IMG/VR virus record: IMGVR_UViG_3300034198_014730
Coordinates: 1-33,646 of that record
DNA length: 33,646 bases
From: a virus
Direction: 5' to 3' (one strand)
In this document: positions 1 to 33,646 of the stretch, in pieces
Layout: each line of letters starts with the position of its first letter
Numbering within the stretch: position 1 is the stretch's first letter
The notes under the pieces: generated by a model
Databases searched by the model: none
What the model was told of the DNA's origin: nothing
The model's input: only the letters and a program-made list of their open reading frames with translations
Program-made: the position numbers and the translations under genes

Positions 1-1
1 C

Positions 2-2878
2 GACGATCTGCCGAGCATCCTGAAAGCGCAGGAGTGGTTCAGCGTCCACTACGATCCGGCGAGTGACGTGGCACCCGTGTACCTCGACCCGACGAACCTC
101 GTGCAGACGGCGCTCATCAAGATCTCGTGGGTCGAGCAGTTCATGGCCCTGAAGATGACCGAGCCGAAGCTCAAGAACGCGCGGGTCTACGACAACGGCG
201 CCTACGTCTGGAAGCTCATGTACGCCGGTCAGAGCATCTACGGCGGCGACGTCTACCTCGATCCGAACAACGTACCCGAAGACGTCGTCAAAGCGATCCA
301 TCCGGTCCCGCCGACCATGGACGAAATCAAGCGCGGGCTTCTGGCCGTGGACACCATGGACGTCGCCTTCGGCGGCCGAGAGCCGTTCGAGGCCTACGTC
401 TGGAATCGATTCGGCCGTCGCAAGTTTGGTCCGGCCAACGCCGACATCATCATCTACCTCTACGAGAACATCGAAGCCGTTTATCGGGTCGCCGAATACT
501 CCGACATGACGCCGCGCATGGTCGAGTCCATCGCAGCACAGAAGGGCATCCCGCCGCTGCCGGAAGATCCGCAGGATCACCCAATCGGCGATCGGATGCG
601 CGTCGTCGAGTACATCCAAGCGCGGGCCATCACGAGCCTGAACTCGACCGGCATCCAGAACGTGCTCGATCGCGCGCGGGAGATGTCGGGCATCGACCTC
701 GACGGCAACCTCACGCCACGAAGCATCGACGAGGCGATGAACACGCTGACCTACGGGACGCAGCCGGTCTTCGCGCTCGGAGAGAGGTTCGTCAACGCGC
801 GGTCCCGCCCCTACAACATCGTGGGCCAAGCCACGGCCGACGTGTTCGTGAAGAAGCTCATCCCGAACTTCTCGGACTACAAGTTGACGGGGCGATCGTT
901 CGCGAACGAGGTCGCGGCCTACAACGACTCCTACAGTTACTCCGACGCGACGATCGAGCAGATGCTCGCCTTCGTGCGGAAGTTCCCGCCGGGCGTCGAG
1001 GTGCCGTACTTCCGCTCGCGCGGCGACTACGAGGAGTTCCTCACGCGTCAGGTCGGCGATCTTACGGTGCCGTCGGACCTGAGCGACGCCACGGAGAAGA
1101 TCCGCAGCATCGACGTGTCAGAGGGCGGCTGGCGGTGGGCGACGAAGGAGTCGCTCGTCGCCATCGCGCGCAGCCTTGGCCTCTCGGTTCGCGACGACTG
1201 GGCCGACGGTGCGCCGCTCGCTCCGTTCTTCACGCGGGAGGAAGCCAAGGCGTTCGGCGAGAATCGATTCGGCAAGAAGCAGGGCTACAAGATCCTCATC
1301 AAGATCGCCGACAAGATCGGCAAGGGCGGCGTCGCTGATCTCACGCGCGCCGAGGTCGAGGAGTACGGCCCCGAGTTCTACGAACAGCCGAAGCCGATGC
1401 ACCCGCTCGTGCCGGTTTGGCCGGGCTATCACCAGTCTGACCCGACGGGCGCCCTGATGGTGTATCTCGGCTCCGACGGTGACAGCTCTGGCCTCGCCGA
1501 CAAGTACGAACTTCCGTCTCCCACGATGCGCCTGATCGTGAAGACGGTCCTCAACAAGTCGCCGATGGACATCACCTTCGAGGACATCTCGGACTTCGTC
1601 TACGACTACCCGCCCGGCTCGCCGCAGTTCGAGTCGCTGAAGACCGACGAGGAGTACAAGAACCGCGAGCTTTTCGTTCATCTCGTCGACCGGTACGGCG
1701 GCAACGAGTCCGAGGCGTACGACTACCAGAGCACGGCCATGAAGCACTACGCGAAGCGCTTCCTCGGCGAAGGCGGCAGCGTAGAGGAGATGACGATCGG
1801 GCAGGTCCGCGACGCTGCGAAGGACTTCGTGAAGGGCGGCTTCGACATGGCCGACCTGCCGTTTATGAACCCGACGAAGACGAAGGAGTACGTCGAGTTG
1901 AGGACCGGCAGCGGGACGTTCACGCAGGTCGCCGCCATCGTGACGAAGAAGACCGGCAAGGGCTACACGGGCGACTTCACGCCGAATGAGGTCGACGCTG
2001 CGATCGAGGTGTTCAGGGCGCAGCCGCAGGCGCAGGCCCAGACGATCGCTACGAAGTACGTCCCGGCCGTGCCGCAACCTGACACGCTGTTGGGCGGCGA
2101 GTTCGTGGTTCGCGGCCCCAAGTGGGGCTGGGGCGATCAGGACGGCGGTCCCGGCAACGTGGGGACGGTGCTGTACCAGACCGACATGGCGAACTGGTTT
2201 CGTGTGACGTGGCCCAACGGCTACACGGACAGCTATCGCTACAACCCGTGGGGCGGCATGTTCGACCTCACCGTGGTCGTGCCGCAAGGAACGGGGCAGA
2301 AGAAGTGGTCCCCGGTCACCGTCGAGGACGTGATCGCCATGGCTGAGGGCCTCGACAAGCCGATCGGAAGCATCGACGCCATCAACGAGTTCCTCAAGGC
2401 CGAGATCGCGAAGCGGGGCCTTGAGCCGCTCAAGGCGTCGTATCGGATCAAGGTCAGGGCAAAGGCCACTACGATGACCGGCAAGGAGATCGAGGCCCTG
2501 ACGAAGAGTGACATCCTGCAAGCGCTGGATGCGCTGGGTTACACGGCTGGGACTGCCGAGCAGATTGACCTGTTCCAGAAGGCGCTCGGCCCCGCCGTCT
2601 CCGAGCTTGACCAGCCTTTCGGGACCGAGGCCAAGGCCGTGAAATACGTCAAGTCGGTGCTCGGGGACTACCAGATCGAGAAGACCTTGGACAACATCGA
2701 GATCCTGATCGTTCGGGCCTACCAGAACACGGGCAAGTCCGACAAGGAAGCGTTGAGCAAGAACGACGTCAACACGGCACTTGACCAGTTGCGGCAGGAG
2801 AAGATTTTCGAGAGCGTCGTGCCGGGCAGTGGCTTCAGCGGAATCGATTCGCGGCCCGTGTGGCCACGGTGGGCGTGA
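2..2878 (+). CDS. Large repeat-containing protein with a MIB/HERC2 domain (5' end outside window)
   Basis: The reading frame is open to the left edge, so the 936 residues from the in-frame GTG at 68 are probably not the full protein. Most of it matches no family I recognise. It looks like 8 or more divergent repeats of roughly 60-90 residues, each ending in a short helix-like unit of the form (L/F/M)T-x2-(D/E)(I/V)-x2-A. Examples are LTPRSIDEAM, MTIGQVRDAA, FTPNEVDAAI, LTKSDILQAL and LSKNDVNTAL. Residues about 678-738 (counted from 68) form a MIB/HERC2 domain, described separately. I see no transmembrane segment or catalytic motif in the visible part. Two copies of the window-wide palindrome are translated as NRFG (403, 1261) and a third as GIDS (2841). 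Three small genes follow in the same direction. A structural or host-interaction role is a guess only. Confidence 0.85.
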   Translation, partial: DDLPSILKAQEWFSVHYDPASDVAPVYLDPTNLVQTALIKISWVEQFMALKMTEPKLKNARVYDNGAYVWKLMYAGQSIYGGDVYLDPNNVPEDVVKAIHPVPPTMDEIKRGLLAVDTMDVAFGGREPFEAYVWNRFGRRKFGPANADIIIYLYENIEAVYRVAEYSDMTPRMVESIAAQKGIPPLPEDPQDHPIGDRMRVVEYIQARAITSLNSTGIQNVLDRAREMSGIDLDGNLTPRSIDEAMNTLTYGTQPVFALGERFVNARSRPYNIVGQATADVFVKKLIPNFSDYKLTGRSFANEVAAYNDSYSYSDATIEQMLAFVRKFPPGVEVPYFRSRGDYEEFLTRQVGDLTVPSDLSDATEKIRSIDVSEGGWRWATKESLVAIARSLGLSVRDDWADGAPLAPFFTREEAKAFGENRFGKKQGYKILIKIADKIGKGGVADLTRAEVEEYGPEFYEQPKPMHPLVPVWPGYHQSDPTGALMVYLGSDGDSSGLADKYELPSPTMRLIVKTVLNKSPMDITFEDISDFVYDYPPGSPQFESLKTDEEYKNRELFVHLVDRYGGNESEAYDYQSTAMKHYAKRFLGEGGSVEEMTIGQVRDAAKDFVKGGFDMADLPFMNPTKTKEYVELRTGSGTFTQVAAIVTKKTGKGYTGDFTPNEVDAAIEVFRAQPQAQAQTIATKYVPAVPQPDTLLGGEFVVRGPKWGWGDQDGGPGNVGTVLYQTDMANWFRVTWPNGYTDSYRYNPWGGMFDLTVVVPQGTGQKKWSPVTVEDVIAMAEGLDKPIGSIDAINEFLKAEIAKRGLEPLKASYRIKVRAKATTMTGKEIEALTKSDILQALDALGYTAGTAEQIDLFQKALGPAVSELDQPFGTEAKAVKYVKSVLGDYQIEKTLDNIEILIVRAYQNTGKSDKEALSKNDVNTALDQLRQEKIFESVVPGSGFSGIDSRPVWPRWA
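2099..2281 (+). other. MIB/HERC2 domain within the large first protein
   Basis: The translated segment has the hallmark pattern of the MIB/HERC2 domain: VVRGPKWGWGDQDGG, then GNVGTV, then a V-x-WPNGYTDSYR stretch, ending in G-x-FDL. In animal Mind bomb and HERC2 proteins this roughly 60-residue beta-barrel module sits in E3 ubiquitin ligases and binds peptides. The match covers the conserved R-G-x-x-W-x-W-x-DQDGG core and the C-terminal YR...DL end, so I am confident of the family. There is no RING, HECT or other ubiquitin-ligase domain in the visible protein, so a ubiquitin function should not be assumed. It more likely acts as a protein- or peptide-binding module. Confidence 0.85.
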
Positions 2879-2912
2879 CGGGGTACACTCGGCCGCCTGT
2901 AGGAGACCGTTC

Positions 2913-3287
2913 ATGGCGAAGCGCAAGAAGCCAGTGAAGCGTCGCGGACTTGGGGCACTCCCCAAGGAAGTCGGCCGCGGAGCCCCGCGTGAGTCGGCCG
3001 TCTACCTGAAGGACAAGGCTGCGGCGTCGCGTGAGTTGAAGGCCATCGTCCCCGGTGATGCGCGGCAGTACGACGCGGCAAAGAAGGCGTTCTCGAAGGA
3101 GATCGCCGACAAGCACTGTTCGCTCGCCCTCACGGCCCTCTCGAACGCGGCGTTCTCGGCCGGTGTCGCGCGGGCCTCGGCCGTCGCTCGCGGCGAGCCC
3201 GGTGGCGCCGAGGACCTCTACAACGACTTCGTCGCCCAGCGAGACGAGTACCTCGCGATCTGCCACCCTGAGAAAAAGAGCAAGTAG
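2913..3287 (+). CDS. Small basic protein, paralogue of the next gene
   Basis: 124 residues with a strongly basic N-terminus (MAKRKKPVKRRG). The start at ATG 2913 is chosen because AGGAGA lies 6 bases upstream; the longer frame starting at 2781 would overlap the previous gene. The central segment (DKHCSLALTALSNAAFSAGVARA) fits a pattern C-x2-A-x3-L-x2-A-x4-AG-x-A that recurs in the next protein (GNCPGARSMLVEASITAGAAYA), so the two look like diverged duplicates. No known family recognised. It could be a nucleic-acid-binding or virion-associated basic protein, which is inference from charge and size only. Confidence 0.75.
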   Translation: MAKRKKPVKRRGLGALPKEVGRGAPRESAVYLKDKAAASRELKAIVPGDARQYDAAKKAFSKEIADKHCSLALTALSNAAFSAGVARASAVARGEPGGAEDLYNDFVAQRDEYLAICHPEKKSK

Positions 3288-3296
3288 GAGACTGAC

Positions 3297-3692
3297 ATGG
3301 CCCTTGGATTCTCGCCCTCCCAGCACCGCAAGCGCTCGCGCAGCTACAACGCGAGCACCTCGACGATCCTGAAGTCGCTTCAGAAGGCCGTCGCCAAGGG
3401 CAACTGCCCCGGCGCGCGCTCGATGCTCGTCGAGGCTTCGATCACGGCGGGTGCCGCTTACGCCGAGGACTTCGACATCGGCCGCAAGAAGAAGAAGTCC
3501 ATCTCGGCGCACCCGGCGATCAAGGCTGTCCGCGCTGCGAAGAAGCTGATGCAGGCGAAGTGCCCGACGAAGGCGAAGAAGTCTGGTGGCAGCTTCAAGA
3601 AGATGAGCAAGGCCGAGGCCAAGAAGTTCGACAAGGTGCTGAAGAAGGCCGCCAAGGGCAAGATCAAGGGCGCGAAGGTCGGAAAGTTCTAA
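3297..3692 (+). CDS. Lysine-rich small basic protein
   Basis: 131 residues, ATG nine bases after the previous stop with GGAG just upstream. The C-terminal half is a lysine/alanine-rich tail (KKMSKAEAKKFDKVLKKAAK) like those of histone-like or DNA-condensing proteins. The N-terminal half carries the C-x2-A-x3-L-x2-A-x4-AG-x-A segment shared with the upstream gene. No catalytic motif. Probably binds nucleic acid; no family assignment possible by eye. Confidence 0.8.
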   Translation: MALGFSPSQHRKRSRSYNASTSTILKSLQKAVAKGNCPGARSMLVEASITAGAAYAEDFDIGRKKKKSISAHPAIKAVRAAKKLMQAKCPTKAKKSGGSFKKMSKAEAKKFDKVLKKAAKGKIKGAKVGKF

Positions 3693-3695
3693 GCC

Positions 3696-3917
3696 ATGGA
3701 CGTCATCCACCCCGTCAGGCTGTACGCTGCGCCACCGGACCAGCCCGCCGCCCCGTCGGCGAAGGCGCTGATCCTGCCGCTCGCGATCTTCGCGGCCATC
3801 GGGCTCGTCCTCTACAAGACGGCGTCGAGTGACTTCGCGGAAGAAGATCGACGCAGGAAGAACCCCGTGCGCGGCATCCAGACGCGGGAAGACTACGAAC
3901 GCTTTTTGGCATCCTGA
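3696..3917 (+). CDS. Small single-pass membrane protein
   Basis: 73 residues, starting four bases after the previous stop, so probably translationally coupled. One hydrophobic segment (ALILPLAIFAAIGLVLYKTA, about residues 23-42) is followed by a charged region with RRRKNP and an aromatic/acidic end (TREDYERFLAS). No cleavable signal peptide is obvious. It is the last gene of the left-hand plus-strand block and is followed at once by a terminator. Function unknown; one possibility is a membrane or virion-envelope partner of the two basic proteins upstream. Confidence 0.75.
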   Translation: MDVIHPVRLYAAPPDQPAAPSAKALILPLAIFAAIGLVLYKTASSDFAEEDRRRKNPVRGIQTREDYERFLAS

Positions 3918-3936
3918 CCGACAGGCCGGTAGAACG

Positions 3937-3981
3937 AAAAAAGGGGGCTGACGGCTGAAAACTCCGTCGGCCCCCAGTTTT
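3937..3981. terminator. Bidirectional intrinsic terminator between convergent genes
   Basis: GGGGGCTGACGG (3943-3954) pairs with CCGTCGGCCCCC (3964-3975) over 12 positions with one G-U pair. Six A's precede the stem (3937-3942) and TTTT follows at 3978-3981, so it has a U-tract when read from either strand. It sits between the plus-strand genes ending at 3917 and the minus-strand gene whose stop is at 4013, as expected for a shared terminator. Confidence 0.85.
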
Positions 3982-4012
3982 GTTCGCGGGAACTTTCCGC
4001 GTTGCGGACTAT

Positions 4013-5371
4013 CTACAGGTCGTCGTACCGGCTCCAGCCTTCCTCATCCTCGGGCGACACGTCATCGAGGATCGCGTGCGGCGGGATCAGGCCGACCTTG
4101 GGCTGCGGGGCTCGGAGAGCCAGAAGTTGCCCGCCGTTCGGGTCCTGCGAATCGATTGCGTCGAGGCCCTGCGCCATGTTCGCCAGCGCGGCCTGAAGGT
4201 GCGGCGTCTTCCGGTAGCAGATTTCCTTCCCGACTCGCTCCTCGACGATCGCGCGCTCCTCAAGCAGGGTGTCGATGATTTCGCGCACGCGCTTCTTGAG
4301 AAGATCGGCCTGACGGATGACGTAACCGATGGGCGTCGGCATGTCGGAGATGAACCGCAGCACGAGCGCGCGGTCACGCATGTCCCGCGAGCCGGTGATC
4401 CTTTCACCGAGTTCGATGACGCTCTTGAGATGCAGGTCCGCGATCTTCAGCGCGCTCTCCAGCTCCGTCGTCCCGACGTGCCACGGCTGTCCCGAGCGGG
4501 CCTGTCCGACGTCCCACGCGAGCAAAAGAGCGAGCTTCGCCGCGATCGACGTGGTGCGGGAGCACGCAGCGGCGGCTCGGCGGTTCGCGCCCGTTCGCAA
4601 CGGCCGCATCGCCTCGTACCAGTCGTTCCACATCTTCTCCCCGGCCGGATCGAGCCACAGGCACGGGCCGGGAGGGCTCGCGGGCGTAGCGAGTTGCCGG
4701 AGCCACTGGGTAATCGCGAGGCGCTTCTGCGGGTCGTCGATCGGCGGGGTCGCGAACTCGCGCTCGGGCTCGGCGTGCAGCGTCAGGAAACGCGCGAGGA
4801 AGCCGCCGGTCCAGTCGGCCTGTTCGGTGTGGCGCTCCAGCAGGTCCGTGGCGACGCCGCAGAACAGAGACAGGCGCGGGTCGTTGATCGGCCCCTTGCG
4901 GCTGTTCGCGAGAGCACGGCCGATCGGGATGCAGTCCCACAGATTCGTGAAGGCCGTCTTCAAGGCGAGCATGTAGCCCTCCTCGGCCTTCGCGAGGAAC
5001 TCGCCCCACTCGCCGTAGAGCAGCACCATGCGCTGTTGGGCGCGAAGGCTCTCGTACAAGCCTTCCTGCGAGCCGGGGATCTCGCCGACGCATCCGGTGA
5101 TGGCGTCGTGCATGACACGCCGCGCGATGTTGATGCTCGCCGTCTTACGCGACTTCGATGAGTCGCCGACGATCATCGTGTAGAGATTGCCCCACAAGGG
5201 GCTCGTGTACGGGACCGCGTAATCGATTGGTACGGCTTGCGTCAGGCAGGTGAGCGCGCCTGCCAGATGGTAGGCGACGTTCGCGTCGGTACAGTTCGCC
5301 GCGTACTCGACGTAGTTGCGGACGAAACCTGTCGGCGGCAGGGCGGCCCAGACTTCAGCTTCCGAGATCAT
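4013..5371 (-). CDS. DUF3987-like P-loop protein (primase/helicase-associated)
   Basis: 452 residues if translation starts at the ATG at 5371, which has GGAG five bases upstream; a GTG two codons earlier (5377) is the alternative. The N-terminal part contains a Walker-A-like loop, GDSSKSRKT, followed by an ATPase-like domain with acidic stretches (LLYGEWGEFLAKAEEG) and a helical C-terminal region. The layout resembles DUF3987-type proteins, which are P-loop proteins often found next to phage and plasmid replication genes and sometimes joined to primases. It is the only minus-strand gene in the window and is divergent from the helicase at 5509, sharing its control region. AATCGATT copies fall in it at 5220 and 4149. 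Role in replication is inferred from neighbours. Confidence 0.75.
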   Translation of the reverse strand: MISEAEVWAALPPTGFVRNYVEYAANCTDANVAYHLAGALTCLTQAVPIDYAVPYTSPLWGNLYTMIVGDSSKSRKTASINIARRVMHDAITGCVGEIPGSQEGLYESLRAQQRMVLLYGEWGEFLAKAEEGYMLALKTAFTNLWDCIPIGRALANSRKGPINDPRLSLFCGVATDLLERHTEQADWTGGFLARFLTLHAEPEREFATPPIDDPQKRLAITQWLRQLATPASPPGPCLWLDPAGEKMWNDWYEAMRPLRTGANRRAAAACSRTTSIAAKLALLLAWDVGQARSGQPWHVGTTELESALKIADLHLKSVIELGERITGSRDMRDRALVLRFISDMPTPIGYVIRQADLLKKRVREIIDTLLEERAIVEERVGKEICYRKTPHLQAALANMAQGLDAIDSQDPNGGQLLALRAPQPKVGLIPPHAILDDVSPEDEEGWSRYDDL

Positions 5372-5398
5372 CGACACTCCATGTCGGGTTGGACCGGC

Positions 5399-5442
5399 AC
5401 CATAAAACAGGTCTTGACATCTGTCAATGGCTGCGCTACATC
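5399..5442. promoter_or_regulatory. Divergent promoter pair over a shared operator
   Basis: The inverted repeat TGACATCTGTCA (5415-5426) overlaps a -35 box on each strand. Plus strand: TTGACA at 5414-5419, 17-base spacer, TACATC at 5437-5442 (weak -10), toward the helicase at 5509. Minus strand: TTGACA at 5427-5422, 17-base spacer, TATGGT at 5404-5399, toward the DUF3987-like gene. A protein bound at the repeat would block both. Similar operators occur at 9859-9870 and 15428-15439. Confidence 0.7.
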
Positions 5443-5508
5443 ATGCCCCACGAAAGACAAAGCGACCACGGACGCACGCCAAACGAGCGGCAGTGCAAGG
5501 GTTTTTCG

Positions 5509-7173
5509 ATGGCATGGTTCCAGTACACGTTGTCGCACACGACGCCTGACGCCCTGCGTGACGTCGGCTCCTTGCCCGGCATCATCGTCGGCCGGGACCG
5601 CTCGATCATGGCGCAGGACAACGGGGGTTGGCTCGTCGAACGGATGCTCGCGAAGCACGGCATCCAGTTCAAGGCCCGCCTGATGACGCCGGACTTCCAG
5701 CCCGTCACGGCGATCGACGATCTCTGCAAGGTCGGCCTTCGGGAGTGGGTGCCCTCGTTCATGGCGCCCTACCAGCGCGAGGCCGTGCTGGAGCTTGGCC
5801 ACAAGTCAGGCCATATCTGGCACGCCGCCGGTAGCGGTAAGACGCTCACGGCGATCGCTTGGGCGCTCGCGTGGCCCGGCAACACGGTCGTCACGACCCG
5901 CGCCGCCGTGCGCCGCAACTACGGCCGCGAGATCGAGCGGTTCACGACCCACCGGGCCTACGTCATCGAATCGATTCGCGACGCGGACCTCCAGAAGATC
6001 GAGGACTCGGAAGCCCTGTTCGTGGTGCTCGGGTGGGAGATGCTGCCCGCGTGCCTCGACGTGCTGCTCAAGTGGAAGCCCGCCTCGTGGATCGCCGACG
6101 AGGCCCACAAGATGAAGTCCCATCGCCGCTGGGGCGCCGTGCCGCAGACCGACGGCAAGCTCAAGTTCGAGCCCTTGGACAACATCGCCCACGCCGCCTA
6201 CAAGCTCTCACGCTCTGTTCGCCATCGCCTCGGTGCAACCGCGACCCCGATCAAGGACCGCGTGCGGGACCTCTGGGCCCAACTCGACGTGATCCACCCG
6301 GACGCTTGGGGTCCGTTCTACAAGGAGGACCGCGCCTCGTTCACGACGAGGTACTGCGCGGCGCGGCGTGGAACATTTGGCGGCATCGAGACGACGGGAT
6401 CGTCGAACCTCGATGAACTCTGGGACCGGGTTTCCACCATCGTTCATCAGGTTCCCCACAGCGTTACTCACAGGCATCTGCCGCCAAAAAGGCGCTTGGT
6501 TACCTACGTCACGCAGGGCGACCAGAACGCTGCCACCGGCTTCGCGTCCGTCTACAAGCAAGCCGCCAAGGGCGGGCGTGGAACACTTCTCGAAGCGAAG
6601 CTCATGGAAGCCGCTGCGAAGAAGCGCAAGTACCTGCTCGAAGTGCTGGAGGAGTGCGTCGAGAACGACCAGAAGGTCGTCGTGTTCACCGGGCGCCGCG
6701 AGGACTGCGACAAGCTCGCCGCCGAGGTCACGAAGAAGTTCGGCTCCGACGCCACCGTGTTCACGGGCCACGGCGGCACACCGGCCGTCGTTCGGGACGG
6801 CATCCAGCAAGCGTACATGGCAGCAAAAGGCCCGGCGATCCTCGTCGGCACGGGTGACGCATGGGGCGAGGGTGTGAACCTTCAGGACAGCGATCTCCTG
6901 CTGATTGCGATGTTGCCGTACACGCCGGGGCAGATCGTGCAGTGGGAGGGCCGTGTGGCCCGCCATGGCCAGAAGCGGCCGGTCCTTGTTCAGTACCTCG
7001 TCGCCGAGGGCACCGTGGACGAGCACGTCGCGGGCATCCTTCTGGACAAGCTGCCCGCCGTCGAGAATGTCGCCGGGGACGACTCGGTCACAGGTTTTGC
7101 CGACCAACTCCGCGGGGCTGACGACGCCGAGGCGATCATCGACTCGATCATGGCCAAGCTGGGGGTGGCGTGA
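5509..7173 (+). CDS. SF2/SNF2-like DNA helicase or translocase
   Basis: 554 residues. ATG 5509 is chosen because AAGGG lies 7 bases upstream and because an earlier in-frame ATG (5443) abuts the promoter -10 box. Helicase motifs appear in order: Q-like LREWVPSFMAPYQREAV; motif I AAGSGKT (about 106-112); motif II DEAH (about 197-200, followed by KMKS); motif III GATATP (about 241-246); motif V GEGVNL; and motif VI QWEGRVARHGQ (about 478-488). The GRVxRxGQ form of motif VI is typical of SNF2-type ATPases. It probably unwinds or remodels DNA for replication or recombination of the element. It is the first gene of a run through 9841 whose genes mostly overlap by one to fourteen bases. Confidence 0.92.
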   Translation: MAWFQYTLSHTTPDALRDVGSLPGIIVGRDRSIMAQDNGGWLVERMLAKHGIQFKARLMTPDFQPVTAIDDLCKVGLREWVPSFMAPYQREAVLELGHKSGHIWHAAGSGKTLTAIAWALAWPGNTVVTTRAAVRRNYGREIERFTTHRAYVIESIRDADLQKIEDSEALFVVLGWEMLPACLDVLLKWKPASWIADEAHKMKSHRRWGAVPQTDGKLKFEPLDNIAHAAYKLSRSVRHRLGATATPIKDRVRDLWAQLDVIHPDAWGPFYKEDRASFTTRYCAARRGTFGGIETTGSSNLDELWDRVSTIVHQVPHSVTHRHLPPKRRLVTYVTQGDQNAATGFASVYKQAAKGGRGTLLEAKLMEAAAKKRKYLLEVLEECVENDQKVVVFTGRREDCDKLAAEVTKKFGSDATVFTGHGGTPAVVRDGIQQAYMAAKGPAILVGTGDAWGEGVNLQDSDLLLIAMLPYTPGQIVQWEGRVARHGQKRPVLVQYLVAEGTVDEHVAGILLDKLPAVENVAGDDSVTGFADQLRGADDAEAIIDSIMAKLGVA

Positions 7174-8228
7174 TGCTTTGCGGCAACTGCCACAGCGGCC
7201 TGATGGTCCGCCGATTCGGCCGCTTCGGCGAGTTCATGGGCTGCACCAACTACCCGCGGTGCAAAGAGTGGCACCCGATCCAACGGGAATCGATTCGGCC
7301 TCATCCCGAGGTCGTTACCAAGAGCGCCGAGAGCGCCAAGACGCCGGAGATCCCGGCAAGGAGTACGGAGATGGCAGCGAAGATGGAGATGAAGCTGGAG
7401 ACGATCAGCCCCGAGCGCGCCGCCGCGTTGCTCGCGAAGAACGTCTCGAACAACCGCGCGATCGTGCGGGCCCGCGTCGATCAGCTTGCCGACGCGATCA
7501 AGGAGGACCGCTTCCGCACGACGCCCGAAGGCATCATGCTCAACGAGGCGGGCAACCTCATCGACGGGCAGCATCGGCTCTCGGCCGTCGTGACCGCGGG
7601 CAAGCCGGTCAAGATGTACGTCTGGTACAACGTGCCCACCGACATGATGGAGGCGATCAACGTCGGGCAGACGCGCACGCTCGCGGACGTCCTCACGATC
7701 ACGGGCGAGCTGGGCATCAAAGGTGCCCCCAAGATCGCCGTCGCTCGCGCCAGCGCGATCAACCTCATCTTTACGCCTGAGCAGAACACGAAGAAGCTGA
7801 CGAAGCTCCAGTACGAGTGGGTCCGCGAGAACTACGCCGAGGACATCGAGTGGACGCTGAAGAACTACCCGCTCAGTGGTGGCAGCGCCAACGCAGGAGC
7901 CATCTCGCGGAAGTTTCGCAGCGTGATGGTTATGGGGGCGCTCGCCATCGCGCACAAAAAGTACCCCGAGCAGGTCGAGGTCTTCGCTCGCAAGGCTGAC
8001 AAGGGTGTCGAGCTTCTTGAGACCGATCCCGCTTACGCGCTGCGCCGCTACCTCGACAACAGCACCCTGACGGGCGGTGGGGCCCCGCGCCTCACGGTCG
8101 CCTACGCCACGTTTCGCTGCGTCTCGGCCGCACTGCGCCATGAGAAGCTCGGCATCGTGAAACCCGCGTTCCTGACCGAGACGAACCCCGAGTTCAGCAA
8201 GGTCCTGCGGACGTTCGGGGTGATCTGA
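7173..8228 (+). CDS. Topoisomerase-type zinc finger joined to a ParB-like domain
   Basis: 351 residues from the ATG that overlaps the helicase stop by one base. Residues 3-30 form a C4 zinc finger like those at the C-terminus of type IA topoisomerases (CGNC...GCTNYPRC). After a linker with the palindrome (ESIRPH) comes a ParB-like nuclease fold. Its core is ISPERAAALLAKN...NR, then IMLNEAGNLIDGQHRLSAV, where GQHR is the conserved box, and then helical sequence to the end. Phage proteins of this ParB-like group usually start near the ISPERA segment. An internal ATG at 7371 has AAGGAG at the right distance, so a shorter ParB-like product may also be made. No helix-turn-helix seen. Function in DNA handling is inferred. 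Confidence 0.8.
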   Translation: MLCGNCHSGLMVRRFGRFGEFMGCTNYPRCKEWHPIQRESIRPHPEVVTKSAESAKTPEIPARSTEMAAKMEMKLETISPERAAALLAKNVSNNRAIVRARVDQLADAIKEDRFRTTPEGIMLNEAGNLIDGQHRLSAVVTAGKPVKMYVWYNVPTDMMEAINVGQTRTLADVLTITGELGIKGAPKIAVARASAINLIFTPEQNTKKLTKLQYEWVRENYAEDIEWTLKNYPLSGGSANAGAISRKFRSVMVMGALAIAHKKYPEQVEVFARKADKGVELLETDPAYALRRYLDNSTLTGGGAPRLTVAYATFRCVSAALRHEKLGIVKPAFLTETNPEFSKVLRTFGVI

Positions 8229-8443
8229 TGGGCCTCATGCACGATGCAGGGGGGATCGATCTCAACTGCGCGCACTGTGGCGAGCTTCGCCTCGACGCAG
8301 GAGGCATGACGTGTCACTCCTGCGGGGACGTCGAAACGGTGTGCTTCCAGTGCATTGAGCGCGAGGACAGCCGCCGCTTCGGCGTCGGGGATCGGGACTA
8401 CTTTTGCCGGTACTGCCGGGAGGCGATGGATGACGACGACTGA
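8228..8443 (+). CDS. Small double zinc-ribbon protein
   Basis: 71 residues, ATG overlapping the upstream stop (TGATG). Contains four CxxC-type knuckles: CAHC, CHSC, CFQC and CRYC, enough for two zinc sites, and ends in an acidic tail (EAMDDDD). No catalytic residues. Such small zinc ribbons in phage replication blocks usually act as nucleic-acid or protein adaptors; that is family-level knowledge, not shown here. Its end overlaps the nuclease gene by 14 bases. Confidence 0.75.
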   Translation: MGLMHDAGGIDLNCAHCGELRLDAGGMTCHSCGDVETVCFQCIEREDSRRFGVGDRDYFCRYCREAMDDDD

Positions 8444-9263
8444 GAAGAAGATCATCGACGCAGGATCATCGGGCGAGTGGGGCTGGCACGCGACGGAACT
8501 CGCGCTGCGGTGTCCGCGAATGTTCGCCTACACCTACCGCGTGCCGGAAGGCGGTCACGGGGAGGACGATCGTCCTGCGCTGCTCAAGGGATCGCTGGTC
8601 CATCAGGGCCTCGCGCACCACTACGCAAGGCTCGAATCGATTCAGCAGGGCCGTGACCCGGACGAGTGGGCCATCCCCGACGTGGCGATCGAGGCGTGCG
8701 CCGAGAAGTTGGGCAGGCACGCCCTCAAGTACGTCGAGATCGCGAAGCGAACGGTGCGCGAGTACACCCGGCACTGGGCGAACGAGCGTCTCGTCGTCAT
8801 GCACGTCGAGGAGGTCTTCAAGAGCGACATCGCGGGCTATCGCTTCACGCAGCGCTTCGATCTCGTCGTGCGCGAAGTCGATGACAAGGTCTGGATCTAC
8901 GATCACAAGACCACCGGACGCCTGTCTTCGGCCGTCGCGGAGCGCTACACGCTCTCGGGGCAGTTCCTCGGAATGGCGAGTTTCGGCTCGCGCATCTGGG
9001 GCAAGGAGTTCGGCGGCGTGAAGTTGAACCTCATCCAACTCTCCGACGGGCCGAAGGACGCCGAGTTCGCACGGCGCACGCCTGATCCTGCGCCCGGCGC
9101 GCTCAAGTCGTTCCCCATGACCGTGCTGCACGCACGCCAGCGGATCGAAGACCTCGACAAGTCGGGCCTCGATCCCGAGGAATGGCCGATGACGATGAGC
9201 GAGCAGACGTGCATCACCGCCTACGGCCGGTGCGAGCACTTCGATCGGTGCCGGTTCGGATGA
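8430..9263 (+). CDS. Cas4/RecB-like PD-(D/E)XK nuclease with Fe-S cysteines
   Basis: 277 residues from ATG 8430, which has GGGAGG upstream; longer in-frame starts would run through the preceding gene. The motifs fit the Cas4/AddB/RecB nuclease family. They are HATELALRCPRMFAY with the first cluster cysteine (C28), a G-x2-VHQGL-x-HHY helix, RFDLVV (catalytic Asp), YDHKTTGR (the D-x-K active site, about 158-161), and a C-terminal triplet C261-x6-C268-x5-C274. One upstream plus three C-terminal cysteines is the usual 4Fe-4S arrangement. It probably processes DNA ends with the helicase and Sak4-like ATPase encoded nearby. No Cas1/Cas2 or CRISPR array is present, so a role in replication/recombination is more likely than adaptation. 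Confidence 0.88.
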   Translation: MTTTEKKIIDAGSSGEWGWHATELALRCPRMFAYTYRVPEGGHGEDDRPALLKGSLVHQGLAHHYARLESIQQGRDPDEWAIPDVAIEACAEKLGRHALKYVEIAKRTVREYTRHWANERLVVMHVEEVFKSDIAGYRFTQRFDLVVREVDDKVWIYDHKTTGRLSSAVAERYTLSGQFLGMASFGSRIWGKEFGGVKLNLIQLSDGPKDAEFARRTPDPAPGALKSFPMTVLHARQRIEDLDKSGLDPEEWPMTMSEQTCITAYGRCEHFDRCRFG

Positions 9264-9463
9264 CGGCCGTCCGGCTCTCGCGCGGGCTCTGCATGCTCGT
9301 CGCGTTCACCTCCCTGATCGGCGCACCGGCCTTCGCCAACATCGGAACCGACGAACTCGTGCCGTGGTTCTGCGCGACCATGCTCTCGTCCGCGATCGGT
9401 TTCATGCTGTTCGACCACGAATACAAGCGACTTCGCCGCGAAGATCGCGATCTCAACGACTGA
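9260..9463 (+). CDS. Small membrane or exported protein
   Basis: 67 residues from ATG 9260, which overlaps the nuclease stop (ATGA). Residues 3-26 look like a signal peptide (VRLSRGLCMLVAFTSLIGAPAFA, with an AFA end). A second hydrophobic stretch (WFCATMLSSAIGFMLF) is followed by a charged tail (EYKRLRREDRDLND). It may therefore be a cleaved inner-membrane protein or one with two membrane spans. No family recognised. Confidence 0.6.
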   Translation: MTAVRLSRGLCMLVAFTSLIGAPAFANIGTDELVPWFCATMLSSAIGFMLFDHEYKRLRREDRDLND

Positions 9464-9490
9464 CGGCGCATCGCGCCAAGGAGTCCCACC

Positions 9491-9841
9491 ATGTCCCTCC
9501 CCCCGAAAGACCTGCTCGTCCCCGGCCCGTGGACCGTCAAGGGCAACACCGTCCTCGACGCGCACGGCCGCACCGTCTGCGTCGTGTTCGCCCGCAACGC
9601 GACCGCGCACGCCTACTGGATCGCCGAGACGCCGAAGCTCATGGCGGGCACCGACGGCGAGATCCACATCGAGTCCGACGAGATCGACGAGCTTCGCAAG
9701 ACCGTGACGCGGCTTCGCCGGGAACTCGACACCGCCCATGACGAGATCGCTGACGGCGCGCTTCTCCTGACCGACCACAAGCGCGACATCTCCGACCTCC
9801 GCGAGAAGCTGACTACGCTTGAAAACAAGGCGAAAGCGTGA
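9491..9841 (+). CDS. Small protein with C-terminal coiled coil
   Basis: 116 residues. The start is set by AAGGAG at 9478-9483, preceded by a leader hairpin (GGCGC-ATC-GCGCC, 9465-9477). The N-terminal part (GPWTVKGNTVLDAHGRTVCVVF...YWIAETPKLM) resembles a common small phage protein module in which a PW-x-V sequence precedes a short beta hairpin. Residues about 58-116 are heptad-like (IDELRKTVTRLRRELDTAHDEI) and should form a coiled coil. Function unknown. A promoter lies just downstream, so this is the last gene before the next transcription unit. Confidence 0.75.
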   Translation: MSLPPKDLLVPGPWTVKGNTVLDAHGRTVCVVFARNATAHAYWIAETPKLMAGTDGEIHIESDEIDELRKTVTRLRRELDTAHDEIADGALLLTDHKRDISDLREKLTTLENKAKA

Positions 9842-9857
9842 ATCGACACGATCGCTC

Positions 9858-9885
9858 TTGACAGGTGTCACAGCGTTCCTATAGT
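9858..9885 (+). promoter_or_regulatory. Strong sigma-70-type promoter with operator
   Basis: TTGACA (9858-9863), 16-base spacer, TATAGT (9880-9885): close to consensus. The inverted repeat TGACAGGTGTCA (9859-9870) overlaps the -35 box, as in the promoters at 5399-5442 and 15415-15450. It reads into the Sak4-like ATPase gene starting at 9915. Confidence 0.85.
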
Positions 9886-9914
9886 CTCCCCAACACCGAT
9901 CACGGAGTTCCCAA

Positions 9915-10796
9915 GTGACCACCGTCCCCTACAACGGCGACAAGGCAGTCGTCGCTCTCTACGGACCCAGCGGCGTCGGCAAGACCACCGACCTGCTTTA
10001 CTCGTTCCCCACCGGCTTGTTCGTCGCCCCTCCGGGTGCGCTGAAGCCCGCCGACCACGTCGTCGGCTTCGTGCCCGAATCGATTGAGGCCGCGACGATC
10101 ATGGACGCGACCAAGATCGTGAAGGACCACGGCAAGAGCACGAAGTACGACGCGATCATCGTCGACGACTTCTCGCTCCTCTCCGAGGCCACCGTCAACG
10201 TGCTCGAAAAGAAGCACACGGGCTTCAAGCTCTGGGGCGCGCTGCGCGACGCAGTGCTCGACTTCAGAGACACCGCGCGCCACGCCGGTCTCCACGTCGT
10301 CCTGACGGCTCACGAGTCTACGCCCCGCACGGTCTCGGGCACCTTCGTTCGCGGAGGCCCGCGTCTGCCGGGACGGCTCCCGGAGGACCTGCCGACCGCG
10401 TGTGACCTCGTCCTCCGCGCCGCCTACGACGGCACTCGTCGCGGCTGGCACGCCGTCTACCGCTGCACGATCGACGATACGCAGTGGATCACGAAGGACC
10501 GTCACGGCGTCACGCCGGACAAGGCCCCGATGAACACGGCCGAGATCCTTCGTGCCGCGGGCTACCAAATCCGCCGCGCCCCCGGTCTTGAGTGGCAGGA
10601 GGAACTCGTCGAGGTCCTCGCCACGGCGCTCTACATGCCGGGCTCCGACGAGAAGGCGCTCATGCAGGAAGCTGTCGAACTCTGCCGTGAGAAGACGCAG
10701 AACGATTTGCACGTTCGCTGGGTGATGCGCGACGCACTCGATCGCGCCGCGATCCGTCGCGCTCACCGAGACGTGCTCCAGATGTATCTGGCCTAA
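9915..10796 (+). CDS. Sak4-like RecA-fold recombination ATPase
   Basis: 293 residues, GTG start at 9915 with ACGGAG upstream. Walker A is GPSGVGKT (17-24) and Walker B is YDAIIVDDFSLL (about 78-89), followed by VVLTAHE, a sensor-like strand. This is the pattern of the phage AAA/RecA-fold group that includes Sak4, single-strand annealing ATPases that work with an SSB-like partner. The partner is probably the next gene. The palindrome variant GAATCGATTG is translated as ESIE at 10077. First gene of the unit driven by the 9858 promoter. Some members of this ATPase group are annotated only as phage nucleotide-binding proteins, so the recombination role is inferred. Confidence 0.82.
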   Translation: MTTVPYNGDKAVVALYGPSGVGKTTDLLYSFPTGLFVAPPGALKPADHVVGFVPESIEAATIMDATKIVKDHGKSTKYDAIIVDDFSLLSEATVNVLEKKHTGFKLWGALRDAVLDFRDTARHAGLHVVLTAHESTPRTVSGTFVRGGPRLPGRLPEDLPTACDLVLRAAYDGTRRGWHAVYRCTIDDTQWITKDRHGVTPDKAPMNTAEILRAAGYQIRRAPGLEWQEELVEVLATALYMPGSDEKALMQEAVELCREKTQNDLHVRWVMRDALDRAAIRRAHRDVLQMYLA

Positions 10797-10950
10797 CGGC
10801 CGAATCGATTCGCCCATTCCGGGCGATCTCACCTGCGGCACCAACCTAGTCCCAGCCGCAGGGACCCCTCCTCTCCGCACGGAGGCAAAACAGGCGGCAG
10901 GCCCCACGGAACCCAAGGGACGGGCAACACCGGGGATCAGGAGAAGGCAG

Positions 10951-11490
10951 ATGAGCAACTGGACTTTGAAGGCGAACTTCGCGGGCGTGGCCGAGCGCAA
11001 CGTGGGCGGCGGATACAAGGAGCCCGAGACCGGCGCGTACAAGGTGAAGATCACCGGCACTGAGCAGAACGAGAAGGAAGGCCGTTCCAGCGTGAAGTTC
11101 CAGACCGTGATCGCCGAGGGTGACTATCAGGGCAGCGAGACCCGCCTGTTCCTCGGCACCGACCTCTCGAAGCAGGGCAACCTCCGCTCGTGGAAGACGG
11201 CGATGTTGTCCGTCGGCTTCACGTCCGCGCAGATCGAGGCGGGCGAGGTCGAGTTCGACAGCGGCACCTTCGACGGCAAGATCGCCTACATCTACTACAA
11301 GGCGAAGGACCCGAACGACGCGACGAGCCAGTCCGACCGGCAGTTCATCACGCCGGAGCAGTACCAGCGCCTCGTCGGCCAGTCGTCGGGCTCGATCGCG
11401 CCCGCGAAGGTGAACGGCGCTCCGCAGATGACGGCCTCGGCTCCCGCCCCCAAGTCGGGCAACGCCCTGCGGAACATGCTCGGCCGGTAA
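10951..11490 (+). CDS. Probable ssDNA-binding protein (DUF669-like)
   Basis: 179 residues with AGGAGAAGG before the ATG. The beta-rich body (TGAYKVKITGTEQNEKEGRSS, then VIAEGDYQGSETRLFL) and the pattern of a G-x-Y-x-G-x2-(T/L) strand followed by a region about 35 residues later ending in GKIAYIYYKAKD resemble DUF669 and related phage OB-fold ssDNA-binding proteins. The last 45 residues are a flexible Q/S/A/P tail ending in GNALRNMLGR, a likely protein-interaction tip as in SSB proteins, though not the acidic DDDIPF type. Position directly after the Sak4-like ATPase supports an SSB/annealing partner role. The 154-base gap before it carries a palindrome copy (10802) and a small GC-rich inverted repeat. 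Confidence 0.7.
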   Translation: MSNWTLKANFAGVAERNVGGGYKEPETGAYKVKITGTEQNEKEGRSSVKFQTVIAEGDYQGSETRLFLGTDLSKQGNLRSWKTAMLSVGFTSAQIEAGEVEFDSGTFDGKIAYIYYKAKDPNDATSQSDRQFITPEQYQRLVGQSSGSIAPAKVNGAPQMTASAPAPKSGNALRNMLGR

Positions 11491-11555
11491 TCCCCCCTAC
11501 CGGAAGGGCATAGGCGGCGCGACGCCGCAGGGGACTGAGTGAAAGGCTCGGTCAC

Positions 11556-11594
11556 GGCCGGGGGCGAGGTGGGGCCCCCGGCCACTTCTTTTTT
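11556..11594 (+). terminator. Strong intrinsic terminator abutting the polymerase ribosome binding site
   Basis: GGCCGGGGGC (11556-11565) pairs perfectly with GCCCCCGGCC (11574-11583), followed by ACTTC and six T's (11589-11594). The GGAGG for the polymerase gene begins at the next base (11595), so the polymerase start codon (11606) is only 11 bases past the U-tract. I see no promoter between the stem and the start codon, so polymerase expression must rely on read-through, antitermination or processed RNA. Confidence 0.85.
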
Positions 11595-11605
11595 GGAGGT
11601 TCACG

Positions 11606-14248
11606 ATGGGCGCAGGGCAAGTGCTGATTCACCAGATGCGACAGGCCGGGACCTACGATCCCGAGAAGCTCGGCGCGCGATGCGACAAGTGCGTCCTGCG
11701 TGAGATGCGCGTCGGTGGGCCGGTGCCGCCCGAGATCGACTTCGGCAACTCGATTGCCATCATCGCCGAGTCGCCCGGCGAGAAAGAAGTCGAGCGCATG
11801 CGGCCGTTGGTTGGTGCGTCGGGGCTGGAGTTCAACAACTCGCTCTCGGCGATCGGCATGAGCCGCAAGGACCTGAACCTCCACAACGCTCTCGCGTGCC
11901 GCCCGCCCGAGAACGACCTCGACAAGGTCCTGCTCAAGTGGCAGCGCGGCAACAAGAAACTGGAGGAGCCGCTCCCGAGCCCGATCGAGTGCTGCCGCCC
12001 GCGGTTGCTCAACGAGATCGACGGCGTGTCGAACATCGTGACGCTCGGCAAGGTCGCCTACCAGAGCGTGACCCAGCGCGCCAAGAGCGTGATGGAGATT
12101 CGCGGCGGCCCCATCGAGGGCTGGTTCGACGAGATGTCGAACTTCTGCACGGGCGACTCAATCGATTCGCAGCACCATCGAGTGAAGATCCTTCCGACGC
12201 TGCACCCGGCCTTCGTGATCCGCACGCGGCGCTGGGCCCGCGCGTTCAAGAGCGATCTCTCGCGCGCGTTCCGCTGGTTCACCGTCGGCCTCAACTGGCG
12301 GGAGCCCGACATCACGATCAATCCGAGCCCCGCCGTGCTGGCCGCGTTTCTGGCGAACAGCGAGACGACCTACGCGGTCGACTTGGAGACCTCGTTCGAT
12401 GACCCGACGTGCAACGACCTCCGCACCGTCGGCATCGGCCACGAGAGCGCAGCCGTCGTCTGCGTGCTGAAGTCCATCGAGACCGGCGACTCGGCCTACC
12501 CGTCGCACATCGACCACGACATTCGACGCATCCTGAAGGACTTCTTCATGGACAAGTCGAAGATCAAGGTGGGCCACAACGCCGGGTACTTCGACCAGAT
12601 GGTCATCCGAAACCACTTCGGGATCGACATGGACCCGCTGTGGGACACGATCCTCATGCACCGTGTCGTCGAGCCGGAACTTCCGCACAAGCTCGCCTAC
12701 GTCGGCAGCATTTACACCGACGTGACCTCGTGGAAGGAGAACCACACGGCGAGCGAGGCGCGCAGCGATCAAGAGCTTGCGGCCTACAACGGCATCGACT
12801 GCGTCGTCACCGCGCGCGTCGCACCGCAACTCGCGCAAGCGGCTCGTCTGCGTGGACAGATGGACGTGATGAAGTTCGATCATCGCGTGCAGAAGGTCTG
12901 CGTCGGCCTCCACGAGAACGGACTCCTCGTCGATCGCGCGGCCCGTGACGTCATCGCGAAGAAGCTCCTGATCGACATGGCCGAGTACAAGCGGCAGGGC
13001 AGCGAGATCGTCGGCAAGCCGATCAACATGAACAGCGTGTACCAGCTTCGCGATCTCATCTTCGGCGAGTGGAAGATCCAGCCCGCCGAGTACACGAAGC
13101 TCGGCGACCCCTCGACCAACGACGAATCGATTCGCACGATGCGCTCGTCGAACAAGGACAACAAGCAAGCCGTCGCCTTCTTCGACACGCTGCGCCGCTA
13201 CCGCACCGTCGCGAAGGAGTACGGCACCTACGTCAGGCGCCTCATCCCCTACGGGATGCCGCTCGATCTCACCGTCGGCTTTCAGAACGAAGACGAGCAA
13301 GAGGACGCCGAGCGCGGACTGATCCTCCGAGACGGCCGCGTGCGGCCTGACTACAACGCGCACGGCACCACGTCGGGCCGACTGAGCAGCTCGAACCCCA
13401 ACGCGCAAAACTGGCCGAAGCACCTTCGCAAGATGATCGTGCCGCAGAAGGGCTGCGTGATCGTCGGCGCAGACGCCGATCAGTTGGAACTCCGAATCAT
13501 CACGGCCATCGCGCAGATCAAGGTGTACCTCGACGCCTTCGCGGCCAAGATGGACCCGCACGCGATGACGGCGAGCCTCATGTTCGGAAAAAACTTCACG
13601 TCGCTCACGCCGAAGACCGAGCAGTGGGACAAGCTGCGTAACCTCTCGAAGGGCATCAAGTACGCGAGCTTCTACGGCTCAGGTGATGAGACGGTCCACG
13701 GCATCATCACGAGCGCAGAAGACAAGCAGGGCAACCTGATGTACCCGGACCTCACCGTCCGCGAGGTCGCCACGATCCGGCGCAACTGGCTCAAGGGCAT
13801 CCCAGAACTGCCGAAGTTCTGGGAGGACAAGATGGATGAGTACCGGAGCAACGGCTTCGTGCTCGACCCGATCCTCGGCCGTCGCCGTGACTTCGAGGAT
13901 GGCGAGGCGTTCAACGAAATCGTGAACCACCCGATCCAGAGCGCGGGCGCGCACATCATCCACATGAGTACCTTCGATCTGCTCGAAGAGATTCCCTTCG
14001 GCAAGTGGGGACCGGGAACCGGGCTCATCTCGCAGGTCCACGACGCCGTGTACGTCGAGGTGCCGTGCGATCACGGCAAGCACGATGGGAAGGATGCCGA
14101 GTTCGGATGGTGCCCGCCGGGATGCCGGTGCGAGGCCAACTGGGCCGCGCGCACGATCGAGAAGCATATGAACCGTTCGCTGCCGCAACTGCCGGGTGTT
14201 CCGTTCAGCGCGAAGGCGAAAATCGGAATGACGTGGGGAGACGTGTAA
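11606..14248 (+). CDS. Family-4 uracil-DNA glycosylase / DNA polymerase I fusion
   Basis: 880 residues in three parts. (1) Residues 1-210: family-4 uracil-DNA glycosylase. Fe-S cysteines C26-DK-C29, RPPEN with C97, and ECC near 129; motif A IIAESPGEKE with RPLVGASG; motif B LPTLHPAFV (about 196-204). (2) About 250-400: 3'-5' exonuclease with VDLETS (Exo I), VGHNAGYFDQ (Exo II) and YNGIDCV (Exo III). (3) About 430-880: family A polymerase. Motif A GADADQLELR (about 621-630), motif B KGIKYASFYG, motif C QVHDAVYVEV (about 810). Motif C has HDA where most family A enzymes have HDE; the catalytic Asp is kept. A Cys/His-rich insert (CDHGKHDGKDAEFGWCPPGCRC span, 14066-14135) follows motif C. N-terminal glycosylase-like domains on phage polymerases are known, for example in SPO1. 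It is the element's likely replicative polymerase. Confidence 0.95.
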   Translation: MGAGQVLIHQMRQAGTYDPEKLGARCDKCVLREMRVGGPVPPEIDFGNSIAIIAESPGEKEVERMRPLVGASGLEFNNSLSAIGMSRKDLNLHNALACRPPENDLDKVLLKWQRGNKKLEEPLPSPIECCRPRLLNEIDGVSNIVTLGKVAYQSVTQRAKSVMEIRGGPIEGWFDEMSNFCTGDSIDSQHHRVKILPTLHPAFVIRTRRWARAFKSDLSRAFRWFTVGLNWREPDITINPSPAVLAAFLANSETTYAVDLETSFDDPTCNDLRTVGIGHESAAVVCVLKSIETGDSAYPSHIDHDIRRILKDFFMDKSKIKVGHNAGYFDQMVIRNHFGIDMDPLWDTILMHRVVEPELPHKLAYVGSIYTDVTSWKENHTASEARSDQELAAYNGIDCVVTARVAPQLAQAARLRGQMDVMKFDHRVQKVCVGLHENGLLVDRAARDVIAKKLLIDMAEYKRQGSEIVGKPINMNSVYQLRDLIFGEWKIQPAEYTKLGDPSTNDESIRTMRSSNKDNKQAVAFFDTLRRYRTVAKEYGTYVRRLIPYGMPLDLTVGFQNEDEQEDAERGLILRDGRVRPDYNAHGTTSGRLSSSNPNAQNWPKHLRKMIVPQKGCVIVGADADQLELRIITAIAQIKVYLDAFAAKMDPHAMTASLMFGKNFTSLTPKTEQWDKLRNLSKGIKYASFYGSGDETVHGIITSAEDKQGNLMYPDLTVREVATIRRNWLKGIPELPKFWEDKMDEYRSNGFVLDPILGRRRDFEDGEAFNEIVNHPIQSAGAHIIHMSTFDLLEEIPFGKWGPGTGLISQVHDAVYVEVPCDHGKHDGKDAEFGWCPPGCRCEANWAARTIEKHMNRSLPQLPGVPFSAKAKIGMTWGDV

Positions 14249-14442
14249 TGGGGACCATGCTGTTCTTCTTCTGCCTGTTCTGCACTGGTGCGGCCGTCAT
14301 CGCTGCGGCCTTCTGGGACTCGCGCAAGGGTGCCGAGAAGAGGCGAGCACAAAAGGCTTGGCGTGAGACGACTTCGACGACGATGCAAGCCGGTAAGACG
14401 CGCCACGTCGTCATCACCTACACCGTCGGGGACGACGAATGA
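14248..14442 (+). CDS. Small membrane-anchored protein
   Basis: 64 residues; the ATG overlaps the polymerase stop (TAATG), so it is coupled to it. One N-terminal hydrophobic segment (MLFFFCLFCTGAAVIAAAFW, about 4-23) is followed by a basic linker and a beta-like end (TRHVVITYTVGDDE). Longer in-frame starts lie inside the polymerase gene and lack a ribosome site. No family recognised. Confidence 0.65.
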   Translation: MGTMLFFFCLFCTGAAVIAAAFWDSRKGAEKRRAQKAWRETTSTTMQAGKTRHVVITYTVGDDE

Positions 14443-14723
14443 GCGACGCGCGCGACTTCGTGAATCGATTCGCTGATGACAACGACATCGAGTTGCTCGT
14501 GATGGATGGTCACGACGACGCGATCCTCGGAGTCGGCCAGCGCTTCACGGACTACTTCGTCGTCTACGACTGGCGGCGAGTGATCGAGAAGCTCATGGCC
14601 GAGGGCATGACGTACGAGGAGGCCGTCGAGTATCACGAGTTCAATCAGGTGGGCGCGTGGGTCGGGCCGCGCACACCCGTGTTCCTTTACAAGCCCGAGG
14701 ACACGGAGGTCTCCGATGGCTGA
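14439..14723 (+). CDS. Conserved small phage protein
   Basis: 94 residues, ATGA overlap with the previous gene. The sequence D-D-AILGVGQRF, VVYDWRRVIEKLMAEGMTYEEAVEYHEFN and GAWVGPRTPVFL matches a small family that I recognise as widespread in phages and plasmids but without a known function. Conserved features are the AI(L/I)G start, the YD-x3-VI-x2-L-x3-GM helix and the G-A-W-VG-x-xTP end. It contains one palindrome copy near its start (14462, translated NRF). Confidence 0.85.
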   Translation: MSDARDFVNRFADDNDIELLVMDGHDDAILGVGQRFTDYFVVYDWRRVIEKLMAEGMTYEEAVEYHEFNQVGAWVGPRTPVFLYKPEDTEVSDG

Positions 14724-15015
14724 TTTGCCCGACATGACGCATTTGCCGATCGACGAGAAGATGGACTACTTCGCGAAGATCCTGAGCGGGATGTTCGACA
14801 TGCTCGGATTTCAGAGCTGCACGATCATCATTCGCGTGAAGGACGACCAGTTCGTCGCGGCGCGGTTCCCAGCGTGCGACGACAAGTGCGCTTCGCCGAA
14901 CCTCTGCACCATCAAGGCGTTCGAGCACGCGGCCGAAGACCTGAAGGGTCAGGCCGAGGCCATTCGCCGCCGTGTCGGTGGCACCACCAAGACGGGAGGA
15001 GGGTACATCCAATGA
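14716..15015 (+). CDS. Small cysteine-containing orphan protein
   Basis: 99 residues, starting within the end of the previous gene. Two amphipathic helices (EKMDYFAKILSGMFDMLGF) precede a beta strand (TIIIRV) and a cysteine cluster (FPACDDKCASPNLCTIK) that could bind a metal. The tail is a helix (FEHAAEDLKGQAEAIRRR) and Gly/Thr-rich end. No family recognised; it lies in a tightly overlapping four-gene run after the polymerase. Confidence 0.7.
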   Translation: MADLPDMTHLPIDEKMDYFAKILSGMFDMLGFQSCTIIIRVKDDQFVAARFPACDDKCASPNLCTIKAFEHAAEDLKGQAEAIRRRVGGTTKTGGGYIQ

Positions 15016-15425
15016 AGATCTTCTTCGCGCATCCGAAGGGCATGGAAGACAGCGAGATCGACGAGTGGTCGAGCAACCTGACGCGCCTGTTCAGCGAGGC
15101 CGATTACGCCGACGTGAGCGTCGTTCCCGGCCGTGACGACTTCAAGCAGTACGCCCCGTCGGCGGGCGGATTCGCGGGCTGGACGCGCGACGTCGCGACG
15201 CGCAAAAACGCGATGACGCAGAAGCCCTACTACGATTGCTTCGTCTCGCCGTACCGCGAGATCGGCAAGGCCACGGCCGACATTCTGACGCTCGCGCTGC
15301 ACTACAACATGCCCGTCGTGCTCGCAGAAAAACTGGAGTGCGGCACCGTCGAAATGCACCGCGTCAATCAAGTGGTAGTAGAGGACGCCGACAACTACAC
15401 CCACGGGTGGTGGCTTGACACTTGA
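15012..15425 (+). CDS. Possible nucleoside deoxyribosyltransferase-fold protein
   Basis: 137 residues, ATGA overlap with the previous stop. It opens with a strand and loop (MKIFFAHPKGM), has DDFKQYAP and WTRDVATRKNAM in the middle, then YDCFVSPYREIGKATADILTLALHYNMPVVL. A strand followed by G-x-ATADI-x-LALHYNMPVV is the layout of Rossmann-like proteins related to nucleoside 2-deoxyribosyltransferases and SLOG/TIR-like domains. No catalytic Glu can be assigned with confidence, so an enzymatic role is uncertain. It ends just before the third operator-containing promoter, whose first TTGACA overlaps its stop. Confidence 0.6.
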   Translation: MKIFFAHPKGMEDSEIDEWSSNLTRLFSEADYADVSVVPGRDDFKQYAPSAGGFAGWTRDVATRKNAMTQKPYYDCFVSPYREIGKATADILTLALHYNMPVVLAEKLECGTVEMHRVNQVVVEDADNYTHGWWLDT

Positions 15426-15450
15426 CAGGACAGGTGTCATCTTGTAGCAA
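15415..15450 (+). promoter_or_regulatory. Promoter with operator for the HTH regulator gene
   Basis: TTGACA at 15422-15427 (a second copy at 15415-15420), 17-base spacer and a weak -10 TAGCAA (15445-15450). An operator-like repeat GGACAGGTGTCA (15428-15439) lies in the spacer and differs by one base from the operator at 9859-9870. The next gene encodes a small HTH protein, so this arrangement suggests self-control. A leader hairpin TGCCG-ATTCC-CGGCA (15460-15474) follows. Confidence 0.65.
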
Positions 15451-15490
15451 CACACGCGATGCCGATTCCCGGCAGATCAAGGAGAGTCCG

Positions 15491-15712
15491 ATGCGACTCA
15501 AGCGCGTGGCTTTACAGGAGAGATCGAGCGAGGTCTCGACGCTCATCCGAGGCCTGATCGACTCAGGCACTTCCATCGACCAGATCGCCGCGGGGGCACA
15601 CGTTTCGCCGAGAACCGTGTACCGCTGGCTCAATGAAGGTCGGGCCCCGCACCCGGCCTTCCTCGAAGCACTGAGGAAGCTGACCAATGCACATCAGCAA
15701 GGTGAAGGGTAA
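15491..15712 (+). CDS. Small helix-turn-helix regulator
   Basis: 73 residues from ATG 15491 with AAGGAGAG 5 bases upstream. Residues about 27-50 (TSIDQIAAGAHVSPRTVYRWLNEG) form a clear helix-turn-helix: helix, G-A-H turn, then a recognition helix SPRTVYRWL, as in XRE/Cro-like or CRP-tail HTHs. There is no second domain, so it probably acts as a dimer. Its promoter carries the TGACA-N2-TGTCA type operator also found at two other promoters (divergent pair and Sak4 unit), making this protein the best candidate for binding all three. It overlaps the next gene by 26 bases. Confidence 0.85.
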   Translation: MRLKRVALQERSSEVSTLIRGLIDSGTSIDQIAAGAHVSPRTVYRWLNEGRAPHPAFLEALRKLTNAHQQGEG

Positions 15713-17333
15713 CGTCAAGAAGGGCTGCGAGGTCGAGATCGGGCCGAAGACGCTCGTCGTCGGCCCCAACGGCGCAGGCAAGAGCACCATCGTCAACACG
15801 GTGGAGCTTGCATTGACGTCGCGAGTGGGCGACGTCGCGGGCCGCGTGGACATCGCTCGCGAAGCCGACGTCATGTCGCTCGCGACGAACGGCGCCACGG
15901 TGTTGTCGGCCACGGTGGAGTTCGACAATGGCGACACAGCGACCTACGTCACCGAAGGCAGCACCGCGAAAGCCAAGAAGGCCGTCGCCAGCCGTCCCGT
16001 TGCCACCGCGCATGACGAGGTCCTTCCGATCCGCACGCTTCGCGAAGCCGTGCTCGGGAGCGCCCAGACCGCCCGCAAGTACCTGATGAGCAAGGTCTCG
16101 ACGGCCACGAAGGCTGACGTCGAGAACCTGATCCCGACGGCGCTCTCGAATCGATTCGCCGAGTGCTTCCCGGCGAACGTGCCGGTTGCCGACGCGCTCG
16201 TAGCATCCGTCGAGTACGCGGCCAAGCGGCAGCGCGAGTGCAACAGCGAGGCGAAGACGGCCCGCGAGGCGGGCAAGCTCGTCTCCGGCGGCCGTGGTTC
16301 GCCGCCCAGCGAAGCCGACGTGAAGGCGGCTTCCGCGGCGCTGAAGGCCGCCCGCACGAAGCTCAACGAGGCGGAAGCGGCCGAGGACCTGCTCGCCGAT
16401 CTGGAAGAAGCGGAGACCGACTACCAGCTCGCCGAAGACGCCGCGAACGAGGTCGCGATCAAGCTGACCAACGCGCGCACGGCGCTCAATGCGGCGAAGA
16501 AGCCGCGCGAGTTGAACCCGCTGCTCTCGCACGTCTGCATGGTGATGGACGAGAGCATCCTCGCGGGCGAGTGCCTTGCGTGCGGCGGCACGGCCCCGAC
16601 GAAGGCGATGGCCGACGAGGTGAGCGCCGCCATCGGCGACACCGTCGCCGCCAACAAGGCTTACGACAAGCTCGTCGTCGATGTCACGGTGCTGGAGGCA
16701 CAGGCTAAGGCCACGCTGGAGATCCTCGACAAGGCCGACAAGGCCGTCGCAGGGCTGAAGGCGAAGGTCGGCAGCGCAGGGACCGTCGATCGCGCGGCGC
16801 TCGAAGCCGAAGTGGACTCGGCCGAGAAGTCGCTGCTCGATCTGAAGGCCGCGCGAGACGCGTGGGCGAGCGTGCAGAAGGCCGAGAGCGCCGCTCTTGA
16901 CGCCGAGCGTCAGGCCGTCGAGTGGAAGGCCCTCAAGGAAGCGCTGGAGAACGCGATGGCCGCGACGATCGACCAGTCGCTCGACAAGTTCATCGCGAAG
17001 GTTCAGTCGCATCTCCCGAAGTCCGACACGTTCGGCATGAAGCTGCGTGACGGCGAGCGCGAGGTGGTCTCGTTCGGCCTCGTCCGCGACGGACACCTGC
17101 ACACGGCGATGTCGGGTGCCGAGTGGGCGCGAGTGATGGCGGCGATGTCGGCGGCGTGCGTGCCCGAGGGCAAGTACGCGTGCGTGATCCCCGAGGAGCG
17201 CGCGTTCGATCCTGTGACGCTGAAGGACGTGATGTCGGCGCTCACCGACTGCCCGCATCAGGTCATCCTGACGAGTCCTGTGAAGCCGAAGTCCGTCCCG
17301 AAGGGCTGGACGGTGGTCGAGCGCGGCGAGTAG
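15687..17333 (+). CDS. Rad50/SbcC-like SMC-family ATPase
   Basis: 548 residues. Walker A GPNGAGKST (about 27-35) follows a short N-terminal strand pair. A long Ala/Glu/Lys/Asp-rich coiled coil (about 165-480) is interrupted near residue 296 by ECLACGG, a CxxC half-site like the Rad50 zinc hook. Near the end, TAMSGAEWARVMAAM matches the ABC signature position. The acidic segment CVIPEERAF may be Walker B. Shorter than full SbcC, like phage gp46-type proteins. Likely works in DNA end processing with an unlinked nuclease; no SbcD-like gene is adjacent, but the Cas4-like nuclease at 8430 is in the same element. One palindrome copy at 16148 (NRFA). Confidence 0.87.
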   Translation: MHISKVKGNVKKGCEVEIGPKTLVVGPNGAGKSTIVNTVELALTSRVGDVAGRVDIAREADVMSLATNGATVLSATVEFDNGDTATYVTEGSTAKAKKAVASRPVATAHDEVLPIRTLREAVLGSAQTARKYLMSKVSTATKADVENLIPTALSNRFAECFPANVPVADALVASVEYAAKRQRECNSEAKTAREAGKLVSGGRGSPPSEADVKAASAALKAARTKLNEAEAAEDLLADLEEAETDYQLAEDAANEVAIKLTNARTALNAAKKPRELNPLLSHVCMVMDESILAGECLACGGTAPTKAMADEVSAAIGDTVAANKAYDKLVVDVTVLEAQAKATLEILDKADKAVAGLKAKVGSAGTVDRAALEAEVDSAEKSLLDLKAARDAWASVQKAESAALDAERQAVEWKALKEALENAMAATIDQSLDKFIAKVQSHLPKSDTFGMKLRDGEREVVSFGLVRDGHLHTAMSGAEWARVMAAMSAACVPEGKYACVIPEERAFDPVTLKDVMSALTDCPHQVILTSPVKPKSVPKGWTVVERGE

Positions 17334-17348
17334 CCGTAAGGTGGGGCC

Positions 17349-18365
17349 ATGGCTACGCGCATGACCGTTCATCAGGCAGCGGACCTCTGGCGAGTGAACC
17401 GGCGCACGATCCTCAAGTGGATCATGGGCAAGGACGCCAGCGGTCGAGGCAAGCGTCTCGTCGAGGGCGAGGACTACGAGGTCGTGGACGCCGACATCGA
17501 CGGCAGGAAGATGTACGTCCTGCTGCGATCGGACTACCCGCCGCCCCGGAATCTCAACCCGATCCCGCGCAAGCCGCGCGGGCGTCAGGGCCCCCGCGAA
17601 GCAGCGGTTGAAGCCGCTCGCGGCCGCACCCACTTTGAACAGGTGGCCAGTCAGGTTTCACCCGTCGAAGTCGTTGAAACCGTTGTCGAGGCGGCTGTGC
17701 CGGTCGGTGGTGATCGGTACAGCCAAATCGATTCGCAGCGCTTCACTCCTGTGGCCCCGCCGCCTCCCACGACCGCGGAAGAGGCGGCCGAGCAGTTCGC
17801 CGTGACGCAGGAAGCCGCGACGCCAGAAGTCGTGACGCCGAAGCCAAAGCGTCGCCGGTCACGCCGAGAAGACGTGATCCCGACGATCGACACCTACCTC
17901 CCGGCGCAGCCGGATCGGCCCGAGGACGAGGAGGAGTTCCAACTCCCCGAGAAGCCGATCCGATCGGCCGTCTCGCCCGAGTACGAAGGCGAATCGATTC
18001 GCACCCAGATCGAGAAGTGGGTGCGCGCCTCGTCGAACGAAGACGCCGATCAGGAAGACCCGGTCGCGGCGTTGCCGCGCTTCCTGCTCAGTACGTCGAT
18101 GGAGGCCGTGGACATCGGAAGCCCGTTCGAGTTCGTGAAGCTCGGACAGCCGGGGATCGAAGCCGCCATGACGCGCGTGCTCAAGGCCTCGCCCATGACC
18201 GACGAGGCGCGGTTCTTCGCGGGTGGGGTCCTGCTGGAGTATCTGGCCAACCACCCGATCCTCAAGCTGCGAAACCTGTCCCCTTCGCCGTACTGGCCCC
18301 GCAAGGGTCAGCTTTCAGGCCTCGGCGCAATCTACGCGCTGCCGCTCTACGACTGGATGCTGTAG
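17349..18365 (+). CDS. HTH protein with long linker, possible replication or regulatory factor
   Basis: 338 residues. Residues about 5-60 (MTVHQAADLWRVNRRTILKWI...GRGKRLVEGEDYEVVDADIDGRKMYVL) resemble a MerR/excisionase-type winged HTH in which a helix-turn-helix precedes a beta wing. A 150-residue Pro/Ala/Glu/Arg-rich linker follows, likely disordered, with two palindrome copies (17725, 17991). The final 120 residues are a folded alpha domain (DPVAALPRFLLSTSMEAVDIG... to LYDWML) unlike anything I recognise. The gene lies directly before the direct-repeat cluster, so it is a candidate binder of those repeats or an initiator; this is inferred from position only. Confidence 0.75.
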   Translation: MATRMTVHQAADLWRVNRRTILKWIMGKDASGRGKRLVEGEDYEVVDADIDGRKMYVLLRSDYPPPRNLNPIPRKPRGRQGPREAAVEAARGRTHFEQVASQVSPVEVVETVVEAAVPVGGDRYSQIDSQRFTPVAPPPPTTAEEAAEQFAVTQEAATPEVVTPKPKRRRSRREDVIPTIDTYLPAQPDRPEDEEEFQLPEKPIRSAVSPEYEGESIRTQIEKWVRASSNEDADQEDPVAALPRFLLSTSMEAVDIGSPFEFVKLGQPGIEAAMTRVLKASPMTDEARFFAGGVLLEYLANHPILKLRNLSPSPYWPRKGQLSGLGAIYALPLYDWML

Positions 18366-18392
18366 CGAGCACTCCCCAGCCCGCGCGCGACG

Positions 18393-18423
18393 CGCCGCCG
18401 TGAGCCGAGAGGCCGCGGCGGCG
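18393..18423 (+). terminator. Likely terminator after the HTH-linker gene
   Basis: CGCCGCCG (18393-18400) pairs with CGGCGGCG (18416-18423), followed by a mixed T-rich stretch (TCGTCGTTCCT). The uridine tract is poor, so termination would be partial or Rho-aided. The stem begins 27 bases after the stop codon at 18365. Confidence 0.5.
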
Positions 18424-18466
18424 TCGTCGTTCCTGCGCCCGTCGAATCGATTCCCGCCCCCAACCT

Positions 18467-18643
18467 TGAGCCCCCGGATGCAGAAATACCCCCCTACCCT
18501 TGGCCCCCTCATGTAGAAACATACCCCCCCTTGGCCCCCGGATGTAGATTGACTCCCCCCAGGACTGGCCCTCGGATGTAGATACCTAAACCCGCGAAAT
18601 CATTAGGTTCTTCCGGGGGCTTGACTTGGCCCCCGGATGCGGG
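18467..18643 (+). repeat. Five iteron-like direct repeats
   Basis: An 18-base unit, best copy TTGGCCCCCGGATGTAGA at 18531-18548, occurs also at about 18467-18484, 18500-18517, 18565-18582 and 18626-18643 with 1-4 changes. Start-to-start distances are 33, 31, 34 and 61 bases, the last close to two units. Between copies four and five lies an inverted core CCGGGGGC (18613-18620) that pairs with GCCCCCGG (18629-18636), and an ACCTAA/TTAGGT pair (18584-18589 with 18603-18608). The helical phasing (about three turns per step) is typical of sites bound cooperatively by one protein, such as plasmid iterons. A promoter is built into the last copy. Confidence 0.8.
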
Positions 18644-18649
18644 TACTAT
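18621..18649 (+). promoter_or_regulatory. Near-consensus promoter inside the last iteron
   Basis: TTGACT (18621-18626), 17-base spacer, TACTAT (18644-18649). The -35 and spacer overlap the fifth direct repeat and an inverted repeat, so a protein that binds the repeats should block or control it. It reads rightward into roughly 1 kb without convincing genes, with transcription predicted to start near 18656. Confidence 0.8.
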
Positions 18650-18655
18650 TGTTTC

Positions 18656-19690
18656 ACCTCGACGGGATGCACGACGGGCCCGCCGGGGGGCAAGGCAAGG
18701 CAAGCGGTGCGCGTGGCTTGTACTTTGGCCCGCGCGTCCCTCTCGCGACGCATGGCGGCGGTGCCGCTAGGCTATCGGGGGAGTGCTCTTTGACAAGCAA
18801 GGGGACCGCGCGAGTCTACCATGACGCGCGATCGTCACAAGCCCCCCCGATGGGAATAAAGCGCGCGAGCGTGATGTATCGGGGACAGGCCGCTAGGCGG
18901 CAAGTAGGGCACCATGTTACCGGCCGGAAGGCCGGGGCGATCGCGGGAAAGGAAAGGCGCGTGCCGCGATAGTAAGCGGCCGAAAAGGTCCCTGATACAT
19001 AGGTTCGCATCGTCTCCAAAACGATGCACCCTTCCCGATATATGCCCAAGCCTGCTAGTATGGCGGCGGATCATGTTGCGGGAGTGAAGGGCGAGCCGTC
19101 ATATGCACGGCGCGCGTACGCTAGACGTTGATCCCGCTACAGTTGCGGCTTGACGCGCGGCGTTCGTGTAAGGCCTAAGAAAGCGGGTAACTATGATTCC
19201 CGCCACTCCTGAGGATGAATGAGCCTCTCGCGAATCGGCTAGACGCACCTAATAGTGAATCGTTTCTCTACGATGCCGCCCGCGGCATTGTATGGATAGA
19301 TCGCCAAAACGGGGCGCCGATTTAATCGCAAGCTCATGCACGCCGGTAAGTATGCACGCAAGTCGCGACTATGCTTAGAGCGTTGAACGGGGGAGCCGAT
19401 AGTGCCGGTGCATTTCGCCGGTTGCGACTATCGGGCGGGCCGGAAGGCCCGTGCGCTGCCCGATGCAGCATCCCAGTCCGAAACGACGGCAATCGTGCCG
19501 TGGGGCAATAGTGCCTAGGACGCGACGCACGACGGGATCGAGCCGGGAAAGCCAGCGCAATAAACAACGGGGCGACGGGTGCAACGGCCGCAAGGCTATT
19601 GCGCCCGTCGCTCCGAATCGAAGGGCCCGCAACGCAATCGATTCGCGGACCTTTCGATTCGGAGCGACACTCCGAAACACGAGACAATCA
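18656..19690 (+). ncRNA. Candidate large structured non-coding RNA (about 1 kb)
   Basis: No credible reading frame: the longest frames lack ribosome sites and codon bias. Instead there are many perfect or near-perfect stems. Pairs on the plus strand are: 18822-18826/18833-18837; 18845-18851/18878-18884; 18889-18893/18897-18901; 18920-18925/18930-18935 (GGAA loop); 18940-18946/18964-18970; 19007-19013/19021-19027; 19078-19083/19132-19137; 19095-19099/19107-19111; 19273-19279/19282-19288; 19396-19403/19427-19434; 19437-19441/19446-19450 (GGAA loop); 19455-19459/19465-19469; 19486-19491/19496-19501; 19504-19507/19512-19515. A 13-base-pair long-range helix (18874-18886/18988-19000) encloses three of them, and two long stems end the block (19572-19668). 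This recalls large ornate RNAs of phages such as GOLLD and ROOL, but I could not match any known family. A replication origin with much secondary structure is the main alternative. Confidence 0.55.
19572..19668 (+). other. Two long overlapping stem-loops, mutually exclusive
   Basis: Stem A: GCGACGGGTGCAA (19572-19584) with TTGCGCCCGTCGC (19599-19611), 13 pairs with one G-U, loop containing a nested GGCC-GCAA-GGCT. Stem B: GTCGCTCCGAATCGAA (19607-19622) with TTCGATTCGGAGCGAC (19653-19668), 16 perfect pairs, with a palindrome copy (19635-19644) in its loop. The two share bases 19607-19611, so both cannot form fully in one RNA. They lie about 60 bases before the start of the gene at 19725. Confidence 0.75.
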
Positions 19691-19724
19691 ACGCGGCCGA
19701 ATAGGCCGCAAGCGAGGGGAAACG

Positions 19725-19886
19725 ATGGAAAAGATCTTTAGGCGCACGCTGCACGCCCTGCCGCTGTCCGCACGGTTCGCGGCTTTCTCGTTCGTGAAAG
19801 AGCGCATCGTTCGCAACTACCGGCTACCCGACACCGTCCGCGGTGTCGGTAGTCTCTTTCTTCGCAACCTTTTGGGAGGGGTCTAG
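19725..19886 (+). CDS. Small basic protein of unknown function
   Basis: 53 residues. ATG 19725 has AGGGGAAA upstream and is preceded by a leader hairpin (GCGGCC-GAATA-GGCCGC, 19693-19709). The protein is basic and partly amphipathic (MEKIFRRTLHALPLSARFAAF, then FVKERIVRNYRLP). No family recognised. It is the first gene after the non-coding block and is separated from the next start by one base. Confidence 0.6.
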   Translation: MEKIFRRTLHALPLSARFAAFSFVKERIVRNYRLPDTVRGVGSLFLRNLLGGV

Positions 19887-19887
19887 C

Positions 19888-20220
19888 ATGCGCGTCAATA
19901 CCCGTAACGTCATCGCCGCTTGGCAGTCCGGCAAGGAATACAGGCGGGAGGATTCTATCTGGACCGATGGCACGTCGATCTTTTCGTACCGGACGTGCCT
20001 CGCAACGCCGCTCGCGGACGGCCTCATGGTTCTGAATCGGACGAAGTACAGTGCGACCACGTCGAACAAGCAATCGGACGTTTCTTTCGCGCTCCGCGGC
20101 ATGATCGCGTGCGAGGTGTCCGGGCTCCATATGGGCGCCGAGCCGCGGCACCTGCTCGACGTGGCGAGCGCGCTGCCCGCCGCGGCCGAGCGCGCGGCCC
20201 GCGTCATGGGCGCGGTCTAG
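19888..20220 (+). CDS. Conserved mobile-element protein with TKYS-TTS motif
   Basis: 110 residues, starting right after the previous stop with GGGAGGGG upstream. The pattern NTRNVIAAWQSGK, WTDG-x3-FSYRTC and VLNRTKYSATTSNKQ is one I recognise from many phages, plasmids and metagenomic elements of bacteria, with conserved W-x-DG, Y-x-T and T-x-YS-x-TTS positions. No function is known. Its C-terminal helix (HLLDVASALPAAAERAARVMG) is lineage-specific. Confidence 0.85.
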   Translation: MRVNTRNVIAAWQSGKEYRREDSIWTDGTSIFSYRTCLATPLADGLMVLNRTKYSATTSNKQSDVSFALRGMIACEVSGLHMGAEPRHLLDVASALPAAAERAARVMGAV

Positions 20221-20305
20221 CCCCCGCGGGGACTCCGCGCAACCCACCAACCAACGCGCCGCAACGGCGCATGACGCGCGAATCGATTCGCGCAAGAGGC
20301 AACCC

Positions 20306-21496
20306 ATGACGAAGCTCACGAGCAAGGCAACCATCAACGCGGCCGGGAAGGCCGCACCGGAGGGCAACGTGGCGAACGTGAACGAGACCTTGGAGACCGT
20401 GGCGGGCGCGGTGTCGGAATACGGCGCGGGCGAGGTCTACAACGTCCCTGTCGCGATCATCTGGTACGAGACCGACAAGGCGGCCGTGGACTACGATCCG
20501 CGCGTCGAGCGCACCCTCCCCGACACGTTCGTCGAGACGATCGAGCGAGAGGGCGTGTTGGAGTCCATCACGCTCCGCGAGTCCGTCAACCCGGCGAACC
20601 CGAAGCAGACGCTCAAGGTCGTCAACGGTAAAACCCGCTTCCGCGCGGCGCTCAAGGCCGGTCTCGCGCTCATCAAGGGTGGCATCGTCACGGCCGACGC
20701 GAAAAAGGCGCTGGAACTTCAGGTGCTTTTGAACGCGCACCGTTTCGCGGACGAGAGCGATCTTCAGTGCGACAACGCGGCCCGTCTCGCGGCCCTTGGC
20801 TACAGCGTGGCCGAGATCGCGCGCGTCTTCAACGTGCCCGAGTCAACGGCCCGCAACACGCTCAAAATCGTGAAAACGGTCCCCGAAGTTGCCGCGAGCC
20901 CGCACCTGTCGTTCGCGGCGAAAGAGGAACTGTCCCGCCGCGACCCGGAGACCGTCGCCGCGGCCCTCCCGATTCTCGAAGACGTGGCTAAGGCCGCGGA
21001 GCTTTCCAAGGACGGGAAGGCCGACGCGGGCCTCGCCAAGGGCAAGGACGGGAAGGCGTCCCGCAAGGCCGATGCGACGGTCAAAGAGACCAAGGACGGG
21101 CGCAAGGTGGGACAGGCGTCGCACTCCGCGACCAAGGGGCTCTGCGACGTGATCGAGGGCAAGGACAAGGAGCCCGCGAAGCCCGCGAAGCCCGCCGCGC
21201 CCGCTAAGGCCCCGGCCGTGGCCGCGAAGGACACGCGGCCCGACGCGGGATCGCTCCGCGCGAAGGCGGCGCTCTGCCGCGCGGTGTCCGGTCTCGCGAA
21301 GGGCACGGGGGCGGCGGCCGAGTCGCACCGCGCCTTCGTGGCGGGCGTGCAAGCGGCCCTGTTCTTCGCGGCCGGGGACAAGCTCGACACGCTCCCCGGT
21401 GGCCCGATCACGCCCGAGGTCAAGGCGGCCGTCGCCGACGCCCTCGCCCGCCTGTTCAAGGACGCGACGCTGGCCGAGGACAAGGCGGCGGCGTAG
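20306..21496 (+). CDS. ParB/KorB-like DNA-binding protein
   Basis: 396 residues. About 40-145: ParB N-terminal domain with the ESITLRESVNP...KVVNGKTRFRAALKAG block, where NGKTRFRA stands at the usual GERRWRA position. About 160-188: helix-turn-helix RLAALGYSVAEIARVFNVPESTARNTLKI, as in ParB/KorB central domains. From about 255 it becomes Lys/Ala/Pro-rich and probably disordered, then ends in a helical domain. The start codon follows a leader in which the palindrome is extended to 18 bases (20276-20293). It has no ParA neighbour in the window. It could be a centromere-binding or KorB-like global regulator and is one candidate for the protein that reads the repeated palindrome. Confidence 0.85.
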   Translation: MTKLTSKATINAAGKAAPEGNVANVNETLETVAGAVSEYGAGEVYNVPVAIIWYETDKAAVDYDPRVERTLPDTFVETIEREGVLESITLRESVNPANPKQTLKVVNGKTRFRAALKAGLALIKGGIVTADAKKALELQVLLNAHRFADESDLQCDNAARLAALGYSVAEIARVFNVPESTARNTLKIVKTVPEVAASPHLSFAAKEELSRRDPETVAAALPILEDVAKAAELSKDGKADAGLAKGKDGKASRKADATVKETKDGRKVGQASHSATKGLCDVIEGKDKEPAKPAKPAAPAKAPAVAAKDTRPDAGSLRAKAALCRAVSGLAKGTGAAAESHRAFVAGVQAALFFAAGDKLDTLPGGPITPEVKAAVADALARLFKDATLAEDKAAA

Positions 21497-21627
21497 CGTG
21501 CACTCCCCGGACGGCTCGCCGGAAACGGCGGGCCGTTCAATCGAGCGCCCAGCGAATCGATTCGCCGGACGTTCGCATGAACGGCTCACGAGACATTCAA
21601 CGCGCCGAAAGGCGCAAGGGGGCACGA

Positions 21628-21864
21628 GTGCACACCAACGAAATGCTTGAGCGCTTGACGCGGCACGATCGCAACCAACTCACGAACGCGCTCTCGCACG
21701 TCGAGGCGCTCATGCGATTCGCGGGCAGCGCCGCGTGGACAAGCGACCCCGACACGCTGCGAAGCGAACTCGCGCGACTGGAAGCCGAAAGCGACGCGCA
21801 CACGGCCGAGTTTTTCCGCGCCGCGCGCGTGATGCTCCAGCGCCAGTGGCTCGACGGGGCGTAG
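21628..21864 (+). CDS. Small helical orphan protein
   Basis: 78 residues from GTG 21628, chosen because AAGGGGG and the leader hairpin GCGCC-GAAA-GGCGC (21602-21615) lie directly upstream; an upstream ATG in frame would run through that hairpin. All helical by eye (MLERLTRHDRNQLTNALSHVEALMRF...). No family recognised. Confidence 0.6.
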   Translation: MHTNEMLERLTRHDRNQLTNALSHVEALMRFAGSAAWTSDPDTLRSELARLEAESDAHTAEFFRAARVMLQRQWLDGA

Positions 21865-21866
21865 CC

Positions 21867-22088
21867 TTGTGTCACGCATGCGGCCGTAAACTTGACCGAC
21901 ATACCGGCGCCTTGTGCGTCGGTTGCCTACTTCACGCGGGCGATTGCGAGTGCGCGCCACGCGAATCGATTCGACCCACTAAAACGCTCGACGTAAAAAG
22001 CACGGCCCTCCCGCCGCATAGAGTGGTGAGAGGCACGAAAGCAACGGGCCGCAAGGCCCATGACGCGCGGGATTCCCGCGCAAGGTGA
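21867..22088 (+). CDS. Possible small zinc-ribbon protein (TTG start)
   Basis: 73 residues starting two bases after the previous stop at a TTG. CHACGRKL...CVGCLLHAGDCEC forms a plausible zinc ribbon. The C-terminal 30 residues run through the palindrome (ESIRP at 21963) and into the leader hairpins of the next gene, and look unstructured. Either a genuine coupled gene or a decaying one whose end has been replaced by leader sequence. Confidence 0.4.
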   Translation: MCHACGRKLDRHTGALCVGCLLHAGDCECAPRESIRPTKTLDVKSTALPPHRVVRGTKATGRKAHDARDSRAR

Positions 22089-22095
22089 TGGAAAC

Positions 22096-23277
22096 ATGGC
22101 GGCTTATTCGCAGTGGGTGTACGACGGTCTCGCGCTGCTCGACGCGGACGTGCCGGTGTCGGTCTCCGGCCCTCCCGGTGTCGGCAAGTCGTGGCAAGCG
22201 CACACGCTCCACAAGCTCTACTGGGGCTCGCGCGCGGACACGATGCCCTTCAAGACCGTGATGGCAGCGCTCTCCGACCCGACCGACTTCACGGGCATCC
22301 TCACCGTGAACGAGACGACCGGCGAGACCGTCCGCATCCCGCCCTCGTGGGCGGTGGAGATCGTCAAGGCGGGCGGCGGCACGGTGTTCCTCGATGAGGC
22401 CACCCTCGCGACGCCCGCGACGTGGACGGCGCTGCTCCGCGTCATCCTCGACAAAAACGTGGGCGATCTTCAACTCCCGGCGGCGACGCGCTTCATCCTC
22501 GCGAGCAATCCCGTCGAGATGACGAACGCGGGCAACCATTTCCCCCCGGCCGGTGCGAACCGCGTCGGTCACCTGACGACCGAGGCGCCCGAGCCTCGCG
22601 ACTGGGGCGACTGGATGCAGGGCTACGCGGCCGAGACGGGCGACGCGCACGACGCGAAGGCGGCGATGCAGGTCGCGGCGTTCGTGACGCGCCGTGGCCC
22701 CGGCTTCCTGCTCAACGTGCCGAAGACCGAGGAAGGTCGCGCGGGCGCGTGGGCCTCTCCCCGCTCGTGTCACGCGGCGCAACGCGTGCTCGCGAGCGCG
22801 CACCGTCGCGGCTTCCTCGCGACTGACGACGGGCAAGAGCGCACGATCCGCTCGATCGCGGCCGTCGTCGGCGGGCCGTGGGCGGCCGAGTTCTCGACGT
22901 GGCTTGTCGAGAATGATCTCCCCGATGCCCGCGAGCTTCTGACGGGCAAGGCGTCGTTCACGTTCGACGCGACGCGTCCCGACAAGGCCCGCCCCGTGTG
23001 CCTCGCGGTCGCGAACGAGGCGATCAAGGGGGCGGCGCGCGACAAGCCCGAGCGCGCGGCGCTCGTCGAGAGCGCGTGGGGCATCCTGCTCGACGCCGCG
23101 AAGTCCGGCCTCGCGGACAACGTCGAGAGCGCCGCGACGATCTTGAACGAGTGGCGATCGAGCCCCGCGGGCGGCGGCGGCGCGGCGAGCGCGACCCCGG
23201 CGAAGTGCCCGAACGAGTTCAAGGCCCTGACCGAGGTCTTCAAGCAGGTCCGCATGACCGCGATCAAAAAGAAGTAG
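22096..23277 (+). CDS. MoxR-type AAA+ ATPase
   Basis: 393 residues from ATG 22096 with AAGGTGATGG upstream; an earlier in-frame start overlaps the leader hairpins. Walker A GPPGVGKS (about 25-32), Walker B GGGTVFLDEA (about 94-103), sensor 1 FILASNP, and arginine-containing VTRRGPGFL later in the domain. MoxR ATPases remodel partner proteins and are typically encoded next to a VWA-domain protein, as here. Its double-hairpin leader (22046-22081) resembles that of the ParB-like gene. Confidence 0.9.
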   Translation: MAAYSQWVYDGLALLDADVPVSVSGPPGVGKSWQAHTLHKLYWGSRADTMPFKTVMAALSDPTDFTGILTVNETTGETVRIPPSWAVEIVKAGGGTVFLDEATLATPATWTALLRVILDKNVGDLQLPAATRFILASNPVEMTNAGNHFPPAGANRVGHLTTEAPEPRDWGDWMQGYAAETGDAHDAKAAMQVAAFVTRRGPGFLLNVPKTEEGRAGAWASPRSCHAAQRVLASAHRRGFLATDDGQERTIRSIAAVVGGPWAAEFSTWLVENDLPDARELLTGKASFTFDATRPDKARPVCLAVANEAIKGAARDKPERAALVESAWGILLDAAKSGLADNVESAATILNEWRSSPAGGGGAASATPAKCPNEFKALTEVFKQVRMTAIKKK

Positions 23278-23318
23278 CGCGCACTCCGCGCGGGGCGGGT
23301 GGCTTTGGAAAAAGCCAT

Positions 23319-23362
23319 CCGTTCCCGCCGCAATCCCTCACGGGGGGTTCCGGCGGGAACGG
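23319..23362 (+). terminator. Large hairpin after the AAA+ gene
   Basis: CCGTTCCCGCCG (23319-23330) pairs perfectly with CGGCGGGAACGG (23351-23362) around a 20-base loop. Just before it is a GGCTTT/AAAGCC stem (about 23301-23315). No T-tract follows, so it may be a processing or stability element rather than a terminator. The region ends in the palindrome (23394) and the next ribosome site. Confidence 0.5.
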
Positions 23363-23420
23363 GTGTCGAGCAAGTCAACAACGGACGGCGATCGAATCGA
23401 TTCGCCAAGAGGCAAGAGAG

Positions 23421-24920
23421 ATGATTGCAGCACAGACTAGGCAGAAGGCGCTGGAGGTCGTGGCGGGCGCGCGCGGGATCATCAAGGCGGTGGCCCCGTA
23501 CTTAGACGCCGAGTCGGACTCGTTCTCGTGGGTCTTCTGCGAGGGGATCGGCGAGACCTTCGCGTGCGACGAAGCGCGTCGCATCTACTGCGACCCCGAG
23601 TACCTAATCAAGGTGGGTCCCGGCACGGTGGCGGCCGATTTCCTGCACGAGATCGTCGTGCACACGATGGGCGACCACTTCAAGCGTGCCCGCAAGGCGG
23701 GCGTGTCTGACATGCTCCAGAAGGCGTGGAACATGGCGGGCGACGCGGCCGGTAACCATATCGTCCGCGAGATCGCGGCCATCTCGCAGGGCCGCATCAC
23801 GCCGGGGAACGTGCGGATCGAGCCCGCGACGCAAGCGGCCGACTTCGACAAGTCGGGGTGGGTCACTGCGAAGTCGCTGGGCTGCAACGATGGCGACACC
23901 GTCGAGGTGATCTTTCAGAAGATCCTCGATCAGCAGAAGGACGGCGATGGCAACGGCCCCGGCCCGAAGCCGCCCCCGCCCCGCGACCCGACCGGCCCCG
24001 AGGGCAACGAGAAGGGCCCCGGAACGAAGCCGCCCCCCGGCACCGAGCCGCGGGACCCGCAGGACGGCGAGCCGCAGGACGGCGAGGGCGACGGCGAGGG
24101 CGACGGCGAGCCGACGCCGATCAAGGTCCCGCCCAACTATCAGCCGCCGAAGCCGCCCCCCGGCAAAAAGCCGAAGGAGTGCGGCGGGTGCGCGGGCGAC
24201 AAGCAGAAGACCGACAAGCTCCGCGAGGCCGCCGAGGCGCAGGGCGAATCGATTCCCAAAGAGCGCAGCGCGCTCGAACTGGAGGGGATCAAGCAAGCCA
24301 CCGCGCAGAAGATCAAGGAAGCGGCGGGCCGCGGCAACGTCCCCGGCGGCATCAAGCGCTGGGCCGAGGAAGCGACTGAGCCGCCCAAGGTGGACTGGCG
24401 GCGCGAGCTTCCGAACCTCGTGAAGCGCGGGCTGGAACTCGCGAAGGGCAAGGTGGACTTTACCTTCGCGAAGACGAAGAAGCGCGCGGGCGTCATCCTC
24501 CCGACGATGGCGTCGTTCAAGCCCCGCGTGGCTATGGTGTTCGACACGTCGGGCTCGATGGGCGACAAGGACGTGGCCGCGAGCGTGGTCGAGGGCGTCG
24601 GGCTCGTGAAGAAGGCGGGCGTGACCGACGCGTGGATCATCGCGTGCGACACGGTGCCCACGGCCCCGACGAAGATGAAGGGCATGAACGCGCAGTCCAT
24701 CAAGGACGTGCTCGCGGGCGGCGGCGGGACGGATATGGGCGCAGGCATCCGTGCGGCGGCAAAGACGAAGCCGCACGTCACCGTCGTCTTCACCGACCTC
24801 GACACGGGTTGGCCCGACGTGAAGCCCGACAACGCTGGCGAGGTCATCATCGTCGGCGTCCGCAAGAGCAACTGCCCGACGCCCGAGTGGGCGCGCAAGG
24901 TGCTCGACGCAAGCAAGTAG
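23421..24920 (+). CDS. DUF2201-type protein: metallopeptidase-like and VWA domains
   Basis: 499 residues. The N-terminal domain contains LHEIVVHTMGDHF, an HExxH zinc-protease-like signature (about 76-80) with a third His nearby. The middle (about 180-260) is a long Gly/Pro/Asp/Glu-rich flexible linker with CGGCAGDKQ. The C-terminal VWA domain has a complete metal-ion-dependent adhesion site: DTSGSM (about 374-379), GGGTDMG and FTDLDTGW. The same order, metallopeptidase-like then VWA-like, defines the DUF2201 group, which is found with MoxR ATPases. Together with the preceding gene it probably forms a MoxR/VWA remodelling pair; substrate unknown. The palindrome is translated ESIP at 24246. Confidence 0.9.
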   Translation: MIAAQTRQKALEVVAGARGIIKAVAPYLDAESDSFSWVFCEGIGETFACDEARRIYCDPEYLIKVGPGTVAADFLHEIVVHTMGDHFKRARKAGVSDMLQKAWNMAGDAAGNHIVREIAAISQGRITPGNVRIEPATQAADFDKSGWVTAKSLGCNDGDTVEVIFQKILDQQKDGDGNGPGPKPPPPRDPTGPEGNEKGPGTKPPPGTEPRDPQDGEPQDGEGDGEGDGEPTPIKVPPNYQPPKPPPGKKPKECGGCAGDKQKTDKLREAAEAQGESIPKERSALELEGIKQATAQKIKEAAGRGNVPGGIKRWAEEATEPPKVDWRRELPNLVKRGLELAKGKVDFTFAKTKKRAGVILPTMASFKPRVAMVFDTSGSMGDKDVAASVVEGVGLVKKAGVTDAWIIACDTVPTAPTKMKGMNAQSIKDVLAGGGGTDMGAGIRAAAKTKPHVTVVFTDLDTGWPDVKPDNAGEVIIVGVRKSNCPTPEWARKVLDASK

Positions 24921-24937
24921 ATCGAATCGATTCGCTC

Positions 24938-24969
24938 CCGGCTCCGGTGGAATGGTCCATCGGAGCCGG
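24938..24969 (+). other. Hairpin after the VWA gene
   Basis: CCGGCTCCG (24938-24946) pairs with CGGAGCCGG (24961-24969), with an inner TGGA-ATGG-TCCA stem. It lies 17 bases after the stop, just past a palindrome copy (24924-24933), with no T-tract. It may protect or separate the message; the next gene has its own leader hairpin (24996-25010). Confidence 0.6.
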
Positions 24970-25022
24970 TGGCGGGTCGCGCAAGGCAACGTGAAGCGCC
25001 GAGTAGGCGCGAGGTGAAACCC

Positions 25023-25919
25023 ATGGCGAACGAAAACAACACCCTCACCGTTCCGGTCGTCGCGAACGAAGACGCGTGCGCGATCCCGGCGCTCGGCATC
25101 CTCGTGACGTGGAAGGCGGGCGGCGAGGCGCAGCAGCAGGAGTGCGAGAACGTGTTCGCGAGCGTCGGGTTCGGCAACGACGCGCCGAAGCCCCGCACGA
25201 TCCGCGACTCGCTTCACGCCGGTCTCGTGAGCGAGTTCAGCCGAAAGAACCGGCCGGTGCGCCCGACGCCCCGCGGCTACGAGGTCGTGCAAGAGACGCC
25301 GACCGAGGACGGTAAGAACCTCACGCGCGAGCACGTCGTCGCCGCGTGGATCGAGCGGGACCGCGCCGCGGGCTCCGAGGTCGTGCGCGTGGACAACGCG
25401 GCGCACTTCGACGCGGTCAAGGCCGCGACCGACGCCGCGCAGAAGCGCGTGGACGGGACCTCGATCGGCAAGGCGCTCTCGACGGTGGCGGGCTCGCGGC
25501 TCGGCGGGTTTTCGATCCGCGACGGCGGCGGCGTGTACTGGGTCCCGCCCGCGGCGGCCGAGACGTGGGCGAAGCTCGCGCAGGGTCTCACGAAGACGGG
25601 CGTCGTGCGGTTCCGGCAGTTCACCGTGACGGGCGACGCCGAGACCGTGGACTCGCTCGTGGACTCCGTCGAAGCGAAGATCGAGGCGGTGCTCTCCGAG
25701 ATCGTCGCGGACCTCGACGGTGGCAAGGTCAAGACCGCCCGCGGCCTGACGGCTCGCAGCGAGGAAGCGGCGGCGCTGGTCGAGCAACTCGGCCAGTGGG
25801 AGACGGTGCTCGGCCGCGCGCTCGATTCCTTCCGCACGAAGGTCGAGGAAGTGCAAGTCCGCGCCGCACAGGCCGCGCTCGCGGCCCTCTCGGCCGACTC
25901 CGAAAGCGAGGCCGCGTAA
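25023..25919 (+). CDS. MoxR/VWA-associated protein of unknown function
   Basis: 298 residues from ATG 25023 (GAGGTGAAA upstream). N-terminal half is mixed alpha/beta (VTWKAGGEAQQQECENVFASVGF, then RDSLHAGL); a middle beta region has GGGVYWVPPAAAETWAKL; the C-terminal part (about 190-298) is a long helical, coiled-coil-like segment (SVEAKIEAVLSEIVADL, RTKVEEVQVRAAQAALAAL). Phage proteins with this layout often sit beside MoxR/VWA pairs, so it is likely a third component; I cannot assign a named family with certainty. Confidence 0.75.
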   Translation: MANENNTLTVPVVANEDACAIPALGILVTWKAGGEAQQQECENVFASVGFGNDAPKPRTIRDSLHAGLVSEFSRKNRPVRPTPRGYEVVQETPTEDGKNLTREHVVAAWIERDRAAGSEVVRVDNAAHFDAVKAATDAAQKRVDGTSIGKALSTVAGSRLGGFSIRDGGGVYWVPPAAAETWAKLAQGLTKTGVVRFRQFTVTGDAETVDSLVDSVEAKIEAVLSEIVADLDGGKVKTARGLTARSEEAAALVEQLGQWETVLGRALDSFRTKVEEVQVRAAQAALAALSADSESEAA

Positions 25920-26059
25920 TGATCCCCGACAACGCCGTGTGGATCGATGACGTGCTTGTGCTCGTGTCCGAGGCCGAGACGGTCCCCGCCATTTCGGCGG
26001 GGGCCGGTTCGGCCGGTTGCGCGGACTCCGCGCGCGAGGAGGTGTGTGATGTCGGTTAG
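25919..26059 (+). CDS. Possible 46-residue leader-type ORF
   Basis: ATG overlaps the stop of the previous gene (TAATG). MIPDNAVWIDDVLVLVSEAE then a Gly/Ala-rich end. Its 3' half contains two perfect hairpins (CCCGCC-ATTTC-GGCGGG at 25985-26001 and GCGCGGA-C-TCCGCGC at 26019-26033) directly upstream of the next gene's ribosome site, so it may be a small coupled leader ORF rather than a functional protein. Confidence 0.4.
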   Translation: MIPDNAVWIDDVLVLVSEAETVPAISAGAGSAGCADSAREEVCDVG

Positions 26060-26261
26060 CACGATGCCGCAGTGGGTGCTCGACGCGATTAAGACGGGCG
26101 ACGTTCTGACCGTGACGCCCGCGGCCGACCGGGACATCCCGGTGTGTTCGTCGACGCAGGGCGCGAGCGCGATCTCCGCGAGCGACCTCATCAAGGCGTA
26201 CAACGAGAAGCACGGGACCGACTGGAAGTACGACGTGAGCGGCGAAGACGAAGTGTTCTAG
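26049..26261 (+). CDS. Small orphan protein
   Basis: 70 residues from ATG 26049 with GAGGAGG upstream. N-terminal helix (MPQWVLDAIKTGDVLTV), a strand-rich part and an acidic end (DVSGEDEVF). No family recognised. It ends the MoxR/VWA block, and a palindrome copy (26264) follows three bases after its stop. Confidence 0.65.
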   Translation: MSVSTMPQWVLDAIKTGDVLTVTPAADRDIPVCSSTQGASAISASDLIKAYNEKHGTDWKYDVSGEDEVF

Positions 26262-26313
26262 GCGAATCGATTCGCAACAACGAACGGGCCGCAAAGGCCC
26301 ATGGAGGTGAGAC

Positions 26314-27222
26314 GTGAAGTTCAAGGTTCAGATGACACCGCTGCGTTACCAATCACCTGCGACGTGGCTCACACCGATCGAGCCGGTGAGCACGCTGCAT
26401 GCGGCTCTCCCGGCTTACCTCGCGGGTCTGGGGTTGGCATCGTCGGCAACGTCTCCGGTGGCGCTCGACGCAGAAACGCGCGAGGCGCAAGAGGCGCGGT
26501 GGGCCGTGTTCGTCGAGCAGGGCGTTGCGCTCCGCGACCCCGAGGCCCTGCGCTGGTACGCCGATCAGGAGTTTGCGCGGCAGTTGAAAGCGAACCCGCG
26601 GTGGACGAGCAACGCTGTCTCGATGACCGTCATCGCGGTGACCAAGGCCGCGGGCGGGGTTCTTCCTCCCGACCTCGCGCACCTCAACGAAGAGTTGCAC
26701 AAGCGCTCCGAGCCGATCGAGAAGATCCGGGTCGAGCGGCGAAAGACCCGTCCGCTCATTTCGACGCCGCCGCCTACGCGGCCCGATCTTGCCGCCATCG
26801 CCCTCCGCAACAAGTTCGACATGGCGCTCGCGACGACCGCACGCGAAGAGTTGAAGAAGGCGGGCTTCCTGCATCCGAAGGACCTTGGCGTTTCGCTGGC
26901 CGATCCGACCGTGCCGATCATCCCGACGACAAGCGGCACGTCGCCGTCCGCGATTTTCGAGAAGAAGGGCCGCGGGCGCCGGTCGTCCACCTCGATCGTC
27001 GCGCATCTTCGCCGCGACTGGCTCCGCAAGGTCCACAAGCCGGGGCTCACGTTCCTGTTCGGCCCGCGGACGTTCGTGCTTCACGCCGAGGTGTCCGACA
27101 GGGGCACGTTCATCACGCTTGCGCGACAGCACGAGACGCGGCGCGGCACGATCAAGGTCGAGCACGGTTGGCTTTCATTCGATCGTAAAAATCAACGAGT
27201 CCTGAAGAAGGAGAAGAAGTAA
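26314..27222 (+). CDS. Unknown 302-residue protein
   Basis: GTG start at 26314 is set by GGAGGTGA directly upstream and the leader hairpin GGGCC-GCAAA-GGCCC (26286-26300). The middle is helical with an acidic/basic mix and a Pro-rich stretch (STPPPTRPD); the C-terminal third is beta-rich and basic (GLTFLFGPRTFVLHAEVSDRG, then KVEHGWLSFDRK) and ends KKEKK. No recognised motif. Two bases separate it from the next gene, so they are probably co-expressed. Confidence 0.75.
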   Translation: MKFKVQMTPLRYQSPATWLTPIEPVSTLHAALPAYLAGLGLASSATSPVALDAETREAQEARWAVFVEQGVALRDPEALRWYADQEFARQLKANPRWTSNAVSMTVIAVTKAAGGVLPPDLAHLNEELHKRSEPIEKIRVERRKTRPLISTPPPTRPDLAAIALRNKFDMALATTAREELKKAGFLHPKDLGVSLADPTVPIIPTTSGTSPSAIFEKKGRGRRSSTSIVAHLRRDWLRKVHKPGLTFLFGPRTFVLHAEVSDRGTFITLARQHETRRGTIKVEHGWLSFDRKNQRVLKKEKK

Positions 27223-27224
27223 CC

Positions 27225-28382
27225 ATGGCAACCGATACCGTCCTGCGTCCCCTTTCGGCCCGCAGCGATCCGACTGCGTTCGTGACCGGCTACGAGCACA
27301 CCGCCGCCGAGACGCTCGCGAGTCACCTCGCGTGGCCCAACCGGGACAACGACGCGACCACCTTCGCGTTCTCGATCACCGAGTACCAAGCGACGTTGCT
27401 GCTCAACATCAAGTCGGCGCACTGGGCCGTGCCGCTGTCAGGCCGGTACAATCGCTTCGTCCCGTTCAGCCCCTCGATCCTCGATCCGGTGGCCGACGCC
27501 GAGCGAATCGATTCGCAGGTTCTTCGCGCGGCCCTCGTCGCCGCGGTGAACACGGCCGAGATCGGGACGACGTTCGGTTCTCGCTCCGTCTACCTCAATG
27601 GGATCGACGTGATCGGGCTTAGTGCGAGCATGGCGATCACCGCGCCGCTCGATCTTCCGCCGCTCGCGGCGGCGACGAAGGGCGGCTACATCGCCCTGCG
27701 TTCCACCGTCGCTCGGTTCCTCGCCTCGATCATTCTCGCGGCCGAGTTCCGCCGAAACCACAATCTTCCCGGCGGCGAGGTGACCGTGACCGTGGCCATC
27801 GCACTCGATGGTTCGCTGGTGCTGCGCGTCGAGACCGACACGATCACGGCCGTGCTGGAACAGGCGGTGCTCGTGCGGCCGTTCTTTCACGAGGACGCGC
27901 TGCTCGCGGACTTCATGCGCGAGCCGATCGCGACGGCGACCTTCGATGCCGAGAGCGCGCGGCGCGCGTTCCGCAGTTCAGTCCGCGCCGCGTTCGGCGA
28001 CGAGACCATAGTGCCGACCGCGACGATCAAGCATGAGGGCGAATGGTGCCCGACAACCTTGTACGTCGGTGAGACCGGCGTATCGCTCGCGCGGATTCTG
28101 TGCCGCGCGCCGAAGGCCGATGGCGATGTCATGCCGAGCAACGTGCCGGTTACAGCGGACACGCAAGCGTGGCCGTTCTCCAACGTCTCTCGCAGCACGC
28201 CGCACACTGGGGCGCGCGCTTGGCAGATGATCGACGGCGCCGTGTTCGAGGTGCTCCCGTTCATCGCACCGACGTTCACCGTGGGCCTCACCGAGGCCCG
28301 CAGCGAGAAGGCAACCCCGGTCGTTCTCTGGACCGACAACGGTATCCGGCTCACGCTCGCCGCGATGTCGGCGGTGGAGTAA
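27225..28382 (+). CDS. Unknown beta-rich protein
   Basis: 385 residues from ATG 27225 (AGGAGAAGAAG upstream). Predominantly beta by eye, with repeated alternating hydrophobic strands (TFAFSITEYQATLLLNI, EVTVTVAIALDGSLVLRVETD, ATPVVLWTDNGIRLTLAAM). The two- to three-fold strand layout and the end resemble sliding-clamp folds, but I see no sequence signature that would prove it; a structure prediction would settle this. One palindrome copy, translated RIDS (27505). Confidence 0.75.
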   Translation: MATDTVLRPLSARSDPTAFVTGYEHTAAETLASHLAWPNRDNDATTFAFSITEYQATLLLNIKSAHWAVPLSGRYNRFVPFSPSILDPVADAERIDSQVLRAALVAAVNTAEIGTTFGSRSVYLNGIDVIGLSASMAITAPLDLPPLAAATKGGYIALRSTVARFLASIILAAEFRRNHNLPGGEVTVTVAIALDGSLVLRVETDTITAVLEQAVLVRPFFHEDALLADFMREPIATATFDAESARRAFRSSVRAAFGDETIVPTATIKHEGEWCPTTLYVGETGVSLARILCRAPKADGDVMPSNVPVTADTQAWPFSNVSRSTPHTGARAWQMIDGAVFEVLPFIAPTFTVGLTEARSEKATPVVLWTDNGIRLTLAAMSAVE

Positions 28383-28385
28383 GCC

Positions 28386-28655
28386 ATGGGCCGCAGGAAC
28401 AACGACAAGCCGATCATCATCGAGCACGTTGCACGATTGCCGAAGCGTGAGAAGCCCGCGCAGCGACGACGCCGAGAGCGTCGCGCCGCAGAGCGGGAGT
28501 CGCGCGGACTTCCCGCGTGGCCGAAGGGCTCGTGGGGCGCGATGTGGGACAAAAACGAACCGGCCGAAAAGGCCGATGGAGTGAGAGATGATTCTGAAAC
28601 TTCCGATCCAGAAGGACAGGCACTACCTCACGGCAAGCGAGATCCGAGAGCTTAA
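28386..28655 (+). CDS. Short arginine-rich protein, uncertain extent
   Basis: 89 residues from ATG 28386, four bases after the previous gene. It is rich in Arg (KREKPAQRRRRERRAAERESRG) and may bind nucleic acid. Its last third runs through the leader hairpin of the next gene (CGGCC-GAAAA-GGCCG, 28561-28575) and overlaps it by 68 bases, which suggests the functional part ends earlier or that the end is decayed. Confidence 0.45.
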   Translation: MGRRNNDKPIIIEHVARLPKREKPAQRRRRERRAAERESRGLPAWPKGSWGAMWDKNEPAEKADGVRDDSETSDPEGQALPHGKRDPRA

Positions 28656-29040
28656 CGAGTGGTGCGCGCGGCTCGCGCAGTTGCAGTTGCTCGGCGCGAC
28701 GCTGGAGGACCACACCGAGACGGTCACGACGAAGCACGGCGAGACGCGGAAGCAAACGCTCGACGAGGTGCCCGAGCCGTTCGTGGAGCCGCCCGTCGTC
28801 AAGTGCGAGAAGTGCGGCAACGACGAGATCAGGAAGTTCGGCCTCGTGTACTACGAGCGGCAGTACCGAGCGCTCCGGGGCTTCAATAAGAAGGGCGACG
28901 TCGGCGTCCGCGACGACCCCGACTACAACGACATCTCGCGCAACGACCCGATCGAGGCCGTGCGGCCGTTCGCGGGTGAGTGGCTCAAGTGCGACCACTG
29001 CCAGCACGAGCAGCGGCCCGACGTGTTTTTCGAGTGGTAG
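28588..29040 (+). CDS. Zinc-ribbon protein
   Basis: 150 residues from ATG 28588 with GGAGTGAG upstream. An N-terminal helical part (LTASEIRELNEWCARLAQLQ) and a C-terminal zinc ribbon made of CEKC (about 72-75) and CDHC (about 136-139) flanking a charged loop. Probably nucleic-acid or protein binding. No named family recognised. Confidence 0.75.
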   Translation: MILKLPIQKDRHYLTASEIRELNEWCARLAQLQLLGATLEDHTETVTTKHGETRKQTLDEVPEPFVEPPVVKCEKCGNDEIRKFGLVYYERQYRALRGFNKKGDVGVRDDPDYNDISRNDPIEAVRPFAGEWLKCDHCQHEQRPDVFFEW

Positions 29041-29089
29041 CGAATCGATTCGGGCAACGGACGCGCCGGAAGGCGCAAAGGAAAGACCC

Positions 29090-29341
29090 ATGGTGATGAC
29101 TCCAGCCCGCGCGCGGGAACTGATCCTGCTGGTGTTCACGACCGACCGATCCGGCGTGACACCCGCGATGGTTCGCGAGATCCGCGCAGTGCAACCGGAC
29201 TATCGGGAGCCTGAGAGCGAGGCGTTGTTCCGCGTCGCGGGCATCCCGTACCCCGGCGTCGCCGTCGTGAAGGACAACCCCGAATCGATTCGCCTGATGG
29301 TCGCGGCGGCCAACGCGGCCGAGATGATGGAGGACGCGTGA
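29090..29341 (+). CDS. Small orphan protein
   Basis: 83 residues; ATG 29090 has AAAGGA seven bases upstream, preceded by palindrome (29042) and leader hairpin GCGCC-GGAA-GGCGC (29063-29076). A second palindrome copy lies inside (29282, ESIR). Helical overall (ARARELILLVF... AANAAEMMEDA). First of four short coupled genes. Confidence 0.65.
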   Translation: MVMTPARARELILLVFTTDRSGVTPAMVREIRAVQPDYREPESEALFRVAGIPYPGVAVVKDNPESIRLMVAAANAAEMMEDA

Positions 29342-29532
29342 TGACCCACGCCGAGTACGAGCAAAAGCGGATCGCCCTGCTGACGAACCACCTGTACGCC
29401 GCCGCGGTCGCCGACGTCGATGTGCCGCAAGCCGTAGACCTCGCGCGGCAACTCGCCGACGCGCTGGACCGGCTCGCGCTGGAGATCGATCCGTTCGAGA
29501 ACATCAACCCCAACAAGAAGGAGGCCCGATGA
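29341..29532 (+). CDS. Small helical protein
   Basis: 63 residues, start at ATG 29341 overlapping the previous stop. Nearly all helix (EYEQKRIALLTNHLYAAAVAD, VDLARQLADALDRLALEID). Overlaps the next start by four bases. No family recognised. Confidence 0.65.
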   Translation: MTHAEYEQKRIALLTNHLYAAAVADVDVPQAVDLARQLADALDRLALEIDPFENINPNKKEAR

Positions 29533-29771
29533 TCTTCCACAAGAGCCAGTACGGCATGTTCGCGGGCGGCTTCGACGCGGACCTTCGCGGGTTCGTCGGC
29601 ACGACCGCCGAGGACGTGCTCACGCTCGACTGGCCGGAGACCCCGACGCGCGAACAAGCGCTCGACATCGCGCTGGGCAACACGTTCGTCCAGACGGCCG
29701 CCATCGCCCGCATTGAGGCGTGGCGCGAGCCGGGGTCTCCGAAGCCGGGGGGGACCGCCGAGATTCGATAA
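29529..29771 (+). CDS. Small orphan protein
   Basis: 80 residues; ATGA overlap with the previous gene. MIFHKSQYGMFAGGFDADLRG with a TPTREQALDIALGNTFVQTAAIARIEAW helix and a Gly/Pro-rich end. No recognised family. Followed by a spacer with two hairpins (29791-29853). Confidence 0.65.
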   Translation: MIFHKSQYGMFAGGFDADLRGFVGTTAEDVLTLDWPETPTREQALDIALGNTFVQTAAIARIEAWREPGSPKPGGTAEIR

Positions 29772-29790
29772 TGGCAGTTATCGCAAGTAA

Positions 29791-29853
29791 AGCCGGGGCG
29801 CGATGGGCGCGACCCCCGGCTCCGATGACCCCCGGCCGACTCGATTCGGCTGG
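29791..29853 (+). other. Two-hairpin leader with degenerate palindrome
   Basis: AGCCGGGG (29791-29798) pairs with CCCCGGCT (29814-29821). CCGGCCGA (29832-29839) pairs with TCGGCTGG (29846-29853, one G-U), and its loop with flanks reads GACTCGATTC, one base different from the window-wide palindrome. The next ribosome site (AAGGGG) follows at once. Confidence 0.6.
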
Positions 29854-29872
29854 AAAACAAGGGGAAAACGAA

Positions 29873-30061
29873 ATGGCGAAGTCGAAGAAGCGCGGCCTGT
29901 TTGACCTGATGGACGACCTGACGATCGAGGCAACGGAGGGCGGCAAGTGGGCCGTGCTCCACGAAGACGAGGTGCTGGCCTTGTGCGCCAACGAGTCCAT
30001 CGCCACGTTCGTCCAGATGGCGATCCTGACAGCAAACATGAACCCGATCGAGGTGAAGTGA
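29873..30061 (+). CDS. Small orphan protein
   Basis: 62 residues from ATG 29873, chosen because AAGGGG lies 8 bases upstream; ATG 29771 in the same frame would read through both leader hairpins. Basic N-terminus (MAKSKKRG) then FDLMDDLTIEATEGGKWAVLHEDEVLALC. No recognised family. Overlaps the next start by one base. Confidence 0.65.
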   Translation: MAKSKKRGLFDLMDDLTIEATEGGKWAVLHEDEVLALCANESIATFVQMAILTANMNPIEVK

Positions 30062-30330
30062 TGGACACGATCAACTGGCAGAAGGTCCGCGAGGCCGCGC
30101 GCATGATGCTCACGCTCAACGCGGGAGAGACCGAGGCGCTGTTCAGCCTCGTCGCGTCGGTCAACGAGACCCGCGACACGCCGAAGCCGGAAGCGCCGAC
30201 CCGTCCCGACCCGCGCGGGCGCTACAAGTGCTCGCTGTGCGACAAGGTGCTGCCCACCAAGCGCGGGCGGGGCATCCACGAGGCGCGCGTCCACAAGACC
30301 GGTGACTTGTTCCCGAAGGAGACCAAGTGA
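30061..30330 (+). CDS. C2H2 zinc-finger protein
   Basis: 89 residues, TGATG overlap. The N-terminal half is helical (INWQKVREAARMMLTLNAGE); residues about 56-79 (YKCSLCDKVLPTKRGRG, then IHEARVH) form a C-x2-C-x12-H-x4-H finger, the classical C2H2 pattern, which is common in eukaryotes and occasional in phages and archaea. Likely a DNA-binding accessory protein. Confidence 0.8.
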   Translation: MDTINWQKVREAARMMLTLNAGETEALFSLVASVNETRDTPKPEAPTRPDPRGRYKCSLCDKVLPTKRGRGIHEARVHKTGDLFPKETK

Positions 30331-30746
30331 CCGCGGACGAGGCCTACAAAAAGTTCGTCGGCAAGAAGGGCGCGCTGGCCTTCGCGGCCGAGAAGGTCCA
30401 ATCGATTCTCGGGCTGGGCTTGGCTAGATCCGGCGACGCGGCGACGTTCTACCGACTCGATGACATCGTCGAACCCGACGAGTCGGTCGAGACCCGCGAG
30501 TCCCGCAGTCTCATGGTGCTCGTCAACCAGCACGAGAACGGCGGGACGTTCTACTGCGACGGCGCCGACAACATCCCCACCGACGAACACTGGCACAACG
30601 AGATGGCACCGTGGAAGGCGGCCGTGCTGGAAGAACTGCGCGTGATCCTGAAGCTCGACGAGGAGGAGAGGGGGTACTGGGACAACGCAGTCGCGATCTT
30701 CCGCGGCGAGATCATGCACCCAGCCGTCCTGCCCTCGATTCGCTAA
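30327..30746 (+). CDS. Orphan protein, paralogue of the gene at 31114
   Basis: 139 residues; GTG start overlaps the previous stop (GTGA). The C-terminal region (about 93-139), with APWKAA, then EEL, LDEEE and FRGEIMHPAVLPSIR, closely matches the protein encoded at 31114, so the pair arose by duplication. No recognised family. A palindrome variant is inside (30399, QSIL). Confidence 0.7.
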   Translation: MTADEAYKKFVGKKGALAFAAEKVQSILGLGLARSGDAATFYRLDDIVEPDESVETRESRSLMVLVNQHENGGTFYCDGADNIPTDEHWHNEMAPWKAAVLEELRVILKLDEEERGYWDNAVAIFRGEIMHPAVLPSIR

Positions 30747-30781
30747 CCCACGACGCGCCGCACAGGCGCAAGGAGATGATG

Positions 30782-31111
30782 ATGAGCCACCACTACGACC
30801 CGATGTTCGACGAGGAAGTGCCCGAGGATTGCATCGAGTGCGCGAAGGCGCTCACCGAGGACAACGACACGGGCTTCTGCTGCGACGACCACCGGATCGC
30901 GTGGGAGCGTCGGCAGCGCGCGGCCGACGATGCCTACGCTCAGGCGCTCATCGATGAGGCGAAGTACGGCGCCGAGTGGAAGGCCGAGGCAGCGCGCGGA
31001 CTCCCCGCGTGCGACGAGTTCGTAATCCCCGAGCGCCTGCGGCCATCGACGTTCCTCGGACTCGCCATGACCAAGGCGTTCATGCAGACGCCGGAAAGGG
31101 AGCGGGTGTAG
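30782..31111 (+). CDS. Small zinc-knuckle protein
   Basis: 109 residues from ATG 30782 (AGGAG 6 bases upstream; two adjacent ATGs at 30776 and 30779 are alternatives). The N-terminal CIECAKALTEDNDTGFCCDDH has a C-x2-C followed by C-C-x2-H, a likely zinc site. The leader carries GCGCC-GCACA-GGCGC (30755-30769). No family recognised. Confidence 0.7.
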   Translation: MSHHYDPMFDEEVPEDCIECAKALTEDNDTGFCCDDHRIAWERRQRAADDAYAQALIDEAKYGAEWKAEAARGLPACDEFVIPERLRPSTFLGLAMTKAFMQTPERERV

Positions 31112-31113
31112 CC

Positions 31114-33646: not shown

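Follow-up and report, generated by a model that had tools for sequence, protein, structure and literature searches.

The window analysed here, a virus record of 33,646 bases, matches a portion of the 57 kb IMG/VR phage contig G001 (the sibling) at 99.8% identity. It encodes a uracil-DNA-glycosylase/polymerase A fusion, primase-like, SNF2-like, Sak4 and SSB proteins, a Rad50-like AAA protein, a ParB-like protein, a MoxR/VWA pair and an integrase. Its source is an uncultivated temperate phage group with bacterial hosts, and a search for a close cultured relative returned none. The fused polymerase (11606-14248), with the uracil-DNA-glycosylase domain at its N-terminus, is common to this group. 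Differences and small indels relative to the sibling are clustered at 22018-22054, a local hypervariable spot in the otherwise 99.8% identical sequence.

A further property of the genome is the strong over-representation of the palindrome CGAATCGATTCG. GAATCGATTC occurs 25 times in the 33.6 kb (e.g., at 403, 1261, 18444, 20280, 21554, 24924, 29042 and 32680), 38 times in the sibling and 59 times in the genome of the relative L008, where base composition predicts fewer than 0.03 copies. Ten of the 25 sites lie outside the listed ORFs, although the intergenic share of the window is only 12%. Other relatives carry different dispersed motifs instead, namely GAAACCGATTCC in G027 (20 copies) and CAACCGATTGG in L086/L089. 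The dispersed CGAATCGATTCG palindrome resembles the stoperators of mycobacteriophages, which are dispersed repressor sites, or ParB sites.

Between the gene of a DNA-binding protein and that of the ParB-like protein lies the region on which this study is focused, with the following features:

17349-18365 (+): gene of an HTH_17-type (excisionase/MerR-like) DNA-binding protein of 338 aa, putative regulator acting on the downstream repeats
18366-19887: gene-free block
18464-18592 (+): four 31-nt direct repeats at intervals of 31-34 nt upstream of the promoter (core TTGGCCCCCGGATGTAGA), putative operators
18580-18615 (+): CCTAA...TTAGG element, conserved in L008 (CCTAAGTACCCGGAATCACTAGG) according to the window-L008 alignment
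18621-18649 (+): promoter TTGACT-17-TACTAT from the promoter scan, with a fifth repeat copy in its spacer (18625-18639)
18656-19604 (+): predicted transcribed body, ORF-free and purine-rich in coding and composition tests, putative noncoding RNA
18871-19006 (+): multibranched domain
19376-19520 (+): second, weaker compact domain with a GGAA-capped hairpin at 19435-19452
19607-19668 (+): terminal hairpin, possibly a 3' end or an attenuator, whose 24-nt arms are 92% complementary and which lacks a T-run
19828-19849 (+): terminator-like hairpin of 9 bp (TAGTCTCTTT) within the small ORF 19725-19886, alternative 3' end
20306-21496 (+): gene of the ParB-like protein, downstream of the block (ParB_N, E 2.4e-4; PHROG ParB-like, 4e-8)

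The preliminary description of this DNA had found no credible coding frame in the block, and this is borne out by three lines of evidence. Codon log-odds derived from the genes of this phage give no coding signal from 18271 to about 20040, none of the chance ORFs within 18366-19887 matches a Pfam family and their PHROG hits stay below threshold (E 0.04-0.06), and a 1-nt insertion at 19306, inside the block, distinguishes the window from its near-identical sibling. The base composition of the body is A 0.21/T 0.17 and G 0.34/C 0.28. In the stretch that separates the block from the small ORFs, positions 19684-19721 resemble the start of the ParB-like gene at about 20325-20370 (ATCAACGCGGCCG..AGGCCGCA), a likeness that may perhaps reflect an old partial duplication.

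The promoter described earlier was recovered at exactly the same position. It fits the consensus at 9 of 12 positions and is the sole promoter-like site in 18366-19900, for which shuffling predicts 0.5. The iteron-like repeat CTTGGCCCCCGGATG is present in five copies with spacings of 33, 31, 34 and 61 nt. Within the 57 kb sibling, sites with at most three mismatches to this repeat are restricted to the array and the promoter. Since the operators are dedicated to one promoter, with one copy inside it and an HTH gene adjacent, the arrangement is best read, from its layout, as a repressor-operator system. The HTH_17 match of the neighboring protein has an E-value of 0.0018.

The same organization is found in two relatives, L008 (a locus in the 85.8 kb genome G003) and L028 (a locus in the 75.4 kb genome G010), both genomes having exact end repeats. 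In each of them, the AAA gene leads into an HTH gene and a set of repeated motifs; a promoter-like element comes next, then 0.75-1 kb of gene-free DNA, a hairpin whose arms measure 20 nt and, last, a related ParB-like gene. Gene order and control architecture are shared, although the polymerases of these phages have only 58-63% identity to that of the window. L028 is the clearest example. Its HTH protein is a bare DNA-binding domain of 91 aa (HTH_17, E 1.7e-8) with its own terminator-like hairpin 3' of the gene, and is followed by two promoters with 11/12 and 10/12 matches, each holding the operator core CCCCTCTCGCA in its spacer. Two inverted copies of this core lie upstream of the promoters, and in G010 the operators occur essentially only at this promoter region. 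Downstream, about 0.7 kb without genes ends in the hairpin (13136-13181), which is followed by TTTTT. In the case of L008, the HTH protein matches HTH_59 (E 7.8e-5), the promoter is below the threshold of the promoter scan, and the terminal hairpin is found at 19646-19696. The 14-nt sequence GGCCGAATCGATTC occurs at both edges of the L008 gene-free block (18540-18553 and 19716-19729).

Conservation is concentrated in the control region. Upstream of the promoter, window and L008 align with a score of 196, compared to a mean of 118 and a maximum of 171 in 200 shuffles. The L028 control region matches the others in layout, but not in sequence alignment. A layout of GGGGCTTG, CCCC and ACTAT/TATACT is common to the window promoter, L008 and both L028 promoters. 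The block bodies of the three phages, in contrast to this control region, do not align in any pair, and covariance models each built from one sequence, for the two best domains (R1 and R2), recover only their source sequences from 1.08 Mb of relatives. In the collections searched, the only alignable homologue of the block is that of the sibling, with three differences. Judged on sequence, the dissimilarity of the bodies is a real point against a conserved ornate RNA; it is no point against a fast-changing RNA or a unit with a phage-specific product. A further relative, G002 (52.6 kb, polymerase 60% identical), has neither a comparable block nor ParB. Scans for additional relatives with the polymerase, AAA, HTH, ParB and Sak4 proteins yielded mostly contigs that end short of the locus, and no prophage was found when the genome collection was scanned with polymerase and AAA.

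The preliminary description had depicted about 1 kb of dense structure with more than 15 stems. Local domains and the terminal hairpin stand up to shuffling, whereas the number of hairpins and the overall energy are at chance level: 20 stems of at least 5 bp are seen and 20.4 are expected from shuffles of the same composition. The z of -5.1 obtained for 18656-19650, a stretch including most of the terminal hairpin, is largely due to this hairpin, since z is only -1.66 for 18656-19604, within the range of coding controls from the same genome. We rejected the global z as proof of structure. Pieces of E. coli 16S, 23S and RNase P RNA score only -1.4 to -2.2 on the same test and overlap with the coding controls, so the test is powerless here. 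Above-chance structure is confined to 18871-19006, 19376-19520, 19607-19668 and the GNRA caps. The GNRA-capped hairpins noted earlier (at least 4 bp) indeed exceed expectation, with four on the plus strand against 0.5 in shuffles and none on the minus strand. The first domain has a z of -4.4 (0/100 shuffles, mean pair probability 0.92) and the second a z of -2.7 (0/100 shuffles), values that are somewhat optimistic because these sub-windows, like the terminal hairpin, were picked after a scan. The first domain is built from a 13-bp closing helix (ATGTATCGGGGAC/GTCCCTGATACAT), an inner 7-bp helix and a GGAA-capped hairpin (18920-18935); its minus strand is equally strong (z -4.7), so a strand preference is not evident there. 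In L028, a 301-nt 5' domain at 12455-12755 reaches a z of -5.0 (0/50 shuffles) with low ensemble diversity, and its plus strand beats the minus strand. The L008 block shows no excess structure besides its final hairpin. Terminator-like sites number two in the region against 1.4 expected, which lends weak support to the hairpin at 19828-19849.

Membership of GOLLD or ROOL, as suggested earlier, is not supported. Unlike those RNAs, the blocks have no sequence conserved among relatives. Rfam covariance models, including those of GOLLD, ROOL and OLE, leave the three blocks unmatched, and the whole library gave no credible match for the window at the gathering threshold or for the blocks at E-values up to 5. 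Weak hits on simple hairpins, such as those of microRNA models, were discarded as chance. By covariance models, the block is thus not GOLLD, ROOL or OLE. ROOL RNAs are often, though not obligatorily, found near tRNA islands. No tRNA is present in the five loci scanned, one of which is a stretch of the near-identical sibling genome. ROOL (RF03087) is a large phage noncoding RNA of comparable size; its model had no match in the three genomes at E 10, a result that is weak alone because the controls were unmatched as well. GOLLD is likewise phage-borne, gene-less and similar in size (about 0.8 kb), and is raised during lysis (PMC12286853), but its members have a covariance model that the block does not match and a conserved 3' region, unlike the unalignable bodies of window, L008 and L028. 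A multimeric cage is a further trait of GOLLD. Phage ICP1 produces a noncoding transcript of about 0.8 kb from gene-free space away from tRNAs (PMC7567579). This transcript and those of PLE are known from RNA-seq, whereas the block is known here from its sequence. The PLE IIR RNA has antisense matches to leaders, whereas the block shows no antisense excess; an antisense role was rejected, as complementarity to the rest of the genome does not exceed the shuffled level in the sibling and L028. When the blocks were compared with phages and plasmids by blastn, one 35-nt match, to a Methylobacterium plasmid, overlapped an extended open frame and is probably due to chance. The beginning of G027 gave a 22-nt match that is only a GAATCGATTC-like repeat. 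In kind, the block belongs with the large noncoding transcription units of phages, and this instance is new.

In this study, we propose, with a probability of roughly 0.55, that the block forms a regulated noncoding transcription unit of its own and makes a long, partly structured RNA acting in trans. The architecture conserved in three phages supports a dedicated noncoding unit; transcription, repression by the HTH protein and a function of the RNA are what we infer from it. The adjacent HTH_17-type protein would bind the four or five repeated operators and, through the copy inside the promoter, shut the promoter off. Upon its release, for example on induction, RNA polymerase would make a transcript of approximately 1 kb, or 0.75 kb for L028, whose 5' domain is well folded and which carries other hairpins; it would end at the strong hairpin that precedes the ParB-like gene. 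The product would be the RNA itself rather than a protein, and it may act in trans during lytic growth, in the manner of GOLLD, ROOL and the 0.8 kb ICP1 transcript (PMC12286853; PMC7567579). Against the proposal stand the dissimilar bodies, the lack of excess structure in L008 except for the last hairpin, the ordinary global folding, a window promoter with only 9/12 matches and a window terminal hairpin without T-run. The block may represent a new ornate RNA class. We consider it rather unlikely, and hold as a tentative idea only, that there is a new class of large phage RNA whose sequence is completely replaced from one relative to the next, whereas its promoter, operators and genomic position stay conserved. 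In that case, selection would be on transcription or on a fold that does not depend on a particular sequence.

Alternatively, the promoter could drive the ParB-like gene together with the small ORFs, the block being an untranslated 5' leader of 1 kb in which the terminal hairpin serves as attenuator. The leader sequence would then be of little importance, hairpin and promoter being what counts, in line with a conserved control region and an unconserved body. The ParB-like gene lies downstream in the same direction in all three phages, and the terminal hairpins of window and L008 lack a T-run. However, the hairpin and TTTTT at the end of the L028 block should stop transcription, 0.75-1 kb is unusually long for a leader, and the locally significant folds sit in the 5' half. 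We regard a leader as unlikely.

Somewhat less likely still is a replication origin or partition site, in which the repeats are iterons for an HTH initiator, or ParB binds the block, and the folding reflects extruded DNA hairpins. ColE1-type RNA II preprimer and iteron origins indeed combine a strong promoter with a structured transcript, or repeats, beside a DNA-binding gene. The iterons claimed in the preliminary description correspond to real iteron-like repeats, with copies spaced 31-34 nt beside the genes of a DNA-binding and a ParB-like protein, and palindromic hairpins score on the minus strand too. The accompanying origin reading is weakened: promoter spacers are occupied by a single repeat in the window and by two repeats in L028, and a near relative, G002, lacks the block. 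Furthermore, the L028 HTH protein, at only 91 aa, is a bare DNA-binding domain. Iteron origins have initiator-bound repeats beside an unwinding element where the skew turns; no clear AT-rich element was seen by eye. An essential origin is less likely because the operators overlap promoters, the GC-skew does not turn consistently at the block, and G002 is devoid of both block and ParB. No sign of an origin as in ColE1-type or iteron systems was seen at the block. Least likely is a decayed or neutral spacer between two operons whose structure stems from high G+C: the unconserved bodies and chance-level hairpin totals would fit, but in compact phage genomes a block of 0.75-1 kb persists in three divergent cases behind a conserved control layout, and two domains fold beyond all shuffles.

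Large noncoding RNAs of phages are among the most abundant transcripts in some infections, and to our knowledge almost nothing is known about their function. A phage group with a dedicated repressible RNA unit, known from three divergent cases and equipped with a clear control region, would be tractable for comparison. That the control region is conserved and the transcript is not would limit the roles that such RNAs can have.

Follow-up and report, generated by a model that had tools for sequence, protein, structure and literature searches.

A predicted stable RNA junction in a gene-free phage region beside a ParB-like gene, possibly one domain of a long noncoding RNA

We examined a 13-pair long-range helix (18874-18886 with 18988-19000, + strand) in a window of 33,646 bases, which is the entire record of a metagenomic bacterial virus, and we consider the chances evenly balanced that this helix forms a stable domain within a phage noncoding RNA about 1 kb long, made from its own transcription unit. 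In the mechanism that we propose, a DNA-binding protein of the phage would bind a set of repeats and gate a sigma-70-type promoter; the likeliest candidate is the helix-turn-helix (HTH) protein encoded just upstream. From this promoter RNA polymerase would make a transcript of about 0.75-1.0 kb ending at or near a 3′ hairpin. The folded RNA itself, not a message, would be the product: a structured, phage-timed RNA comparable in action to the large phage RNAs GOLLD and ROOL. A noncoding RNA is made plausible by the position of the region in three phages, by operator-like copies in the promoter spacer of two of them, by a terminator in one and by GNRA-capped hairpins on the + strand.

The window carries phage-type genes for a helicase, an exonuclease, a Sak4-like annealing protein and a PolA-type DNA polymerase, with a weak match to SSB, and further along it encodes a ParB-like protein and then a tyrosine integrase. 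Scans of viral contigs returned the region in just one near-identical sister (a contig of 57,349 bases, 99.86% identical to the window across the compared stretch) and in two distant relatives, L006 and L024, whose DNA polymerases are 63% and 58% identical to that of the window; scans of genome contigs gave no match. The window, L006 and L024 share one gene order, namely an ATPase, the HTH protein, the gene-free region and the ParB-like protein. In the window the ATPase (15687-17333) is a RecF/SMC-like AAA_23 protein, 48-53% identical to the versions of the relatives, and tblastn found no match to it among 50,697 phage records. The HTH protein (17349-18365, + strand; 338 aa, N-terminal helix-turn-helix, weak HTH_59 match) shows 37% and 38% identity to its positional counterparts in L006 and L024, the L024 protein having an HTH_17/MerR match; among the loci of at least 3 kb examined, homologues were confined to records from these three phages. 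At a further locus, L007 (polymerase 60% identical), a cassette of small ORFs (16286-21821) replaces the HTH/gene-free/ParB-like module of the window.

The gene-free stretch of the window is unusually long (18366-19724), the first credible ORF beginning at 19725, and a simple codon-usage predictor called no gene across 18366-19842. In each of the three phages, no other predicted gap between genes on the contig is as large as this region (1,463, 1,323 and 1,941 bases, the last figure taking in two small ORFs; next-largest gaps 818, 530 and 791 bases). Gaps of up to 1,382 bases also occur elsewhere in five sister contigs for which the search for a ParB-like gene came back empty, an answer that shows little, and gap size alone is thus not diagnostic. 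The predicted noncoding transcript, whose two ends we infer (18656-19670, + strand, about 1.0 kb), contains no predicted gene; small ORFs inside the gene-free region reach 101 aa and may conceivably be coding. Downstream, all on the + strand, lie an ORF of 53 aa with GAGGGG upstream (19725-19886), an ORF of 110 aa that weakly matches phrog_32689, a family of unknown function (19888-20220), and the ParB-like gene (20306-21496), whose ParB_N and HTH matches both fall below the Pfam cut-offs.

Motif matching revealed, ahead of the predicted transcript and on the same strand, an array of four operator-like repeats GGCCCCCGGATGTAGA spaced 31-34 bp (18469-18582) and a sigma-70-like promoter, TTGACT-17-TACTAT (18621-18649, 9/12), with a fifth copy of the repeat (18628-18643) occupying its -35/-10 spacer. 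These five are the only matches to GGCCCCCGGATGTAGA in the window at 0-3 mismatches; shuffled sequences held 0.34 on average, and none of 100 reached five. In L024, two promoters (TTGACG-17-TATACT and TTGACA-18-TATACT, 10/12 and 11/12, against 0.3 expected) each hold in their spacer a copy of a motif, ATGCGAGAGGGGG, which is unlike that of the window; a 20-kb slice contains five matches to it, four of them at the locus, and a total of five was reached by 2 of 200 shuffles. Spacer copies are therefore present in two of the three phages. L006, with four related repeats upstream of its region, makes a weaker case than these two, since its slice holds eight matches where 4.5 would be expected; the promoter scan found no promoter there, and a weaker TTGCAT-17-GACTAT was placed by eye. 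A regulator may bind the operator-like repeats, and the 338-aa HTH protein encoded upstream is the obvious candidate for this role and for control of the promoter. The gene-free region of L006 is also flanked by identical GGCCGAATCGATTC elements (18540-18553 and 19716-19729), which CGAATCGATTC strings in the window (18443-18453 and 23393-23403) resemble.

Strong 3′ hairpins were found in all three phages. In the window these are, on the + strand, a hairpin with a GCAA loop (19572-19611), picked up by both the helix count and the search for GNRA hairpins, and an inverted repeat of 24 nt, 92% complementary (19607-19668), at which the 150-nt window z of about -8.8 is the lowest in the window. Inverted repeats unrelated in sequence lie near the same relative place in L006 (19646-19696) and L024 (15754-15799). 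No T-run follows the inverted repeat of the window, and a T-run terminator is absent from the 3′ end of the region in both the window and L006. In L024, the upstream gene has a terminator of its own, and the unit itself runs from the promoters through about 0.75 kb of gene-free DNA to a perfect hairpin followed by TTTTT, an intrinsic terminator. Alternatively, the RNA could serve the parB operon as a long 5′ leader or attenuator, its hairpins controlling the entry of polymerase or ribosomes into parB from a position before the small ORFs; it would run in the same direction as parB, in the window the last strong hairpin ends 57 bases short of the next ORF, and the L024 terminator stands directly before a 60-aa ORF. 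We judge this unlikely, given that 0.75-1 kb would be an exceptional length for a leader, that Rfam gave no credible match at gathering or permissive thresholds, riboswitch and leader families included, and that a full terminator closes the L024 unit.

The strands of the 13-pair helix and their pairing, with one G-U, were confirmed, and in the fold of the full transcript 12 of the 13 pairs have probabilities of 0.94-0.98 and the outermost pair 0.73. The 127-nt segment that it closes (18874-19000) folds at -62.6 kcal/mol (z -4.83), a stability matched by 0 of 200 shuffles. The sequence-only reading had placed three hairpins inside the helix, and two of them stand, both on the + strand: one of six pairs with a GGAA (GNRA) loop (18920-18935, p about 1), and one with a 7-pair stem and a 17-nt apical region (18940-18970, p 0.81-0.98). 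The third, at 18889-18901, is present as a string with a pair probability of 0.008 and gives way to a second long-range helix of seven pairs, which joins GGCCGCT (18888-18894) with AGCGGCC (18975-18981; span 18888-18981, + strand, p 0.91-0.99), so that the closing stem consists of 13+7 pairs enclosing two hairpins. A switch had also been suggested, in which the 5′ arm would pair in part with 18845-18851; the strands are complementary, but this pairing has probability 0 and forcing it costs 6.2 kcal/mol, because 18844-18853 is already paired by 18772-18781 in an upstream hairpin domain (18772-18853, + strand, p 0.97-1.0). A stretch of 230 bases holds near-copies of the strand TATCGGGG together with two complementary strands (18772-18782, 18842-18851, 18878-18885 and 18988-18996); other pairings could thus be drawn, though the computed ensemble does not favour them.

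The same reading had held a junction of this kind to be unlikely by chance, which fails for the helix alone. When helices of at least 13 pairs, with at most one G-U and a span of up to 140, were counted on the + strand, the window held five, whereas 20 shuffles averaged 1.3 and never exceeded 4, and outside the region 9 of 637 windows of 150 nt reached z -4.0 or lower, the window of the finding itself standing at -3.98. Helices this frequent in shuffles and outside windows this stable mean that a single helix is unremarkable; the unusual part is the clustering of three of the five in about 1 kb of the gene-free stretch (18874-19000, 19572-19611 and 19607-19668). The 150-nt scan gave a mean z of -1.65 for the 19 windows inside the region against -0.34 for the 637 outside. 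Among the few long helices elsewhere in the window is a strong imperfect hairpin (23316-23365) just past the end of an AAA ATPase gene (23277), where the 150-nt window at 23301 has a z of -6.3; this is possibly a terminator or a processing site.

On the + strand, GNRA-capped hairpins number four in the window, one in L006 and two in L024, seven in total, and there are none on the - strand of any of the three; counts as high were reached in 0 of 500 shuffles for the window, 134 of 500 for L006 and 28 of 500 for L024. Whole-transcript folds gave z-scores (+/-) of -4.8/-4.9, -2.6/-3.6 and -5.5/-5.7 in the three regions, and with the 3′ hairpins removed the + strand values were -1.7, -1.3 and -2.3. 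Most of the folding excess thus resides in the 3′ hairpins, and z is about equal between strands. This strand symmetry would suit a control region acting at the DNA level, an operator or iteron array with inverted repeats bound by phage proteins, for which a folded RNA is irrelevant, and so would the repeat array and the flanking genes, HTH on one side and ParB-like on the other. We hold this to be quite improbable, as the L024 promoters lead into a gene-free stretch of about 0.75 kb that is closed by a terminator, and the GNRA loops are confined to the + strand. The composition of unpaired bases did not separate real sequences from shuffles and was for that reason left out of the evidence.

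No sequence similarity was detected between the regions of the window, L006 and L024, and apart from the 3′ hairpins no comparable helix of at least 13 pairs was found on the transcribed strand of the L006 and L024 regions; L024 has one long helix, on the opposite strand. A covariance model of the junction matched only the window among the 15 loci searched, a match in L100 (E 0.44) being taken as chance. The relatives have diverged too far for alignment; covariation therefore neither supports nor formally refutes the pairing, and the three changes within the region in the sister contig all fall at unpaired positions, too few to count. BLAST of the three regions against phages gave no match; against plasmids, the window region alone was used, and a single 35-base match (E 0.009) was taken as chance. 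The earlier proposal of a functional RNA accordingly remains plausible mainly by context: the junction itself is not conserved and hence is not the main support.

GOLLD, often longer than 800 nt and raised during lysis according to PMC12286853, and ROOL are nearest in kind to the predicted RNA, as long structured noncoding RNAs within phage genomes, and no model matched. The differences are that the window has no Rfam match at the gathering threshold and that in none of the three regions does either family appear at E values up to 10, that the tRNA neighbourhood common but not universal there is absent (0 tRNAs in the window; in three fuller contigs a single one, at 18.9 kb of G001, far from the locus at 48 kb), and that the three phages here lack conserved sequence blocks. 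The accessible text of an earlier structured-RNA catalogue, PMC2864571, holds nothing on this locus, and a literature search returned no paper on it, which is weak evidence of novelty.

Non-RepA mycobacteriophage prophages (RedRock, Alma, LadyBird) offer, in their RNA-based origins, the nearest precedent for a noncoding RNA beside partition genes of a phage: a parABS-adjacent region of ~600 bp, 41-71% identical in nucleotides between phages, expresses a noncoding RNA and is needed for prophage stability (PMC7157519). The likeness to our locus is a gene-free region of low conservation adjoining partition genes, with an RNA expressed there and predicted here. This precedent, the adjoining ParB-like gene and the PolA-type polymerase raise the prospect of an RNA-based replication origin, at which the transcript would prime or open DNA replication with the ParB-like protein as partner. 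We regard such an origin as rather unlikely: a tyrosine integrase (PF00589) is present in five of five contigs tested, a ParA-type AAA_31 ATPase (PF13614) in none of the five, which may be incomplete (control genomes, 14 of 14 positive), the RNA would run co-directionally with parB and not against it, the region is longer than in those prophages, and no GC-skew turn was seen at the locus in the three phages. A similar logic is found in ColE1, where a promoter is followed by a long untranslated RNA, RNA II, and a PolA-type polymerase is relevant. Our locus shares the promoter, the long untranslated RNA as predicted and such a polymerase, and differs from ColE1 in having no established RNA I-like antisense promoter and no shown origin. 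The ColE1 primer system is touched on in the introduction of PMC7157519.

Returning to a phage noncoding RNA with its own transcription unit, we suggest tentatively, and with some doubt, that it may represent a new class of 0.75-1 kb, gated by a phage protein that binds DNA within the promoter spacer and connected with a ParB-like protein; its evolution would be so rapid that conservation is limited to position, promoter logic and the end hairpin. To our knowledge, few long noncoding RNAs of phages have been described, and no role has yet been settled for GOLLD or ROOL. If our reading is true, covariation-based discovery would pass over a unit of this kind, with its operator-controlled promoter, constant neighbours and low sequence conservation, and the unit would offer a simple genetic handle, as the region could be deleted with lysis, lysogeny and replication as readouts.
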